64,000 nucleotides of DNA from Fibrobacter sp. (lineage in GTDB: Bacteria; Fibrobacterota; Fibrobacteria; Fibrobacterales; Fibrobacteraceae), in assembly GCA_024398875.1 (NCBI GenBank), contig JAKSIJ010000003.1:186001-250000 (forward strand), written 5' to 3'. The notes under the pieces are model-generated. The model searched no databases. It saw only the letters and a program-made list of their open reading frames with translations, and was not told the DNA's origin. Both the position numbers and the translations under genes were made by a program. Positions 1-64,000 of the stretch are shown here, piece by piece (position 1 is the first letter of the stretch; the number at the start of each line of letters is the position of its first letter).

Positions 1-193
1 CCAGGCCAACTACCAGGGTGCAAAAATCGTCGTCTATGTGGATGGCAACAAGGCTCAGGCAGGCGAATTCGAGTTCAAGGATCTCCGCGATGGCACCATG
101 CACGTGGGTAATGCAGACGCAATCATAAAGCAACTCATAATCAATTCACAATTCACAATTCAAAATTCAAAATTAATATCTCATACTTCATAA
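1..193 (+). CDS. hisS: Probable histidine--tRNA ligase, C-terminal end (partial)
   Basis: An open frame enters from the left edge (codons from base 2) and stops at TAA 191-193. The residues GAKIVVYVDGNKAQAGEF followed by KDLRDGTMHV fit the last strands and helix of the class II aminoacyl-tRNA synthetase anticodon-binding domain as it ends in HisRS (pattern G-A ... G ... A-x-G ... KDLR-x-G). The family usually ends near the residues read here as IIKQL. The frame instead continues about 19 codons into an AT-rich heptamer array that supplies the stop. Only about 63 codons are visible, so the identity is inferred from this tail alone; another class II synthetase is possible but fits less well. 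Confidence 0.5.
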   Translation, partial: QANYQGAKIVVYVDGNKAQAGEFEFKDLRDGTMHVGNADAIIKQLIINSQFTIQNSKLISHTS

Positions 194-236
194 CTCATAA
201 TTCATAATTCAGCATTCTGCATTCATAATTTATAAT
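131..236. repeat. AT-rich heptamer repeat array A
   Basis: Short near-repeats of about 7 bp (AATTCAC, AATTCAA, AATTCAT, and the AATGCAG type read on the opposite strand) run from the end of the hisS fragment to the ATG of the next gene. The same units recur at 17333-17475, 19842-20190, 35802-35917 and 44319-44360, and inside genes at 7494-7528, 8051-8094 and 40391-40480. The array supplies the stop codon of the upstream gene. No clear ribosome binding site is left in front of the gene at 235. Confidence 0.8.
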
Positions 237-1893
237 GATGTCTCCTCTCAAAGCCCTTCTCAGCATTCTCAGTCTTTTCGTGGTTCTCGCCGTCGTTGCG
301 GTGGTTTACCCCGAGGGCGGCATCCAGATTGGCGATAAGACGCTCCGCTACCCGAAGCTGACGGACATTTTCGTGAAAGCGAACTCCGACAGTACAGCAG
401 ATAGTGCCGCCGTAGATCCCGAGGAAGCCATCCGGCAGATGATGGAGGCCACCAAGCGGAAGGAATTTGCCGCCTACACGGATTCTCTAAAGTATTACGA
501 AGATTTCTTCAAGAATGCTAGAACCCGCATCGACGTTCCCAACGATGACCCTACCTGGTTTGACAGGTTCTTCCTTCATCTGCAACTGGCAGAACTGGAT
601 TCCAGCATGGTGCACATCGTCCACTATGGCGATTCCCAGCTGGAAGAAGACCGCATTTCCGCCACCATTCGTGAGGATTTGCAAACAGAATTTGGCGGAG
701 CAGGTCCTGGCATGATGCCCCCAATCATGACCGTTCCCTCCCAAACCACAAGCCATTACAACGAGGGCGCTCTCCAGCGCTACATCCTCTTTGGCCCCAA
801 GGAGGAAGAAGCCAGCCATAACCGTTATGGTCCGCTGGCACAGTTTGCAGACCTGAACGGCTCCGCCGTCATCAGCATCAAGAAAAGAGATGACCGCAAG
901 AATGCCTTCCCCCATGTGGGCGGTTACAACACGGTCAAGGTTTTGGCTGGCAAACGCGGCAACCTGAAACTGCGGCTAGTTTATGCAAGAACCTTCGTGG
1001 AAGATATTCCAGAAGATGCGGACTCCGCCGCAGCCGCAAAACCGCCCAAGCGAACCATCAAGAATGTGGAAGCTGAGCCCCCTACCGTCGAGACCTTCAA
1101 CAAGCTGAAAGTCTACACCTGGAAACTCCCCGACACCACATCTAGCGCCAAAATTTATCTCAGCGGCAATACCGAAATCTATGCCGTCTCTGCTGATGGC
1201 GCTTACGGTGTCGCCGTGGATAACGTCGCCATGCGCGGAAGCAGCGGTACCATATTCCACCGCATCGATACTGAACTTCTCTCAGAAGCCTATAAGGCCA
1301 TGAACGTCCGTCTTATCATCATGGAATACGGCGGAAATCTGGTTCCCGGCACCAACAAGAGCAACGTGGAATGGACGCGTAAACTCATAACGCGGCAAAT
1401 TCAGGCTATTCAGAAGGCAAATCCCGATGCAGACATCATCTTCTTCGGCCCCGCAGACATGGCCAAACAGGTGGATGGAAGCTGGAAGACATACCCCGGA
1501 CTTGCCCTCACCATCAAGACGCTGCGTGAAGTTGCTTTGGACAACGGTGTCGCCTTCTGGGACATGCATCGCGTGATGGGCGGAAACGGTTCCATGATCA
1601 AATGGGTCCAGAAGGAACCTGCCCTCGGTTTTACAGACCACATCCACTTTACACGCCGCGGAGCCGCCTACATGGCCGACTTGTTCAGTTCCACACTCCG
1701 CATGTACTACGACTACTTCCAGTTTAGAGACCGGCATAAGATTGACGACAACAAGTTGAACGAAATTCGTGATTATGCAGATTCTCTGAAGAATGCCGAC
1801 ACATTGAAGCTGGATTCTGCAAAGACGGATTCCACGGCCACAACGGCAAAGCCGTCAAATTTCGTTCAGCAGGCTCCGGAGGGAAATCCGTGA
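235..1893 (+). CDS. Membrane-anchored SGNH/GDSL-hydrolase-like protein
   Basis: The 552-residue protein has one N-terminal membrane segment (about residues 6-27), so the rest should be periplasmic. It keeps the SGNH blocks: YGDSQ with the nucleophile candidate Ser134, MEYGGN with Asn368 in the oxyanion position, and DHIH with Asp468/His471 as the Asp-x-x-His pair. Such proteins act as O-acetyl-transferases or esterases on glycans and often work beside MBOAT acyltransferases. It overlaps the next gene, a second SGNH-like protein, by 4 bp (GTGA), and an MBOAT gene follows, so the trio is probably one O-acylation unit. The C-terminal 60 residues are Asp/Ser/Lys-rich. The target glycan is unknown. 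The start is one of two adjacent ATGs. Confidence 0.75.
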   Translation: MMSPLKALLSILSLFVVLAVVAVVYPEGGIQIGDKTLRYPKLTDIFVKANSDSTADSAAVDPEEAIRQMMEATKRKEFAAYTDSLKYYEDFFKNARTRIDVPNDDPTWFDRFFLHLQLAELDSSMVHIVHYGDSQLEEDRISATIREDLQTEFGGAGPGMMPPIMTVPSQTTSHYNEGALQRYILFGPKEEEASHNRYGPLAQFADLNGSAVISIKKRDDRKNAFPHVGGYNTVKVLAGKRGNLKLRLVYARTFVEDIPEDADSAAAAKPPKRTIKNVEAEPPTVETFNKLKVYTWKLPDTTSSAKIYLSGNTEIYAVSADGAYGVAVDNVAMRGSSGTIFHRIDTELLSEAYKAMNVRLIIMEYGGNLVPGTNKSNVEWTRKLITRQIQAIQKANPDADIIFFGPADMAKQVDGSWKTYPGLALTIKTLREVALDNGVAFWDMHRVMGGNGSMIKWVQKEPALGFTDHIHFTRRGAAYMADLFSSTLRMYYDYFQFRDRHKIDDNKLNEIRDYADSLKNADTLKLDSAKTDSTATTAKPSNFVQQAPEGNP

Positions 1894-3551
1894 CTTTCCC
1901 CGCCGTAGACATCGCCAAAATTTTGCGGAGTACCGCCTTCGTTATCTTGTGCGCTCTTGTTGTCGCGGCTTTTGCAGCTAGCCCCAAAACGACGACAAAG
2001 CCCGCTACAAAGCCAGCTCCCGGCACCTACAATCTGGATTTTTCAAAATACGATTTCATCGACACCACACTGAACATCATCCAGTTCCCTCGGGGAAACG
2101 CCACTTTCGAAGCCTTCTTCCAGAAGATGGACACTCTGGTCTTCGAAAATAAAGGTCAGGTTCGCATTCTCCACATCGGAGGCTCCCACCTGCAGGCCGA
2201 TGTGATTTCAGGCCGTATCCGCGAGCACCTCATCAAGGAATATCCTGGTGCAAGCGCAGGCCGCGGATTCATCTTCCCCTACTCTGCCGCCCGCACCAAC
2301 ACGCCGGCCACGTACGCCAGCTATTATCAAGGCATCTGGGACAAGAATAAGAACGTCCAGAAAGAAATCACAAAGCCTCTCGGCCTTCTGGGAATTGCCG
2401 TCAGCACTCGCGACCCGCGTGCAGAAATAACGCTTCTCTTGGACAAATACAACTCCGAGCCCATGTGGGGAGAAACAAAATTCCGTCTGTTTGGATTCAG
2501 CGACAATAATGATGTGGTGCCCGTGCTCCGCGTTGATTCTACCGACATTCAAGGCGTACATGACACGGTGAGCCAGAGCTATGTATTCACTAGCCCGAGG
2601 CCCATTGATAGTATCCACATTCAGTTTCGCTGGATTGACACGTTGCAACAAGCGACAGTGGCCAAATTCATCACGGATTCCCTCATCCAGGATTCCATTA
2701 TGCGGGCAACCCTGGATTCCCTCCAAAAAGATTCATCTCTGAAAAATGCAAATGCAGACTCAGCCAATGCCGTGAAAAAAGATGTACCACAAAATGTGGC
2801 GCTTCCCCTGGATTCCATGTTCCAAGGGGAATGCGACGTGCTGGATACCGCCTGCCTCACCAAAGATGAATTGGCTTCCAAGGACACGACGGCCAAAGAC
2901 TCCGCTCTCGCGCAAATTCCGGATTCCACGCTAAAGAATGCTAGACCACACTTCACCCTCACAGGCATTATTGCAGAAACAGACAATCCGGGCATTACCT
3001 ACACCAACGTAGGCATCAACGGAGCCAAGGTCCACGACTACTTTGAGGAAGTCTGCCCGCTCTTTGAAAAGGAAATGGAGTACTACAAACCGGATTTGGT
3101 CATCTTCGCCATCGGCATCAATGACGCAAACGTGGAGCATTTCGACGACAAGCAGTTCCGGGATGACTACGACAAACTCATTGCCCGCATCAAGAAGGTA
3201 AGCCCCAACACCGCTTTCATTTTCGAAACTAACAACGACAGCTTCCGCAAAGTCCGCAAAAAACGTTTTGTCCAGCACCCCAACGGCGAAATTGCCCGAA
3301 AGAGCTTCTTCATGCTGGCTGAAAAACACAGCGCTGGCGTGTGGGACAAATTCAGCATTATGGGCGGCCTCGGCTCCATGGCCAAATGGGAAAAGGCGGA
3401 CCTTGCCAAAAACGACAAAGTGCATTTTAAGATGGCCGGATATCAACTGCTGGGCGACATGTTCTACAAAGCTTTGATTCAAGCCTACCAGGAACACATC
3501 GCCAACCTCCCTGCCGTTGAACCCAAGAACGCGGAACCAGTATCGAAGTAA
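1890..3551 (+). CDS. Second SGNH-hydrolase-like protein, exported
   Basis: The 553-residue protein starts at GTG inside the stop of the preceding gene (GTGA overlap), which implies translational coupling. A hydrophobic segment at about residues 11-30 is a signal peptide or anchor. SGNH blocks are HIGGSH (Ser99), AIGIND (Asn411/Asp412) and DKVHF (Asp509/His512). A long Asp/Ser/Lys-rich insert at about residues 255-350 lies between the first and later blocks. It is similar in layout to the upstream protein, so the two are probably diverged duplicates with different roles, for example acyl carrier and final transferase as in alginate O-acetylation. That role split is inference. Confidence 0.75.
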   Translation: MTFPAVDIAKILRSTAFVILCALVVAAFAASPKTTTKPATKPAPGTYNLDFSKYDFIDTTLNIIQFPRGNATFEAFFQKMDTLVFENKGQVRILHIGGSHLQADVISGRIREHLIKEYPGASAGRGFIFPYSAARTNTPATYASYYQGIWDKNKNVQKEITKPLGLLGIAVSTRDPRAEITLLLDKYNSEPMWGETKFRLFGFSDNNDVVPVLRVDSTDIQGVHDTVSQSYVFTSPRPIDSIHIQFRWIDTLQQATVAKFITDSLIQDSIMRATLDSLQKDSSLKNANADSANAVKKDVPQNVALPLDSMFQGECDVLDTACLTKDELASKDTTAKDSALAQIPDSTLKNARPHFTLTGIIAETDNPGITYTNVGINGAKVHDYFEEVCPLFEKEMEYYKPDLVIFAIGINDANVEHFDDKQFRDDYDKLIARIKKVSPNTAFIFETNNDSFRKVRKKRFVQHPNGEIARKSFFMLAEKHSAGVWDKFSIMGGLGSMAKWEKADLAKNDKVHFKMAGYQLLGDMFYKALIQAYQEHIANLPAVEPKNAEPVSK

Positions 3552-3556
3552 TAGAC

Positions 3557-5407
3557 ATGCTTGACTATATCATTCCATACTTGACACGAACCTTTGCATT
3601 CGACCCCAACAGTCCCTTGCTCTTCACCCAGTTCTACTTCTGGGGATTCTTTGCTGTCGTGTTCGCTGTGTTCTCCCTGGTTCACAGGCGACTTCTCCTG
3701 CGCAATGCATTCCTTTTTGCCACAAGCCTTTTCTTTTACTATAAAACCAGCGGCAGTTATGTCTGCATCCTCGCCTTCTGCGTTGTAGCAAACTTCTTCA
3801 TCGGGAAATGGATTGAAAAAGCCGAAGTCAAATGGAAGAAGAAATTCTGGATGATTCTCGTCGTCATCATCGACCTCCTGGTGCTTTGCTACTACAAGTA
3901 TTCCTACTTCTTCCTGGACGCCCTCTACGATTTCACGGGCATCGAGCTTCACGTATACAACTTCTTTGCCGCCGCCAGCAACAAGATGTTCGGCACGCAC
4001 TCCCTCGTCGATCAAATCATTCTACCGGTGGGTATTTCCTTCTTTACCTTCCAGGCCATGAGTTACTGCATCGACATCTATCGCGGTAAAATCAAGGCCG
4101 TCAAAAACATTCTGGATTTCGGTTTCTACCTCTCCTTCTTTCCGCAGTTAGTCGCCGGCCCCATCGTGCGCGCCGACAAGTTCGTGCCACAACTCTACAA
4201 GAAATACTTCCTCCCCCGCCGCGCCTTCGGCATCGCCGTGTTCTGGATTTTGAATGGGTTGGCGAAAAAGATCATTTTGAGCGATTACCTCGCCACAAAC
4301 TTTGTGGACCGCGTTTTCGATACGCCGCTTCTCTTCACAGGCCTTGAAAACCTCATCGCCCTCTTTGCATACTCCCTGCAGGTTTATGCAGACTTCTCCG
4401 GCTATACGGACATCGCCATCGGTGTCGCCCTCCTCATGGGATTCCGCCTGCCCCAGAACTTCAACAGCCCCTACAAGGCGTTAAGCCCCACAGAATTCTG
4501 GCGGCGCTGGCACATCAGCCTTTCCAGTTGGTGGCGCGACTATCTCTATATTCCCCTGGGCGGTAACCGCAACGCATCCGTCGGCACTTACTTCTGGATG
4601 GGCTTCTTGAGCCTGGTAGCCATTCTCCTCTCCGGAAGTGTCTGGGTGGGAATCGCCCTGGGTGTGTTCTTCCTCTACATCGCCATCTACGCCTACTTCA
4701 AGCCCGGTTCACGGAAATTCATCACCACCAACATGAACGCAATGGCCACCCAAATCGTGGGCGGCTGGTGGCACGGAGCCAGCTGGAACTTCATCATCTG
4801 GGGCGGCCTCAACGGCTTTGGCCAGGTATTCAATAAAATCTGGGTCAAGCGTAGCGCCACCTTCCGCGCATCCGCCGCACTCATCCTCTCTGCCGTAAGC
4901 GCCATCATCTTTAAGCACTATGGAACACCAATTTGCGCCATAACCGCCGTGTGGTTTGGAGTCATCTTCATCGGAGTTTGGAGCGTCATGATTTTCCGTC
5001 TCTTCTCTCAAAAGACATACAAATGGCTCTATACCGCCTGGAATGTGACCCTCACCTTCGTGTTCATCACCTTCACGCGCCTTTTCTTCCGCGCAGGCAG
5101 TAACCTTGACCCAGCCGAAGCCAACGAAGTGGCCTGGAATACCGCCAAGAACATGGTGAACCAGATGGGAACCGCCTGGAAGTGGGACACCATCCTCCCC
5201 ATCGCCTGGGAACACATCAACATCATACTGGTGTTCATCGCCGGCATGCTCATCCACTGGATTCCAAAGCGCGTCAAGAGTCGTTACCGCATCGCATTTG
5301 CGAGCCAGCCCATCCCCCTCATGGTGCTTTCAACGGCATTCATCATCTTCGTGATTTACCAGTTCATGAGCGCCGACAGCTGCCCCTTCATCTACTTCCA
5401 GTTCTAA
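3557..5407 (+). CDS. MBOAT family O-acyltransferase (AlgI-like)
   Basis: The 616-residue polytopic membrane protein carries the MBOAT signature: FWRRWHISLSSW with His319 and the conserved second histidine in GGWWHGASWNF (His406), with PLGGNR between them. AlgI and DltB relatives move an acyl group across the membrane to an extracellular acceptor, where SGNH partners complete transfer. It lies 5 bp after two such partners, so the three genes form one export-linked acylation operon. It is longer than typical AlgI (about 470-520 residues), with extra hydrophobic segments between the two histidine blocks and at the C-terminus. Acetyl is the likely donor group, but the sequence does not fix this. 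Confidence 0.9.
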   Translation: MLDYIIPYLTRTFAFDPNSPLLFTQFYFWGFFAVVFAVFSLVHRRLLLRNAFLFATSLFFYYKTSGSYVCILAFCVVANFFIGKWIEKAEVKWKKKFWMILVVIIDLLVLCYYKYSYFFLDALYDFTGIELHVYNFFAAASNKMFGTHSLVDQIILPVGISFFTFQAMSYCIDIYRGKIKAVKNILDFGFYLSFFPQLVAGPIVRADKFVPQLYKKYFLPRRAFGIAVFWILNGLAKKIILSDYLATNFVDRVFDTPLLFTGLENLIALFAYSLQVYADFSGYTDIAIGVALLMGFRLPQNFNSPYKALSPTEFWRRWHISLSSWWRDYLYIPLGGNRNASVGTYFWMGFLSLVAILLSGSVWVGIALGVFFLYIAIYAYFKPGSRKFITTNMNAMATQIVGGWWHGASWNFIIWGGLNGFGQVFNKIWVKRSATFRASAALILSAVSAIIFKHYGTPICAITAVWFGVIFIGVWSVMIFRLFSQKTYKWLYTAWNVTLTFVFITFTRLFFRAGSNLDPAEANEVAWNTAKNMVNQMGTAWKWDTILPIAWEHINIILVFIAGMLIHWIPKRVKSRYRIAFASQPIPLMVLSTAFIIFVIYQFMSADSCPFIYFQF

Positions 5408-5506
5408 CCCGCTAAGTTTCGGGCTTCACAGGACTTCGCGGTTAAAATCTATCGGGGACCGCCGGCAAAATTCTTACGGCAGTTGTTTTGTAACTCAGAA
5501 AAAATT

Positions 5507-7123
5507 TTATTTCTGCTTTTTGAATTCCAGCGCCAGCATGGTGATGTCATCAAACTGGGGTGCGCCAGTAGCAAAATTCTTGACATTATCCTTGAGGCCA
5601 AGTACGAAATCCTTGGGTTCCATTCCGAAGTTCTTTTTGGCAAAATCCAGCAGTCTATAATCACCATACAGTTCATCGGAAGGAGTCACTGCTTCCGTCA
5701 CGCCATCAGTGTACAGGAGAAGCTTATCCCCTTCGGAAAGTTGTACGCTTTCGTGGGCGTATTTGATGTTCGGGAGTCCCGCCAGCGGGAAGTGATGTTT
5801 CCCTTTCAAAAAGCGAGCCTCGCCATTCAGCACCACCACGGGAGCATTGTGCCCCGCATTCACATAATCCAGAGTTCCCGTTTTCAGGTCGAGAATGCCG
5901 AGCCATGCCGTCACGAAGAGGTTGTCGTCATTGCCTTCGCAAAGGAGCCAGTTGGTGTGATTGAAGACATTCTCCAAGGAGATGTTCTGCATGGACTGGT
6001 CGCGGATGATGGTCTTCGCCACCACCATAAACAAGGCCGCAGGAACACCCTTACCAGAAACATCGCCGATGGCGATTCCCAGACGGTCTTCGCCAATCTC
6101 AAAGAAGTCGTAGAAATCCCCGCCCACTTCCTTTGCCGGGTGCATGTAGGCCCACAGGCGGTAATTCTCTGTATCCGGGAAGTTCTTCGGAAGCATGTTG
6201 GACTGAATCTTCGTCGCAACGGAGAGTTCCGCGCCAAGGCGTTCCTTTTCACGCAAGGATTCCACCATCTTGTTGATGCTGTCCGTCACCTGCCCCAGTT
6301 CATCCCGGCTGGTAATGCGAAGAGGCTGTTCCGGCAAATGTCCGTCGGCAACCTCGGCAAGACGCATGCGAATGCGGTTCACGCTCCGGAGCCAAAGCCC
6401 TAAGAAAACAATGAGGATTACGCAAGCAAGGAGCACGGAGAGAATGATGAACTTCAGGAATTTGCTACCCACAATCTCCGCATTCTCCCGAAGTTCCGAT
6501 ACATTCCGCCCCACCACAATAATGCCAACACTATTTCCGGCTTCATCCTTCAAAAGCTTGTAGAGACAGAAAACATAGTTACCCTCCACATTGGCTTCAC
6601 CAGAATATTCGCCCGTAGAGTCGAGAATGTCCGAGACCTTCTTATCGATGTAAGTGCCCACAATAGAAGTTCCATCTGGACGGCGGGTACTCCCCGCAGC
6701 ACGGATATAATGGCCTTCCTGATAGCCCATACCGTTTTCTTTTTCCACATATTTTAAGCCCTCATCCCCCGTGCGGACAAATGTATAAGAGAATGTGCGG
6801 GTCTTCTTTTCGTGGTCCCTGAACGGAGCGAGAAAAGCATGCTCTTCCGTGCCATCGCCAATGAGTTTATCACCCAGATAGAGTCCACCATCCTTGAGGT
6901 TCCACTCCCCCGGCCCAATCAAATCGCGAATGTAATTGATGTCCGAAACCAGACGATCCTTGATGAATTCTTCTTCCGTTTTATCAAAGCCCTTCGCCAT
7001 GGATTCTGCCAAGAAGAATACAAGAGCCGTACCAATCAGCAGGCACGCCAAGACCATCTTGGATGCAATGCTATGGAAAGTTATAAAACGCATGAAGAAA
7101 CTGCGTTCTAGCCATTTTTTCAT
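5507..7123 (-). CDS. HAMP and PP2C/SpoIIE-type serine phosphatase, membrane sensor
   Basis: The domain order is a membrane segment (about 20-42), an extracytoplasmic sensor resembling a single Cache domain, a second membrane segment (about 225-247), a HAMP linker, and a C-terminal PP2C-like phosphatase. Motifs GGDFYDFFEI, AIGDVSGKGVPAALFM and LLLYTDGVTEA are the metal-binding blocks of the RsbU/SpoIIE family. Proteins of this kind dephosphorylate anti-sigma-factor antagonists, but no partner-switch gene is visible nearby. The ATG at 7123 was chosen; an in-frame GTG three codons upstream (7132) is also possible, and neither has a strong ribosome binding site. Confidence 0.88.
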   Translation of the reverse strand: MKKWLERSFFMRFITFHSIASKMVLACLLIGTALVFFLAESMAKGFDKTEEEFIKDRLVSDINYIRDLIGPGEWNLKDGGLYLGDKLIGDGTEEHAFLAPFRDHEKKTRTFSYTFVRTGDEGLKYVEKENGMGYQEGHYIRAAGSTRRPDGTSIVGTYIDKKVSDILDSTGEYSGEANVEGNYVFCLYKLLKDEAGNSVGIIVVGRNVSELRENAEIVGSKFLKFIILSVLLACVILIVFLGLWLRSVNRIRMRLAEVADGHLPEQPLRITSRDELGQVTDSINKMVESLREKERLGAELSVATKIQSNMLPKNFPDTENYRLWAYMHPAKEVGGDFYDFFEIGEDRLGIAIGDVSGKGVPAALFMVVAKTIIRDQSMQNISLENVFNHTNWLLCEGNDDNLFVTAWLGILDLKTGTLDYVNAGHNAPVVVLNGEARFLKGKHHFPLAGLPNIKYAHESVQLSEGDKLLLYTDGVTEAVTPSDELYGDYRLLDFAKKNFGMEPKDFVLGLKDNVKNFATGAPQFDDITMLALEFKKQK

Positions 7124-7170
7124 AATAACCACGTGTCAAAAGTTTTCATCCAAATTAGTATATTTAAATC

Positions 7171-8604
7171 GTGACTAGCGATACGAACCCTTTAGAAAAG
7201 CGCATCAAGCGACAAATTCACGGGAAAAGCCACCGTTTTGTGGCCATTGCTCCCCTGGGCTTCGAAGAAACTCTCGTCCAGGAATTGGAAAATTTCAAAA
7301 TTGAAGGGGCTGTATTCAAGGTCATCGCCGACGGAAAGGTTGAATTCAACACAAAACTCGCGGAAGCCTGGAAAGCAGTGGCCTATAGCCGCATCGCAAA
7401 CCGCGTACTCATGGAAATAGGCGCATTCAACGCCACCAATTTCGGACAACTGGAAAAGAAAATCGCAGAGATCCCCTGGGAACTGTACCTGTTCAATGCA
7501 GAATGCAGAATGCGGAATGCAGAATTGATTTCAGACACAAACAGCGTTGACAACGCATGTTCTTTCAACATCCATGTGAGTTGCAAGCATTCCAGGCTCT
7601 ACCACAGCGATGCCATTGCGGAACGTGTTCTGCTGTTAATTTGTTCAAGATTACAAGATTTTGGGATAGAGGATGGGTTAGATGATAACGGCACCGCGGA
7701 CCCACAGAACCTCTACATTGATTTCGTCGATGACCGCTGCACCCTCTGGCTGGACCTCGCCGGCGAAGAGCTCTACAAGCGGGGCCATGAACGTTTTGTG
7801 GCAGAAGCGCCACTCAAGGAAACCATCGCCGCCGCCATGATTTTCGAAGCAATCCAAATTGTAAAATCAGCCGCAAAGCCCTCTAATGAATCGCGCGGCA
7901 TCACAACCATTGTCGATCCTATGGCTGGCAGCGGCACCTTCAGCCTAGAAGCCGCCTATATGGCAAACGGTCTCATTCCCGGAATGAGCCGTGATTTTGC
8001 GCTGAAGCATCAGCCCGGCTTCAAAGAAGCAACGTGGAAGCATATTTGCTCACAATTCACAATTCAAGATTCAAAATGCAAAATGGAAAATGAGGGAAAT
8101 CATTTTCAAACAAAGTGCTGTAAATCAAGCAACGTCATTGCGAGCCCTTCAGGGCGCGGCAATCTTTTAAAAATTCTCACATCGGATATTTCTGAACGGG
8201 CGATAAACATCATCCGCCACAACGTGGAGCATTGTCCGCTGGCAGAAATTGCACCTGAAGCCATACAGCCGCAACTGAAGGATTTCTTCTGCTATAATTT
8301 TGAGGAAATTGCCTCAAGCAATTCTGGTCCCGTCCTCATTCTCCTGAATCCGCCTTACGGAAAACGATTGAATTTTGATGCACCGGCGCTGTACTCTAAA
8401 ATCGGGAAATTCCTGAATGATGCTCTGCGCAAGAATGGCTACAGTCAAGCCAAAGGCATTCATGTGGCTATACTTGCGCCTAAGGGCGAATGCCGCGAAA
8501 ATCTTCTCCAGGAATGTGCACTTTTAAATCCTGCGAAAAATGATGCCGCCAAAGAAATAAAAACCAGTCACGGCGGCATCAGCCTCTCCGCACTGTTCTG
8601 CTAA
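7171..8604 (+). CDS. THUMP-domain rRNA (guanine-N2)-methyltransferase, RlmL/YpsC type
   Basis: The N-terminal THUMP region is followed by a Rossmann methyltransferase with DPMAGSGTFSLEAA (SAM motif, from Asp249) and NPPYGKR (from Asn393), the catalytic NPPY of N2-guanine methylases. The family methylates 23S rRNA. It starts with GTG at 7171. Two segments look like acquired repeats translated in frame: residues about 109-120 (heptamer AATGCAG, read as NAECRMRNAEL) and residues about 294-332 (AATTCAC-type heptamers followed by a palindromic element). Both fall between conserved blocks, so the enzyme may still work. It is divergent from the bottom-strand phosphatase, with 47 bp between them. Confidence 0.85.
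   Translation: MTSDTNPLEKRIKRQIHGKSHRFVAIAPLGFEETLVQELENFKIEGAVFKVIADGKVEFNTKLAEAWKAVAYSRIANRVLMEIGAFNATNFGQLEKKIAEIPWELYLFNAECRMRNAELISDTNSVDNACSFNIHVSCKHSRLYHSDAIAERVLLLICSRLQDFGIEDGLDDNGTADPQNLYIDFVDDRCTLWLDLAGEELYKRGHERFVAEAPLKETIAAAMIFEAIQIVKSAAKPSNESRGITTIVDPMAGSGTFSLEAAYMANGLIPGMSRDFALKHQPGFKEATWKHICSQFTIQDSKCKMENEGNHFQTKCCKSSNVIASPSGRGNLLKILTSDISERAINIIRHNVEHCPLAEIAPEAIQPQLKDFFCYNFEEIASSNSGPVLILLNPPYGKRLNFDAPALYSKIGKFLNDALRKNGYSQAKGIHVAILAPKGECRENLLQECALLNPAKNDAAKEIKTSHGGISLSALFC
7494..7528. repeat. In-frame heptamer array B inside the THUMP methyltransferase
   Basis: Four consecutive 7-bp units of the AATGCAG type (one is AATGCGG) lie within the coding frame. Because 21 bp equals three heptamers and seven codons, the array encodes a 7-residue periodic peptide (NAECRMR, then NAEL). 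The same unit occurs on the opposite strand in the intergenic arrays at 35890-35915 and 44330-44352. Confidence 0.8.
8051..8164. repeat. In-frame heptamer array C plus palindromic element
   Basis: AATTCAC and AATTCAA-type units at 8051-8094 are followed by the palindrome-like element at 8134-8164, which begins GTCATTGCGAG and ends GCGCGGCAATC. The outer arms ATTGC and GCAAT are complementary, as are the inner CCCT and AGGG. Elements with these ends are familiar as dispersed intergenic palindromes in many bacteria; here one is translated as part of a methyltransferase. The whole 114 bp keeps the frame open. Confidence 0.7.
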
Positions 8605-8607
8605 GTT

Positions 8608-8648
8608 CGCTCGCATAAAGCGCAAAAACTTCAAATTCGCACTTCGTG
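8608..8648. repeat. Dispersed repeat, copy 1
   Basis: About 40 bp containing CGCATAAAGCGCAAAAAC and TTCAAATTCGCACTTCGTG. It nearly matches 11004-11044 (CGCATCAAGCGCAAAAC, then the same TTCAAATTCGCACTTCGTG). The two copies lie in the same orientation and bracket the methyltransferase and the DUF4143 ATPase genes. Confidence 0.7.
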
Positions 8649-8656
8649 TGAACTAG

Positions 8657-9337
8657 CTACAGTTTCTTTGCAACAATGACGGCAAATTTGCCTTTTGAAT
8701 AGACGCATTCTGCTAAAGAAAAACCAACTTCCTTAAGCCAACACATCTCTTCCCTAACAGAGCATTCCCTATCCAACTTTTTCCGCTCTAACCAGCGGTT
8801 GTATTCCACATCGGAAATTCCGGAGTCCTTGATTTCTTCAACCCAGAATTCCTCGATAGAGCGGTTCAGCATTTCATCCTCGACGCAGAACTGGTCATAG
8901 TTTACAAAGGAACCTCCTGCAGGGAGTTTTTCATAAATGGCCTTGAAGAGGCATTTCTTTTGCTCATGCTCCAGATGATGTATAGAGAGGGCTGACATCA
9001 CCAAATCCACATTCTGTTTCGGGAGCGTCTTGGTATAGTCCAAAACCTCGTAGCAAACATTGGCGCAATTTTCAAAACGTTTCTTCGCTACAGAAAGCAT
9101 GCCTTCTGCCACATCGCAGAGGATGTATTCACTCTCCGGAAAATGTTTATACCAGAAGGATGGGAGAAGTCCAGTTCCGCTTCCTAAATCAAGGATGACA
9201 TGTGGATTTATGAATGAAGCCAGAAAATCCGTTGTCTTTCCGTAGTAATCATCAAAACAGTTGATGAACTTACGACGGTTCTCGTCGTATTCTTTTGCAA
9301 TCAGATTAAACTGGCTTTCTATTCTGGCGATATCCAT
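8657..9337 (-). CDS. Class I SAM-dependent methyltransferase
   Basis: The 226-residue protein has a classical Rossmann methyltransferase core: VILDLGSGTGLLPSF (motif I), ILCDVAEGMLSVA (motif II) and VDLVMSALSIHHL (motif IV region). This fits small UbiE/Tam-like methyltransferases of unspecified substrate. The ATG at 9337 is preceded by GGGAGG at good spacing. Upstream on its strand is TATATTTG, a promoter -10 of the type seen elsewhere here. It sits with the next gene between two copies of a dispersed repeat, so the pair may be a local insertion. The substrate cannot be inferred. Confidence 0.8.
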   Translation of the reverse strand: MDIARIESQFNLIAKEYDENRRKFINCFDDYYGKTTDFLASFINPHVILDLGSGTGLLPSFWYKHFPESEYILCDVAEGMLSVAKKRFENCANVCYEVLDYTKTLPKQNVDLVMSALSIHHLEHEQKKCLFKAIYEKLPAGGSFVNYDQFCVEDEMLNRSIEEFWVEEIKDSGISDVEYNRWLERKKLDRECSVREEMCWLKEVGFSLAECVYSKGKFAVIVAKKL

Positions 9338-9551
9338 GATTCGCCTCCCATGTCAAATATATAATTATGGGAAAGCTCTTCTCGGCTCCGAAACCAAATC
9401 AATTGCTAGTTACAGGCAAGAATTCAACGCACGCTACTCCGAAAATATGTAAAATTCTTCTTTTTTTTGGAGTTTCTATTGCCTACATCCGCCAATCTAT
9501 GTATATTTATTACGGAATAACGACATAAATAACAAAATTTCGGAATAGACA
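9338..9551. promoter_or_regulatory. Divergent intergenic region with likely promoters
   Basis: This AT-rich spacer lies between divergent genes. On the bottom strand TATATTTG lies just upstream of the GGGAGG ribosome binding site of the methyltransferase. On the top strand the region before the ATPase gene holds two copies of CGGAATA about 27 bp apart (9516 and 9541), which could be operator half-sites. No other feature is seen. Confidence 0.35.
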
Positions 9552-10805
9552 ATGAGAATTGAACGGGAACTGTATCTGGACCGGCTAGTAGACCGGATGC
9601 ACAACGGTATGGTGAAGGTCATCACGGGCATCAGGCGTTGCGGCAAATCATTTCTGCTCTTTCAGCTATTCAAGGATTACCTTAGTAGCCAAGGCGTGGA
9701 CAACGAGCACATCATAAGGGTTTCACTGGATTCCGAGGAATCGGAGGACCTGCTGGACCGCAAGAAATTGGGGGCCCATGTCCGCAACCGAATCCTGGAC
9801 GACTCGCAGTATTACCTTTTTATCGACGAAATCCAGATGGTAGACGGTTTCGAAAAGGTCCTGAACAGCCTGCTGAAAATCACAAACCTGGACATCTACG
9901 TCACGGGAAGCAATTCCAGATTCCTGTCTACCGATATTCTGACGGAGTTCCGTGGACGCGGTGACGAAGTTCGGGTTTTCCCACTGTCCTTCTCCGAGTT
10001 CTGTTCCGCCTTTGATGGCTCGACGGAAGACGCGTGGAAGGAATACAGCCTGTACGGCGGCCTGCCCCAAATTCTTCTGCAAAAGAGGGAGGAGCAGAAA
10101 GCCGCGTTCCTCAAGAACATTTTCAAGAAAGTCTATATCGATGACATTGTGGGCAGGAACCACCTGAAGGGGGACGAGGCCATTGATGCTCTCTGTAGTG
10201 TAATCGCCTCGGCGGTGGGGTCGCTCACCAGCCCGAGCAAACTTTCGAAGACCTTTGCAAGCCGCGGAGTCAAAGGCGTAACCGACAAGACCGTAAATGC
10301 CTATATCAGCTACATGGAAGAATCCTTTTTAGTGTCAAAAGCGATGCGTTACGATGTGAAGGGGCGCAAGTACATTGGTTCGCCCTGTAAGTTCTACTAC
10401 TGCGATGCCGGCCTCAGGAACGCCGGACTCAACTTTCGGCAATACGAAGAGACCCACCTGATGGAGAACATCATTTACAACGAACTTCTTGTTCGAGGAT
10501 TTTCGGTTGATGTGGGGATAGTACAGTATATGGCCAAGAATGCTGATGGCAAGGTAGTCCGGGTGACGAACGAGGTGGACTTTGTCGCGAATCTGGGCAG
10601 CAAACGGTATTATATCCAGTCGGCGTTCGCCATTCCAGACAAAGAGAAGATGCAGCAGGAGCAGGATTCGCTTTTGCATATTTCCGATAGTTTCAAGAAA
10701 ATCATCGTCACCCTGAAGGACTCTCCCCCATGGCATAACGAAAAGGGAGTGCTCATCATGAATGTATTTGACTTTTTGCTGAAGAGGAACAGCCTAGAAA
10801 TGTAA
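9552..10805 (+). CDS. AAA-family ATPase with C-terminal DUF4143 domain
   Basis: The 417-residue protein begins with an AAA_14-type ATPase: Walker A in GIRRCGKSFLLF (residues about 26-37) and Walker B in YYLFIDEIQMV, followed by the sensor YVTGSNSRFLS. The C-terminal half is DUF4143 (LYGGLPQ, then the FYYCDAGLRN stretch), ending in a PD-(D/E)XK-like fold with NEVDFVA. These standalone ATPases are common, numerous and mobile in gut bacteria, and their function is unsettled. The gene is monocistronic and lies between two copies of a dispersed repeat, which hints at lateral acquisition. Confidence 0.88.
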   Translation: MRIERELYLDRLVDRMHNGMVKVITGIRRCGKSFLLFQLFKDYLSSQGVDNEHIIRVSLDSEESEDLLDRKKLGAHVRNRILDDSQYYLFIDEIQMVDGFEKVLNSLLKITNLDIYVTGSNSRFLSTDILTEFRGRGDEVRVFPLSFSEFCSAFDGSTEDAWKEYSLYGGLPQILLQKREEQKAAFLKNIFKKVYIDDIVGRNHLKGDEAIDALCSVIASAVGSLTSPSKLSKTFASRGVKGVTDKTVNAYISYMEESFLVSKAMRYDVKGRKYIGSPCKFYYCDAGLRNAGLNFRQYEETHLMENIIYNELLVRGFSVDVGIVQYMAKNADGKVVRVTNEVDFVANLGSKRYYIQSAFAIPDKEKMQQEQDSLLHISDSFKKIIVTLKDSPPWHNEKGVLIMNVFDFLLKRNSLEM

Positions 10806-11100
10806 AGGTGTTCGCGCAGCATCAATCATCCATACAACGTAAAAGTGTGCGCTCTAGTCAAGGACGAATCCATTTAGCTTACGCAAAAAGCCATGGGGGA
10901 ATTACTCGGGTTCGAGAATCACCTCAGAGCGGGAAAAGGGTTTGTTGCCTTGCAGTCTCCGCTACGCGGCTGCAAGCCAACCCTACGGGCTTGACGCTCG
11001 CAGACTCGCATCAAGCGCAAAACTGTTCAAATTCGCACTTCGTGCATTTTGAAAGTTTTGCAAACCCTCTTCTCGGGTTCGAGACCTGTCCGGTTATAAA
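10806..11100. repeat. Non-coding spacer with palindromic repeats and tRNA-like fragments
   Basis: No gene is supported here. The segment contains a stem-loop near 10953-10978 (TTGCAG/CTGCAA outer arms, CCGC/GCGG inner arms), the second copy of the 40-bp dispersed repeat (11004-11044), and a hairpin formed by TTCAAA...GCAC-TTC-GTGC...TTTGAA at 11028-11056. CTCGGGTTCGAGA occurs at both about 10907 and 11072. GAGCGGGAAAAGGGT at about 10926 copies the 3' end (plus-strand view) of the adjacent tRNA-Gly. This looks like a site of repeated small insertions or recombination next to a tRNA gene. Confidence 0.55.
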
Positions 11101-11104
11101 AAAT

Positions 11105-11133
11105 AGAGGACCCAGGCTTTGCCTAGGTCCTCT
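11105..11133 (-). terminator. Terminator of tRNA-Gly
   Basis: A 13-bp stem (AGAGGACCCAGGC with GCCTAGGTCCTCT, one mismatch) and TTT loop lie directly after the tRNA on the bottom strand, followed by a run of T (TATTTTTT on that strand). Confidence 0.85.
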
Positions 11134-11141
11134 AATTTTAG

Positions 11142-11214
11142 AGCGGGAAAAGGGTCTCGAACCCTCGACATCGACCTTGGGAAGGTCGCGCTCTACCAAC
11201 TGAGCTACTCCCGC
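11142..11214 (-). tRNA. tRNA-Gly (anticodon CCC)
   Basis: The bottom-strand sequence folds as a full cloverleaf: acceptor GCGGGAG/TTCCCGC, D-arm GCTC/GAGC, anticodon stem CGACC/GGTCG with loop TTCCCAA (anticodon CCC, reads GGG), T-arm GAGGG/CCCTT with loop TTCGAGA, and discriminator T. The CCA end is not encoded, so it must be added after transcription. Confidence 0.95.
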
Positions 11215-11225
11215 GATTTGTGCCA

Positions 11226-11253
11226 AATTTAATAAAAATGCCTCTTTTGTAAA
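11226..11253 (-). promoter_or_regulatory. Sigma70-type promoter of tRNA-Gly
   Basis: On the bottom strand TTTACA (11248-11253) and TAAATT (11226-11231) are separated by 16 bp, placing the start a few bases before the tRNA 5' end. Confidence 0.5.
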
Positions 11254-11296
11254 GGGATTCTACCCGACCTCGACATATATTAGCTACCATTACACC

Positions 11297-11899
11297 ATGA
11301 TTTTCCCCATTTCCCATAGAATTTCCTTTGCTGTGTTAGCCCTTCTGCTGGCAGCCCCGTTGATGCTCCATGCCGAAGAACAATCCACCTGGGATAAATT
11401 CGTGAACTGGTTCAAGCCAAGCCCCTCCATCGAAGGCGAAGGCCCTCTCTACGATGAACTGAAGGCCCTGGAAGAAAAAATTGACCAGACGGAGGCAAGA
11501 TATTCCAGAGAACGGCGCCCAGGGAACAAGGCTCGCTTCAAGAAAGAAATGGAAAATCTGCGCAAGCAGCGGGATGAACTTGTGAAGAAAATCGAGGCCG
11601 AGGAAAAAGCGAAAAAGGACGCCGATAAAAAGGCAACGAACAGCCCAGTCTCCAGTTCGTCTGCAATTATCGAATCCAGTTCCGCCGCAACCCTTGCCTC
11701 AAGTGCTTCAACAAAAGCGGATTCGGCCGCGTCTGTACCAGCCTGCAAGCCAGACACCGTCTTCGTCCGAGATACGGTTCTCGTTCATGACACGCTTTAT
11801 GTGATTGTGGCCGACAAACCAAAAGCCGATGCTCCCAGCACCGACTCCGCAAAGGCCGGCGCAACTGCCACTGACAGCACTAAAGTAAATCCAGACTAG
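11297..11899 (+). CDS. Secreted coiled-coil protein, Ser/Ala-rich, unknown function
   Basis: The 200-residue protein has a signal peptide (about residues 1-26, cleavage after LMLHA). A charged coiled-coil follows (about residues 55-110, repeats such as ENLRKQRDELVKKIEAEEKA). Next come a Ser-rich stretch, the phrase DTVFVRDTVLVHDTLYVI, and an Ala/Asp/Thr tail. No enzymatic motif is visible. The composition suggests a periplasmic or surface structural protein. It is convergent with ruvX, whose stop is 8 bp away. Confidence 0.7.
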   Translation: MIFPISHRISFAVLALLLAAPLMLHAEEQSTWDKFVNWFKPSPSIEGEGPLYDELKALEEKIDQTEARYSRERRPGNKARFKKEMENLRKQRDELVKKIEAEEKAKKDADKKATNSPVSSSSAIIESSSAATLASSASTKADSAASVPACKPDTVFVRDTVLVHDTLYVIVADKPKADAPSTDSAKAGATATDSTKVNPD

Positions 11900-11907
11900 G
11901 TTGGAAA

Positions 11908-12318
11908 CTAGGTTTCGTCAAACCAGCGCTGAAGAATGATGGCAGCGGCGGCGCAATCAATCACCGCCTTGTTTTTCTGCTTCTTCTTTTTGCTCCAGTG
12001 GCTGGTATCCTGCTGCGCCTGAACGCTGGAGTAGGATTCATCCTGCGTATGGATTTTCATACCCGGGAAACGCAGCGCCAAATCCTTGACGAAGGCCTCC
12101 ACCACCACATTCTTGCCGTCCTTGCGGCCATCGGGGTGATACGGCATTCCTACCACAAACTCATCAATCTTGTTGATTTTCACCAGCTGGTCCAAGCGCT
12201 CGAAGAGATTCGTGGTCTTCTGGTCAATGGTCTCCCGAGGGAAAGCCATGCGAATCTCGGAGTCCCCAAAGGCGACTCCTACCCGATGCTCTCCATAGTC
12301 CAGTGCCAGATAGTTCAT
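11908..12318 (-). CDS. ruvX: Holliday-junction resolvase-like RuvX/YqgF
   Basis: The protein (about 136 residues) has the YqgF RNase H-like fold: YLALDYGEHRVGVA near the N-terminus (first catalytic Asp), VVGMPYHPDG, HTQDESYSSVQA in place of the family's DER-T motif, and AVIDCAAAAIIL for the last acidic residue. The family processes pre-16S rRNA 5' ends and may resolve junction DNA. The ATG at 12318 gives the normal family N-terminus (MNYLALD); the frame is open further upstream but enters the preceding gene. It follows namZ by 19 bp on the same strand. Confidence 0.88.
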   Translation of the reverse strand: MNYLALDYGEHRVGVAFGDSEIRMAFPRETIDQKTTNLFERLDQLVKINKIDEFVVGMPYHPDGRKDGKNVVVEAFVKDLALRFPGMKIHTQDESYSSVQAQQDTSHWSKKKKQKNKAVIDCAAAAIILQRWFDET

Positions 12319-12337
12319 AACGTCATCTGCCAACCCA

Positions 12338-13435
12338 TTATAGGCCGCTTTCGATGAATTCCTTCCTGAAGGTTCCGTTGCCAAGCAGGATGTCGATGGG
12401 CAACTTGTGGAACTCGTATTCGTAGGGGGGCTGTTTCCAGGCGAAGTCCTTCGGGTACTTGTGGAAGATGTACTGCAACAGTTTTACTGCCATGTCGAAA
12501 CTGCGGAAGGCGTTCCGGTCCGTCACGTGAATCTGTGCGCCGCCGCAGATCTGCCCCGCGCCCTTGTGGAATGTGGGCTGGAAGTAGTTTTCGCGGAAAT
12601 ACACTCCCGGAAGTTTCAAGCCGTTCATGTATTTGCAAAGGTCAACAGCGTCAATGAAGGGAGCGCCAAAGATTTCGAACGGGCGCGTCGTACCGCGGCC
12701 TTCGCTCACATTGGTGGCTTCAAAAAGGCACATGCCCGGATAGACAATTGCGGTGTCGAGGGTCGGCATGTTGGGGCTTGGCAAAATCCACGGGAGGCCC
12801 GTTTCGTCGTACCACATTTCACGCTTGTAACCATCCATGTGCATCACGTAGAGTTCGCTCTTGGGGAAGCATTCCGCCTTGAACTGTTCGGCCAGTTCAC
12901 CAATGGTTTTAGCATGGCGCGTGCGGATGCTGTGTAGTCCCACAAAGCTGGTGTAGTTCAAGTCCAGCACCGGGCCTTCCTCGTCCACGCAGTTGATGGG
13001 GTTCGGGCGGTCCACAACCACCACGGGAATGCCGAGTTTTTCGCAGGCCTTCATCACCAAGTACAGAGTCCAGATGAAGGTGTAATAGCGGGCACCCACG
13101 TCCTGCAAATCAACCAGCATCACATCCACGTGGCTGAGCATTTCCGCCGTAGGTTCGCGGTGCTCTCCATACAAACTATAAACCGGAATATGAAGTTCGG
13201 GGTCCTCGTAGCCTTCCCACTCAATCATGTTATCCTGGGTGTGGCCCTTGATGCCGTGCTGTGGGCCAAAGAGAGCGCTAAGCTTAAAAAGTTTACCGTC
13301 GTACTCCTTCAACAAATCCAGGGTATAGCGGAGGTCGGCGCAAACCGATGCCGGGTGGAGAACGGCGCCGAGGCGCTTACCGCGCAAATTAGCGGGGAAA
13401 GACTTTTCAAAATGGGATAGAGCGAGTGTGACCAT
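12338..13435 (-). CDS. DUF1343 protein, exo-beta-N-acetylmuramidase NamZ-like
   Basis: The 365-residue protein matches the DUF1343 family along its length: GAVLHPASVCADLRYTL, LFGPQHGIKG, VMLVDLQDVGARYYTF, VDRPNPIN, and the EGRGTTRPFEIFGAPF loop. Characterised members remove N-acetylmuramic acid from peptidoglycan fragments. Those usually carry a signal peptide; this one starts at MVTLALSHFEKSF with no export signal, so it is probably cytosolic and involved in recycling, or the start is wrong. It is transcribed with ruvX. Confidence 0.85.
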   Translation of the reverse strand: MVTLALSHFEKSFPANLRGKRLGAVLHPASVCADLRYTLDLLKEYDGKLFKLSALFGPQHGIKGHTQDNMIEWEGYEDPELHIPVYSLYGEHREPTAEMLSHVDVMLVDLQDVGARYYTFIWTLYLVMKACEKLGIPVVVVDRPNPINCVDEEGPVLDLNYTSFVGLHSIRTRHAKTIGELAEQFKAECFPKSELYVMHMDGYKREMWYDETGLPWILPSPNMPTLDTAIVYPGMCLFEATNVSEGRGTTRPFEIFGAPFIDAVDLCKYMNGLKLPGVYFRENYFQPTFHKGAGQICGGAQIHVTDRNAFRSFDMAVKLLQYIFHKYPKDFAWKQPPYEYEFHKLPIDILLGNGTFRKEFIESGL

Positions 13436-13506
13436 AGTGCCCTAAAGATAGTTTAAGATAGACGAAATGGCTCAAAAAATGCCCCTAAAACCCAATTTTC
13501 CAAAAA

Positions 13507-13570
13507 TTGACACAAAAGTGACATTTTTCTTTTTTATTTTTGCCAACGTGAAATAAAAAACAAAAAAGGA
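13507..13570 (+). promoter_or_regulatory. Promoter and ribosome binding site region of ssb
   Basis: TTGACA at 13507-13512 is followed by a T-rich stretch in which the -10 box is weak. AAGGA at 13566-13570 lies 7 bp before the ATG of ssb. Confidence 0.4.
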
Positions 13571-13577
13571 TAAGATT

Positions 13578-14048
13578 ATGGCTTATTTGAACAAAGTGAT
13601 GCTCATTGGCAATATTGGTAAGGACCCTGAAGTACGCATGAGCCAGACCGGTGGTCGCAAGCGTATTTCCTTCTCTCTCGCCACATCCCGCCGCTACAAG
13701 GACAACAACGGCGAACAGAAAGAACAGACCGACTGGCACAACATCGTCGGCTGGGGCAAGATTGCCGACATCATCGAACAGCTTGGCGTCCGCAAGGGCA
13801 TGTGCCTCTATGTGGAAGGCACCCTCACCAACCGCAGCTGGACAGACCAATCCGGTCAGAAGCGCTACGCTACCGAAGTGAACATGGACACCTTCCAGCT
13901 TCTCACTCCCCGTGGCGGCCAGGGTGGTTCTCCCTCCTATGGTCAGGGCGGCAACTCTTACGGTCAGAACAGCTACAGCCAGAACCAGAACTCCGCTCCC
14001 GCCTACGATGCACCCATGCCCGAAGGCGACGACGACCTCCCGTTCTAA
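13578..14048 (+). CDS. ssb: Single-stranded DNA-binding protein
   Basis: The 156-residue protein begins MAYLNKVMLIGNIGKDPEVR, the standard OB-fold start of bacterial SSB. It continues with KRISFSLATSRRYKD and TDWHNIVGWGKIAD, has a Gly/Gln/Ser/Tyr-rich flexible linker (about residues 112-145), and ends in the acidic tip DDDLPF that binds partner proteins. Length and architecture are ordinary. It follows a clear ribosome binding site and lies 38 bp before a membrane-protein gene. Confidence 0.97.
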   Translation: MAYLNKVMLIGNIGKDPEVRMSQTGGRKRISFSLATSRRYKDNNGEQKEQTDWHNIVGWGKIADIIEQLGVRKGMCLYVEGTLTNRSWTDQSGQKRYATEVNMDTFQLLTPRGGQGGSPSYGQGGNSYGQNSYSQNQNSAPAYDAPMPEGDDDLPF

Positions 14049-14086
14049 TGAACTGTTCTAACGAACGGTCCTAATAAACAGATCCC

Positions 14087-15058
14087 GTGAATTCGGAAAT
14101 AGCTCAAATTGCGTTGATGTTCGTGCTCCCCTTGGGAGTCACGTTCATCCTCATACTCCAATCCGCAGCCGCAGAAACTCGTGGCCAGAAGCTGACGGGA
14201 GCCCTACTCTCTCTGATTGTGGTTGGGTTGGACGCGGTGTTCTATTTCCTGAAGAATACTGTTATCGCCTACAATAATGACGGAGGCCTGCTCCTCACTT
14301 TTGCAAGCCTCTTCTTCCTCGCAATCCTCTATGCAGTCCGCAGCGATGATGGTGCCGGGAAGTTCGCCAACATCCTGTTTGCCATTCTCATGGTTGCTGC
14401 CATTGCTGGCATCTCCTACTGGGAGCGCCCAACCCTCGTCATCAAGACGGGCTACACTCCCGAAGAGATTGCAGAACAGAACGCCAAATATCAGGACTAC
14501 ATCACCTCCTTCCAGAATGGTGAAGGCGGCAAATGGGTCCCAGCTCCCGGTTCAGAAAAATCAAATCTGAATGTGGGCTCTGACGCTGCCACCAAATCTT
14601 CCGGCACGATGTCAGCTACCGCCCAAGGCCGTCTGGAACGCTACATCGAGGAATCCGGCAAGGTCATCGAGAAGATGATTTCCGTTACGGAATCCATCCA
14701 GAGTTTCGAACCTCTCGCCCAAGGCATCGACGAAGCCGGCCGCGAAGCTAGAAGCAGCCAGGCTCTCGCCATTAGCAATAGTGCAGCCTCCCTCAACAAG
14801 CGAGCCCTCGGGCTGTTCCACCCCCATGAATCTTCTGAAGCCCACAAGGTCTTGATTCAAGCCTCCGAAAGCCTGCGGCTGGCGGCTTATTCCCTCTATA
14901 ACTACACTCTGCAAGAAGGCGCAGACGAGCAGGAGGCTCAAATGAAGCTATCCCGCAGTCAAATCAGCCAGATGCAAGTCAACATCCAGATTTTCCGGAA
15001 GAACATCGAAAGTCTCCAAAACAATTATCAACAACCCTCAACTGAAAACGAACAATAA
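14087..15058 (+). CDS. Membrane protein of unknown function
   Basis: The 323-residue protein starts at GTG and has four hydrophobic segments in its first 115 residues (about 7-24, 37-55, 66-84 and 92-110), then a cytoplasmic or periplasmic region of about 200 residues. That region is predicted helical and rich in Ser, Glu and Gln ([20 protein letters not shown], then a Gln/Asn-rich end). No family is recognised. It is 11 bp upstream of asd, so the two may be co-transcribed, but no link in function is evident. Confidence 0.65.
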
Positions 15059-15069
15059 AGGTTAAATCT

Positions 15070-16059
15070 ATGATTCGTAATGTCGCAATCATGGGCGCCA
15101 CTGGCGCAGTCGGTCAAGAACTTCTTACTATCCTCGAACAGCGGAATTTCCCTCTGCAGAACCTGAAGCTTCTCGCTTCGGAACGCAGCGTGGGACGCGA
15201 ATACAAATTCAAGGGCGAAACCCTCAAGGTGGAACTCACTTGCCCCGAAGCCTTTAAGGGCGTTGACCTCGTTCTTTCTTCTGCAGGCGCCAGCGTCTCT
15301 AAGGAATTCGCTCCTATCGCCGTTGATGCAGGCGCAGTTGTCGTGGACAACACCAGCTTCTTCCGCATGGACCCTAACGTTCCTCTTGTAGTTCCCGAAG
15401 TGAACCCGGAAGACATCAAGCTCCACAAGGGCATCATCGCAAACCCCAACTGCACGACCATCATGATGGTTGTTGCCCTGAAGCCTCTTAACGACATTTC
15501 CAAAATCAAGCGCATCCATGTGGCTACCTACCAGAGCGCAAGCGGCGCCGGTGCTACAGGCATGGCAGAACTCAAGCAGCAGTACCAGGAAATCGTGGAA
15601 GGCAAGCCCGTGACCGTGAAGAAGTTCGCCCACCAGCTGGCCTACAACCTCATTCCGCACATTGATGTATTCACCGACAACGACTACACCAAGGAAGAAA
15701 TGAAGATGTACAACGAAACCCGCAAGATAATGCACTCCGACGTGAGCTGCTCCGCTACTTGCGTGCGCGTTTCCGCTCTTCGCTGCCACTCCGAGGCTCT
15801 CTGGATTGAAACCGAGAAGCCCATCAGCGTGGAAGAAGCCCGTGCCGCCATCAAGGCTGGCGAAGGCCTCCAGCTGTTTGACGATCCGGCCAACAACGGC
15901 TACCCCATGCCTCTTGACCTAATGGGCAAGGATGATGTATATGTAGGCCGTATCCGCAAGGATTTGGCCAACGAAAACGGTCTCAACTTCTGGCTCGTCG
16001 GCGACCAAATCCGCAAGGGTGCCGCCCTCAATGCCGTGCAGATTGCCGAGCGTTTATAA
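15070..16059 (+). CDS. asd: Aspartate-semialdehyde dehydrogenase
   Basis: The 329-residue enzyme reduces aspartyl phosphate to aspartate semialdehyde for lysine, diaminopimelate, threonine and methionine synthesis. It shows the NADP-binding start [15 protein letters not shown], the catalytic cysteine in NPNCTT (Cys128), the substrate-binding [12 protein letters not shown], and the C-terminal [10 protein letters not shown] and [18 protein letters not shown] blocks. It is full length for the Gram-positive-like/FCB-type Asd. A strong hairpin follows. Confidence 0.97.
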
Positions 16060-16145
16060 GTCGGGCATCGCGGCCAAACATCGCTGCCCAAGTGCCGCGG
16101 CAACGACAGTTATCCGTGCAGCCTAGACATCAAAATTCTCAACAG

Positions 16146-16175
16146 AAAAGCCCGCCGATAACCGGCGGGCTTTTT
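16146..16175. terminator. Bidirectional terminator between asd and the M29 peptidase
   Basis: AGCCCGCCG and CGGCGGGCT pair perfectly around a 5-base loop, and flanking A and T runs serve both strands. Confidence 0.9.
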
Positions 16176-16191
16176 CGCATATTCAAACAGG

Positions 16192-17310
16192 TTATTCACC
16201 CAGCTTATCGGGATTCAGCCCCTTCAGTTCGTCAACCACAAAGATTCCATCCTTGCGGATGAGCTTGTCGTCAAACCAGATTTCACCGCCACCGTATTCC
16301 GGACGCATGATGAGCACCATGTCCCAGTGAATGGCGCTGGCATTTCCGTTAGGCGCATCTTCATAGCAGCGACCCGGCGTAAAGTGTATGCTTCCCTTGA
16401 TTTTTTCGTCAAAGAGAATGTCGCACATGGGGCTATCCACAAAGGGATTGAAGCCTATGGCAAACTCCCCTACATAACGGGCGCCTTCGTCCGTATCGAA
16501 GATGGCGTTAAGTTTCTCGTTATCGCCGGATTCGCAGGTGGCATTCACAATCTTGCCGTTCTTGAATTCCAGGCGCACGTTGCTGAAGTGTTTGCCCTCA
16601 TAAAGCGTGGGCGTGTTGTACTGAATGACGCCATTGATGCTATCGCGGACTGGCGCAGAGTAGACTTCGCCATCGGGAATGTTCATGTTACCGCAGCAGG
16701 GCACAGCACCCACGCCCTTGATGCTGAAGCTGATGTCTGTTCCCTTGGCAACCAGACGCACCTTGTCCGTCTTGTTCATCAATTCCACAAGGGGCTTGGC
16801 AGCGGCCGCCATTTTGGGGTAATCGGCCAAGCAAGCCTTGAAGTAAAAGTCCTCGAAAGCCTCCGTGCTCATCTTGGCGCCTTGAGCCATGGAGGGGTTC
16901 GGCCAGCGGAGAACGCACCAGCGGGTCTTATTCACGCGGTAGTTCAGCACTTCTTCCGTCATGGTGCGGTACATGAGCATCTTTTCGTCATCGATGTCGC
17001 AGTTTTCCATGGCGTTGTCTGCGCCGCGGATGGCGATGTAAGCCTGCATCCGCTTCATTTCCGCCAAATCCAGTTCCGCACGGAGGGCAATCTGCTCCTT
17101 GGTGGCGGACTTGATCAACTCTCGACGGACACGGCTGCAGGAATTATGCACGAAGGCGTTTCCGCCCACTTTCGCTACAGCTTTGATGAGTTCCGTAGAG
17201 ACTTCGTCCGGCGTATCGGTGGTTTCGATGAGGATGTTTTCGCCGGCCTTGAGGCCAATGGCGTTGTTGATGAGATTTTCTGCAAGTTGAGTTACACGAG
17301 GATCAGTCAT
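16192..17310 (-). CDS. M29 family metallo-aminopeptidase
   Basis: The 372-residue protein matches thermophilic-type aminopeptidases (AmpS/AmpT/PepS). Visible blocks are MTEEVLNYRVNKTRWCVLRW, the metal-ligand region in RYVGEFAIGFNPFVDSP, GSIHFTPGRCYEDA, and NASAIHWDMVLIM, which carries the conserved His and Asp. These dimetal enzymes release N-terminal residues from peptides in the cytosol. It is convergent with asd and divergent from the lipoprotein gene. No odd features are seen. Confidence 0.93.
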   Translation of the reverse strand: MTDPRVTQLAENLINNAIGLKAGENILIETTDTPDEVSTELIKAVAKVGGNAFVHNSCSRVRRELIKSATKEQIALRAELDLAEMKRMQAYIAIRGADNAMENCDIDDEKMLMYRTMTEEVLNYRVNKTRWCVLRWPNPSMAQGAKMSTEAFEDFYFKACLADYPKMAAAAKPLVELMNKTDKVRLVAKGTDISFSIKGVGAVPCCGNMNIPDGEVYSAPVRDSINGVIQYNTPTLYEGKHFSNVRLEFKNGKIVNATCESGDNEKLNAIFDTDEGARYVGEFAIGFNPFVDSPMCDILFDEKIKGSIHFTPGRCYEDAPNGNASAIHWDMVLIMRPEYGGGEIWFDDKLIRKDGIFVVDELKGLNPDKLGE

Positions 17311-17332
17311 AATGAGTAATTGAGGGTTAGAA

Positions 17333-17475
17333 TGTACGAAGTAAAGTTATAAATTATGAATTATGAAGTATGAGATAATTAGTAATTAGTGGTCGGGGAT
17401 TAATATAAAACAATTTAAAATTCAAAATTCAAAATTAATAATTGCAATTTCAAACAAAAACAATTCAAAATTATG
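17333..17475. repeat. AT-rich heptamer repeat array D
   Basis: Units such as AATTATG, AATTCAA and AATTAGT fill the divergent space between the M29 peptidase gene and the lipoprotein gene at 17578. It is part of the same family as array A. Confidence 0.7.
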
Positions 17476-17577
17476 GACCGTGCGAAGAATTCAAAAAAAA
17501 TTCATTTTGGGGTGTGGAAAATACATCAAAAAAGCGTCTATAAGAATTAGGACCATCACAAACCATAGGAGGTATCA

Positions 17578-18834
17578 ATGCGTCCTTTCTTTAGACAAAC
17601 CAAACCGGCACTCGTCCGGTCCAAAATCGCAGCCCTTTCCCTTATCAGCACCCTCTGTCTTTGCGCATGCGGAAATGACGACAAATCTACACCCAGCGGG
17701 GAATTCGAGGCATCGGGCACCATTGCCGAACTTCATCTGGAGTACGGAGATATCCCTCTCTTGGATAGCATCGTTCTAGATGCATACGGCATAGACACCC
17801 TCCACATCGTGCAGAATTCCGCCGAAACAGACTTCTCTCTGGACCTGTTCCCCTACGACCGCTGGAAATTTGAGGCAAAACTCTACGCCAACGGCTTCCT
17901 GATGCAAACAGGAGAACTCACTGCAAGGATTGATGCCGGCGAAATCGAGAATCTCTCCATCCAAATGCATCCACTTCTTGGCTTTGTATATATGGAAATA
18001 CCCCTCGGCCTCGGAAACCCTGTAGGCATCAAGGAAGGCGCCCTAGAACTCTCCGACGGGAAAAAGAGCTACAACTATGCAGGCCATATCCAAGACGACC
18101 GCATCACTTTTGCAAGCGAGGCTCTCCCCCTCAATCAAAATTATCAGCTAAAACTCGTTCTCAAAAATAAAACCGGTGAAGTTCTCTACCATGTGGAAGA
18201 CTCCGTCTCGCTCAATGAAGAGGAGCCTGTCCCGAACCTCAACCTGATGGCACTCCGCGGGAAAGCAAATCTTTTCATCCAAATCGCCGAAGAAACCAGT
18301 TTCAATTTCTTAGTTCACCTTCCCTCCACCCACCGTACTCCAAAAGTTGGAGATATGCTCATTACCGAATTCTTCAGCGCACCGTTGAAAAGCGATTCCA
18401 CACAGTACGAGTTCATCGAAATCTACAACGGGAGCCTGGACACCCTCAATCTCGCCGGGTGCACCATCGGTACGACCGCAAACGAGGCCAAGGGCTGGAA
18501 AATCACCCGCGAATTCATCGCCCCCAGCGAAATTCTGGTCCTGGGCGATTCCTCTGCAAAAACGCCGGAGCCCTTCCGCAATACGGAAACCTGGGGCGAC
18601 CTCACCAACACCCAAAGCAACATCGTCCTTGCCTGCGATGGAATTGCCATGGACTCCCTCTATTACAACAGCAAGCCCGACAGCCTAAGCGAGGGGACCC
18701 TCCCCAACTACAGTAACCCCAGTTCCAACCCCCTCAGCACGGCGCTTGACATGGCAAAGTGGGAAACCAAGGACAAGGCGACCTCCTGGTGCATGGGCAC
18801 TCCAACGCCGGGTTCTATTCAACCATGCCCATAA
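17578..18834 (+). CDS. Lipoprotein with lamin-tail (LTD) domain
   Basis: The 418-residue precursor has a signal peptide ending in a lipobox (LCLCACG, probable lipidated Cys31). A carboxypeptidase-regulatory-like or Ig-like N-terminal half of unknown role precedes an LTD domain (about residues 255-405): MLITEFFSAP, EFIEIYNGSLDTLNLAGCTI, APSEILVLGDS and SNIVLACDG. LTD domains occur in secreted and surface proteins and are thought to bind or anchor. The ATG has a perfect AGGAGG (17567-17572). The downstream gene is terC, with 41 bp between. Confidence 0.8.
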   Translation: MRPFFRQTKPALVRSKIAALSLISTLCLCACGNDDKSTPSGEFEASGTIAELHLEYGDIPLLDSIVLDAYGIDTLHIVQNSAETDFSLDLFPYDRWKFEAKLYANGFLMQTGELTARIDAGEIENLSIQMHPLLGFVYMEIPLGLGNPVGIKEGALELSDGKKSYNYAGHIQDDRITFASEALPLNQNYQLKLVLKNKTGEVLYHVEDSVSLNEEEPVPNLNLMALRGKANLFIQIAEETSFNFLVHLPSTHRTPKVGDMLITEFFSAPLKSDSTQYEFIEIYNGSLDTLNLAGCTIGTTANEAKGWKITREFIAPSEILVLGDSSAKTPEPFRNTETWGDLTNTQSNIVLACDGIAMDSLYYNSKPDSLSEGTLPNYSNPSSNPLSTALDMAKWETKDKATSWCMGTPTPGSIQPCP

Positions 18835-18875
18835 CCTAAAAAAAATGCTATATTCCAAGAACAAGGTAAGGTATC

Positions 18876-19829
18876 ATGGTTTTATTCTGGATCCTATTTC
18901 TCGTTCTCGTAGGCATCATCCTTGCCTTGGATCTTGGCGTATTCAACAAAAAGGACCATGTCATCAGTGTAGGCGAAGCCCTCCGCTGGACAGGAGTCTG
19001 GATTCTCGTTTCCCTCGCCTTTGACGTGGCCATCTTTTTCCTGTATGGGAATGGAATCATTGAAGGACCGAAAGGCCCCATTGCTGGTTCCGAGGCCGCA
19101 CTGGAATACCTCACCGGCTATGTCATCGAAAAATCCCTTTCCCTCGACAACATCTTTGTGATGGCAGCCATTTTCGCCTACTTCAAGATTCCTCAAATCT
19201 ACCAGCATCGCGTGTTGTTCTGGGGTATTCTGGGCGCCATCATTCTCCGCGGCATTTTCATTTTTGGCGGTACCGCCCTCATCCTCCATTTCGGCTGGAT
19301 CATGTACATCTTTGGCGTCATTCTCATCTTCACCGCCCTCAAAATGTTGTTCGGGAAAGACGATGAGGAACAGGACTTGGAGAAGAACGCCGTAGTCCGA
19401 TTCTGCAGGGCGTTCCTCCCTGTCACAACAAAGATGGAAGGCCACGCCTTCATCATTAAGGAAAACGGAAAGCGGTTCATCACTCCGCTCCTCGTGACGC
19501 TATTCGTCATCGAGACTTCCGACGTACTCTTTGCCGTGGACTCCATTCCCGCAATCTTTGCAGTGACTTTGGACCCCTTCATCGTGTTCACGTCCAACAT
19601 CATGGCCATTCTCGGGCTACGCTCCCTCTATTTCGCCCTAGCCGCAATGCTCGCCAAGTTCGCCAAGCTGAAATACGCCATCGTCTTCATCCTGGCGTTT
19701 ATCGGCGTGAAAATGCTGATTGTGGAACTCTACGAGATTCCTACAGCCATTAGCCTTGCCTTGATTGTAGTGGCCCTCGTTGCAGGGACGCTGGCTAGTC
19801 TTGTAAAAAAAATTAGCACGATGCGCTAA
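18876..19829 (+). CDS. TerC family integral membrane protein
   Basis: The 317-residue protein has about nine hydrophobic segments and TerC signatures: an acidic first helix (LALDLGVFNKKDH), YVIEKSLSLDNIFVM in the conserved position, and FVIETSDVLFAVDSIPAIFAV with the paired acidic residues. Members are linked to tellurite resistance and, in better-studied cases, to Mn2+ export or insertion of exported proteins' metal cofactors. The partner ter genes are absent, so Mn2+ or general metal handling is the more likely role. Confidence 0.92.
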   Translation: MVLFWILFLVLVGIILALDLGVFNKKDHVISVGEALRWTGVWILVSLAFDVAIFFLYGNGIIEGPKGPIAGSEAALEYLTGYVIEKSLSLDNIFVMAAIFAYFKIPQIYQHRVLFWGILGAIILRGIFIFGGTALILHFGWIMYIFGVILIFTALKMLFGKDDEEQDLEKNAVVRFCRAFLPVTTKMEGHAFIIKENGKRFITPLLVTLFVIETSDVLFAVDSIPAIFAVTLDPFIVFTSNIMAILGLRSLYFALAAMLAKFAKLKYAIVFILAFIGVKMLIVELYEIPTAISLALIVVALVAGTLASLVKKISTMR

Positions 19830-19841
19830 TCATGAATTACG

Positions 19842-20190
19842 AGAAGCTTCTGACGATGAACTCGCCAGAAACAATTATGAATTATGAGTTATGAAGTATG
19901 AGAAGCATCTGATGGTGAATTCTCATAAGATAATTTTGAATTGTGAATTTTGAATTGTGAATTGATAACTAAGGCGAGTGAAACGACCGAGCTTGCTCGG
20001 GCACTTCCGAGCCGAAGTCAAAATGAGTGCGAAGCACTAATTATTAATTATGGATTATGAAGTACGAGAGGCATCTGACGATGAACTCGCCAGAAATAAT
20101 TATGAATTATGAAGTATGAGAGACTTCTGACGACGATTTCTCTCGAGATAATTATGAATTTTGAATTTTAAATTTTGAATTGTGAATTGC
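19842..20190. repeat. Long heptamer array E with embedded palindromes
   Basis: A 350-bp non-coding block between the convergent terC and receiver-like genes. A segment including TCTGACGATGAACTCGCC occurs near 19850 and again near 20077, each with the flanking GAATTATGA-type heptamers, and diverged copies lie near 19905 and 20125. Inside are small palindromes CCGAGC-TT-GCTCGG (about 19987) and AGTGC-GAA-GCACT (about 20026), like those at 10950-11056. No open frame is supported. Confidence 0.7.
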
Positions 20191-20192
20191 GT

Positions 20193-20648
20193 TTACCCGT
20201 GAATCTGGGCAGCGGGCCGTTCCATGTCGAACAGACGGCGGAGCAGTTCCGTGCGAGACGGATCGCGTTCATCAGGCAAAGTCAGCGGACCCATGGAGAT
20301 GGCCACCAGAATGGAACCCGGATAGTTATTGGCGCGCTTGATGAAATCGCTGGCTGAAACGCCCTCAGTATAGAAATCCACCACGAAGGTATCCCAGTCG
20401 TCATTCTCGATTTCGGCAATGGCTTCTTCCTCGGTCTTAACAGCCTTAAAGGTTGCACCCACCAGAAGGTCGGAAAGGACTTCCAGGCAGGCATTGCGAT
20501 TGGTGTCATTCTCTTCCCAAATCAGGATGCGGCGCGTGGTGTAATCGCGAACAATGGGAGCCAGGTTTTCAGCAGATTCTTCACCAAGAAAATCCTTCTC
20601 GGATTCCTCGTCCAATTCGTCATCAAAATTATCGAGTTCTTTTGCCAT
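20193..20648 (-). CDS. Truncated receiver-like (CheY-fold) protein
   Basis: About 151 residues. An acidic N-terminus (DDELDEESEKDFLGEESAE) precedes a response-regulator-like fold: RILIWEENDTNRNACLEVL, a candidate phospho-acceptor Asp in DTFVVDFYTEG, and SILVAISMGPLT in place of the conserved Thr/Ser strand. The last strand and conserved Lys are not clear and no output domain is present. The ATG at 20648 was preferred over an upstream in-frame start because the longer frame crosses the promoter region. It is divergent from typA. It may be a signalling adaptor or a decayed regulator. Confidence 0.65.
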   Translation of the reverse strand: MAKELDNFDDELDEESEKDFLGEESAENLAPIVRDYTTRRILIWEENDTNRNACLEVLSDLLVGATFKAVKTEEEAIAEIENDDWDTFVVDFYTEGVSASDFIKRANNYPGSILVAISMGPLTLPDERDPSRTELLRRLFDMERPAAQIHG

Positions 20649-20673
20649 AGTGGTTTGAAATATAGCAAAAGAG

Positions 20674-20702
20674 TTGAAAAAACGCCACTTTTTTTCTATC
20701 TT
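20674..20702 (+). promoter_or_regulatory. Promoter of typA
   Basis: TTGAAA (20674-20679) and TATCTT (20697-20702) are 17 bp apart. The -10 continues as TATCTTTG, which fits the TAnnTTTG element of FCB-group promoters. The gene start is 37 bp downstream. Confidence 0.6.
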
Positions 20703-20738
20703 TGGGCCCAAAAATGAACCTTAGAGGTCAAGATATCT

Positions 20739-22574
20739 ATGGATCAGTCAAAGATTAGAAACGTTGCCATCATCGCCCACGTAGACCATGGTAAAACAAC
20801 TCTGGTGAACCAGCTGTTGAAGCAATGCGGAACCTTCCACGAAGGTGAAGAAGTCGTGGACCGCGTGATGGACTCCGACAACCTGGAACGCGAGCGCGGC
20901 ATTACCATTCTCTCCAAGAACACAAGCGTCATGTACAAGGGCTACCGCGTGAACATCGTGGATACCCCGGGGCACGCCGACTTCGGTGGCCAGGTGGAAC
21001 GCGTTCTCGGAACCGTGGATGGAGTGCTTCTGGTGGTGGACGCCTTCGAAGGCCCCATGGCCCAGACCCGCTTTGTGACCCAGAAGGCACTGGAACTGGG
21101 ACTCATTCCTATCGTGGTGGTGAACAAGATTGACCGCGATGGCTGTAACCCGCTCCTCGCCCTCGACAAGGTTTTCGACTTGTTCTGCGAACTGGATGCC
21201 AACGAACAGCAGTTGGATTTCGACAAGGTGTTCGGTAGTGGCCGTACTGGCATTTGCCGCGCCGAAATGGAAGACCCGGATGGGAACTTCAGCATCCTGA
21301 TGGACAAGATTATCGAACGCATTCCAGCTCCCAAGGGCGACCCCGCAGCAGAACCTCTTCTGCAGATTGCCTCCCTGGAATACTCCACCTTCCTTGGCCG
21401 CTTGGCCGTAGGCCGCGTACAGCAGGGAACATTCAAGGCAAACCAGACTTACGCTCAGGCATTTACCGATGGCTCTGTGAAGACCATTCGCCCTCAGAAG
21501 ATTCTGCGCTATGAAGGCCTCACGCCAAAGCCGGTGGACGAAGCTGGTCCAGGTGACATCATCCTTCTCGCTGGTCTCGATACTTTCGATATCGGTGATA
21601 CCATCAGTGCAACAAACAATCCGGTACACCTTCCCCGCATTCACATCGACCCGCCCACCATCTCCATGAACTTCACGGTGAACACCTCGCCCCTGGCCGG
21701 CAAGTACGGAGGAAAGTTCATGACGGGTAACCAATTGCAGGAACGTCTGGAACGCGCCCACATGGCTGACCCCGCCCTCCTGGTGGAAAAGATTGACGGT
21801 GCATCTACATTCAAGGTTTCTGGCCGTGGCATTCTCCACCTTACCATTCTGGTGGAAAACATGCGCCGCGAACTTTACGAATTCACCATCGGCAGTCCTC
21901 AGGTGATTTTCCACAACGATGAAAGCGGAAAGCTCCTGGAACCTGTGGAAGATTTCAAGGTGGAAGTGCCCAGCGAATTCAGCGGAGCCTGCATCCAGGA
22001 AATCCAGCAGCGCAAGGGCGAAATGGTAAACATGATGACCGACGACAACGACCGCGTAACGCTCGAGTTCGTGGTTCCCAGCCGTGGCCTCATCGGTATT
22101 CGTCCGAAGCTGCTTTCCCTCTCCAAGGGTTACGCAGTTTCCCAGTCCATCTTCAAGGAATACCAGCCCTACAAGGGCGATATTCCCACCCGCATCAACG
22201 GTGTGCTCATTGCAAAGGAACCTGGCGAATCTGCAAGCTACGCTCTTTCCAACTTGGAAGAACGTGGCTACCTCATCATCGGCCCGGGTGCAGAAGTCTA
22301 TCCGGGTATGATTGTGGGCGAACACAACCGCGACGTAGATATCGTGGTGAACGTCACCAAGGGTAAACACCTTACCAACATGCGTTCCAAGGCCGCTGAT
22401 GACATGATTCAGCTGACACCTTACCGCCGCCTCACTTTGGAAGAATGCGTTACCTTCATCAACGATGACGAATGCATCGAAGTGACTCCGGAAGTTCTCC
22501 GCCTCCGCAAGAATACGCTGGATCACCTGAAGCGCAAGCAGGAATCCAAGAAGCCCGCAGAGGACGAAGATTAA
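20739..22574 (+). CDS. typA: Translational GTPase TypA/BipA
   Basis: The 611-residue protein starts [20 protein letters not shown] (G1), has [11 protein letters not shown] (G2), [16 protein letters not shown] (G3) and VVNKIDRDG (G4), then EF-G-like domains and the BipA-specific C-terminal domain ([20 protein letters not shown]). It acts on the ribosome in 50S assembly and stress adaptation. Length is normal. A strong promoter precedes it, and a set of stem-loops follows between it and prfB. Confidence 0.97.
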
Positions 22575-22635
22575 GGCGAACGATACGCGGGTGAATTTAT
22601 TCATCCGCATATCCGAGTCGCAACCCGGAACGCCG

Positions 22636-22683
22636 AAAAGGCATACTATTTTCGTTCTTTTTGCGAAAAAGTATGCCTTTTTT
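22636..22683. terminator. Stem-loop 1 after typA, terminator
   Basis: AAAAGGCATACTATTTTCG pairs with CGAAAAAGTATGCCTTTT (one bulged base) and is followed by TTTTTT. It can serve both converging genes. Confidence 0.8.
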
Positions 22684-22724
22684 ATTTTGTACGAAATAAA
22701 AAACGAGTTTCAAGCATCCATGAA

Positions 22725-22762
22725 TACGTACTATCTACACAAAACAATGCGAATAGTACGTA
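22725..22762. repeat. Stem-loop 2, inverted repeat TACGTACTAT
   Basis: TACGTACTAT (22725-22734) pairs perfectly with ATAGTACGTA (22753-22762) across an 18-base loop. It shares the ACTAT/ATAGT core with the stem-loops on either side. Confidence 0.7.
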
Positions 22763-22785
22763 CGGGAGCATACAACTTTGAATCC

Positions 22786-22829
22786 AAGGGCATACTATTT
22801 TGCCTTTAACCGCACAATAGTATGCCTTT
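22786..22829. terminator. Stem-loop 3, probable prfB terminator
   Basis: GGCATACTATT (22789-22799) pairs with AATAGTATGCC (22816-22826) and is flanked by A and T runs. It is nearly the same arm sequence as stem-loop 1. It lies just after the stop of prfB on the bottom strand. Confidence 0.65.
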
Positions 22830-22850
22830 TAAGGAATTTCTAGAATATTT

Positions 22851-23961
22851 CTAGGATTTTTCTGCTTCGCTGGTGCTTAGCAGGTATGCGTTAATGAAAG
22901 GTTTGATTTTCCCATCCAGCACGCCTGCGGTGTCAGAGGTTTCCACATTGGTGCGGAGATCCTTCACCAGCTGGTACGGTTGCAGCACGTAGCTGCGAAT
23001 CTGGCTTCCCCACTCCACCTTCTTCTTCTCTGCCATACGGGCGTCGCGCTTCGCTTCTTCTTCCAGGCGGTAGTGTTCCTGCACCATGACCTTGAGCATC
23101 TTGTAGCAAGTCTCGCGGTTCTGAATCTGAGAACGTTCCGTCTGGCAACTGGCCATAATGCCCGTGGGCAAGTGGGTCATGCGCACAGCGGAATCCGTCT
23201 TGTTGATGTACTGGCCACCGGCGCCACTACTGCGGTAGGTATCCACACGCACATCCGCCATATCCAAATCGAACTCCACGTCGTCATGTTCCGGATAGAG
23301 GTACAGCGCACAGAAGCTTGTATGCCGCCGGGCATTTGCATCAAAGGGACTGATGCGCACCAGGCGGTGCACGCCGATTTCCGAGCGAAGCAAGCCGTAG
23401 GCATTTTCGCAAGTCACTTCGATAGTGGCGCTCTTCAGACCGGCGTCTTCCGCCTCCTGAAAATCCACCACCTTGAAGTCCATCTTTTCGCGTTCAAAGA
23501 AGTGGGTATACATGCGGAAGAGCATCAGCGCCCAGTCCTGGGCTTCCGTGCCACCCGCACCCGGATGAAGCGTCAAAAGGCAATTGCAAGCATCGTCCGG
23601 CCCGTTCAGCATCTTCTTGAATTCCATCTCCTCAATACGGGCCTTCAATGCCGCCACATCAGATTCAATGGAAGCCGTAAGCTCCGCCGAATCCTCATCC
23701 TTGCTCATTTCATAGAGTTCGGCCAAATCATTGCATGTCTGGGAAACTTCATTCCAGGAATTCAGCAAATCACGAATATTCCCAATCTTCTTCATCATAG
23801 ATTGGGCTTTTTCCTGATTATTCCAAAGGTCTGGATCGCTGGAGTCCTTCTCCAGCACATAGAGTTCTTCTTGCTTAGCCTCTAAGTCAAAGATACCCCC
23901 AGAGCTTATCCACGCGGGCGCGTAAATCGATAAGCCCGGTATGCGTCGTCTGGAATGCCAT
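22851..23961 (-). CDS. prfB: Peptide chain release factor 2, programmed +1 frameshift
   Basis: The reading starts at ATG 23961 (MAFQTTHTGLIDLRARVDKL), reaches an in-frame TGA at codon 25 (23889-23887) within GGGGGTATCTTTGAC, and continues in the +1 frame as DLEAKQEELYVLEKD. This is the classical RF2 autoregulatory site. The joined product is about 369 residues, with the UGA-recognition SPF motif in RISPFDANARR and GGQ at about residues 248-250. RF2 releases peptides at UGA and UAA. The ATG overlaps the stop of the isomerase gene by one base (TAATG). The frame after the shift alone would miss the N-terminal 24 residues. Confidence 0.97.
23878..23898 (-). promoter_or_regulatory. RF2 programmed frameshift signal
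   Basis: On the bottom strand a Shine-Dalgarno-like GGGGG lies upstream of the slippery CTT with TGA C in the zero-frame A site, matching the Escherichia coli prfB arrangement. Low RF2 stalls termination at the UGA and favours the +1 slip. Confidence 0.95.
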
Positions 23962-24977
23962 TACTTGGCCGCCCCGATTGCCTCAGGAGGCGTATACTTC
24001 TTATCCAGGTACTGAACCTTATAGGTCTTTCCAAGGCCATCCAGATAGGCCTTCAACTGCTGCTGACGGTCTTGTTCCGCCTGAACGCGGAGGATGTATT
24101 CAATCTGGAACTTATAGCTTTCATACTTGCCATCGTTCTTCTCGGTAAGCATGAAGATGCTGATGCCGTCCTTCTCGGTGATGATGTCGGAAATTTCTCC
24201 CACATTCATCTTGGCGATAGCCTTCACATAGCCGTCGCCCTTGGACTTGGCAATGAACTTGTTCATGATGCCGCCAGTTTTCTTGGCATCCTTATCGTCG
24301 CTGTAAACAGCAGCCAGCTGTGCAAACGTAGCCTTCTTGCTGCGAACCTGAGCGGCAAGGCCCTTCAGCATGTCCTTGGCATCGCTAATTTCCTGAGCAG
24401 ACTTGCCCTTGGTGCTAATGAAGATGCGAGCTCCGCTAACAGTGTCGCTAACCACAACCTTGCCCTTGTTCAATTCCCAGAAAGCCTGCATCTGCTTTTC
24501 AGTGGGATTGCCAGGATACGGCACCTTCTTCTCCAGAATGATTTCGCTCTGAAGCTGTTCCTCAATCTTCTTTTCGAACTGGGCCATAGTAGTGTTGGAC
24601 TTCTTCAGTTCCTTCTGGAACACCTCTTCACTGCCAAACTGAGCCTTGAAGAGTTTCACGGTGCTGTCCACCTTGGACTTCGCCACCTTGATCCCCTGCT
24701 TCTGAGCTTCAAGCTTCACCAATTCCTGACCCACCAAATTGTCAATCACCGCATAGCGGACCTGGGTCATCTGTTCGTCATTCAGCTTCTTGCCCGGGAA
24801 CTGCTGAGCGGCAAGCATCTGGGTAAGACTATCAATCTTACCGGCAGAAATGCCAGCCTTTTCCACACGAATCACATCCATGCTCTTGCTGTTCAAAAGC
24901 TGAGCAGATGCAAGCCCTGCAGCCAAGGCAACCGTCAAAATTCCGCGAGAAACCATTTTAAGAGAACGCATTTTCAT
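23961..24977 (-). CDS. Periplasmic peptidyl-prolyl isomerase, PpiC/SurA-like
   Basis: The 338-residue protein has a signal peptide (cleavage near LASAQ), a SurA_N-like helical chaperone region (about 30-170), and a parvulin domain (about 175-275) with ARIFISTKGKSAQE, ATFAQLAAVYSDD, GGIMNKF and VGEISDIITEKDGISIFML. It assists folding of outer-membrane proteins. It overlaps prfB by one base, so the two are translationally coupled, an unusual pairing of functions. Confidence 0.9.
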   Translation of the reverse strand: MKMRSLKMVSRGILTVALAAGLASAQLLNSKSMDVIRVEKAGISAGKIDSLTQMLAAQQFPGKKLNDEQMTQVRYAVIDNLVGQELVKLEAQKQGIKVAKSKVDSTVKLFKAQFGSEEVFQKELKKSNTTMAQFEKKIEEQLQSEIILEKKVPYPGNPTEKQMQAFWELNKGKVVVSDTVSGARIFISTKGKSAQEISDAKDMLKGLAAQVRSKKATFAQLAAVYSDDKDAKKTGGIMNKFIAKSKGDGYVKAIAKMNVGEISDIITEKDGISIFMLTEKNDGKYESYKFQIEYILRVQAEQDRQQQLKAYLDGLGKTYKVQYLDKKYTPPEAIGAAK

Positions 24978-25005
24978 TCCTTGTTAAAATTTACGGACTA
25001 AATAT

Positions 25006-25046
25006 AAAAAAAGCGCCCGATGGAGACCATCGCAGGCGCTTTTTAT
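25006..25046 (-). terminator. Terminator after the surface lipoprotein gene
   Basis: AAAAGCGCC-GATGG and CCATCG-GGCGCTTTT form a strong hairpin with T runs on both strands. It separates the lipoprotein gene from the isomerase gene. Confidence 0.85.
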
Positions 25047-25066
25047 TTTGGCAGATTGAGCAGGAA

Positions 25067-26155
25067 TTATTCCAAACGGGCTGTTGGATCAATTTCACGG
25101 ACAGTCACATACTTGTACTCAGCCTGAACAACATTGTTGGCATTTCCATCAGTACGCATAAGAACTGCTCCGTGGCCCTCTAAAATTGCGGATTTTGCGT
25201 CCACCAAGCCATTATAACTCTCACAGCCGCTAATAGTTGCTGCACCGTATGCTGCCCCGGACCAATCGGCTCCGGCATCATCTGCCTCACCAACTTTTTC
25301 CCATTTAGCTAAGCTGGGTTCACCTCCAGATATGGAGTCAATATAGAGTTCTAAATGAACCGAAGTCTCAGTAGAATTATATACGATATACTTCATGCCA
25401 ATCCAACGATTAGCAGGAAGTTTTTCTCCACCCCAAAGCGGCGTCTGCTGGCCAATCACGCCCATGCTCTGGTAATAGCTGTCAGGGTGTTTCCATTCCT
25501 TCTCAAAATCCCATTTTCCATCATGGCGGAACCGGGCATAATAAGTACTGGCGTCACAATTATTGCCTCCACTGGAGGCATGCCCTAAATTGCCACTGCG
25601 GACACCCACAACCATGCCACCCCAATCAGGGCCACCTACGGAAGCCTCGCCGCGACGATAGTAGCCAGTCCATTCCACATTCTTGAAAAATTGTTTTTGA
25701 GTGGAGTTGTTGTCGTTGGCATTGATATGGAATCGAGGGCCGGAACTCATCATCTGCATCACACCCTGTCCATCAATTTTGAAGAAAGGGTTTGCATCTC
25801 CGTCACTGCGGTTATCCGTCCAACCCGTCGGGTCATCCGGATCTCCGTCCCAGCTCACACCACGGGCATTCCCGTTGCCCCAATGAGCCGACGTCCATTC
25901 AATCGTTCCCGCTTTTGTAGCATAGAATTCCTTAGAGCCGAATACATCCGTCACTGCACCGCTAGCAGAAGAGCCCGCAGCATTTTCACTAGAAAAGCCT
26001 TGAGGGCTTTCACTAGAACTGGGTTCTGCGCCACTTGACAAATCCAGTTCACTACTGGAGGAGTTCTCATCGGAAACATTAGACCCACTGTCATCACCAC
26101 AGGCAATAAACAAGGCGGCGGCAATAAGACCAAAGCATAAATTCAGAGATTTCAT
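25067..26155 (-). CDS. Surface lipoprotein with a repeated jelly-roll-like domain
   Basis: About 362 residues from ATG 26155, which has a fitting AGGGAAAG ribosome binding site. The lipobox is LFIACGDD (Cys19). A Ser/Glu-rich linker (about 25-75) leads to one copy of a 280-residue domain. Its hallmarks are GTIEWTSAHWGNG, GPRFHIN, FFKNVEWTGYYRR, GGNNCDASTYYARFRHDGKW, WIGMKYIVYNSTE and YKYVTVREIDPTA. Two more copies occur in the next gene. The all-beta look, Trp/Tyr content and conserved Cys suggest a carbohydrate-binding or polysaccharide-lyase-like fold; I do not recognise the family. It lies 13 bp after the neighbouring gene, so they form one operon. Confidence 0.75.
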   Translation of the reverse strand: MKSLNLCFGLIAAALFIACGDDSGSNVSDENSSSSELDLSSGAEPSSSESPQGFSSENAAGSSASGAVTDVFGSKEFYATKAGTIEWTSAHWGNGNARGVSWDGDPDDPTGWTDNRSDGDANPFFKIDGQGVMQMMSSGPRFHINANDNNSTQKQFFKNVEWTGYYRRGEASVGGPDWGGMVVGVRSGNLGHASSGGNNCDASTYYARFRHDGKWDFEKEWKHPDSYYQSMGVIGQQTPLWGGEKLPANRWIGMKYIVYNSTETSVHLELYIDSISGGEPSLAKWEKVGEADDAGADWSGAAYGAATISGCESYNGLVDAKSAILEGHGAVLMRTDGNANNVVQAEYKYVTVREIDPTARLE

Positions 26156-26168
26156 TTTCTTTCCCTTT

Positions 26169-28547
26169 TTAACGAACAACAATGCGTTGCAATTGATTAT
26201 TCACACGAACAAAATACATTCCAGCAGACGGAGCCTGCAATACAGATTTTTTTTGCAGAGATATCTTTTGCAAAACTCTCCCCTGCATATCCATAAGCAC
26301 AGCATCTCTTTGCGGCACATCTGCTAAGATACGAACGTTTCGTCCATCCACCGCAACAGTAAACGTCGGGAGCGCAGTTCCTTGAGCAACACGCATCCCG
26401 CCTCCAGAACTTGAAGACTCCTCCTCTGTGGAACTAGATAAATTTATTTCCGATGAAGAAGACGACACATCAAATTCAGGGTATGACGAACTCGAAAACT
26501 TCTCAGAACTTGACGAAGCATCCTCTTCAAATGACGAAGATGAATCAAAATCATCTACTGAACTTGATGATTCCGCATTCTTGATAGAGCTCGAAGACAC
26601 TTCCAGCGCAATTGAACTGGAAGACTCCGCTTTCTCTGAAGAACTTGAAGGAGCCATGGGAATATCCGAAGGGTCAATTTCACGAAGGGTCACATACTTG
26701 TAGTAGGGATTGTCGTTATCCGAACGCATCAAAGCCGTTCCACCTCCCTGAAGAATGGCGGTATAGGCGCTTGTAAGGCCGAATGCTTCACACCCTTCAA
26801 TTGTAGAGGCATTGTTACTTGCCCCAGACCAAGACTTTCCATTGTCTTCCGCCATGCCTACCAGCTCCCACTTTCCCGGAGGTGTAGCGCTACTGGTGGA
26901 ATCGATGTACAATTCCAAACGCACGGTACTTTCGTCCTTATTGTAGACGATGTACTTCATGCCAATCCATTTGCCTACGGGGAGTTTTTCTCCACCCCAT
27001 AGCGGGTCCTGCTTACCGATGCCAGAACCACTGCGAACGAAGCTGCCAGGATGCTTCAGTTCCTTTTCAAAATCCCACTTTCCTGAATTCATAAAACGGG
27101 CATAATAGGTATTCGCTTGACAATCATCGCCCTCGCTAGACCCATGATTATCTGGCCCACTACGAAGGCCCACCACAAGGCCACCATGATCCTTGCCGCC
27201 TTCTGCATTGCGCATAAAATAGCCTGTCCATTCCATATCACGGAAGAACTGTTTTTGAGTCTCCGTCAGTTCCTTGTCTAGAGAATTGATGTGGAAGCGA
27301 GGAATGTTGCTAATCATCTGCATGCGGCCATCTCCAAAAACACGGAAATGATCCACACTGCTGCCATCGCCGCTCTGGTCATCGGCCCAACCCGTAGGGT
27401 CAAGTGAATCACGGGGCCAGTAGTTAATCGTGTAGTTCTTTCCATTGCCCCAATAGGCAGAAGTCCAAGTCTTGTAGCCATCCTTTGTCGGATATTTCAT
27501 GGAAAAGCCAAAGTCGTCTTCGCCAACTCCTGTGAATGTAGAACCAGGCTTAGAACTGCTACCTGAAGAAGATGAAGTTACAGAACTGGAGGAATAGTCA
27601 ATGTCGCCATATTCTTCCTCTGTAAATTTTGCAGTCGGGTCAATTTCGCGAATGGTAACATACTTGTAATAAGGTTGGTCATCATCCGTGCGCATCAATA
27701 TAATTCCGCCGCCATTAAGAATTGCCGTGTAGGCATTAGAATATTTACAACCCGAAATTGTAGCAGCTCCACCACTGGCTCCAGACCAATCATTACCGGC
27801 ATCATCAGCCTCGCCTACTTTTTTCCACACCGCTTTTGAAGGATTTCCTCCCGAAATGGAATCAATATAGAGCTCAAGGTGTACAGACTCTTCACTTGAA
27901 TTGTACACAATATACTTCATGCCAATCCAACGACCTACCGGAAGAGAAGTCCCCCCCCAAAGAGGGTCTTGATGGCCTATGCCGGAACCACTACGATAGT
28001 AGCTTCCTGGATGTTGCAATTCCTTTTCAAAATCCCACTTACCGTCATTGCGAAAGCGGGCATAATAGGTATTGGCATCACAGTTGTTGCCACCCGAGGA
28101 GCCATGTCCGAGAGCGCCACTTCGAACGCCCACAACCATTCCGCCATAATCCTTTCCACCAAGGGCTTTTCTCTTAAAATAACCAGTCCATTCCACATTC
28201 TTGTAAAACTGCTTTGTACTTGCCCAACTTTGCTGACTATTGATATGGAATCGAGGACCCGAGCCCAGCAATTGCATCTGACCATTGCCATCAATAACAA
28301 AACCGTCTCCTTCATTGGAGCTCCGATTATCAGACCAGTCATAAGGATCATAACTATCGGCAGACCAGTTGGTACATTCTCTATAAATTCCATTACCCCA
28401 ATGTTCCGAAGTCCATTCTATCGTCCCTGAGACAGTCTTGAAGAACTTCTTACTGCCAAAGACATCTACTGCAGATTCTGCAGCCAAACTTACCGAAGCG
28501 CAAACCACCGCCGCGCATGACAATACTTTCAAAACACTCCAATTCAT
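26169..28547 (-). CDS. Secreted two-domain surface protein with C-terminal sorting module
   Basis: The 792-residue protein has a signal peptide (about 1-23), then two copies (about 25-315 and 345-625) of the domain also found in the downstream lipoprotein. Shared phrases are WTSEHWGNG/WTSAYWGNG, GPRFHIN/IPRFHIN, ARFRNDGKWDFEKEL/ARFMNSGKWDFEKEL, WIGMKYIVYN and KYVTIREIDP/KYVTLREIDP. A linker of SSSS clusters follows (about 630-705). The end (about 715-792) resembles a type A type IX secretion sorting domain: AVLMDMQGRVLQKISL and GMYFVRVNNQLQRIVVR. It is probably exported to the cell surface for fibre binding or degradation; catalytic residues are not identified. Confidence 0.78.
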   Translation of the reverse strand: MNWSVLKVLSCAAVVCASVSLAAESAVDVFGSKKFFKTVSGTIEWTSEHWGNGIYRECTNWSADSYDPYDWSDNRSSNEGDGFVIDGNGQMQLLGSGPRFHINSQQSWASTKQFYKNVEWTGYFKRKALGGKDYGGMVVGVRSGALGHGSSGGNNCDANTYYARFRNDGKWDFEKELQHPGSYYRSGSGIGHQDPLWGGTSLPVGRWIGMKYIVYNSSEESVHLELYIDSISGGNPSKAVWKKVGEADDAGNDWSGASGGAATISGCKYSNAYTAILNGGGIILMRTDDDQPYYKYVTIREIDPTAKFTEEEYGDIDYSSSSVTSSSSGSSSKPGSTFTGVGEDDFGFSMKYPTKDGYKTWTSAYWGNGKNYTINYWPRDSLDPTGWADDQSGDGSSVDHFRVFGDGRMQMISNIPRFHINSLDKELTETQKQFFRDMEWTGYFMRNAEGGKDHGGLVVGLRSGPDNHGSSEGDDCQANTYYARFMNSGKWDFEKELKHPGSFVRSGSGIGKQDPLWGGEKLPVGKWIGMKYIVYNKDESTVRLELYIDSTSSATPPGKWELVGMAEDNGKSWSGASNNASTIEGCEAFGLTSAYTAILQGGGTALMRSDNDNPYYKYVTLREIDPSDIPMAPSSSSEKAESSSSIALEVSSSSIKNAESSSSVDDFDSSSSFEEDASSSSEKFSSSSYPEFDVSSSSSEINLSSSTEEESSSSGGGMRVAQGTALPTFTVAVDGRNVRILADVPQRDAVLMDMQGRVLQKISLQKKSVLQAPSAGMYFVRVNNQLQRIVVR

Positions 28548-28586
28548 ATTATACCCCTAATCATTTATAGCCAATATAGTAACAAA

Positions 28587-28616
28587 AAATCCCGGCATTT
28601 TTGCTGCACGGGATTT
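28587..28616 (-). terminator. Terminator between surface-protein genes
   Basis: AAATCCCG and CGGGATTT pair around a 14-base loop, followed on the bottom strand by TTTTTTG. Confidence 0.75.
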
Positions 28617-28652
28617 AAACGAAACTTTCAAATGATTTGAGTAATAAAACCG

Positions 28653-30527
28653 CTAATGGATTGCGATGCGCAGAGATTTACTCATGCCCTTATTATGGGC
28701 ATACACCACATACATTCCTTGGGGCAACTGTAGAGGAATCTGTTCATTCATCACACTGGTAAATTTTTTGAAAACACATTTTCCTTGAAGGTTATAGACT
28801 TCCACCTCTGTAGCATTATGAACATTCAACATATTCGAGCGAAAATCCACATGAATAAGATTTGGATTTAGCGCACTCTGTTCAACCAATCCATCATCGT
28901 CCTCAACCACCTCGATTTTATCCGAAAGAACAAACTTTCCTAGATAATTAGAACCTGTAGCCTTGTCAAAGTAGTTGGTATCATTGGCAAATTGAATTAC
29001 ATGGAAGTTTTTATCTGTTTTGTAGTCGCCATATTGGGAAATGCGCATATAGACTTTCCATTCGCCCTGAGGCATATCTTCTGGCAATCGAATCTTTGGA
29101 GCCAATTCGTTCACGCCATCAAATTCAGGTTCATCCTCCATCAAATCGCTGAAGTTATAACCCAACCACGCTTTTAAAGGGTCCTTCGTTTTCATTTTCA
29201 ATTTCTTAGAATATATCTTTGTAGGGTCAATACCCATAGGCAATTCTATGATTGTCGTATCCGTTGCAGTTTCCTGTTTTAGGATGACGGTCGCCTTTTT
29301 CACCATTAGGTTATTGCCAAAGCCCACATTCTGGAGCTTAACATCCATCTTCAGTTTTCCGCCAATACCAACGGAATCTATGATTTTGGAATCACGCACC
29401 ACAAAGCGGTAACCAAAATGGTCACGTGCATATTCCTTTTCCTTTGTTTTACCACTATATTCCAAATCCGGTCCCACAAACGTCACCGTGTCCATAAAAT
29501 TGTAGCATTTGCCTGCCATTGAGCCTCCAATGTAGGAGGTGTGGGTACGGAATCCCTCATAAGCAAGGAAAGCTCCTGTATTGATAGGACGGACCCCTTC
29601 TGGATTATAATTACAGACAAAGTCACCACCATAGGGAACTTCAACACCGTATTTTTCCATCCAGGAAATCACCTTTTCTCTGGAAATGGGGTAAGGATCT
29701 CCACTACCAAAGGTTCCCAAATCATTATCACTGCCAAGGTAGCCATCATTGTAGAGGCCAACTCGGTTCATGTAGGGTGCATAATTCGGAGATTTCGCGG
29801 TATCCTGAAATCTTGCAGAATCGGCGTGAAAATCGGGATAGACATACCAAGTGGAATAAGGGTCCTTGAGCCCCATCCATAAAGCAACCACTTGAGGACT
29901 GCGGACACCCACTTTAATCCCTGAACTAGAATTTTCAAGAAATGTTTGCAAGGCCTTCGCGTGATTATCCTGACCGCCAGTTGTCATTTCGCCACAGGTT
30001 CCAAACATACCTAGCTCTACAAAGTGAATTACATCTTCATAATCACTATACAATTCCGCCAGCTGTTTCGTGTGAATTAAAGTAGTTTCTATGTCCGGAT
30101 CCTGACTTCCGCGGCAGTCGTCATCATAAGAGGCGCGGATAGTGCAGGAGCCACCGCGCCGACGAAGGGAATCCAAAGCGGCACGGATATTATTCAGAGA
30201 GACTTCGTCCAAGGGGCCCGAAACTCCACGAGGCACTTTTATACGACTCTCTCCTTCACCTTCATAGGTCCAGGCATTACTGGAAAAGCCTCCTAAATCT
30301 ATCAAGAAACGCATAAAATCTGCGTAGACGGTACCATTAGATTTTAAATTCAATTCCTTACCGGGACTGAGATAGAAGCCCTTATGACTTGTTACGCCTC
30401 GGCCTGGGTTCTTTTTGATTTCAATCAAATGGTCAGTATAATCCAAATTCTGGTCAACCATGGAGGCTGCAGAAATGAATGAAAACAAGCCCAAAACAAC
30501 AAGCGAAAAACAGATTTTTACTTTCAA
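28653..30527 (-). CDS. DUF4874/DUF4832-like secreted protein with sorting module
   Basis: The 624-residue protein has a signal peptide, then an N-terminal domain with NPGRGVTSHKGFYLSPG, FMRFLIDLGGFSSNAW, LYSDYEDVIHFVELGMFGTCGE and IKVGVRSPQVVALW. A second domain has DHFGYRFVVRDSKI and a beta-rich end. This order fits DUF4874 plus DUF4832, a TIM-barrel-like glycosidase-type pair of unknown activity. The C-terminal 75 residues (EVEVYNLQGKCVFKKF, LPQGMYVVYAHNKG) resemble a type A sorting domain. Translation starts at TTG 30527, supported by a perfect AAAGGAGG (30534-30541). It is a close paralog of the next gene. Confidence 0.75.
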   Translation of the reverse strand: MKVKICFSLVVLGLFSFISAASMVDQNLDYTDHLIEIKKNPGRGVTSHKGFYLSPGKELNLKSNGTVYADFMRFLIDLGGFSSNAWTYEGEGESRIKVPRGVSGPLDEVSLNNIRAALDSLRRRGGSCTIRASYDDDCRGSQDPDIETTLIHTKQLAELYSDYEDVIHFVELGMFGTCGEMTTGGQDNHAKALQTFLENSSSGIKVGVRSPQVVALWMGLKDPYSTWYVYPDFHADSARFQDTAKSPNYAPYMNRVGLYNDGYLGSDNDLGTFGSGDPYPISREKVISWMEKYGVEVPYGGDFVCNYNPEGVRPINTGAFLAYEGFRTHTSYIGGSMAGKCYNFMDTVTFVGPDLEYSGKTKEKEYARDHFGYRFVVRDSKIIDSVGIGGKLKMDVKLQNVGFGNNLMVKKATVILKQETATDTTIIELPMGIDPTKIYSKKLKMKTKDPLKAWLGYNFSDLMEDEPEFDGVNELAPKIRLPEDMPQGEWKVYMRISQYGDYKTDKNFHVIQFANDTNYFDKATGSNYLGKFVLSDKIEVVEDDDGLVEQSALNPNLIHVDFRSNMLNVHNATEVEVYNLQGKCVFKKFTSVMNEQIPLQLPQGMYVVYAHNKGMSKSLRIAIH

Positions 30528-30553
30528 AACAATCCTCCTTTACGAAGCGTAAC

Positions 30554-32857
30554 TTACTTCACCGTGACGAGTTCTATACTATTCCCCAGACGGACAAGAT
30601 ATTTGCCTGGCTGAGAAACAATTAACTCACAACTTGACTTCGTAGACTGTTTGCGTAACAATGTTCTTCCCTGCAAATCCATCAACGTCACAGATGTATT
30701 CGGAGCCATTCCCGTAATTTGAATGCTACGATGAGAAATCGTGAGATGAATGTTGTTGAAGTTGAACCCATCACGGAGTCCTTCTTCTCCTGTACTGGAA
30801 CTGGATTCTTCCGCGGAAGAACTACTTTCGCCATTTTCACTTGAACTGCTTTCAAATTCCTCACTGGAGCTGGATTCTTCCGCGGAAGAACTGCTCTCGA
30901 CATAGCCCCCTCGTGCAATTACTATGGAATCCCTGATTCCCTTCCAAGAACCACAATCAAATTCTCGCCAATAGAAGGAATTGTTGGCCTTCTTAGGAAT
31001 TGCCGTTGTTTCAAGGTCTCTTCCTGGATTTAAGGTGTAGCACTTGCCTATAGTCATGCTGTCAAGGCCATCATTGTAGCAGTTATCGCCGTATCCTCCG
31101 GCACCCTTCACAAAGGTAACGCAGGTATCCAGCAAATCAAGCGCCAGTGAACTAGAAGAGAACCATTCGTCTGAAATTTTTGAACTTGAGGATGAAGACC
31201 ACTGAATCTCTGAACTAGAACTTGGGGGGAATTCACCGGGGTCGACATAGGTACTATTGGAGAGAATGAACTTTCCTAGGTAATTGGAACCCGTAACCTT
31301 GTCAAAATAATTGGTGTCATTCGCAAACTGGATGACATGGTAATTGTTATCCGTCTTATAATCTCCATAATGAGAGATTCGCATATATACTTCCCACTCC
31401 CCTTCCTGCATATCCTCAGGCAATTTGATAACAGGATTGAGTTCATTCACCCCATCAAATTCGGGAGTATCCTCAATGATATCGGAATAGTTACTGCCAG
31501 TCCACATCTTGGTGGGATTGTCATCTACACCCGTTTTCATCTTGAGTTTCTTGGAATAAATTTTGGTGGGGTCAACATTCATCGGAAGTTCCAGCGTCGT
31601 CGAGCCATTTTTCAAAATAACGGTTGCCTTCTTTGAAACAAGATTGTTCGCAAAGCCCACATTCTGAATTTTGAGATTCATCTTTAAAAGGCCGCCAATG
31701 CCCACAGACTCGATAATTTTTGAGTCACGGAGCACAAAGCGATAACCGAAATGATCCCGGGCGTATTCCTTCTCCTTGGTTTTTCCACTATACTCTGGAT
31801 CCGGGCCTACAAATGTTACAGTGTCCATGAAGTTATAGCATTTGTCAGACATGGAGCCGCCAATATAGGACGTGTGAGTACGGAAACCCTCGTAAGCCAG
31901 ATATTTACCCGTATTCAACGGCGGGCGTTTATCTCCATTATAGTTGCAGACGAAATCACCGCCATAGGGAACAACCTTGCCATATTCCTCCATCCATTCA
32001 ATAATATGTTCGCGAGTGATTGGGCCCTGAGCTCCACCAGTTTCCAAATACGTGCCCAAATCATCGTCACTTCCCAAGTAGCCATCGTTATACAGGCCCA
32101 CACGCGTCATCAACTCTCCACGAGCCTGGGCACTATCCTGAAAACGCTTTGAATCAATACGCCAATCCGGATAGATGTACCAGCCACCCTTTTCATAATA
32201 ATCCTTTAAGCCAAGCCAAAGGCCAACTGTTTGCGGGCTACGCATACCATACTTGATGCCGGAACTGGAATTGTCCAAGAAAACCTGCAAGGTCTTTACC
32301 ATGTGTTCACCACTACCCGATGTTTGCTCGCCACAGGTACCAAACATTCCTACTTCCACATAGTGAATCACATCTTCGTAGTCGCTATAAATTTCGGCCA
32401 ATTGTTTTGCGTGAGTCAGTGTTGTAGTCAGGCCCGGGTCCTGATCGCCGCGGCAATCAATGTCATAGGATGTTCGAATGGTGCATGTTCCACCACGACG
32501 GCGGATAGAATCCAGTACAGCGCGAACATTATTCAAAGAAACCTCGTCCAAGGGTTGGGAGACACCACGAGGCACCCTGTTCTTTTGTTCGTCGTATGTC
32601 CATGCATTACTGGAAAAGCCTCCCAGGTCTATCAACAACCGCATAAAGTCGGCATAGATGAGATTCCCCGTCAATTCCTGTGTTTTCCCCGGCTTCAGGT
32701 AAATACCCCGATGACTAGTTACACCACGAGCTGGATTGTTGTTCAGATTCACCAAATGGTCGGAATAGTCCAGATACTGCTCCACCATGTCTACAGCACT
32801 GATGGAGGAAACTGCGCACAAGAAGAAAAATGCAAAAAAAGCAACACCCTTTTTCAT
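30554..32857 (-). CDS. DUF4874/DUF4832-like secreted protein with serine linkers and extra module
   Basis: About 767 residues from ATG 32857 (AAGGA in front). The first 520 residues parallel the neighbour at 28653: NPARGVTSHRGIYLKPG, FMRLLIDLGGFSSNAW, IYSDYEDVIHYVEVGMFGTCGE and DHFGYRFVLRDSKI. A Ser-rich linker, a small Cys-containing module (about 575-640, CVTFVKGAGGYGDNC ... GKCYTLNPGRD ... FDCGSW), a second Ser/Glu linker, and a sorting-like tail (TSVTLMDLQGRTLLRKQ, GKYLVRLGNSIELVTVK) follow. The small module, with four cysteines, could be a binding domain. The tandem pair arose by duplication; the added modules are the main difference. Confidence 0.75.
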   Translation of the reverse strand: MKKGVAFFAFFFLCAVSSISAVDMVEQYLDYSDHLVNLNNNPARGVTSHRGIYLKPGKTQELTGNLIYADFMRLLIDLGGFSSNAWTYDEQKNRVPRGVSQPLDEVSLNNVRAVLDSIRRRGGTCTIRTSYDIDCRGDQDPGLTTTLTHAKQLAEIYSDYEDVIHYVEVGMFGTCGEQTSGSGEHMVKTLQVFLDNSSSGIKYGMRSPQTVGLWLGLKDYYEKGGWYIYPDWRIDSKRFQDSAQARGELMTRVGLYNDGYLGSDDDLGTYLETGGAQGPITREHIIEWMEEYGKVVPYGGDFVCNYNGDKRPPLNTGKYLAYEGFRTHTSYIGGSMSDKCYNFMDTVTFVGPDPEYSGKTKEKEYARDHFGYRFVLRDSKIIESVGIGGLLKMNLKIQNVGFANNLVSKKATVILKNGSTTLELPMNVDPTKIYSKKLKMKTGVDDNPTKMWTGSNYSDIIEDTPEFDGVNELNPVIKLPEDMQEGEWEVYMRISHYGDYKTDNNYHVIQFANDTNYFDKVTGSNYLGKFILSNSTYVDPGEFPPSSSSEIQWSSSSSSKISDEWFSSSSLALDLLDTCVTFVKGAGGYGDNCYNDGLDSMTIGKCYTLNPGRDLETTAIPKKANNSFYWREFDCGSWKGIRDSIVIARGGYVESSSSAEESSSSEEFESSSSENGESSSSAEESSSSTGEEGLRDGFNFNNIHLTISHRSIQITGMAPNTSVTLMDLQGRTLLRKQSTKSSCELIVSQPGKYLVRLGNSIELVTVK

Positions 32858-32936
32858 ATCCAATCCTTATTGTTATCCCATTTTGAATATAGATAAAATA
32901 ATTGGATTGGCAACTAGGGGCTGAATTTGGGCAACG

Positions 32937-32966
32937 AAAAAGGACGCTTTTTCAAGCGTCCTTTTT
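32937..32966. terminator. Terminator upstream of the DUF4874 genes
   Basis: AAAAAGGACGCTT and AAGCGTCCTTTTT pair perfectly over 13 bp with a TTTC loop. It is placed after the cellobiose phosphorylase gene on the bottom strand. Confidence 0.9.
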
Positions 32967-32989
32967 ATCAAAATTTGATTAGTACCGAG

Positions 32990-33240
32990 CGAGAGCGGAA
33001 ACTCCACTTTCTATAATTTGCAGGAGAACCAAGTAAGACTAGGTGCGAGTCCCCGTAGCGTACAAATCGTACGTGAGGGGACGAACTATACGACACTTGG
33101 GGTTTACCCCTTAGTGGAGTTATCCTCTTTGGGGAAACGACGTATTACGCAGGTTATCGCGCAAATGCTACCACTACGTGGTAGATTGTTCTTCGGTTCA
33201 GTCATACCCAAGCAAGCTTGGGTGCGACATTCGCCTTACG
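32990..33240 (+). ncRNA. Highly structured non-coding segment, possible group II intron remnant or novel RNA
   Basis: No gene is supported between 32858 and 33245; this part is densely self-complementary. Pairings seen: AACTCCACT (33000-33008) with AGTGGAGTT (33113-33121); CCAAGT (33029-33034) with ACTTGG (33095-33100); GTCCCC (33049-33054) with GGGGAC (33077-33082) enclosing GCGTAC with GTACGT; GGGG-TTTA-CCCC (33099-33110), which competes with the second pairing; CTACCAC-TAC-GTGGTAG (33168-33184); and ACCCAAGC-AA-GCTTGGGT (33206-33223). The order AGGAGAACCAAGTAAG ... GGTGCGAGTCCCC resembles, from memory, domain I to III of bacterial group II introns. No domain V or reverse transcriptase is present. 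Strand is uncertain. Confidence 0.4.
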
Positions 33241-33245
33241 AACAA

Positions 33246-35771
33246 TTATCCCAATGTGACTTCGACCTTGTGCACACCCTTCGTAAAGATCGGGGCAATG
33301 TTGGAGTCGATAGCCTTGCCATCAACAACCATCTGAGCCACGCCCTTGCACACGTGCTTCGGGTTCTTCACGGAGATTTCGTATGTTGCACCGCGGAACT
33401 TACGGGTAGCCGTGAAGCCATCCCACTTGCTCGGAATGCAAGGATCCACAACGAGGCCCTTGTAGTTGGCACGGATACCGATGATGAACTGCGTAGCAGC
33501 CTGATACGTCCAGGTGGAAGTACCGGAGAGCCACGCGTTACGACCCATACCGAACTGCTTGTGTTCGTCACCGAGGATGTTCTGCGGATAGCAGTACGGT
33601 TCGGATTCGAACACGTCGAGGATGCCGTTCTTGGAAGCCGGATTAATCTGGTTGTAGTACTGGAAGGCCTTGTCGCCGCGGCCAAGGATGGTTTCGGCAA
33701 TCATCACCCACGGGTTCGTGTGGAGGAAGATACCGCCGTTTTCCTTTGCTCCTGGAGGATAGGTGGAGATGCCACCCACTGCAGGTTCAAAGCCGCGATA
33801 GCCCGGAGTAGAGCTCTTCACGCCATACTTGGTGTTGAGAAGTTTGTTCAGGCTGTCCATGCCCTGCTTAGCGCGGTCGCCGAAAGCAATGCCAGCGATT
33901 ACCGGCCAGGACTGACCGTTACAATAAATCTTGCCGTACTTGGCCTTGGAAACGCCGTAGCCGTTGCCGTCCTTGTCGAACCAACGAGTCCACCACTTGC
34001 CATCCCAGGCGCTGTCATTGAAGGCCTTCTTCACGTCTTCGTACCAGCCCTTATACATGGCAACAGCCTTCTTATCGCCCAGCTGTTCTTCGATGTCCAT
34101 CATTTCAAGAAGTGCCTTGGCATACAAAGCAGTATTGAAGGTGGATTCAGCACCGAGCGGGAGGTTCATGCAGTCATTCCAGTCAGCAAAGCCGAGGAGC
34201 GGGAGCTTGTGCTTGCCCAAGTGTTCGCGAGAGAACTTCACAGAGCGCTGCAAGTGTTCGAGCACAGTGCCCTTGGGGCGGGCTGCGCGCTTCTTGCCGG
34301 CCACATAGAACGGAATTTCTTCCTTCAGGAGGCTCATCTTGCCCGTTTCCTTCAGGTAGCTAGCCACCGTGAGGACAATCCAAAGATGGTCATCGCCGTA
34401 CCAGTCGGCATACATCGGGTTGCCCTTGGCATCCTTCACGCCAGCCTTTTCACGAGAGTCACCGGCGTTAGCTTCGCTGCCAGTATCTTCGGCGAGAGCG
34501 AGAGGAGCGTACTGGTGCATGGCGTTACCTTCCGGACGCTGCACAGAAATCAAGTTCTTGGTGAGAACCAGTGCTTCTTCCGGCATGTGGCTCATGACGC
34601 CCATCAAATCCTGCGTGGAGTCACGATAACCGATACCACGGCTGGTGCCGTAGCCCAACTGATAGAGGGACAGATAGCGGCTCCAGTTCTTGGTGGTGTG
34701 GCACTGGCGCGGGTTGTGCACGTTCACCATGGTATTGAAGGAAGCATCCGGAGTGTTCACCTGGATGGTAGAGAGATAGTTCTTCCAGAAGTCGGCAAGT
34801 TCCGCAAAAGCCTTGTCCACATTCTTCAAGTCGCGGTACTTGGCGATGGCCTTGGCAGCAACCTTGAGGCTCTGTTCCTGACCGAGCTGTGTGCAGGTGC
34901 GGAAGGTCTTCTTGGCTGCAATCTTGCCACCGTGAATCATGAGGGCAGCGATGTTGTCGCCACGGTCGCATTCACTGTTGGAGAGTTCCTTGTTGCCGAG
35001 GCTGAGGGGGCATGCCCAGGAGCCCATTTCGTTAGCTCCGAGGAACACGCGGCGGTCGCCATCGAAGGAACCGACCTTGCAGTTAGCGGTCACATAGTTC
35101 ACAGCGTAGTCGCGCTTCATGTAGGCATACTGTTCCAAAACAACATGCTTATCCTTTTCCCAATGAGCCTTGAGGGTCATGGTCTGAGGAACCCAGTCAG
35201 CGTTGGTGAGCTGCTTTTCAGCTTCAAAGTGGCTGAATTCATAAACTGGAATCACATCGATTTCCTTGGCGCTACCACCGAGGTTCGTTACCTGGATGTC
35301 CTGGAGGAGCGTGTTGGAGCCCGTCGGCACAAAAATCGTCACCTGAGTGCGGACGCCGAGGCATTCGGCAATCCAGCGCATGTAGGAAAGACCCACATGG
35401 CATTCCCACTTGTCCATTTTGGTGAGGGTGGGAACCACGAACGGAGAGAACACCTTGAAGCCGTTGCCATCCTTGATGCGGATGTACACGGTGCTGGCCT
35501 TGAAGTCAGAGCAAGGCATCTGGGCGATGTACTTGGTAATACGGTTCAAAGCGGGGTCGCCCTTGCAAACCAGCGTACCACCAGTAGTATCCACGATACC
35601 ACCGAAGTTCAGAGTACCAACATAGTTGCACCACTTGATCGGGGTTGCCGGTGTGGTAAGAACGTATTCCTTAGCGGCGTCGTCAAAATAACCGTACTGA
35701 GCGGCAGCCTTGGGGGCAACCTTCTTAGCAGCAGTCTTCTTGGCGCTTTTCTTTGCTTTTGTTGTAGCCAT
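33246..35771 (-). CDS. Cellobiose phosphorylase (GH94) with Lys/Ala-rich N-terminal extension
   Basis: After a basic tail (residues 2-24, KAKKSAKKTAAKK) the protein starts like cellobiose phosphorylase: YGYFDDAAKEYVLTTPATP, WCNYVGTLNFGGIVDTTGG and CKGDPALNRITKYI. Catalytic and substrate regions include GFADWNDCMNLPLGAEST with the general-acid Asp at about residue 533. The 841-residue length fits GH94 plus the tail. The enzyme splits cytosolic cellobiose with phosphate into glucose 1-phosphate and glucose, conserving energy from cellulose breakdown. GGAGAT precedes the ATG. A PadR regulator lies upstream. Cellobiose rather than longer cellodextrin is inferred from these sequence blocks. Confidence 0.93.
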   Translation of the reverse strand: MATTKAKKSAKKTAAKKVAPKAAAQYGYFDDAAKEYVLTTPATPIKWCNYVGTLNFGGIVDTTGGTLVCKGDPALNRITKYIAQMPCSDFKASTVYIRIKDGNGFKVFSPFVVPTLTKMDKWECHVGLSYMRWIAECLGVRTQVTIFVPTGSNTLLQDIQVTNLGGSAKEIDVIPVYEFSHFEAEKQLTNADWVPQTMTLKAHWEKDKHVVLEQYAYMKRDYAVNYVTANCKVGSFDGDRRVFLGANEMGSWACPLSLGNKELSNSECDRGDNIAALMIHGGKIAAKKTFRTCTQLGQEQSLKVAAKAIAKYRDLKNVDKAFAELADFWKNYLSTIQVNTPDASFNTMVNVHNPRQCHTTKNWSRYLSLYQLGYGTSRGIGYRDSTQDLMGVMSHMPEEALVLTKNLISVQRPEGNAMHQYAPLALAEDTGSEANAGDSREKAGVKDAKGNPMYADWYGDDHLWIVLTVASYLKETGKMSLLKEEIPFYVAGKKRAARPKGTVLEHLQRSVKFSREHLGKHKLPLLGFADWNDCMNLPLGAESTFNTALYAKALLEMMDIEEQLGDKKAVAMYKGWYEDVKKAFNDSAWDGKWWTRWFDKDGNGYGVSKAKYGKIYCNGQSWPVIAGIAFGDRAKQGMDSLNKLLNTKYGVKSSTPGYRGFEPAVGGISTYPPGAKENGGIFLHTNPWVMIAETILGRGDKAFQYYNQINPASKNGILDVFESEPYCYPQNILGDEHKQFGMGRNAWLSGTSTWTYQAATQFIIGIRANYKGLVVDPCIPSKWDGFTATRKFRGATYEISVKNPKHVCKGVAQMVVDGKAIDSNIAPIFTKGVHKVEVTLG

Positions 35772-35801
35772 TTTATCTCCGTTAGAGAGGGGTTAAGTTA
35801 A

Positions 35802-35917
35802 AAATTACAAGTTATAAGTTATGAATTATAAATTAGTCTCGAGATTGGTCTTCAATTCAAAATTAAGAATTATTTCTCGCAAATCTCAATTCATCATTCT
35901 GCATTCTGCATTCATAA
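35802..35917. repeat. AT-rich heptamer repeat array F
   Basis: AATTATG-, AATTCAA- and, on the opposite strand, AATGCAG-type units fill the space between the PadR stop codon and the start region of cellobiose phosphorylase. The array begins right after the PadR stop. It would sit in the 5' leader if the two genes are co-transcribed. Confidence 0.75.
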
Positions 35918-36532
35918 TTATTTCTGCTCGCCTTCCAAGTCGTGGTCCTTCACGAACTGGCGGTTACCGAAGTTGATGTAGAAGTATCCGTCCAGTTTCT
36001 TGTTGCGGACAGGGTCCCTGAGGATACTGATGGCGGCGCGGACGTACTTGAGCTCCACCAGGATGTGGTCGCGGCTCATGCAGTTGAGGAACGGGCCTTC
36101 CGGATAAAGCGTGGGCTTCGGCTCTTCCGCAATCATCTTCTCCAGATTCTCAATCTCCTGAACTAGGCGGCGCTCATGAACCTCCAGCGTGCGGATGAGT
36201 TCCTTGTTGTCGGCGCCAAAGAGGAAGGCAAAGCCCAAGGTGCGGGGGTCGTCGTTGAAGCCGGTCAGATGCTTCAGCACTTCCTTGCGAAGCACCTCCC
36301 TGCCCTTTTCCGTAATATTGAAAACCACGCGCTCTGGACGATTTCCGTCCCGTTCCGTGCGGCCCACGATGCACTCGTTCTTCTCGAGAGTGGTCAAACG
36401 GTTATAAACGGTGGAAGTACTCAAGTTTGCCCAGCGGTCCAACTCCCGGTCACGAATTTCCGTAATGATGTCATAGCCACTGCGTTCGTGCTCCAGAATC
36501 AAGCCAAGCAATACAAGATCATACCGATTCAT
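35918..36532 (-). CDS. PadR family transcriptional regulator
   Basis: About 204 residues from ATG 36532. The N-terminal winged helix is typical: LVLLGLILEHERSGYDIITEI, STSTVYNRLTTLEKNECI and GNRPERVVFNITEKGREVL. The longer C-terminal region with coiled helices (RRLVQEIENLEKMI, then LVELKYVRAAISIL) fits the PadR-s2/VirA-like group, which dimerises through it. PadR proteins usually repress an adjacent gene in answer to a small molecule. The neighbour on the same strand is cellobiose phosphorylase, a possible target, but an operator was not identified. Confidence 0.9.
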   Translation of the reverse strand: MNRYDLVLLGLILEHERSGYDIITEIRDRELDRWANLSTSTVYNRLTTLEKNECIVGRTERDGNRPERVVFNITEKGREVLRKEVLKHLTGFNDDPRTLGFAFLFGADNKELIRTLEVHERRLVQEIENLEKMIAEEPKPTLYPEGPFLNCMSRDHILVELKYVRAAISILRDPVRNKKLDGYFYINFGNRQFVKDHDLEGEQK

Positions 36533-36721
36533 CAAATACCTTCATCATTTTGCGGCAGTCTAACCACCGATTATTCCAAGTTGGAATATTTTACCCTTTG
36601 AATATACCTAAAAAATGGCCAAGTGGTTCATTCTTTCGAGAAAAAATTGAAAAATATGGGGGGATGGGCAAAGACGGGTCAATATCGGGCAAAGAATCCT
36701 TCGTATCGGCTCCAAACAAGC

Positions 36722-37483
36722 CTATATCGGGTTGTCGATATCCACGAAATTCGCAGGAATTGACAGTTCCTTCTGGATTTTTTCCGCCAAAGCCCTCACA
36801 CCGAAGACCTCGGTACGGTGATGACCCGCCGCAATCAGATTGAAGCATGCCTCCTCCACCGCTATAGGAACCGCTTCCTTGATTTCGCCGGTAATGAATG
36901 CATCGCAGCCCAAGTCAAGCGCTTCCTCAATACCGCTCGCCCCGCTGCCGCTGCAGATGGCCACCTTCTTGATGGAATCCGCACCGTAGAAGAGTTCCGT
37001 CTGGACCCCATGTGGGAAGATCTTTCGGGCCAGGTTCAGGAACTGCTGCCAGTTGAGTGCCATCGGGAATTCTCCGGTCCAGCCAACGGGCCGCTCCCCC
37101 TCCCGCATAAATCCCTCCCGATTGGTGAGGTCAAAAGCCGCAGCAATGAGGGCGTTGTTCCCGATTTCAGGGTGACCGTCCAGCGGGAGGTGGTAGCCAT
37201 AGAGGGAGATGCCATGCTTCATGAGGCGCTTCATGCGCTCCCCGAACTTCCCCGTCAGAACGCGGTTGTCTCCGTTCCAGAAGCCGTTGGGATGATGGAC
37301 GATGATGCAGTCCGCTTCCTGCTCGATGGCAGCATCGATAAGACGGTCCCGAAAACTCACACCCGTCACAATTTTCGTCACCTGATCGCCAGCTTCTACG
37401 CAAAGGCCATCCACGCAATAATCCTTGAAAGCCCAAGGTTCCAAGAGATTATCAAGCCAGAAGGAGAATTCGGAAAGTTTCAT
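36722..37483 (-). CDS. Nif3-like dinuclear metal-binding protein
   Basis: About 253 residues from ATG 37483, preceded by GAGG. Nif3/YbgI features are DGLCVEAGDQVTKIVTGVSF at the start, the metal-binding HHPNGFW, the GYHLPLDGHPEIGNNALIA block, and C-terminal AICSGSGASGIEEALDLGCDAFITGEIK and LIAAGHHRTEVFGV. Members form hexameric rings with two metals per subunit; the physiological role is unsettled despite the old GTP cyclohydrolase type 2 label. It follows hemL by 68 bp on the same strand and may be part of the heme operon's tail. Confidence 0.92.
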   Translation of the reverse strand: MKLSEFSFWLDNLLEPWAFKDYCVDGLCVEAGDQVTKIVTGVSFRDRLIDAAIEQEADCIIVHHPNGFWNGDNRVLTGKFGERMKRLMKHGISLYGYHLPLDGHPEIGNNALIAAAFDLTNREGFMREGERPVGWTGEFPMALNWQQFLNLARKIFPHGVQTELFYGADSIKKVAICSGSGASGIEEALDLGCDAFITGEIKEAVPIAVEEACFNLIAAGHHRTEVFGVRALAEKIQKELSIPANFVDIDNPI

Positions 37484-37551
37484 AAGCACCTCGTAAAATA
37501 TTTTCCGCCTAACACATGTATGAAATTTCGCTTAAAGAACCTCTGCGAAAA

Positions 37552-38841
37552 TCAGACCAAACTTTTGAACACCTTCTTCGCGGCATCCACTGTCTTTTGG
37601 ATGTCGTCATCGGTGTGGGCGGAGCTCACGAAAATCGCTTCGAACTGGCTCGGGGCCAAGTAGATGCCTTCGTCGAGCATCCCAAGGAAGTACCTGCGGA
37701 ACAGTTCCAAGTCTGACTTTTGCACGTCGGCGAAGCACTGCACGGGGCCTTCGGTAAAGAAGATGCAACCCATGGAGCCCACCTGGTTCGCGGTGAGCGG
37801 AATCCCTGCAGAAGCGGCCGCGTCCTTGAGGCCATTGAGCAAGTTCGTCGTGGAGCGTTCGGCGCGCACGTAATGTTCAGGATTGCCGCTGAGTTCGCGC
37901 ATCGTGGCAAGGCCCGCCGCCATGGCGACCGGATTCCCGGACAAAGTTCCCGCCTGGTAAATGCCGCCCAAGGGAGCAATCTGCTGCATCACATCCAGGC
38001 GACCGCCATAAGCGCCCACCGGCATGCCGCCGCCAATGATTTTCCCGAACGTGGTGAGGTCCGGCTTGATGCCGTACAAACCTTGTGCGCAATGGATGCC
38101 CACGCGGAAGCCCGTCATTACTTCGTCCACAATCAAAAGGGCGCCGTGCTTCTTGGTTTCTTCGGAAAGGGCCTGTAAAAATTCGGGCTTCGCAGGAACA
38201 ACACCCATGTTGCCCGCGACAGGTTCCACAATCACGCCCGCGATTTCGTCGCCAATCTTGTCGAAAGTCTCGCGGACGCCCGCCACATCGTTGTACTGGA
38301 GCGTGAGCGTGTACTTCGCGAGGTCGGCCGGGACACCCTTGCTGCTGGGTTTGCCCGTGGTGAGCATGCCAGAGCCCGCCTTGATGAGAAGGCTATCGCT
38401 GTGGCCGTGATAGCAGCCCTCGAACTTGATAATCTTGTCGCGGCCGGTAAAGCCACGAGCCGCACGGATGGCGCTCATGGTCGCCTCTGTGCCGCTGTTC
38501 ACCATGCGAATCATTTCAACACTCGGCACAAAGCTCATCACGAGTTTCGCCAGTTCCGATTCTAGGCCGCACGGAGCGCCGAAACTCAAACCGTTTTCAG
38601 CTGTCGACGCCACCGCCTTGATGACCGCGTCATGGGCGTGGCCGAGCATCATCGGGCCCCAACTGCCCACGTAATCCACATATTCGTTGCCGTCCACATC
38701 GAAGATGTGACTGCCCTTCGCGCGGGCGATGAACGGAGGAACTGCGCCCACGTTGCTGTAGGCACGGACCGGGCTGTTCACGCCGCCCGGCATCAAAGTC
38801 TTGGCTTCTGCAAAAAGTTTTTCGCTAATGGAATGGTTCAT
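37552..38841 (-). CDS. hemL: Glutamate-1-semialdehyde 2,1-aminomutase
   Basis: About 429 residues from ATG 38841 ([20 protein letters not shown]), with AAGGA in front. The frame remains open upstream but that part overlaps hemB in another frame and is not part of the enzyme. PLP-fold signatures are [52 protein letters not shown] and the Schiff-base Lys in [18 protein letters not shown]. It makes 5-aminolevulinate in the C5 heme pathway. It is 10 bp downstream of hemB. Confidence 0.96.
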
Positions 38842-38851
38842 CCTAATTTCC

Positions 38852-39820
38852 TTACCCCACCAATCCCTTTTCCAAAGCTTCCTTGGCGTGGTAGGTAATG
38901 ATGATGTCGGCACCAGCCCGTTTAAAAGCAATAAGTGTTTCGCGGATGATGGCGTTCTCGTCGATCCAGCCGTTCTGTGCGGCGGCTTTGACCATGGCAT
39001 ATTCGCCGCTCACGTTGTACACAGCCACAGGCACATTGCTGATTTCAGCCGTCTGGCGAAGCACATCCAAAAAGGCAAGGCCCGGCTTCACCATGACGAT
39101 ATCCGCCCCTTCCTCAATATCCAACTCCACCTCGTGCAATGCCTCACGAGAGTTCCGCACATCCATCTGGTAGGTTTTGCGGTTGCCAAAATGCGGTGCA
39201 GAATCAGCTGCATCGCGGAAGGGACCGTAGAAGGCGCTGGCATACTTGGCGCTGTAAGCCATAATGGGAGTGTTTGTAAATCCGGCCTCATCCAACTTTT
39301 CGCGAATGGCGGCCACGCGGCCATCCATCATATCGGAAGGAGCCACCATATCCGCACCAGCCACCGCATGAGAAAGCGCCGTCTTTGTCAAGAGTTCAAG
39401 TGTCGGGTCGTTATCCACGTCATTATCCTTGATAATGCCGCAGTGCCCGTGGCTCATGTATTCGCAAAGACACACATCCGTAATCACGTACAAGTCTGGA
39501 TAATTCGCCTTCAGAGCCCGTACCGCACGTTGCACAACACCATCGTCATCATAAGCGGCAGACGCCATTTCATCCTTATGATCCGGAATGCCAAACAAGA
39601 GAACACTTTTCAGCCCAATAGCAGCAAAAGTTGCAGCTTCTTTCAGGAGTTCATCAATAGAAAAACGGAACTGGCCAGGCATGGACGGAATTTCTTCCTT
39701 GATGCCTTCACCTTCCACCACAAACATGGGGTAAACCAGCGAGGCGGCATTCACAGCGGTTTCCGCAATCATATTGCGGATGGTTTCATTCTGACGCAAG
39801 CGACGAGGACGGATAATCAT
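38852..39820 (-). CDS. hemB: Delta-aminolevulinic acid dehydratase (porphobilinogen synthase)
   Basis: The 322-residue enzyme condenses two 5-aminolevulinates. It shows the zinc-type ligand block [15 protein letters not shown] with three cysteines, the first active-site Lys in [21 protein letters not shown], and the Schiff-base Lys in [13 protein letters not shown]. The ATG has GGAGG in front. It lies between the CbiX-SirC fusion and hemL, giving a tetrapyrrole gene run. Confidence 0.97.
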
Positions 39821-39902
39821 AGGACCTCCAAATAATTTCTTCTATAAAATACATTATAACTTTTGAAATTGCGCATAATTTAGACTGCGCAGGCATTTAA
39901 CC

Positions 39903-40820
39903 CTACAACGAGCCTTTGAACTCTTTTTCTGCTTGAGCGAGACCTTCCCCCCACTCTTTCTGGATTTTCTGCTTGAGTTTTTTGGCAAGCGCGGGAGTGC
40001 GGCCCTGGGTAGAAACAGTCACCGCGATATTTTCACCGAAATCCATGCGGGCAGGGACGATGAAATCGCCATCCAGATAATCGCAGGCGTTGTTCACCAG
40101 AATGCGGCGGGCCCGAGCGTCATTGCTGACCAGGGCATTCACAGCGGGCTTGTCCGTGCAGATAAAAGCGAGAAAAACGCCCATCAAATCCGCAGGCTCG
40201 TAGGGATGTTGAACCAGCGTACAATTTGGGGAAGCAATTTCAGCAAATTCTGGAGCAAACTGCGGGGACACCACCTTGATGCGGGCGCCTGTAGGGAGAA
40301 GGGTTTTCACCTTGCGGAGAGCGATGGAACCTCCACCCACCACAAGCACGTTGCGGCCCTCCAGATTCATCTCCATCGCAAAGAGGTTAGGTGCGGGCGG
40401 AACTGCACCCGAATTTTGCGCAGGAACTGCGCCCGAATTTTCAATTTCCAATTTTGAATTTTGAATTGTGAATTGTGCATTAACCACACTCTCCACCACC
40501 ATATCCGTGAAGTTGCTCCAGTCCCCGAGGCAAGGCAACAGCGTAATGGGAATGTTGGGGAATTCCGCCTGCAGCTTAGACATGACCATCGGCACATCAT
40601 TCCGAGCGTGCTGTCCATTCAAAAGCAGGTACGGGAAAAGCGCCACAGACTCCACATCTTCGCGCAGAAGCGTCCGCAAATCCTTCTCCAAATCCAGAAG
40701 ACTCGTGCTAGCCACACGCGTGCCAGGCAGTTCGTGATGCAAGCGGTCCATCACCTCTTCAAAGCCCTTGAAGGCTCCGGGGATGATGGAATGGTGTGCG
40801 ATGATGAGTAGTGCCTTCAT
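39903..40820 (-). CDS. Fusion of CbiX-type chelatase and precorrin-2 dehydrogenase (SirC/Met8 N-terminal)
   Basis: About 305 residues from ATG 40820. Residues 1-112 are a CbiX/SirB-like chelatase half (LLIIAHHSIIPGAFKGF, VALFPYLLLNGQHARNDVP). Residues about 150-305 are a Met8/CysG-N precorrin-2 dehydrogenase with the NAD loop VLVVGGGSIALRKVKTLL and DGDFIVPARMDFG ... AVTVSTQGRTPALAKKLK. It would convert precorrin-2 to sirohydrochlorin and insert iron or cobalt, that is, siroheme or heme by the siroheme route. The linker (about 114-143) is encoded by a heptamer array plus two 24-bp copies ending CCCGAATTTT. It is 18 bp after prfC and followed by hemB. Confidence 0.85.
   Translation of the reverse strand: MKALLIIAHHSIIPGAFKGFEEVMDRLHHELPGTRVASTSLLDLEKDLRTLLREDVESVALFPYLLLNGQHARNDVPMVMSKLQAEFPNIPITLLPCLGDWSNFTDMVVESVVNAQFTIQNSKLEIENSGAVPAQNSGAVPPAPNLFAMEMNLEGRNVLVVGGGSIALRKVKTLLPTGARIKVVSPQFAPEFAEIASPNCTLVQHPYEPADLMGVFLAFICTDKPAVNALVSNDARARRILVNNACDYLDGDFIVPARMDFGENIAVTVSTQGRTPALAKKLKQKIQKEWGEGLAQAEKEFKGSL
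40391..40480. repeat. In-frame heptamer array G forming a domain linker
   Basis: On the coding strand AATTCAC and AATTCAA-type units, then two tandem copies of a 24-bp unit around GCAGTTCC (encoding NSGAVPA/NSGAVPP), join the chelatase and dehydrogenase domains. The same AATTCAA units form the intergenic arrays. Confidence 0.8.
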
Positions 40821-40838
40821 GGCAATAACTTCCAAGGA

Positions 40839-42404
40839 TTAACCCTGAGAAGTCTCCGCGAAGGTGAGGTTTTCATAATTCTTCATAGCCAGATTCAAGC
40901 GGTACTCGTTGGGGAACAGGCAAACCAGATTCCGCTCCTTGTCCATCATGCAATCCATGGCGTATTCGTCTGCAAACTTTCCGACGTCCGCTTCTGGCCC
41001 CTTAACCCAGCGGATTCCATGAGCAGGGACGCGGTCCAACTGCACATCGGCGCCATATTCACTCTGCAGGCGGAACTTGAGCACGTCAAACTGCAATTCG
41101 CCAACCACGCCAACCACAGGAATGGCAGACTTCAAGGGTTCGTAAAGCTGAGTGGCACCTTCTTCCGAAAGTTCCGCCAAGCCCTTGGTCAACTGCTTGG
41201 ACTTGAGAGGATTCAAAAGGGTCACGCGGGCAAAGTGTTCCGGAGCAAAATCCGGAATTCCCGTAAAGCTCATCTTCTCCCCATCCGTCAAGGTATCTCC
41301 AATGCGGAAGAGACCGGGGTCGTTGATACCCACAATATCTCCAGCCCAGGCGTGGTCAATGACTTCCTTATCTTTAGCGAGGAATGCCGTAGGAGCCGCC
41401 AAGCGGATTTCACGGCCTGTGCGCACGTGGAAAACTTTTTCGCCACGAGTAAAGCTGCCGGAGCAAATGCGGAGGAAGGCCGTACGGTCGCGATGCTTCG
41501 GGTCCATGTTCGCCTGAATCTTAAACACAAACGCGCTAAAGGCGTCTTCATCGGGCTTCACATCGCGCTTGTCCGTGTTGCGGACCATGGGCGGCGGGGC
41601 CAGTTTTGCAAAAGCGTTCAACAGTTGGCGCACACCAAAGTTGTTCACCGCACTGCCAAAGAACACCGGGCACATCTCCCCCTTCAGGAACCGTTCATGG
41701 TCAAAGGGGTCCATACCGCCCGTCACCATCTCATATTCTTCCTTGAACTGGTTCACCCAATTCTCGCCGCACATCTCCACCAGCCGCGGGTCATCGGGGC
41801 CCGTCATCTGGATAATTTCCTGCTTACCATCATCCGGGTTAAAAGTATGGAAGGTATTCTCCGCAATAGAATAGACACCCTTGAAAAGTTTTCCAACGCC
41901 AATGGGTAGCGTAAAAGGAGCCGTCTTGATGTGGAGCACATTTTCAATCTGGTCCAGAAGATCCAGCACATGGCGGCCATCCAAGTCCATCTTGTTTATG
42001 AAGGTGATGATTGGTGTATGACGCATGCGGCAAACGTTCATCAAACGAATGGTCTGCTTTTCCACGCCGTTCACGCTATCAATAAGCACCAGAGCAGCAT
42101 CCACAGCAGTAAGCGCACGGTAAGTGTCTTCGCAGAAGTCCTGATGCCCCGGCGTATCCACCAGGTTGAACATGCAACCTTCAAAGGGGAAGTTCAACAC
42201 GGAACTGGAAACGGAAATTCCACGCTGTTGCTCGATTTTCATCCAGTCACTAACCGTGTAGCTCTTGTTGGCCTTGGCACGAACATGGCCCGCCTCACGA
42301 ATCACATTTCCATACCACAAGAATTTTTCCGTAATGGTTGTCTTACCAGCATCAGGGTGGCTTACAATAGCAAAAGTACGGCGTTTTTCAATTTCTGGAT
42401 TCAT
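40839..42404 (-). CDS. prfC: Peptide chain release factor 3
   Basis: About 521 residues from ATG 42404 (MNPEIEKRRTFAIVSHPDAG). GTPase motifs are SHPDAGKTTITEKFL (G1), RGISVSSSVLNF (G2), DTPGHQDFCEDTYR (G3) and FINKMD (G4), and the C-terminal domain has VVGVVGELQFDVLKFRL, an RF3 hallmark. RF3 removes RF1 and RF2 from the ribosome after release. It leads a run with the tetrapyrrole genes. A TTG two codons upstream is a less likely start. Confidence 0.96.
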   Translation of the reverse strand: MNPEIEKRRTFAIVSHPDAGKTTITEKFLWYGNVIREAGHVRAKANKSYTVSDWMKIEQQRGISVSSSVLNFPFEGCMFNLVDTPGHQDFCEDTYRALTAVDAALVLIDSVNGVEKQTIRLMNVCRMRHTPIITFINKMDLDGRHVLDLLDQIENVLHIKTAPFTLPIGVGKLFKGVYSIAENTFHTFNPDDGKQEIIQMTGPDDPRLVEMCGENWVNQFKEEYEMVTGGMDPFDHERFLKGEMCPVFFGSAVNNFGVRQLLNAFAKLAPPPMVRNTDKRDVKPDEDAFSAFVFKIQANMDPKHRDRTAFLRICSGSFTRGEKVFHVRTGREIRLAAPTAFLAKDKEVIDHAWAGDIVGINDPGLFRIGDTLTDGEKMSFTGIPDFAPEHFARVTLLNPLKSKQLTKGLAELSEEGATQLYEPLKSAIPVVGVVGELQFDVLKFRLQSEYGADVQLDRVPAHGIRWVKGPEADVGKFADEYAMDCMMDKERNLVCLFPNEYRLNLAMKNYENLTFAETSQG

Positions 42405-42515
42405 CTTCAAAATCTTGCGTTTAAAATTTATAGGCTAGCACAGCCCTCTTTCGCGGCGAAATGTAGAAATATATAGTCCTCCACAGAAGAATTTCTACAA
42501 GAAAGAACTATCTTT

Positions 42516-43535
42516 ATGCCAATGCACAGACAATTCCACATACTAATCCTCGCCATTTGCGCCCTACCTTTGGCGTTGTTTGCAAATGAAGTGGAATTGA
42601 CGGAAAATGCGGAATCTCTCGTCGAAGAAAGTCCCTCACAAGAATTAAGTGAAGGCATCGCAGAGGAAGTCCAGCAGGAATTCAAGGAAGAAAGCATTGA
42701 AAACGCACAAAGTGACATAGTCGAGGAAGAAACTGTTACTGAAAGCGAATTTACCGGAGACAAAACCATCGATGAAGCCGATGTAGGTAATGTTCCCGAT
42801 TCCACTGAGCCTGAAATGTCCCAAGAGGAAGCAGATGCGGAGTTGGCCGCAGCTACAGATTCCCTCTCCACCGATTCTACCGCCAGCGACAGCATTCTCA
42901 AAAATCTTGAACTGGACATGACCACAGCGGTCATCCCCACGGAAAGTCGCCGCATAGCAAGCCCTTACGGAATCCGCACCTATCGCATGCACCGCGGTGT
43001 GGATCTCGGTCTGTGTCATGGTGAAGACCGCACCATCGTTGCTGCCTTCGCGGGCACCGTAAAACTGGTACGTAATCAGGGGCGTCGTCGCGGCTATGGC
43101 AAATACGTCATTTTAGATCACGGGAACGGCCTCACCACTCTGTACGCACACCTTGCCAGTTGGCAAGTAAAAGTCGGCGACGAATTACAAGCTGGCGATA
43201 CCATCGGCGTCGGCGGAAACACGGGCCGTTCCTTCGGGGCGCACCTCCATTTCGAAATGCGCTACCACGGGCTCTATATCGACCCGACTACGGTCTTCAA
43301 CTTCGAGGAAGGGACATTCCTCAGTACAGTTGCCTCCATTGACCCGGTGGCCCTACAGACAACCGAAGACGAGTTCCAGAAAGAACTCAGCAAACACCGC
43401 TATTACAAGGTCCGCCGTGGCGATTGCCTCGGAAAAATCGCTCGAAAATACGGCATCTCTGTCCGGCGGCTAAAACAACTCAATCACCTGAAGGGCAACA
43501 TGATTCGCCCCGGTCAGGTGCTCAAGTGCTCCTAA
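42516..43535 (+). CDS. M23 peptidase with LysM domain, exported
   Basis: The 339-residue precursor has a signal peptide (about 1-25), an acidic low-complexity region (about 27-140, many Glu/Asp/Ser), an M23 (LytM) metallopeptidase domain with zinc ligands HRGVD (His159, Asp163) and HLHFE (His243, His245), and a C-terminal LysM domain (YKVRRGDCLGKIARKYGIS). All zinc ligands are present, so it should be an active peptidoglycan endopeptidase held to the wall by LysM. It is divergent from prfC. The order peptidase then LysM is the reverse of the common NlpD layout. Confidence 0.93.
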   Translation: MPMHRQFHILILAICALPLALFANEVELTENAESLVEESPSQELSEGIAEEVQQEFKEESIENAQSDIVEEETVTESEFTGDKTIDEADVGNVPDSTEPEMSQEEADAELAAATDSLSTDSTASDSILKNLELDMTTAVIPTESRRIASPYGIRTYRMHRGVDLGLCHGEDRTIVAAFAGTVKLVRNQGRRRGYGKYVILDHGNGLTTLYAHLASWQVKVGDELQAGDTIGVGGNTGRSFGAHLHFEMRYHGLYIDPTTVFNFEEGTFLSTVASIDPVALQTTEDEFQKELSKHRYYKVRRGDCLGKIARKYGISVRRLKQLNHLKGNMIRPGQVLKCS

Positions 43536-43549
43536 CCTAAGGCTATCAA

Positions 43550-44284
43550 TTAAACATTCTTGTTGACAATCAAGGTCTTTGCCTTGAAGGTCTTCCGGTC
43601 AATCCACTTGACCATGAGAGAAACCTTGTTGTCCTTATTAAGTGCAGCCCAATACTTCTTCAAGGTTTCATCGGCACTGTCAAAAATCGGCATCAATTTC
43701 GGGAAGCCGTTGAAGCTGGGGATGGGGTTTCCATCCGTTTCATAAGTGCTAATGAAGTGGCCGAGGCCAGCTAAAGCCTTTTCAAACTCGAATGTATAGC
43801 GTTCGCAGCCAGCGCATTCGCAGTTGTTACGGCTCTTCAAAATGGAAAGTTTATACACAGCCGGTTCTGCATTCTTGTAATGAATGCCGCTAATGCGAGG
43901 CGTGAAGTTGGGAGCATCATCCTCATACTGGCGCGTACGGAGAGCACTTTCAAAAGTACCGCCCAACTTCAAAGCCTCATAGATGGTATCAGTCTGGTCA
44001 CCGTTGGTAATAATCTGGGCATCAGCAGTATGGCGAGCCGGATAGTAGATGATGAGGTGCGGGTCCGTCAGCTTGGATTCGTCAAAAGCCTTAGTCTTCA
44101 TAAAGCCCGTCTTCGCTTCCATCTCAAAAATGCGGTTCCGGCTATTCACGCTGCGGCCCATAATCCAGTACACCTGGACAAAGGACTTTCCATCGGGACT
44201 GGTACCGAGAACAATTCCACGACCGGGATACGGATTCTTGGAAAGAGCCTTGAAATTCAACTTCGCTTCATCAGTATATTTCAT
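43550..44284 (-). CDS. IMP cyclohydrolase, archaeal PurO-type
   Basis: The 244-residue protein matches the IMP_cyclohyd family (PurO): NPYPGRGIVLGTSPDGK, QVYWIMGRSVNSRNR, DPHLIIYYPAR, NGDQTDTI, and the later FTPRISGIHY. PurO closes the purine ring (FAICAR to IMP), the step usually done in bacteria by PurH. The sequence also shows a Cys-rich patch (NNCECAGCERY). GAGG precedes the ATG. Whether it works alongside or instead of PurH is unknown from this window. Confidence 0.85.
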   Translation of the reverse strand: MKYTDEAKLNFKALSKNPYPGRGIVLGTSPDGKSFVQVYWIMGRSVNSRNRIFEMEAKTGFMKTKAFDESKLTDPHLIIYYPARHTADAQIITNGDQTDTIYEALKLGGTFESALRTRQYEDDAPNFTPRISGIHYKNAEPAVYKLSILKSRNNCECAGCERYTFEFEKALAGLGHFISTYETDGNPIPSFNGFPKLMPIFDSADETLKKYWAALNKDNKVSLMVKWIDRKTFKAKTLIVNKNV

Positions 44285-44318
44285 ATTCTACCTCATATAA
44301 TTTAAAAGTTTCCATACC

Positions 44319-44360
44319 CGAAATAATTCTTAATTCTGCATTCATCATTCTGCATTATTT
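44319..44360. repeat. Heptamer repeat array H
   Basis: A short array of the AATTCTG and (opposite strand) AATGCAG units lies between the small membrane-protein gene and the PurO gene. Confidence 0.65.
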
Positions 44361-44678
44361 TCACCGCTTCGGGTTGTAGTTGTTCATTAAAACCATTGCC
44401 AGCGCCACGCAAAACATGATGACGCTTCCCACAATAACCTGTTGCTTGTGGTCGTAATCGCGCTTCACATAGCTGGGATTTTCCTCGTTCAATTCCTGCA
44501 AAGTGGGGCCCGTCGAAATCTTGGAAGAATCCACTCCGTAGGTTTCCGCAATTTCTGCATCCGTCATGTTGAGTGTGCTCACATAGGCGGAATCGTATTT
44601 GTCCAATTTGTCCGCTGCAAGCAAGCTACAGGGAATCATCAGGCAAAACAAAAGCACCAATGCCAAACGAGGAAGCAC
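44361..44678 (-). CDS. Small membrane protein of unknown function
   Basis: The 105-residue protein starts at GTG 44678 with GGGAG in front. It has a signal peptide (about 1-21, LLAADKL), a soluble middle (AYVSTLNMTDAEIAETYGVD), and a single C-terminal membrane helix (about 78-97) ending NNYNPKR. This suggests a periplasmic domain anchored by its C-terminus. It starts 12 bp after gatB, so the two are probably co-transcribed. No family recognised. Confidence 0.65.
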   Translation of the reverse strand: MLPRLALVLLFCLMIPCSLLAADKLDKYDSAYVSTLNMTDAEIAETYGVDSSKISTGPTLQELNEENPSYVKRDYDHKQQVIVGSVIMFCVALAMVLMNNYNPKR

Positions 44679-44690
44679 GAAATCTCCCGA

Positions 44691-46145
44691 CTATTCAGCG
44701 GCAATCTTATCCAAAAGTTGGTTCACAATGCCCGGATTGGCCTTGCCACCAGACTTCCGCATGGTCATGCCCACCAGGAAGCCCTTCAGAGCCACCTTCC
44801 CCGCCTTGAATTCAGCGAACTGGGCGGCATTGGCAGCACAGACTTCACGAACAATGGCTTCAATCGCAGCAGTGTCCGTCACCTGCACCAGACCCTTGTC
44901 CTTCACAATCTTTGCAGGATCATCGCCCGTCTCAAACATCTCGGCAAAAACAGTCTTCGCAATCTTTCCGTTGATGGTCTTGTCTTCAATCATGTTCACC
45001 AAAGCGCAGAGCTGTTCCGGCTTGATTTTAAGAGCGGAAAGGCCACCTTCAATATCCTTCACCTTGGCGAGAAGTTCCGTAATGACCCAGTTGGCGAGAA
45101 CCTTGCCGTTCTTGCAATCCTTGGCAGCAGTATCGTACCATTCGCTCACATCACGGTCATCCGTCAGCACCTGGGCATCGTATTCCGAAACGCCAAAGTC
45201 CTTCATGAAGCGTTCACGACGAGCATCCGGCAGTTCAGGAAGGGTCTTCCGGATTTCCTCCACGAAGGCAGGGTCCGTCACAAGGCGCACCATGTCCGGT
45301 TCCGGGAAGTACTTGTAATCATGAGCGTCTTCCTTACTGCGAATCACATACGTCTTGTCCGCATTGGGGTCATAGCGTTTGGTGCACTGTTCCACTTCCT
45401 TGCCCGCATCCAGCGTCACACTCTGGAGGCTTATTTCTGCATAGAGGGCCTTTTCCAGATTGGTAAAGCTGTTCAAGTTCTTGATTTCTGCACGGGTGCC
45501 AAAGGGTGCGTCTTCCGACGGGCGGAGACTGATGTTTCCATCGCAACGCATGTTGCCGTTTTCCATGTTGGCGTTACTCACCCGCGTGTATTCCAAAGTC
45601 TGCTTGATTTTCTTCAGAACCAACACCGCTTCTTCCGGCGTACGGATGTCCGGTTCAGTCACAATTTCGCAAAGCGGCGTTCCGCAGCGGTTGGCATCAA
45701 AGTGGCTATCCGTGGGGTTCATATCGTGAATGAGCTTACCAGCATCCTCTTCCATGTGGATACGGGTAATGCCCACGCGCTTCTTGGTGCCATCAGCCTT
45801 CACGATTTCCAACCAGCCATTCTTGCAAATGGGATGATCATACACCGGAAGTCCGCCAGTCTGGGTAATTTGATAGCCCTTGGGCAAGTCCGGATAGAAG
45901 TAATTCTTACGGGTCCACATGGCGTTCAAATCAATTTCGCAATTCAACGCAAGGCCCAAGCGAATGGCGTATTCCACAGCCTTCTTATTGGGGACGGGCA
46001 TGGCACCCGGCATACCCAGGCAAACCGGGCAAACATGCTTATTGGGGGTTGTGTTCACTTCAATTTCGCAACCACAAAACATCTTTGTCTTGGTAGCAAG
46101 CTGACAATGGATTTCAAGACCAATAACAGGACAATAGTTAGGCAT
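44691..46145 (-). CDS. gatB: Aspartyl/glutamyl-tRNA(Asn/Gln) amidotransferase subunit B
   Basis: The 484-residue protein begins YCPVIGLEIHCQLATKTKMF, has the CPVCLGMPGAMPVPN cysteine region, GITRIHMEEDAGKLIHD, NRCGTPLCEIVTEPDI, and the YqeY-like tRNA-binding tail. With GatA and GatC it amidates misacylated Glu-tRNA(Gln) and/or Asp-tRNA(Asn). GatA and GatC are not in the window. CGGAG precedes the ATG. Confidence 0.97.
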   Translation of the reverse strand: MPNYCPVIGLEIHCQLATKTKMFCGCEIEVNTTPNKHVCPVCLGMPGAMPVPNKKAVEYAIRLGLALNCEIDLNAMWTRKNYFYPDLPKGYQITQTGGLPVYDHPICKNGWLEIVKADGTKKRVGITRIHMEEDAGKLIHDMNPTDSHFDANRCGTPLCEIVTEPDIRTPEEAVLVLKKIKQTLEYTRVSNANMENGNMRCDGNISLRPSEDAPFGTRAEIKNLNSFTNLEKALYAEISLQSVTLDAGKEVEQCTKRYDPNADKTYVIRSKEDAHDYKYFPEPDMVRLVTDPAFVEEIRKTLPELPDARRERFMKDFGVSEYDAQVLTDDRDVSEWYDTAAKDCKNGKVLANWVITELLAKVKDIEGGLSALKIKPEQLCALVNMIEDKTINGKIAKTVFAEMFETGDDPAKIVKDKGLVQVTDTAAIEAIVREVCAANAAQFAEFKAGKVALKGFLVGMTMRKSGGKANPGIVNQLLDKIAAE

Positions 46146-46216
46146 AAAAACTCCGTTTCAATTTTCACGGAAAAGATAGCAAACTATGAATATGGGTTAG
46201 CGGCGGTCGTCTTGAA

Positions 46217-46651
46217 TTACAGGTCGTCCAGCGTAAATACGGCCACGTCAGTCATATCTTTCCATGCAGCATTATCCGTAAGAATGGCATCGGCGCCACA
46301 TGTGTAGGCTGTCGCGAGCCTTATGGCCTCTTCCGTTCCCAATTTGTACTTGGCAGAGAGTTCTGCAGCCCTCACAGAAACTTCCCCACTAACGGAAACC
46401 ATATTCACATTGGCGGAATTCTCAAAGAATTCACGATACTGTCGCGGAAGCACGGAATCTCCAGCTGCAAAAGCCTTCTGGGAGATTTCAAACAAAGTAA
46501 CAGACGACACCATCACCTGGATATTCTTCTCATACACCCGGTCCAAAACGCCAGACACTACAGGATAATAGTCTGGATGCATCTGCAACAGCCGGATCAA
46601 AGGTTCCGTATCCAAGAACAAAATTCGAGATTTTTCAATAGAGTCTATCAT
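46217..46651 (-). CDS. PIN-domain protein (VapC-like)
   Basis: The 144-residue protein has PIN-domain features: the first acidic residue in ILFLDTEPLI, a second in SVTLFEISQKA, GTEEAIRLATAYTCGADAILTDN with Glu where VapC proteins usually have Asp, and a terminal Asp pair. The fold is that of an RNase of the toxin class. There is no small antitoxin gene; instead its ATG overlaps the stop of a secreted-protein gene (ATGA). It could be an orphan toxin or a housekeeping nuclease. Confidence 0.8.
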   Translation of the reverse strand: MIDSIEKSRILFLDTEPLIRLLQMHPDYYPVVSGVLDRVYEKNIQVMVSSVTLFEISQKAFAAGDSVLPRQYREFFENSANVNMVSVSGEVSVRAAELSAKYKLGTEEAIRLATAYTCGADAILTDNAAWKDMTDVAVFTLDDL

Positions 46652-47670
46652 TCGTATATTTCCATGTAGGCCCGGTCTTCTGGAAGACCAGCACGAACCA
46701 TTTTCAACCGTTCCGCCTTAGGGTAAAAATACCAAATCATCCATTCGCCAGAAATATCTGTGCGTTTGGTTTTGATGGCGATAGGTTTCTCCCCTTTGTA
46801 GAATGTTTTCTTGTTTGGAATCACATGCTCAAAGGGTCTGTAGGTGTGAACCTCGTCCCCTGCCTTGCGTTCGATAAAGCCCTTGTTATCCTTGCTCCAG
46901 GTGATGTAGACCTTTCCATTGTCATCCTTCACCTTTTCACATGTTCCCGTTCCCCCGGGGCACCACATGTACTTTCCAAACTTGAAGATTTCTTCGGGCA
47001 TGTTGAAAATTTCCACCTTGTTGGTATTGCCCTTGTAAGTCTTATAATCCCCTTCCAATTTGTATTTCCCAGAATTATACTCGCTACAGCCACGCTGCAC
47101 AACCGTCACCTGACGATTATTTACGCCAATATCTACGGAACAACCGTCTTCCGTATAAGTCAAACGAGCGTGGCCGTTGGACTCTTGAGCAACCACATCA
47201 CCCATTTCAATTTCTGCCCGATCCCCTACAGGGCCATTCTGAATAATGATATTGAATTTTTTGGGATTGTTTGGAGATTTTTTAAGGAAAATACTACCTG
47301 TAGCCGAAGCATACTCTCCACTCAAATCCAAGGAAGCCTGCTTAAAGCGGGCCAAATCCGCACGACGGACAAAAACTTGGCCAAATTTGCAATCTATGGG
47401 CACATATTCTGGCGGAGTTGCGGGGTCCTGCATCACCCACTTCACCTGTTTTTTCTTCTTTTTCTTATTCTTTTTGTCTTTCACATAGTAAACTTTCTTC
47501 ACCTTTTCCTTGGGAATCGGAAGTTCCTTAATCCAATCCGATTTGGCGAGTTCCCCTACAGGATTTTCCACGGCAATTTTCTTTTTTACCTTCTTGTACA
47601 CGGGGAGCGTTTCCTGACCAAAGGAAAAAGCAACAAAAAAACACAGCAGGAACAACAAAAAATGCTTCAA
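46648..47670 (-). CDS. Secreted protein of unknown function, lysine-rich N-terminal region
   Basis: The 340-residue protein starts at TTG 47670 (AGAGG in front; no nearby ATG gives the signal peptide MKHFLLFLLCFFVAFSFG). After the signal comes a Lys/Val-rich stretch including KKNKKKKKKQVKWV (about 70-85), then a beta-rich region with YASATGSIFLKKS, RLTYTEDGCSVDIGVNNRQV and IAIKTKRTDISGEWMIWYFY. No enzyme motif is visible. It overlaps the PIN gene by 4 bp. Confidence 0.65.
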   Translation of the reverse strand: MKHFLLFLLCFFVAFSFGQETLPVYKKVKKKIAVENPVGELAKSDWIKELPIPKEKVKKVYYVKDKKNKKKKKKQVKWVMQDPATPPEYVPIDCKFGQVFVRRADLARFKQASLDLSGEYASATGSIFLKKSPNNPKKFNIIIQNGPVGDRAEIEMGDVVAQESNGHARLTYTEDGCSVDIGVNNRQVTVVQRGCSEYNSGKYKLEGDYKTYKGNTNKVEIFNMPEEIFKFGKYMWCPGGTGTCEKVKDDNGKVYITWSKDNKGFIERKAGDEVHTYRPFEHVIPNKKTFYKGEKPIAIKTKRTDISGEWMIWYFYPKAERLKMVRAGLPEDRAYMEIYE

Positions 47671-47787
47671 AATAAACCTCTTTCACCAATAACATAGGTT
47701 TTTACGCCGAAAAAAGGGAAAATCACCCCCAATAAATGTTTTTTTTTCTACAATTCTTCCAAATAAGTTACGAAAGGAGTCCAAAAT

Positions 47788-49347
47788 ATGAAGAAGATGT
47801 TCCTTGCAACGTGCCTTTTGGCTGCAGCCGTGTTCGCTGCTCCTGAGGCCACTGCACCGGCAGCACCCGCTGCTGAACCAGCACAACCAGCAGCTGCACC
47901 CGCTGAACAAGCCGCTGCTCCTGCCGCTCCTGCTGCCGAAGCCACTCCTGCGGAACAGGCTGCCGCCCCTGCTGCTCCTGCTGCCGAAGCCGCCCCCGCT
48001 GAACAGGCCGCTGCTCCTGCCGCCCCTGCCGCCGAAGCCGCTCCCGCTGAACAGACCGCAGCTCCTGCTGCCCCTGCCGCCGAAGCCGCTCCCGCCGAAC
48101 AGGCTGCCGCTGCTGAGGCTCCTGCCGCCGAGGCCGCACCCGCTGAACAGGCTGCCGCTGAGGCTCCTGCCGCTGAAGCCGCTCCCGCTGAACAGACCGC
48201 AGCTCCTGCTGCCCCTGCCGCTGAAGCCGCTCCCGCTGAAGAAGTTGCTGCTGCAGAACCTGCAAAGGAAGAAGTAGTCGCAAAGAAGGCTCCTGAAAAG
48301 AAACCCGCTAAGAAGAAGCGCAAAAAGAAAAAATTGGTTAATGAAGAAGACGCCGTCATCAAGACCCAGAAGCTCGCTTTTGATATCAACGCAGACTTCG
48401 AATTGGAAGCTGGCAAGGTGTTCTGGACTAGCGAAGATGACGAAAATGGCGACAACCTGGAAACCTGGAATGGCGAAGCAAACTTTGCCATCCTCGCTGA
48501 AGGCGATGATTTCAAGGGTAAGATTGGCGTAGCCTTCTATCCTGGCGATTTGGCAAGCGAACCTGCCGGCTACAACACCAAGCGCGAAAAGCGTAAAATG
48601 ATTCGCGAAGACAAGGTGGAATCCGTAGACGACTACTTCTCTCTCGACGAAGCATGGGCTATGCAGGAAACGGATCTCTTCAGCTTCAAGGTCGGTCGTT
48701 GGGACAATACCGACAAGAACGGCGACTACTTCGGTGGTTACATCGATGGTTATTTGGCCGGATTCATGTCCACCCAGAATTCCGAAAACCAGTTGCAATT
48801 TGGTTTCACACCTTCTGACAATGTGGATTTCTTCGTGTCCTTCATCAGCGGATCTTCTCACCTGAACAAGGGTGACCTCCGTGCCGCTTTCAACTTCCAT
48901 GGTCTTCAGGGAATTAGCGATTTGAACATCCAGCTCGCCTACCGCAGCAACCTCTTTGACGTGGTTTACGATAGCGATGCCGAAGTGAAGCACAACGCAT
49001 CCCTTAAGGCTAACCTCCCTGTAGTGCAGAACTACTTCAACATCTTTGCTGAAGCAGCTCTTATGAACATCGACCCCGATGAAGACATGATTATCCCCGT
49101 TACCGGAGGTGTCGCCGTATTCACTCCCGTTGTGGACCGCATCATTCTTGAAGCTGAATACATTGCAAGCCGCGATGAACATCCGGAATACCAGGGTTTC
49201 AAGGCCAAGCACGTGAAAGATGTTCTCGGTGCCATCTACCTGGAAAAGTCCTTCACCGATCGCTTCAGCCTGTCTGCTGGTTTCCACAGCTACGGCAGCA
49301 CCAAGGACTACATGCTCTCTGGCAACCTGATTGGTCGCATCAACTAA
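47788..49347 (+). CDS. Outer-membrane porin-like protein with a Pro-Ala-Glu repeat
   Basis: The 519-residue protein has a signal peptide (MKKMFLATCLLAAAVFA), then about 140 residues of repeating PAEAAPAEQAAAPAA-type units, a basic patch (KKPAKKKRKKKK, about 171-182), and a beta-barrel-like region with alternating polar/aromatic strands (GYIDGYLAGFMST, QLQFGFTPSDNVDFFVSF) to the end. It resembles other porin-like proteins of fibre degraders. The repeat may be a periplasmic spacer spanning to the peptidoglycan, with the basic patch binding it; that is inference. A strong ribosome binding site (AAAGGAG) and a terminator frame it. Confidence 0.8.
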   Translation: MKKMFLATCLLAAAVFAAPEATAPAAPAAEPAQPAAAPAEQAAAPAAPAAEATPAEQAAAPAAPAAEAAPAEQAAAPAAPAAEAAPAEQTAAPAAPAAEAAPAEQAAAAEAPAAEAAPAEQAAAEAPAAEAAPAEQTAAPAAPAAEAAPAEEVAAAEPAKEEVVAKKAPEKKPAKKKRKKKKLVNEEDAVIKTQKLAFDINADFELEAGKVFWTSEDDENGDNLETWNGEANFAILAEGDDFKGKIGVAFYPGDLASEPAGYNTKREKRKMIREDKVESVDDYFSLDEAWAMQETDLFSFKVGRWDNTDKNGDYFGGYIDGYLAGFMSTQNSENQLQFGFTPSDNVDFFVSFISGSSHLNKGDLRAAFNFHGLQGISDLNIQLAYRSNLFDVVYDSDAEVKHNASLKANLPVVQNYFNIFAEAALMNIDPDEDMIIPVTGGVAVFTPVVDRIILEAEYIASRDEHPEYQGFKAKHVKDVLGAIYLEKSFTDRFSLSAGFHSYGSTKDYMLSGNLIGRIN

Positions 49348-49368
49348 GAAAAATTGCATTCCAGCAAG

Positions 49369-49395
49369 AAATCCTCCCCACCTGCGGGAGGATTT
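49369..49395 (+). terminator. Terminator of the porin gene
   Basis: AAATCCTCCC and GGGAGGATTT pair over 10 bp and are followed by a T run. Confidence 0.9.
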
Positions 49396-49433
49396 TTTTG
49401 TATACAGGCCAAAATTTCTATCTTTGACGCACT

Positions 49434-52400
49434 ATGAATAATTCTACAAATGATTTATGGGTTGGTGTAGACGTAGGTTCTACCACTGTAAAGATCGCTG
49501 TAGTCGATCCCGAAACATCCAAACTTTTGCATTATACATATCAGCGCCACAACGCCATGCAGGCCCAGAAGGTTTATGAGGTTCTGCGTGAAGCCCATGG
49601 CCTGTTCCCCGAAAAGAACTTCCGCGTCGCATTCTGCGGTAGCGGTGGTCAGCCCTTTGCCGACGCCACCAAGGCCTTCTTCGTTCAAGAAGTGGTGGCC
49701 AACGCCCTCGCCGTCCGAAACACTTACCCCGATGCCCGCGTCGCTATCGAGTTGGGCGGTCAGGACGCCAAAGTCGTATTTTTTGAAAAAGACCGCACCA
49801 CAGGGAAGCTCATAGCCAGCGATATGCGCATGAACGGCGTGTGCGCCGGTGGTACTGGAGCCTTCATCGACCAAGTGGCGGAACTGCTCCGCATCAAGAC
49901 GGAAGCCTTTGAAGGTTTTGCCAAGCGCGGCCAGAAGGTCTACGAAATTTCCGGACGTTGCGGCGTTTTTGCCAAAACGGACATTCAACCCATGCTGAAC
50001 AACGGCGTTGCCAAGGAAGACATCGCCCTTTCCAGCTTCCATGCCATTGCCAAGCAGACCATCGGTGGCCTCGCCCAAGGTATGGAAATCAAGCCCCCTG
50101 TTATTTTTGAGGGTGGCCCCCTTACATTCAACCCCACCCTGGTTCGCGCCTTCAAGGAACGCCTGGGAATTAACGACGAGCAAGCCATTGTCCCGGAGCA
50201 CTCCGAAGTTCTGGTCGCAATGGGTGCAGCCCTTTCTCTGGGCTCCATGTTCGGAAATCAGGAGTGCATGTACCGGAGAGAAGGCTCTCTGGACGCCCTG
50301 ATTCACTTTAACGAAGTCCGCCAAGCCGAGAATAAGGCCAAAGCCAGCGCTGATTTGTTCTTCAAGAACGACGAGGAATACAAGCAGTTCCTGGAAGACC
50401 ATAAGATGGCCGGAAATCATTATCCGCAGCCACCTTCCGGCAGCACCCTCAACGTTTACCTGGGTATCGACGCCGGTTCCACCACCACAAAATTCGTACT
50501 TTTGGATGAAACCAACCAGGTGGTGGACGGATTCTACGCCAGCAACGATGGCGAACCACTGGCCGTTTTGAAGCGCGCCCTCAATGATTTGGCAGACCGC
50601 TACGAAGAATACGGCTGTAAGCTGAACATTCTGGGTGTCGGTACTACGGGTTACGGCGAGCAACTCTTTGCAAAAGCCGTCCATGCAGACTACCATACAG
50701 TGGAAACGGTGGCCCACGCCAATGCCGCCCAAATGATTTGCCCCGACGTGTCCTTCATTCTGGATATCGGTGGTCAGGACATGAAGGCAATCTCCGTCCA
50801 GGACGGCGTGGTCACAGGAATCATCCTGAACGAAGCCTGCTCCTCCGGTTGCGGTTCCTTCATCGAGACCTACGCCCGCTCTCTCGGGATTCCCATGGAG
50901 AAAATCGCAGAACTGGCCTTCAACGCCAAAAGCCCAAGCCAGCTAGGCTCCCGCTGTACCGTGTTCATGAACAGTTCCATCATTACAGAGCAGCGTGACG
51001 GAAAGCAACCCGAAGACATTATCGCCGGCATTTGCCGCTCCATCATCAACAACGTGTTCACCAAGGTGATCCGCATCCGCAACCTCAACACCTTGGGTAA
51101 AAAGGTGGTGGTTCAGGGCGGAACCTTCAAGAACAACGCCGTTCTCCGCGCCTTTGAACAGTACACCGGCCTCAAGCCAATCCGTCCGGAACGCCCGGGC
51201 GAAATGGGAGCTATCGGCATTGCCCTCCTCACGAAGAAGTTCATGGAAGAGAAGCGCATGTCCGACCCCACCATTCAGACCAAGTTCATCGGTCTTGAAG
51301 CCATGCGCAACTTCAGCTGGCACAACCAACCGGGCCAACTCTGCCAGTACTGCACCAACCACTGCTCCCGCACCATCGTCACCTTCAGTGACGGCCAGAG
51401 TTTCGTCACCGGAAACCGCTGCGAACGCGGTGAAGTTACCGCCGACCCCAACGATCCGGCCACCAAGAAGCTCATTGCGGAAATCAACAAGAAGATGCAG
51501 GCCGTGCCCGACATGATCAAGCGCACCAACCAGCTCTTGGTGAAGGACTACGCCCCGCAGATTCTCGTGCCCCAGAACGGCAAGACCATCGGTATTCCGC
51601 GCGTGCTGGAATTCTGGGCCAGCCTCCCCTTCTGGAAGGCCTTCTTCACCAGCCTCGGCTATACTGTGGTGGTGAGCCGCCAGAGTGACTACAAACTGTT
51701 TGAATCGGGACTCCACAGCGTGCCTAGCGATACGGTATGCTTCCCGGCAAAACTGGTTCACGGCCACGTGCTCTCCCTCATCGACAAGAAGGTGGACCGC
51801 ATCTTCTTCCCCATGATGGTGGCACTCCCCAGCGACCATACCAAGTTTACCGCCACCTCCGTTTGCCCGGTGGTGCAAGGCTACCCCAACATTTGTAAGA
51901 ACACCGATGCTCCCGAAAAGAACTACGGCATTCCCATGGACCAGCCCATTTTCCACTGGTTCAACGCAAAACTCCGCAAGAGTCAGACTGTAGAATGGTT
52001 CCATGAGCATTGGGACTTGGACAAGAAACTCCTTTCGAAGGCAGTGGCCGAAGGCGAAAAGGCTTTGAACGCCTACCGCACCACCCTCCTGGAAGAAGGT
52101 CAAAAAATTTTGGACGATGTGCGCGCCCGAAACAGTTTCGCCGTGGTCATTGCGGGCCGTCCCTACCATGCGGACACCCTCATCAACCACAACATCGCAA
52201 GCCACTTCACCGCCATGGGAATCCCGGTACTCACTACGGAATCTCTCCCTGGCGTTTACGACCAGGATGTTCCCAAGGCCACCCGCGTGGAAATCAAAAA
52301 TACCTTCCACCTGCGCATGCTTGGTGCTACCATGATTGCGGCCAAGGACCCCAATGTGGAACTGGCACAGATTGTGAGCTTCGGTTGCGGTCATGATTCC

Positions 52401-53867
52401 ATCTTGACTGACGAAATGATGCGTATGCTGCACCGGGATTCCAACAAGGAAATGCTGATGCTGAAGCTGGATGAAGGCGACGCTCGCGGCCCTGTGGGAA
52501 TCCGCGTGAAGAGTTTCATCGAGACCGTGAAGGCTCGCCGTGCAGCAGAACTTCCGGACAAGCCGGAATCTCACGAGCCACTCTACCACACACCATTTAC
52601 TGCAGAAGACAAGGCCAAGCGCAAGATCCTGGTGCCAAACCTGTCCCCTGCTTTTGGCGTCCTTGCTGCAGAATACATCAAGGCTCAAGGCTACATCGCC
52701 GAAAGCTTACCTCTGGCCGACAGAGAAGCCATCGAACTTGGCAAGAAGTACGTTCATAACGACATCTGCTTCCCCTGCCAGGTGAACATCGGCGAAAACC
52801 TGAAATGGCTCAAGGACCACCCCGAAGTCAAGCAGACCGAAGTATCTGTGGGCCTTGCCAAAAACTGTGAAAACTGCCGCGCCGTGCAGTACGCCGTTCT
52901 CGCCCGTAAAGCTTTGGACGAAGCCGGATTCCACGATGTTTCCATCATTACCACCGGCACCGACAACAAGGGCATGCATCCTGGTTTCCAATTGGGGCTC
53001 CACTTCCGCCTCCACATGCTGTGGGGCATCGCCACCATGGATTGCCTCGAGACCATGTACCGCGCTTGCCGCCCCTATGAAGTGGTGAAAGGCAGTACCC
53101 AGAAGGTTTACGACCACTGGATGCCGCTCCTGATGCGGATGATTGCCATCCTGAAGCCCACAGAACTGGCCTACCCCAAAAACGTCATTGAAATGTTGGA
53201 AGCCTGCATTGAGGCATTCAACGGCATTGAAGTGGACCGCAGTGTCCGTAAGCCCCGCGTGGCAGTGCTTGGCGAAATTCTTATGAACTACCACCCCAGT
53301 GCCAACGGCTATGTGGAAGAATACCTGATGAACAACGGCATGGAAGTCTACCTGCCCGGCATGATGGACTTCTTCCGCGTGGACGAGGTAGTGCGTGGCA
53401 TCAAACTAAAACGCGGTTTCTCTGCCAACCCCATCAATGATAAGATTGTGGGCGGCATTACGGCTAAAGTCTATACCCACGCCGTGGAAACCGTCCATAA
53501 GGTGATGCACAAGTTCAAACTCTACGAGCATCACGCCGACTGCTATGAGTTGGTGGACTTGGTTGGCGATATCATCGACCCGAGCTACAATACCGGCGAA
53601 GGCTGGCTCATCCCGGGTGAGATTCTGTACAATGCCAAGAGAGGCATCAACAGTTTCATCATCCTGCAACCCTTTGCCTGCCTAGCCAACCACATCAGTG
53701 GACGCGGACTTACCAAGGCTGTGAAGGAACGTTGCCCCAACATTCAGGTGTTGAGTCTGGACTACGATCCGGACACCAGCTTTGCAAACATCGAAAACCG
53801 CTTGCAGATGCTCATCATCAACGCCCGAGAGCTGGAAAAGGCGAACAAAGGTAAATCCGAAAATTAA
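49434..53867 (+). CDS. Giant 2-hydroxyacyl-CoA dehydratase activase-type protein (BadF/BcrA domains, DUF2229, HgdB-like)
   Basis: The 1477-residue protein carries two BadF/BadG/BcrA/BcrD ATPase domains: GVDVGSTTVKIAVVD with ELGGQDAKVVFF and CAGGTGAFIDQ (about 1-275), and YLGIDAGSTTTKFVLLD with LDIGGQDMKAIS and EACSSGCGSFIE (about 340-625). A Cys-rich part follows (CQYCTNHCSRT, then GNRCERGE), then DUF2229-like and HgdB-like stretches (VVIAGRPYHADTLINHN, FPCQVNIGEN, AKNCENCRAV). The family's activases bind a [4Fe-4S] cluster and use ATP to inject an electron into a dehydratase. No separate dehydratase lies nearby, so the substrate is unknown. A TATCTTTG promoter element precedes it. Confidence 0.88.
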   Translation: MNNSTNDLWVGVDVGSTTVKIAVVDPETSKLLHYTYQRHNAMQAQKVYEVLREAHGLFPEKNFRVAFCGSGGQPFADATKAFFVQEVVANALAVRNTYPDARVAIELGGQDAKVVFFEKDRTTGKLIASDMRMNGVCAGGTGAFIDQVAELLRIKTEAFEGFAKRGQKVYEISGRCGVFAKTDIQPMLNNGVAKEDIALSSFHAIAKQTIGGLAQGMEIKPPVIFEGGPLTFNPTLVRAFKERLGINDEQAIVPEHSEVLVAMGAALSLGSMFGNQECMYRREGSLDALIHFNEVRQAENKAKASADLFFKNDEEYKQFLEDHKMAGNHYPQPPSGSTLNVYLGIDAGSTTTKFVLLDETNQVVDGFYASNDGEPLAVLKRALNDLADRYEEYGCKLNILGVGTTGYGEQLFAKAVHADYHTVETVAHANAAQMICPDVSFILDIGGQDMKAISVQDGVVTGIILNEACSSGCGSFIETYARSLGIPMEKIAELAFNAKSPSQLGSRCTVFMNSSIITEQRDGKQPEDIIAGICRSIINNVFTKVIRIRNLNTLGKKVVVQGGTFKNNAVLRAFEQYTGLKPIRPERPGEMGAIGIALLTKKFMEEKRMSDPTIQTKFIGLEAMRNFSWHNQPGQLCQYCTNHCSRTIVTFSDGQSFVTGNRCERGEVTADPNDPATKKLIAEINKKMQAVPDMIKRTNQLLVKDYAPQILVPQNGKTIGIPRVLEFWASLPFWKAFFTSLGYTVVVSRQSDYKLFESGLHSVPSDTVCFPAKLVHGHVLSLIDKKVDRIFFPMMVALPSDHTKFTATSVCPVVQGYPNICKNTDAPEKNYGIPMDQPIFHWFNAKLRKSQTVEWFHEHWDLDKKLLSKAVAEGEKALNAYRTTLLEEGQKILDDVRARNSFAVVIAGRPYHADTLINHNIASHFTAMGIPVLTTESLPGVYDQDVPKATRVEIKNTFHLRMLGATMIAAKDPNVELAQIVSFGCGHDSILTDEMMRMLHRDSNKEMLMLKLDEGDARGPVGIRVKSFIETVKARRAAELPDKPESHEPLYHTPFTAEDKAKRKILVPNLSPAFGVLAAEYIKAQGYIAESLPLADREAIELGKKYVHNDICFPCQVNIGENLKWLKDHPEVKQTEVSVGLAKNCENCRAVQYAVLARKALDEAGFHDVSIITTGTDNKGMHPGFQLGLHFRLHMLWGIATMDCLETMYRACRPYEVVKGSTQKVYDHWMPLLMRMIAILKPTELAYPKNVIEMLEACIEAFNGIEVDRSVRKPRVAVLGEILMNYHPSANGYVEEYLMNNGMEVYLPGMMDFFRVDEVVRGIKLKRGFSANPINDKIVGGITAKVYTHAVETVHKVMHKFKLYEHHADCYELVDLVGDIIDPSYNTGEGWLIPGEILYNAKRGINSFIILQPFACLANHISGRGLTKAVKERCPNIQVLSLDYDPDTSFANIENRLQMLIINARELEKANKGKSEN

Positions 53868-53880
53868 TGTTCATTTCATG

Positions 53881-53907
53881 AAAGACCCCGGCGCAGCCGG
53901 GGTCTTT
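53881..53907. terminator. Bidirectional terminator after the activase gene
   Basis: AAAGACCCCGGC and GCCGGGGTCTTT pair perfectly with a GCA loop, between convergent genes. Confidence 0.92.
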
Positions 53908-53954
53908 TCATATCAAGGACCGGCGACGGTCCCATTTTTCCACATTGCAAGATA

Positions 53955-54761
53955 CTATCGTTTGCGGCGCATAGCGCGAATATTTTTAGGTAGCACTTCA
54001 TTGTGCCACTTGATCCATTCGTCGTAAAAGATGTAGCGCCGCTCTCGCTGCCGAAATTGACGACCATGAACCACACGGCGCCCATTACGTTCCTCCACGG
54101 GAATCACGATATGGAGGCACTCATGGTATACCACGCCAGCAACCGCATACTTGGGGCAATTGGGCATGTCGTAGCCGCGGCTAATGCTGATGAGATGAAA
54201 CTCCTCGCCCGTTTTCGGGTCTTTCCGGAGGGAATGGAAACTGAGACCTCCAACCCGATTGCTCCAGGTAATTCTGCAGGTCAACGCTCCATCAAAATAG
54301 GTTTCATTCACCGCAGCTAAGATATCGTCCAGATTGTGGCAGTTTCCTTTGGGCCGAATAGGCGGTAGCCTACCGCGACTTTCCGTAGGAGCCTCTCCCT
54401 TATCCACCAGAATCTGATCCACCAAAGTCCAAAGCCTGGAAACCAAATCCTTGATGATTGCCTTATTCTTCTGAGTCTTCCGGCGTAAAGCGTGTTCCGC
54501 CCACTCTGCCGCAAGTTCACGGGCATCCACAAACTCAGGCGCCTTCATATAGCCCGGCAGAATCACCTCCGGGTGACCAAAAAGCCCACCGCCACTGCAG
54601 CGGATGCTTTTTTTCATCAAGGGATTGTAACGGAAATGGACGAGTCCATTCTGCGATAGCTCTGGCGAAACAATTTCGGCTGCAGGAACAACCTTCTTCT
54701 CGGGAAAATTCCCGAAAAGATCCAACTGCCCAGACTGATTATCGCTATACTCAAAAGCCAT
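53955..54761 (-). CDS. SprT-like zinc metalloprotein
   Basis: The 268-residue protein has a SprT-like domain in its C-terminal half: TYFDGALTCRITWS and YHECLHIVIPVEE with the HExxH-type motif (His213, Glu214, His217), then FRQRERRYIFYDEWIKWH. The N-terminal half has no recognised domain (DLFGNFPEKKVVPAAE, YNPLMKKSIRCSGGG). SprT proteins are putative DNA-associated or general metallopeptidases. Its ATG overlaps the stop of the YkgJ-type gene by one base (TGATG), so the two are coupled. Confidence 0.82.
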   Translation of the reverse strand: MAFEYSDNQSGQLDLFGNFPEKKVVPAAEIVSPELSQNGLVHFRYNPLMKKSIRCSGGGLFGHPEVILPGYMKAPEFVDARELAAEWAEHALRRKTQKNKAIIKDLVSRLWTLVDQILVDKGEAPTESRGRLPPIRPKGNCHNLDDILAAVNETYFDGALTCRITWSNRVGGLSFHSLRKDPKTGEEFHLISISRGYDMPNCPKYAVAGVVYHECLHIVIPVEERNGRRVVHGRQFRQRERRYIFYDEWIKWHNEVLPKNIRAMRRKR

Positions 54762-55513
54762 CAGGAGAGAATTCCTTCGTACTGGTTCAAAGATAGCAAA
54801 CCGCCAAAATAACTTTCCGGAAGGTTCAGCGCCTCATAATGTTCCGATATGCCATAGATGGCTTCCTCTATATTATCGGGCATATAAACCACATAACTAT
54901 CATTTTTGTCCGTCAGGAGCGCCTCGGGTGTACAATACTTCGGGTCTGTCTCGCTAAAATACATCCGACAAGAAACGGGCCGAAGCGGGTATATTCCGCA
55001 ATCTCCCGCTGCATCAGAAAAGGGGCAAGGCTTCCACACACCAAAGTAATCGTGAAGGGCCTTGTCCTCCGCCTCATCTTCCGAGCCCAGTTCCGCAAAG
55101 CGCTTCTCATATAGACCCTCAAACAAGGAGGAGCGAATCTGACAAGCCTCCATTACAGAAATAAAATCTTCCCGCTCCCGTAAGTTTGAATACAGATAAA
55201 TTAATTCAAAAGGTTCCACCGACATGGGATAGTGATGGCAGCAGTTTCCGCAGGAAGCCCTGCACTGTATTGGTCGCGGTTGCTGCGGAATCACCGCCAT
55301 CAAGTATTCCGCGTATGCCTCATGATATTTTTTGCAAAAATCAACAATCCGCGGAAGTTCCTGCCGCAAGTTATCTTGACCAATGGCAGATTTTCGACCA
55401 AGCGAATTGGCTAAAACGTCCAAGCGGTCCCGTTCCACCCGTAACAGATTCGAAAGCTTCATCACTGAAACTTTGTATGCCTTAGTCGGGAAATAGTCAC
55501 GGTACGTTTCCAT
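54761..55513 (-). CDS. YkgJ-family cysteine-cluster protein
   Basis: About 250 residues from ATG 55513. The metal-binding signature is RASCGNCCHHYPMSVEPFE, with later cysteines in GVWKPCPFSDAAGDCGIYPL and PVSCRMYF. Such proteins bind zinc or an Fe-S cluster, and the role is unknown. The promoter -10 (55522-55527) is only 9 bp before the ATG, so the transcript may be leaderless or nearly so. SprT follows in the same transcript. Confidence 0.85.
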   Translation of the reverse strand: METYRDYFPTKAYKVSVMKLSNLLRVERDRLDVLANSLGRKSAIGQDNLRQELPRIVDFCKKYHEAYAEYLMAVIPQQPRPIQCRASCGNCCHHYPMSVEPFELIYLYSNLREREDFISVMEACQIRSSLFEGLYEKRFAELGSEDEAEDKALHDYFGVWKPCPFSDAAGDCGIYPLRPVSCRMYFSETDPKYCTPEALLTDKNDSYVVYMPDNIEEAIYGISEHYEALNLPESYFGGLLSLNQYEGILS

Positions 55514-55521
55514 CGGTTTCA

Positions 55522-55550
55522 AATATATTAAAACACGCTAATTTAGGCAA
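55522..55550 (-). promoter_or_regulatory. Promoter of the YkgJ-sprT pair
   Basis: On the bottom strand TTGCCT (55545-55550) and TATATT (55522-55527) are 17 bp apart; the -10 extends to TATATTTG. Confidence 0.45.
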
Positions 55551-55641
55551 AATCGCCCAAAATAGAGCCCATATCTCCAATCCCCTCATAAAAACAAAAA
55601 GAATAAGTTTTATATTTCTTATAAACACAGGATAATTTCAG

Positions 55642-56994
55642 ATGCAGTCCAAAAAACTCGTTTTGTCCTTCATTGCGGCAATCACTCTGTTCGTGGGTGG
55701 TTGTAATCTTTTCAACCCCACCGAAAGCATCAACGTTGATTCTGACGATGCCGAAGCCCTTACATACGAGGGCTACGTCCAATTTCAGAAGAACGACTAT
55801 AACGAGGCCGCGAAATATTTCAAGAAGGCCATCAAGGCCGACAAGACACACTCCGAAGCATGGTATGGGCTTGCCAAGGCCATCATGAATCAGCAGGACA
55901 TCAATCCCTTTGAATTTCTCAAATACGCCAATGTCGGAAGTAATGTGGCCATCCCCTTCTACGACATGGATGACAAGACTGCTCAAAAATACGAAAGTAG
56001 CCTAGATACAGTCCGTAATTTTTTGCAAGAATTCATAGTCATGGACACAACGGGAAAGCTAGACAATGTCATCACCTTTGGAACATTCGCTAACAGCTAT
56101 ATGGTACTGGAATCCGTGCATTCTATGCTGGGCTTGCGTTCCGTAGCCCAGGGTTTAGAGGTTTGCAACAAGAATAATCCCAATGTGAACAACGAATGTA
56201 ATCTCGGTGTCGTACTCAACTCCCTCAAAGGAAGGGTTGGGTCTACATTAGACGGATTTCATGAAGTATTCACCACATGCAAATACTATCCGGGAGCCAT
56301 GCGCACTGCAGGAGACCAGTTCCTACAAGGCTTTGATTTAATCAAAGATGAAGCAAAAGATCAAGCCTTTGAAACAGCCTGTGGCGCTCTCGCGCAAACC
56401 ACCGAAAGAGGTGAAGACGACAGAACCCTTGATAAAAATCTGAACATTGTCATCGCACAATTCGGTTACAGCGATACATCTGATGATGATGGCGATGGAT
56501 GCGTTGACGAGGAACTCTACGATGGCGTCGATAACGACGGGGACGGCGAAATCGATGAAGATATCCGCGACAGAACCAACCCCATTGAATACGACATTGC
56601 TCTTGGAATAAAGAACAAAATGGCAGGAAAAACCAAAATCAAGGATTTGATGATTGTCAAAACAGCCAAGCCAAACGACAAATACGAAAAAGTTGACGTT
56701 GATATGAACGGCGTTCCTGGCAAGAAAGACGATGCAGAATGGGATTTCGTGTATTCTAGCTACAACAAACGCGTGGAAAAGAACGACCACCGCTTCGCCT
56801 TTGCCAAGAAATTGGTATTCAACCCCAAAAACATGGACATCGAGGAATACACAGACCTGAAGTACAAGGTCGCCAAAGACAAAGATCCAAGCAACCTTCA
56901 ATACGACTTGAAGTTCCGTCAGGAAAACATTGGCGGGTGTTGGGTGAACTACGACCAACAGAAGTTTGAACAGTGGCTCCAGGGAGGGATTTAA
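55642..56994 (+). CDS. TPR lipoprotein with acidic calcium-binding-like stretch
   Basis: The 450-residue precursor has a lipobox (FVGGCNLF, Cys21) and two tetratricopeptide-like units (about 38-100: ALTYEGYVQFQKNDYNEAAKYFKKAIKAD, then AWYGLAKAIMNQ). Near residues 275-312 there is a DxDGDG-type acidic stretch (DDDGDGCVDEE, DGVDNDGDGEIDED) like EF-hand or thrombospondin type 3 calcium sites. The end has no known domain. It lies 2 bp before a PorV/TraF-like outer-membrane protein gene, so they are probably partners at the outer membrane. Confidence 0.78.
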   Translation: MQSKKLVLSFIAAITLFVGGCNLFNPTESINVDSDDAEALTYEGYVQFQKNDYNEAAKYFKKAIKADKTHSEAWYGLAKAIMNQQDINPFEFLKYANVGSNVAIPFYDMDDKTAQKYESSLDTVRNFLQEFIVMDTTGKLDNVITFGTFANSYMVLESVHSMLGLRSVAQGLEVCNKNNPNVNNECNLGVVLNSLKGRVGSTLDGFHEVFTTCKYYPGAMRTAGDQFLQGFDLIKDEAKDQAFETACGALAQTTERGEDDRTLDKNLNIVIAQFGYSDTSDDDGDGCVDEELYDGVDNDGDGEIDEDIRDRTNPIEYDIALGIKNKMAGKTKIKDLMIVKTAKPNDKYEKVDVDMNGVPGKKDDAEWDFVYSSYNKRVEKNDHRFAFAKKLVFNPKNMDIEEYTDLKYKVAKDKDPSNLQYDLKFRQENIGGCWVNYDQQKFEQWLQGGI

Positions 56995-56996
56995 CT

Positions 56997-58250
56997 ATGA
57001 AAAGATTTTTTGTAGCGATTTCCGTACTCCTCCTTGCAGTAAGCGTCTTTGCAGCCAAAGCGCCGACTCACCATTCCCTACGCGCAGAATCCATGGGTAA
57101 TGCCCATATCGCTCTTGTGGATGACAAAGAAGCCATTTACTACAACTACGCAGGTTTGAGCCAGATTAACCGTTTAGGGAATTACGACAAGCGCCCCGAG
57201 CAAGGTTACTACCCCCGCAACTTCATTGGCGACATGCGCTTGAATTTGGGCGGAGCAGGCCCTTTTGAGACCTACTTTTCCACATACAATGTTGCAAAGG
57301 ACATGCAAAAGATGTACAACAAAGTCCACAGCGTCGCAAAGCTCCTTGGACTTAGCGAATCCAAACTTTTAATGGATACGCTTTCTGCACATCCTGAACT
57401 CATTGATAAAATCAATAGCTACGACCATAAGAACTTGACCATGAAAATCAAGATGGATGCCGAAATGGCCTTCCATAATTTTGGAGCGGCACTCTGGGTT
57501 GACGGTAACGTGGCTCCCTATCTGGATAATGGAATCATCCTCCCCTTCATGGCGGTAGACACATTCTACGTGGATGGAGTCGCACAGGCAGGCTTTGCCT
57601 ACGGCTTTACAGACAACTTCTCTATTGGTATCGGCGGTAAGATTGCAAAGCGCCATAAGGTGGATATGATTACGCTGGACATCTTGAACTACAAAACCAT
57701 TCAGGACACCTTGGAAGATCGTTATCACGATGCCGCCGACGAACTACTGGAATTTGAATCTATTTCTGCAGGTATGGATGTTGGCGTCTTATACCAACTC
57801 ACCCGAGAACTACGAGTAGGCGCCTCTGTCCGCGACATCTACTTCAAGGAACTCGCAGGCGATAAAATCACTCCTAATGTTGGATTAGGCTTCAACTACA
57901 GTCCCCGGTTTTTCAACAAGAACACAGGATTTGGCCGCAAGTTCAACTTTGCCTGCGACTATGCCGACATGTTCAACGACGAAAACAACTACAAGCCCCT
58001 CTCCCATGTGAACTTTGGTGTGGAAGTAGAACAGACTCTTCTAGCTTGGCCCGGTTACAACAATGAACTGCGCGCCCTGGCCATGCGATTGGCAGGTGGT
58101 TTCAAAGGAGGCTACCCTTCCGCTGGCGTAAGTCTAGAAGTGCTCCGCTTCGTCACATTTGAATTCGCCACATGGGCTGAAGAACTTGGCTACTACACTG
58201 GCCAAGACGAAGAACGCGTGTACATGGGAGAAGTCAGTTTCGGCTTCTAG
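56997..58250 (+). CDS. Outer-membrane beta-barrel protein, PorV/TraF-like (UPF0164)
   Basis: About 417 residues from ATG 56997. A signal peptide (FLLAVSVFAAKA region) precedes SLRAESMGNAHIALVDDKEA and YYNYAGLSQINR, the start typical of the FadL-like UPF0164/PorV group. Many amphipathic strands and a terminal aromatic (VSFGF) fit a barrel. PorV-type proteins shuttle type IX secretion cargo; other members have unknown roles. The upstream frame is open but begins inside the previous gene. The adjacent TPR lipoprotein may be its partner. Confidence 0.8.
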   Translation: MKRFFVAISVLLLAVSVFAAKAPTHHSLRAESMGNAHIALVDDKEAIYYNYAGLSQINRLGNYDKRPEQGYYPRNFIGDMRLNLGGAGPFETYFSTYNVAKDMQKMYNKVHSVAKLLGLSESKLLMDTLSAHPELIDKINSYDHKNLTMKIKMDAEMAFHNFGAALWVDGNVAPYLDNGIILPFMAVDTFYVDGVAQAGFAYGFTDNFSIGIGGKIAKRHKVDMITLDILNYKTIQDTLEDRYHDAADELLEFESISAGMDVGVLYQLTRELRVGASVRDIYFKELAGDKITPNVGLGFNYSPRFFNKNTGFGRKFNFACDYADMFNDENNYKPLSHVNFGVEVEQTLLAWPGYNNELRALAMRLAGGFKGGYPSAGVSLEVLRFVTFEFATWAEELGYYTGQDEERVYMGEVSFGF

Positions 58251-59242
58251 ACGTTTGCCGCCTGGCTTGCAAGCAGGTACAAATACCCTACATAAACGGC
58301 GACAAAAAAGATTCCCTCGAATCTGTTGACGCGACCAACACCGCCCTTTAATTTTCGAAAAGGGATTCCGAAAATAAAGAGCAAAGCGGTTAGTCCCAAC
58401 ATTAAAGGCAAGTCGCGAGTAAAGACGCTTTTGTCCACGGAATCCATGGGGGCGATTACACCCGCAATGCCAACCACAGCCATGGTATTGAAAAGGTTGG
58501 AACCGAGAATGTTACCCACCGCAAGGTCATCCTCCCCCTTTCTTGCTGCCATAATAGAACTGGCAAGTTCTGGCAGGGATGTACCCACGGCAACAATGGT
58601 GAGGCCAATGAGCAAATCGCTAACCCCGAGAGAACGGGCGATCTCTACCGCACCCCAGACCAGCATTCTGGAACTTGCCACCAATAAAACCAAGCCCAAA
58701 ACCAGCCAGAGAACGGATTTTGAAAGCGATGATTTTTTTGCTGAATCGGGCTGCGCGGCATCAACAGGATTTTCTGCAGCCGCCTTCTTTGCAATGGTCC
58801 GCTCGCTAAGGATGTTGAAAAGCATTATCCCTACAAATACTGCCAAAAGCACTACGGCATCCATGCGAGAGATAGCCCCATCGTGCAACTGATAAAAGGC
58901 TAGAACCGAAACCGCAAGCAAAATCGGAAGGTCCCGCCGGAGGGCAATCTTTTTCACCACCACCGGAATGATGATTGCCGTTACGCCCAAGATGAGGGCG
59001 ATGTTTGCAATGTTACTGCCGTAGGCATTACCCAAAGCCAGTTCCGGATTCCCCTGCAAAGCGGAAAGTGCAGAGACAACCATCTCTGGAGCACTGGTGC
59101 CAAAGCCCACCACCACCATCCCGATAAGGAGTGAACTCATGCCGCAGAATTTCGCAACACCTACGGCACCATCCACAAACTTGTCCGCACTCCATACCAG
59201 GAGCGCAAGGCCAGCAATAACGGCAACAATCGATAAAGCCAT
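58247..59242 (-). CDS. Sodium/calcium exchanger family protein (YrbG-like)
   Basis: About 331 residues from ATG 59242, with ten or so membrane segments and the duplicated alpha-repeats of the CaCA family: GFGTSAPEMVVSALSAL ... GNAYGSNIANIALILGV and AVGTSLPELASSIMAA ... GNILGSNLFNTMAVVG, each carrying the conserved acidic residue. It exchanges Ca2+ with Na+ or H+ across the inner membrane. The central loop is about 40 residues of Lys/Ser/Ala. Its stop overlaps the convergent barrel gene by 4 bp, and it follows the next gene within 3 bp, so those two form an operon. Confidence 0.95.
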   Translation of the reverse strand: MALSIVAVIAGLALLVWSADKFVDGAVGVAKFCGMSSLLIGMVVVGFGTSAPEMVVSALSALQGNPELALGNAYGSNIANIALILGVTAIIIPVVVKKIALRRDLPILLAVSVLAFYQLHDGAISRMDAVVLLAVFVGIMLFNILSERTIAKKAAAENPVDAAQPDSAKKSSLSKSVLWLVLGLVLLVASSRMLVWGAVEIARSLGVSDLLIGLTIVAVGTSLPELASSIMAARKGEDDLAVGNILGSNLFNTMAVVGIAGVIAPMDSVDKSVFTRDLPLMLGLTALLFIFGIPFRKLKGGVGRVNRFEGIFFVAVYVGYLYLLASQAANV

Positions 59243-59245
59243 CAA

Positions 59246-60307
59246 CTAGAACAGGTAGAAGGACATGCCCAGGAGGAATGCAGAAGACGTCAGGTCGTCC
59301 ACCCTCCAATCCTCCATGGTATCATAAAGGTCAGAGAAGCCCAAGTCAAAGCGCAAGTCAAAGGCCACGAAGCGGTTCGCCTTGATGGAAAGTCCAAAGA
59401 TGAGGTTCCAATCGATGGAATTACGGATTTCCTTGTCAATCATGTCATACTTGAAACGTTCATCATCATAAGTGACCTTGAACTCATCCTGAACAGGGAC
59501 TGCAGCCTGAACGCCCAAATCAAACATGACACTAGAACGGGCTCCCTTGAATGTGAAGAGCACAGGGATATCCACCTTGCGCTGCTTGAACGTGGCCTTC
59601 AAATGCGTGTAGGATTCCGTAGCAGGATTATACACGCGGTCAAAGGAAGCGGAAGCCTCGCTTTGTTCAAAGAGAACGCCCACCTTCATGCCAATGGTGT
59701 ATTCATTCAGCGGGAACAGGGCAAATGCACCTGCACGCCAAGAAATTCCACCATAATCATCGTCGTCATCCCAATCATCCCCTGTCAATTGGTAAGAACC
59801 GATAAAGCCCTGAATGCCAAAGCTAAGTTTCATGGGCACAAAACCGCGAAGCTCCTCAAAAGACATGGTGTCTTTAGCGGGCGTTTGGGCAACATAGACC
59901 ACATGAACAGGATTTTCCTGACGGACGGCAGTGGGTACCGGTGTGTAAACAGGGCGATAAACTTCTTGCTCAGCAGGTGCGGGAGCAGCAACGGTCGCAG
60001 GTTCAGCGACAGGGGCAGTAGCTTCGGGAGCCACGGGTTCCGTAGCAGGCACTGCGCCATCGCGGACTACCATGGGAGAACTATCTTCCGCAGCCTCGGT
60101 CGCTGGAGTTGTTGCCGCTGGCGTCGCCGCTACCGGAGCAGCCACCTCAGCCGGAGCTTCAGAAACGGGCGCAGGAGTTGCTTCAGGAGCAGCTGCAGCT
60201 GGAGCCGCAGGTTCCGTAGGTGTGGCGGCCGGAATCACAGGTTCCGCGGCAAAAACAGCAGAAGAGAGGGCCACAAAGGCCAGTACGGACAAAAGCTTCT
60301 TATTCAT
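59246..60307 (-). CDS. Outer-membrane beta-barrel protein with Pro/Ala/Glu-rich N-terminus
   Basis: The 353-residue precursor has a signal peptide (cleavage near AVFAAEP), a Pro/Ala/Thr/Glu-rich region (about 22-120), and a C-terminal OmpA-barrel-like domain (about 150-353: LSFGIQGFIGSYQL, WRAGAFALFPLNEYTIGMKV, FLLGMSFYLF). The terminal Phe fits an outer-membrane barrel. The same spacer-plus-barrel plan occurs in the porin at 47788. AGGAGG precedes the ATG. It is followed at once by the Na+/Ca2+ exchanger gene. Confidence 0.78.
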   Translation of the reverse strand: MNKKLLSVLAFVALSSAVFAAEPVIPAATPTEPAAPAAAAPEATPAPVSEAPAEVAAPVAATPAATTPATEAAEDSSPMVVRDGAVPATEPVAPEATAPVAEPATVAAPAPAEQEVYRPVYTPVPTAVRQENPVHVVYVAQTPAKDTMSFEELRGFVPMKLSFGIQGFIGSYQLTGDDWDDDDDYGGISWRAGAFALFPLNEYTIGMKVGVLFEQSEASASFDRVYNPATESYTHLKATFKQRKVDIPVLFTFKGARSSVMFDLGVQAAVPVQDEFKVTYDDERFKYDMIDKEIRNSIDWNLIFGLSIKANRFVAFDLRFDLGFSDLYDTMEDWRVDDLTSSAFLLGMSFYLF

Positions 60308-60368
60308 GAAACCTCCTGAACAATTTTATTTAAAAATACAAAATTTAGGCGAATTTAGCCAGATTTCC

Positions 60369-60396
60369 TTGACAGAGAGGCTTATTTTTATATATT
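60369..60396 (+). promoter_or_regulatory. Sigma70-type promoter upstream of the DUF3098 gene and tRNAs
   Basis: TTGACA (60369-60374) and TATATT (60391-60396) are 16 bp apart, and the -10 extends to TATATTTG. It could drive the DUF3098 gene and both tRNAs. Confidence 0.75.
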
Positions 60397-60435
60397 TGGA
60401 CCACGCAAATGTTGCGACAAGCTAGAAGGTATCAA

Positions 60436-60624
60436 ATGGATAAAAAAAATATCATCTTGATTGCTCTTGGAGTCTTGTTGCTGGTGATTGGCTTTTTCTG
60501 CCTGGCCCAAGGCCCTGCCGACAATCCCGTATCACTGACAGTTGCACCTCTGATTCTTGTCCTCGCCTATGTGGTGGTGATTCCCCTCGGAATCCTCTTC
60601 AGCGGCAAAAAGAAGCAGAAATAG
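60436..60624 (+). CDS. Small DUF3098-like membrane protein
   Basis: About 62 residues from ATG 60436 (AGAAGG in front). Two membrane helices (IILIALGVLLLVIGFF and LTVAPLILVLAYVVVIPLGI) are joined by a short loop with QGPADNP, and the end is basic (GKKKQK). This matches the small DUF3098 proteins of FCB bacteria, role unknown. The open frame starts further upstream but that part lies in the promoter region. It probably shares a transcript with the tRNAs. Confidence 0.7.
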   Translation: MDKKNIILIALGVLLLVIGFFCLAQGPADNPVSLTVAPLILVLAYVVVIPLGILFSGKKKQK

Positions 60625-60651
60625 CAACGGCATTTGCTGCACAACCCTTTC

Positions 60652-60726
60652 GGGCGATTAGCTCAGTTGGTTCAGAGCGTCTGCCTTACAAGCAGAATGT
60701 CAGCGGTTCGAATCCGTTATCGCCCA
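60652..60726 (+). tRNA. tRNA-Val (anticodon TAC)
   Basis: Acceptor GGGCGAT/ATCGCCC, D-arm GCTC/GAGC, anticodon stem TCTGC/GCAGA with loop CTTACAA (anticodon TAC), T-arm AGCGG/CCGTT with loop TTCGAAT, discriminator A. CCA is not encoded. Confidence 0.96.
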
Positions 60727-60750
60727 CTACCGAAAAATCGGAAACGATTT

Positions 60751-60826
60751 GGGGTGGTAGCTCAATTTTGGTTAGAGCACCGGCCTGTCACGCCGGAGGT
60801 TGCGAGTTCAAGCCTCGTCTATCCCG
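60751..60826 (+). tRNA. tRNA-Asp (anticodon GTC)
   Basis: Acceptor GGGGTGG/CTATCCC with G-T wobbles, D-arm GCTC/GAGC, anticodon stem CCGGC/GCCGG with loop CTGTCAC (anticodon GTC), T-arm GCGAG/CTCGT with loop TTCAAGC, discriminator G. CCA is not encoded. It lies 24 bp after tRNA-Val in the same transcript. Confidence 0.95.
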
Positions 60827-60828
60827 CG

Positions 60829-60858
60829 AAAAAGACCTTCCATACGGAAGGTCTTTTT
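60829..60858 (+). terminator. Terminator of the tRNA-Val/tRNA-Asp unit
   Basis: AAAAAGACCTTCC and GGAAGGTCTTTTT pair over 13 bp with an ATAC loop, directly after tRNA-Asp. Confidence 0.92.
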
Positions 60859-60889
60859 CTTATTTCAGCTTAACGCAAAAGAATGCTGC

Positions 60890-61627
60890 CTACTTCAAAA
60901 AACCGAGGCGCCCTTCCCCACTGACTAGGAACTTGTCCATGTAATCCTTGGCAGCTTGGCACGCTTCTGGCAGAGATTTGCCCAGCGCCACATTGGCAAG
61001 AATTGCCGAAGAGAGGTTGCAGCCCGTACCATGCTTTCCGCTGCCCGGAATGCGAGGAGACGCAAACTTGTACTGTTTATTCCCGTACCAGAGCGTATCC
61101 ACGGAATCCTTGCCCGCGGCATGGCCGCCCTTTAAAAGCAGCGCGAAATCCTGACCCAGCTCCACTTCGCCGCGGCAAGCGGAAAGCCCGAGGCCAAGGA
61201 ATGCAAACTCGTCCTGATTTGGAGTCACCAGATCAATCTTCTTCATGACCGGCATAAAGGCATCCTTTTCCACATCGCGCAGGAAGTTGAAGCCCGCCGT
61301 AGCGCTAGCCACCGGGTCCCACACGATAAAGGCATCCGGAGCCTTTGCCCGAATGTAGTCCACAATCTTCCCCAGCACCTTGGCACTCTTCACGAGGCCA
61401 ATCTTTATAAACTTGAAGCTGTATTCGCGATAGAGAGTTTCCAGTTGGGCTTCAATGCGGTCCCAGATGACCCAGCCCGGCTTCAAGAACTCCGTAGAAT
61501 TCTGCTCCGTAAGTGCGGTACAAACCGCCTCGCCATAGACCCCAAAATAGGCCATAGCCTTAATATCCGCCAGGACTCCTGCCCCGGCACTACCATCAAA
61601 ACCTGCGATGGTCAAAGCCCTAATCAT
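60890..61627 (-). CDS. thiD: Hydroxymethylpyrimidine (phospho)kinase ThiD
   Basis: About 245 residues from ATG 61627 (GGAAG in front; an ATG at 61639 is also in frame). Ribokinase-fold markers are ALTIAGFDGSAGAGVLADIKA at the start, KIGLVKSAKVL, VTPNQDEFAFLG, the ALLLKGGHAAG block and the anion-hole GSGKHGTGCNLSSAIL with its catalytic Asp-to-Asn neighbourhood varied (the usual motif is GTGCTLSSA). It phosphorylates HMP(-P) in thiamine synthesis, though pyridoxal kinase activity cannot be excluded. Family members typically have GSDS where this has GFDG. Confidence 0.85.
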   Translation of the reverse strand: MIRALTIAGFDGSAGAGVLADIKAMAYFGVYGEAVCTALTEQNSTEFLKPGWVIWDRIEAQLETLYREYSFKFIKIGLVKSAKVLGKIVDYIRAKAPDAFIVWDPVASATAGFNFLRDVEKDAFMPVMKKIDLVTPNQDEFAFLGLGLSACRGEVELGQDFALLLKGGHAAGKDSVDTLWYGNKQYKFASPRIPGSGKHGTGCNLSSAILANVALGKSLPEACQAAKDYMDKFLVSGEGRLGFLK

Positions 61628-61770
61628 TTTCTCTTCCATAATACCCAATGTAGATTTATTTGGCCGCCAAAACCATACCAATCCGATAAATGGCATTCTT
61701 TGTTGGAATAAGCGTATTTTTCCAGCACTAAAATGCTAGATTTCCCGTGTAATTTCAAAAGGATTTTATT

Positions 61771-62805
61771 ATGGCTCGTTTACGCGTTCTCGTTCTCATG
61801 GGCGGCCCTTCTACCGAACACGATGTCTCTGTGGTGAGTGGTACTGGTGTGGTCCGCGCCATGGATCCGGAAAAATACAACATCCATCCGGTTCTTATCG
61901 ACAAAGACGGGACATGGCACTGGTCTTCCCGAGAACTCTCCCCTTACCAGAAGGACAACTTCTCCGTAAACTACTTCCGCGCTCTGGAAGGAACTGCCGC
62001 CAATACCAAGAAGTCCCCTGCGCTTTCGGAACTGCCGGACGCAGACATTGCTTTCCTCGCCCTCCACGGCAAATGGGGCGAAGACGGACACATCCAGGCC
62101 ATGCTTGAAAACTGGCACATTCCCTACACGGGCTGCGGCCTTCTCGCAAGCGCCCTCGCCATGGATAAAATCAAGACCAAGGAAATCTATAAAGCGAATG
62201 GCATTCCCACTCCGGAATACGAAGTCATCTGGAAGCACGATTTCACGGGCGACACATTAGTAAAGGTTTCCGACAAACTAGGCTTCCCTCTGGTCATCAA
62301 GGACCCTCTGGGCGGCTCCAGCATCGGCATTGGCATTGCGAAAAACATTGACGAAGCCGGCACCATCGCTCAGGATTTGTTCAAGGATTCCAACCGCCTT
62401 CTCTGCGAAAAGTTCATCGCCGGCGGCGAAGCCAGCTGTGGCTACATCGAAGGCGAAAAGGCTCTGCCCCCCACAGAAATGCGCATGACTACCCGCGAGT
62501 ACTTCGATTTCGAAGCCAAGTACAACGGCGAATGCCAGGAAGTCACGCCTGCAGAATTTGCTCCGGAACTCACTGCACGCATTCAGGACCTTGCCAAGAA
62601 GGCTCACTACGGACTGGGTGGCGCAGGCTACAGCCGCACCGACGTCCGCATTGCTAAGGATGGTTCCATCTATGCCATCGAGACCAATACCCTCCCCGGC
62701 ATGACGCCCACATCCATTCTCCCGGCACAGGCCGCCTGCAATGGCATCACCTATTCCCAGCTCATCGATATGATTATCGACAAGAGCCTCTCCATCAAGC
62801 GCTAA
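61771..62805 (+). CDS. ddl: D-alanine--D-alanine ligase
   Basis: The 344-residue ATP-grasp ligase shows VLMGGPSTEHDVSVVSG at the start, ALHGKWGEDGHIQAMLE, GFPLVIKDPLGGSSIGIGIAK (ATP-binding loop), GAGYSRTDVRIAKDG and the end ETNTLPGMTPTSILP. It makes the D-Ala-D-Ala of peptidoglycan precursors. AAGGA precedes the ATG. tsaB, rimI and a membrane gene follow on the same strand with 6-16 bp gaps or overlap, so the four form an operon. Confidence 0.96.
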   Translation: MARLRVLVLMGGPSTEHDVSVVSGTGVVRAMDPEKYNIHPVLIDKDGTWHWSSRELSPYQKDNFSVNYFRALEGTAANTKKSPALSELPDADIAFLALHGKWGEDGHIQAMLENWHIPYTGCGLLASALAMDKIKTKEIYKANGIPTPEYEVIWKHDFTGDTLVKVSDKLGFPLVIKDPLGGSSIGIGIAKNIDEAGTIAQDLFKDSNRLLCEKFIAGGEASCGYIEGEKALPPTEMRMTTREYFDFEAKYNGECQEVTPAEFAPELTARIQDLAKKAHYGLGGAGYSRTDVRIAKDGSIYAIETNTLPGMTPTSILPAQAACNGITYSQLIDMIIDKSLSIKR

Positions 62806-62811
62806 GCCTTT

Positions 62812-63450
62812 ATGAGTCTGGACCTGTTCGTCGACACCTCCCGAAAGGGAATATCCATCGCTCTCGCAGGGAACGATTCTTCGCTCTACGAAGAAATCAT
62901 CAACCCTGAGGCAAAGGGAGAAACCTTGAGCAAGGCCCTCGACGACATTCTCGCAAAAGCAGGCGCCAAACTGGACGATATTTCCAGAGTCATGGTTACC
63001 GTAGGGCCAGGTTCCTTCAGCGGTCTTCGCACAGGCGTCGCCTTCTGCCAGGGCATCTGCTTCTCTGGGGCCCGAAAGCTCTATGGAGTTTCTACCCTGC
63101 AGGCTCTCGGCTGCTTCGCCAAGGAGGCAGACAATTCCAAGGTCGCGGTCCTCATCCGGGCCCGCAATGGCTACTGGTACCTCCGCCACAACGATTCGGA
63201 AAAATTCATCGAAACGGAAGACGCATTGGCGGAATTGCGGCAAGCAGGCATCCGAGAAATCGTGATGGATGACGCCGCCATGAAGGATGAAACTGTCCAG
63301 AAATTTGCTTCTGAAAATTCTATCGCTTGCACTTTAGATGTAGGCAAGCCCCTCACCGCGTGGGCCACCCTCTTTGATTCTGTTGCACCCTCCCTCATCC
63401 AAGAAGCCAACTATATCCAGCCCTCCTATTTCGAGAAGTTGCAGAAGTAA
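62812..63450 (+). CDS. tsaB: tRNA threonylcarbamoyladenosine synthesis protein TsaB
   Basis: The 212-residue protein starts LDLFVDTSRKGISIAL, and has GETLSKALDDILAKAG, the conserved VTVGPGSFSGLRTGVAFCQG and STLQALGC of the YeaZ/TsaB family. TsaB dimerises with TsaD to form the t6A modification of ANN-decoding tRNAs. It lies 6 bp after ddl and 16 bp before rimI, the common tsaB-rimI pairing. Confidence 0.95.
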   Translation: MSLDLFVDTSRKGISIALAGNDSSLYEEIINPEAKGETLSKALDDILAKAGAKLDDISRVMVTVGPGSFSGLRTGVAFCQGICFSGARKLYGVSTLQALGCFAKEADNSKVAVLIRARNGYWYLRHNDSEKFIETEDALAELRQAGIREIVMDDAAMKDETVQKFASENSIACTLDVGKPLTAWATLFDSVAPSLIQEANYIQPSYFEKLQK

Positions 63451-63466
63451 GCGTTAGAGGCAAGCC

Positions 63467-63910
63467 ATGCCTATCCGGAAGATGCTTGAATCAGACATTC
63501 CCCAGGTACTCGCCATCCAAGAGGAACTCCAATTCCAGGCGTGGAATGAAAAGCAGTTTCTGGCAGAGATAAACGCAAACTATTCCCACTGCATTGTCTA
63601 TGAAGACGACGTTGATGCCGCCAAGATTTTAGGCTACGCCATCTTCCACATCATGGGACCAGACTCCGAACTGTTGAGCATCGCCGTCTGCGAAAATCAG
63701 GGACGAAAAGGCTATGGAAAGCAACTCCTTCTTTCAGGCCTTTCAAAACTCGATTTTGAAGCTGGCGACATCTGCTTCCTCGAAGTTCGAGAACACAACG
63801 CCAAAGCTCGGGCATTTTACGAAAAGAACGGCTGGGTGGAGTTTGCCTCACGCGCCCACTACTATGCCGATGGAGAAAACGCCATCTTGTACAAGGTAAG
63901 CCATGTCTAG
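63467..63910 (+). CDS. rimI: Ribosomal-protein-alanine acetyltransferase RimI-like
   Basis: The 147-residue GNAT protein has IRKMLESDIPQVLAIQEE at the start, LSIAVCENQGRKGYGKQLL with the acetyl-CoA loop (R-K-G-Y-G-K), and FLEVREHNAKARAFYEKNGW near the end. RimI acetylates the N-terminus of S18. The gene overlaps the next start by 8 bp. Position after tsaB supports the identity. Confidence 0.92.
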   Translation: MPIRKMLESDIPQVLAIQEELQFQAWNEKQFLAEINANYSHCIVYEDDVDAAKILGYAIFHIMGPDSELLSIAVCENQGRKGYGKQLLLSGLSKLDFEAGDICFLEVREHNAKARAFYEKNGWVEFASRAHYYADGENAILYKVSHV

Positions 63911-64000
63911 AATTTTGATGAACGAAAAAAAGAAATTCAGGATTTCCAAGAAACTTATTGGAGCTTTGACAATTTTCTGTATTTTTGTCGTGGCACTCAC
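63903..64000 (+). CDS. N-terminal part of a membrane protein (truncated by window end)
   Basis: ATG 63903 opens a frame reading MSRILMNEKKKFRISKKLIG, then a hydrophobic segment (ALTIFCIFVVALT) that continues past the window. It overlaps the end of rimI by 8 bp. A basic start then a membrane segment fits a signal anchor; a second ATG at 63918 is possible. Identity cannot be inferred. Confidence 0.55.
   Translation, partial: MSRILMNEKKKFRISKKLIGALTIFCIFVVAL

Follow-up and report, generated by a model that had tools for sequence, protein, structure and literature searches.

The gene for a fused siroheme-synthesis enzyme of Fibrobacter, a rumen bacterium, carries short in-frame inserts at two fixed sites, and in many species these inserts match repeats dispersed through Fibrobacter genomes. 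They are concentrated at the two sites, turn over among species and are linked to the repeat content of the genome in which they reside. We consider it likely that the two sites are tolerant ones, recurrently refilled by the genome's own repeats and filtered for an open frame. The gene was studied in a window, a 64,000-nucleotide stretch (contig C23:186001-250000) of a 2.78-Mb genome (G000), and in 80 genomes of the genus.

The fused gene, its relatives and its linker

We found an intact open reading frame of 305 codons (Table 1) that matches Pfam CbiX and NAD_binding_7. As a sequence-only reading of the window had proposed, chelatase and precorrin-2 dehydrogenase domains are joined in one polypeptide, with both activities assigned from family membership. 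The first domain scores 41.4 bits against PF01903 (curated cut-off, 22) and is thus a CbiX domain; H9 and H71, which lie in and near it, are invariant across 24 aligned sequences and may, going by sequence position, correspond to the catalytic histidine pair of other CbiX proteins. The second domain matches PF13241 at residues 151-257 (E 3.7e-27, 95.4 bits) and TIGR01470 (CysG_Nterm) with 89.9 bits against a cut-off of 62.3, which places it in the CysG-N/Met8/SirC family, and its closest solved chain is the precorrin-2 dehydrogenase 3dfz (E 1.3e-26). At the position of CysG D104 (the DAPK loop) the window protein has C246, and an aspartate comes one residue later. D104 is kept in bifunctional enzymes and is not conserved in SirC (PMC7018833). 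The SirC domain of the window thus has no Asp at CysG position 104, the mark of bifunctional CysG-B and Met8p, and a Met8p-like bifunctional domain is disfavoured by this alignment (PMC7018833). Since the aspartate required for chelation in CysG and Met8p is missing, metal insertion probably falls to the CbiX domain. By homology, the fused enzyme would combine a CbiX-type sirohydrochlorin chelatase (class II; Fe/Co insertion) with a SirC-type precorrin-2 dehydrogenase, and its predicted role is to make siroheme from precorrin-2, the final two steps of the synthesis. The same two reactions are, by homology, those of SirB and SirC of Bacillus, of Met8p and of CysG (PMC7018833, PMC4063343), and the absence of CysG D104 is shared with monofunctional SirC. 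In Bacillus (PMC7018833) and Vagococcus, however, chelatase and dehydrogenase are separate proteins, whereas Fibrobacter has them in one polypeptide. Our structure model of the enzyme is poor (mean pLDDT 58.5), with its lowest confidence in the linker region, residues 123-152. The neighbour on one side (40839-42404) is presumably translation-factor-like, resembling prfC by sequence, and the genes on the other side, which we take to be hemB-hemL-like, owe their names to sequence resemblance as well; this hemB-hemL neighbourhood is also present in an order-level relative, G151.

Table 1. Coordinates of the fusion gene, its parts and the repeats discussed (window positions unless a locus handle is given)
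Feature	Position	Strand	Remarks
cbiX-sirC fusion gene, 305 aa	39903..40820	-	ATG at 40820; TTG in frame at 40835
CbiX domain, residues 18-109	40494..40769	-	Pfam PF01903, E 1.9e-10
SirC/CysG-N type NAD-binding precorrin-2 dehydrogenase domain (by homology), residues 151-257	40050..40370	-	PF13241, TIGR01470, 3dfz
Site A, hypervariable inter-domain linker, residues 114-144, NAQFTIQNSKLEIENSGAVPAQNSGAVPPAP	40389..40481	-	genus length range 17-52 aa
AATTNNN heptamer array encoding NAQFTIQNSKLEIENS	40435..40481	-	TRF; similar genomic places ~58
19-bp direct repeat, copy 1, encodes part of QNSGAVP	40399..40417	-	24-bp spacing
19-bp direct repeat, copy 2, encodes part of ENSGAVP	40423..40441	-	24-bp spacing
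Site B, second hypervariable site, residues 187-205	40206..40262	-	canonical short length, no recognised repeat in window species
AATTNNN array, intergenic	143..174	.	TRF extends to 236
AATTNNN array, intergenic	17412..17443	.	TRF
AATTNNN array, intergenic, inside longer 59-bp repeat region 19828-19964	19932..19963	.	
AATTNNN array, intergenic, adjoins 52-bp repeat region 20045-20165	20150..20188	.	
AATTNNN array, intergenic, 3 units	35854..35871	.	pattern search
DegT/DnrJ aminotransferase with in-frame repeat	L123 13045-14209		
Pseudouridine synthase with in-frame repeat	L149 2290-3259		
GH43 enzyme with in-frame repeat	L142 13050-14754		
Class I/II aminotransferase with in-frame repeat	L143 9801-11211		

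The gene was matched in 73 of the 80 genus genomes, full-length and fused in 72 and truncated by a contig end in one; no match was obtained in the other seven (G040, G042, G047, G050, G051, G052 and G078). Two of these, G050 and G052, have a completeness rating of 99%, so siroheme synthesis may have been lost or replaced there. A second, broken partial copy with one internal TGA lies about 5 kb from the intact gene (G035:C43:4334-4758) in a genome rated 8% contaminated. Outside the genus, G151, of another family in the same order, has a fused gene (E 1e-135) with a charged 23-aa linker, AFRREKRALREEKNASSSSARGR; both of its sites are short and carry no recognised repeat. Elsewhere in the phylum, in its other families and classes, each match spans a single domain. 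More distant relatives, G002 among them, thus have the two domains as separate proteins, a possibility the sequence-only reading had wished to see checked, and in Vagococcus they are encoded by adjacent separate genes. Genus g4, of the same family as Fibrobacter, has SirC alone or fused to HemA; in locus L075 of this sister genus (G014, 971-2411) HemA and SirC occupy one reading frame, a different fusion partner. The repeat as the origin of the fusion was rejected, the fused gene outside the genus having a linker with no recognised repeat; the fusion thus predates both the genus and the repeat in the window linker.

The first half of the window linker is an AATTNNN period-7 array (TRF: 40435-40474, 5.7 copies, 84%), and the second half contains two 19-bp copies at 24-bp spacing. 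The earlier claim that a linker of about 30 residues is read from heptamer units holds, while its two 24-bp direct copies were slightly overstated: the match is 95% over 19 bp, and the final 5 of the 24 bases mismatch in register. The AATT heptamer is dispersed through this genome. AATTNNNAATTNNNAATT occurs 18 times in the window as against 0-1 times per first-order Markov simulation (ten simulations), and a 4-unit AATT pattern gives 146 matches per strand genome-wide as against 0 for a reversed control pattern, although adjacent units yield overlapping matches, so that 146 is not the number of arrays. With the linker DNA as query, 58 further genomic places were matched at E <= 1, all within the heptamer half; none of them covers the second half. 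The window holds six AATTNNN arrays of at least 3 units, five of which are intergenic; the fusion gene is the only conserved-gene location. The intergenic stretch 19828-20188 also holds compound repeats, whose units measure 59 and 52 bp and which contain AATTATGAATTATGAAGTACGAG together with heptamer arrays.

Two hypervariable sites across the genus

When the two sites are removed, 71 sequences have a remaining segment of 241 aa and two have one of 242 aa; within the genus the core is virtually free of indels. The linker (site A) ranges from 17 to 52 aa across the genus and the second site (site B) from 17 to 45 aa. The sequence-only reading had called for this comparison of linker length and had taken conservation of the linker beyond the genus as evidence against itself; we found the linker sequence unconserved beyond, or even within, the genus. 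It had also envisaged one repeat acting in linkers. This did not survive: there are about ten repeat types at the linker, and the second site, within the SirC domain, behaves alike. That a repeat served as a source of linker holds for the window species and does not extend to the origin of the fusion. Within the SirC domain, site B is flanked by the VVAP and YEPLDL motifs. In an alignment with solved CysG and SirC it directly follows the Rossmann domain's ...F.P.F segment, and it is probably a surface loop of that domain.

The repeat types, about ten at site A and seven at site B, were assigned with a hand-written motif list. Heptamer types at the sites are AATT, TCTCGTC/GACGAAA, ACATTCC and CCTCGAA; site A of L034 is of the NSEIRTPN heptamer type. 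Both arms of two palindromic repeats are found as well, VIASEAKQS/RDCFVE..PRND and HSERSEES/LDSSTTP. At the peptide level, SSLVSRLSS corresponds to translated TCTCGTC arrays and STLHTTHSTSHTS to translated ACATTCC-type arrays, RDCFVEQSSPRNDK and VIASEAKQS are the two strands of one palindrome, and CRHSERSEESS and LDSSTTPNGSAQND derive from a further one. With their inserts, the sites all measure less than 160 nt in total. Neither site has a detectable repeat in 20 of 68 species (about 30%); some of the variation may therefore reflect ordinary drift, or repeats decayed beyond detection. Two species have, relative to close relatives, a hairpin-bearing insert nested in frame within a resident repeat: a 51-nt insert in the site-A palindrome of L024 (G021), and an insert in the site-B heptamer array of L045 (G038).

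Using BLAST, we compared the sites of 68 species, together with five control segments of the fusion gene, with an 800-kb sample of unrelated DNA taken from 20 genomes of the genus. At E <= 0.01, dispersed DNA was matched by site A in 39 of the 68 and by site B in 35, and by the control segments in 2, 4, 4, 0 and 0; at E 1e-5 the counts were 20, 20 and 0 for the controls. When whole genes were scanned against intergenic DNA (E <= 1e-3), 39 of 72 fusion genes matched as against 21 of 400 random ORFs, 200-500 aa in length, which gives an odds ratio of 21, and two or more matching places were present in 32 of the 72 as against 6 of the 400. The 72 genes are orthologues and thus non-independent, so that p-values overstate the difference and are indicative only. 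In the same 800-kb sample, period-7 arrays are intergenic in 31 cases, at ORF edges in 17 and inside ORFs in 4, with 1 in simulated DNA; palindromic repeats are intergenic in 14 cases and inside in 6, with 0 in simulated DNA. Genus-wide searches with one site-A and one site-B query matched 29 and 43 of the 80 genomes, the gene itself being counted in carriers.

What resides at a site is related to what abounds in the genome. Whereas the AATT pattern has the 146 matches given above in G000 and 102 matches in G044, none of the remaining 78 genomes exceeds 26; AATT linkers are found only in these two AATT-swamped genomes. TCTCGTC arrays number 0 in both and are commoner in species with the TCTCGTC type at a site (Mann-Whitney p 6e-6, kinship ignored), and carriers of the HSERSEES type hold more further copies than others (p 0.01, kinship likewise ignored). 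For these comparisons within a species' own genome we relied on pattern matching, DNA searches and samples of 40 kb; own-genome match counts from the samples are too sparse to be informative by themselves.

Turnover of the inserts and its possible causes

Mapped on a core-DNA tree, the repeat type changed at least 35 times at site A and at least 28 times at site B; numerous inner branches are weakly supported, so these counts are approximate. L029 and L038 have cores 97.0% identical, yet differ at both sites. Another difference is seen in the sister species G000 and G044, whose cores are 95.3% identical and which have the AATT half of the linker in common. The G044 linker has 21 nt extra relative to G000 and, beyond these, a second insert about 42 nt long, which is a palindrome of the GTCATTGCGAGC..GCGAAGCAATC type and ends in CATCATTGCGAGCCGCGGATGCGGCGAAGCAATCT. 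This palindrome is translated in G044 as TSLRAADAAKQS and not as VIASEAKQS; since a VIASEAKQS-type palindrome is here read in another frame, it is DNA that was copied and not a peptide motif. Related copies elsewhere in G000 and G044 are weak matches (E 0.002 to 1) to a 61-nt query with an imprecise tail, which matched G044 itself at 93%.

The explanation that we favour is as follows. The linker and the Rossmann loop would tolerate nearly any short peptide, and short repeats, dispersed mainly between Fibrobacter genes, would be recurrently copied at the DNA level into both sites, with template switching, slippage and gene conversion as candidate processes. Copies that leave the frame open and the domains working would be retained, amounting to selection for an open frame, later copies would overwrite or extend earlier ones, and the resident type would depend largely on the repeats abundant in that genome. 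Because 7 mod 3 is 1, a heptamer array encodes an identical seven-residue cycle in all three frames; a strand free of stops is hence open in every frame, which makes heptamer arrays suitable. The AATTCAA coding orientation has no stop, the reverse TTGAATT cycle contains TGA, and the linker has the open orientation. Copying into the sites is presumably the same process as the intergenic spread of the repeats, and the inserts are presumably neutral. A stronger form, in which the sites are standing docks whose content the copying process keeps replacing with the currently abundant repeat, and in which heptamers are favoured partly as frame-indifferent, is one that we put forward only tentatively.

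Another possibility, on which we would not rely as the main cause, is that the sites were filled few times and that variants already present are reshuffled among species by homologous recombination, with the conserved flanks as its substrate. Mosaic combinations fit it too: L020, L037 and L064 have site A in common and three different B types, and L063 and L064 share the B type and differ at A, although in these cases the core is 91-94% identical; in L046, L049 and L066 A and B types common to separate species appear in different combinations. Such shuffling would still require about ten founding insertions at site A and seven at site B, the linker type tracks the genome's own repeat load, and the difference between G000 and G044 is an addition inside an otherwise nearly identical linker. 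Exchange between species through conserved flanks probably adds to the turnover all the same.

It is unlikely that the machinery of a mobile element (MITE or REP-type) favours the two DNA sites. Several inserts are indeed palindromic (GTCATTGCGAG..GCAATC, GTCATTCTGAACG..GAATC), and Rickettsia palindromic elements enter genes in frame (PMC10969869, PMC2229807), but unrelated repeat types reside at common sites, and tandem heptamer arrays, which are not transposon-like, occupy the identical positions. More improbable still is drift, in which disordered linkers and loops vary fast and resemble repeats by low-complexity convergence. The structure model has its lowest confidence at site A, as such drift would have it, and the species with no recognisable repeat at either site fit it too. 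Against this, the matches are to specific dispersed elements at the DNA level, up to 97-100% over about 28-42 nt, with the elements present in both orientations and translated in more than one frame, and control segments and random ORFs seldom match, so that drift without repeats is largely rejected. We think it similarly improbable, and slightly more so, that the repeat-derived segments are useful to the enzyme, for example through regulated domain spacing: every one of the 72 full-length genes keeps the sites and has an open frame, but neither sequence nor length is conserved, and one element is read in different frames. An artefact of metagenome bins hardly merits belief, although many of the genomes are metagenome-assembled, for the variants lie on long contigs (G062, 2.34 Mb; G059, 2.09 Mb; G022, 1.20 Mb; G063, 1.10 Mb), independent projects agree and the frame is always open.

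In-frame repeats in other genes and in other bacteria

Events of this kind are general in the genus and uncommon per gene, and the fusion gene is a hotspot. In a DegT/DnrJ aminotransferase the insert occupies residues 175-191 within a domain that extends from residue 21 to 383. In-frame dispersed repeats are also carried by a class I/II aminotransferase and by a pseudouridine synthase whose domain match falls into two stretches, and in a GH43 enzyme the insert lies outside the GH43 domain. In the window, the N-terminal part of an RlmKL-like methyltransferase (UPF0020; 7411-8604, + strand) reads through an AATGCAG array at 7495-7525 (..FNAECRMRNAELISDT..). A 48-bp tandem repeat (AGCCGCTCCCGCTGAACAG..., 7.3 copies) is also present at 47892-48254, in the region of an ORF at 47683-49359.

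The closest precedent is the Rickettsia palindromic elements (RPE), which are about 100-150 bp long and scattered over unrelated protein-coding genes (Ogata et al. 2000, 2002; reviewed in PMC10969869 and PMC2229807). In both cases short, dispersed and largely palindromic repeats are tolerated in frame in conserved housekeeping enzymes, and the Fibrobacter inserts are, like RPE, dispersed and mainly intergenic repeats found in frame in a conserved protein. They differ in residing at two fixed sites of one enzyme, with about ten repeat types genus-wide and many tandem heptamers, and a 100-150-bp palindromic element with terminal inverted repeats was not found at sites A and B. Bacterial intragenic MITEs (ERIC/RU-1, Correia, QMITE1; PMC2229807, PMC10969869) are likewise mainly intergenic, have open frames and are sometimes fused to genes; the Fibrobacter heptamer arrays are not MITEs, whose marks are terminal inverted repeats with target-site duplication. 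Heptameric repeats enriched in the genome as seven-base tandems are described for Nostoc and Xanthomonas (PMC4692102). The Fibrobacter arrays resemble these in being genome-enriched seven-base tandems; their sequence differs and they serve additionally as a coding linker and loop. We found no literature on comparable Fibrobacter repeats or on Fibrobacter siroheme enzymes in a search confined mostly to sources outside subscription journals.

In-frame repeats in bacterial proteins have so far been scattered cases, with Rickettsia the best studied. Here, one small housekeeping enzyme provides dozens of natural replicates, with two sites in a core of constant length, a setting in which to ask by what route and how frequently short repeats move and what makes a protein accept one. 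The enzyme is also a clear case of repeat DNA turned into the physical link between two enzyme domains. If the sites do act as standing docks, repeat DNA would supply the whole genus with general-purpose material for linkers and loops.
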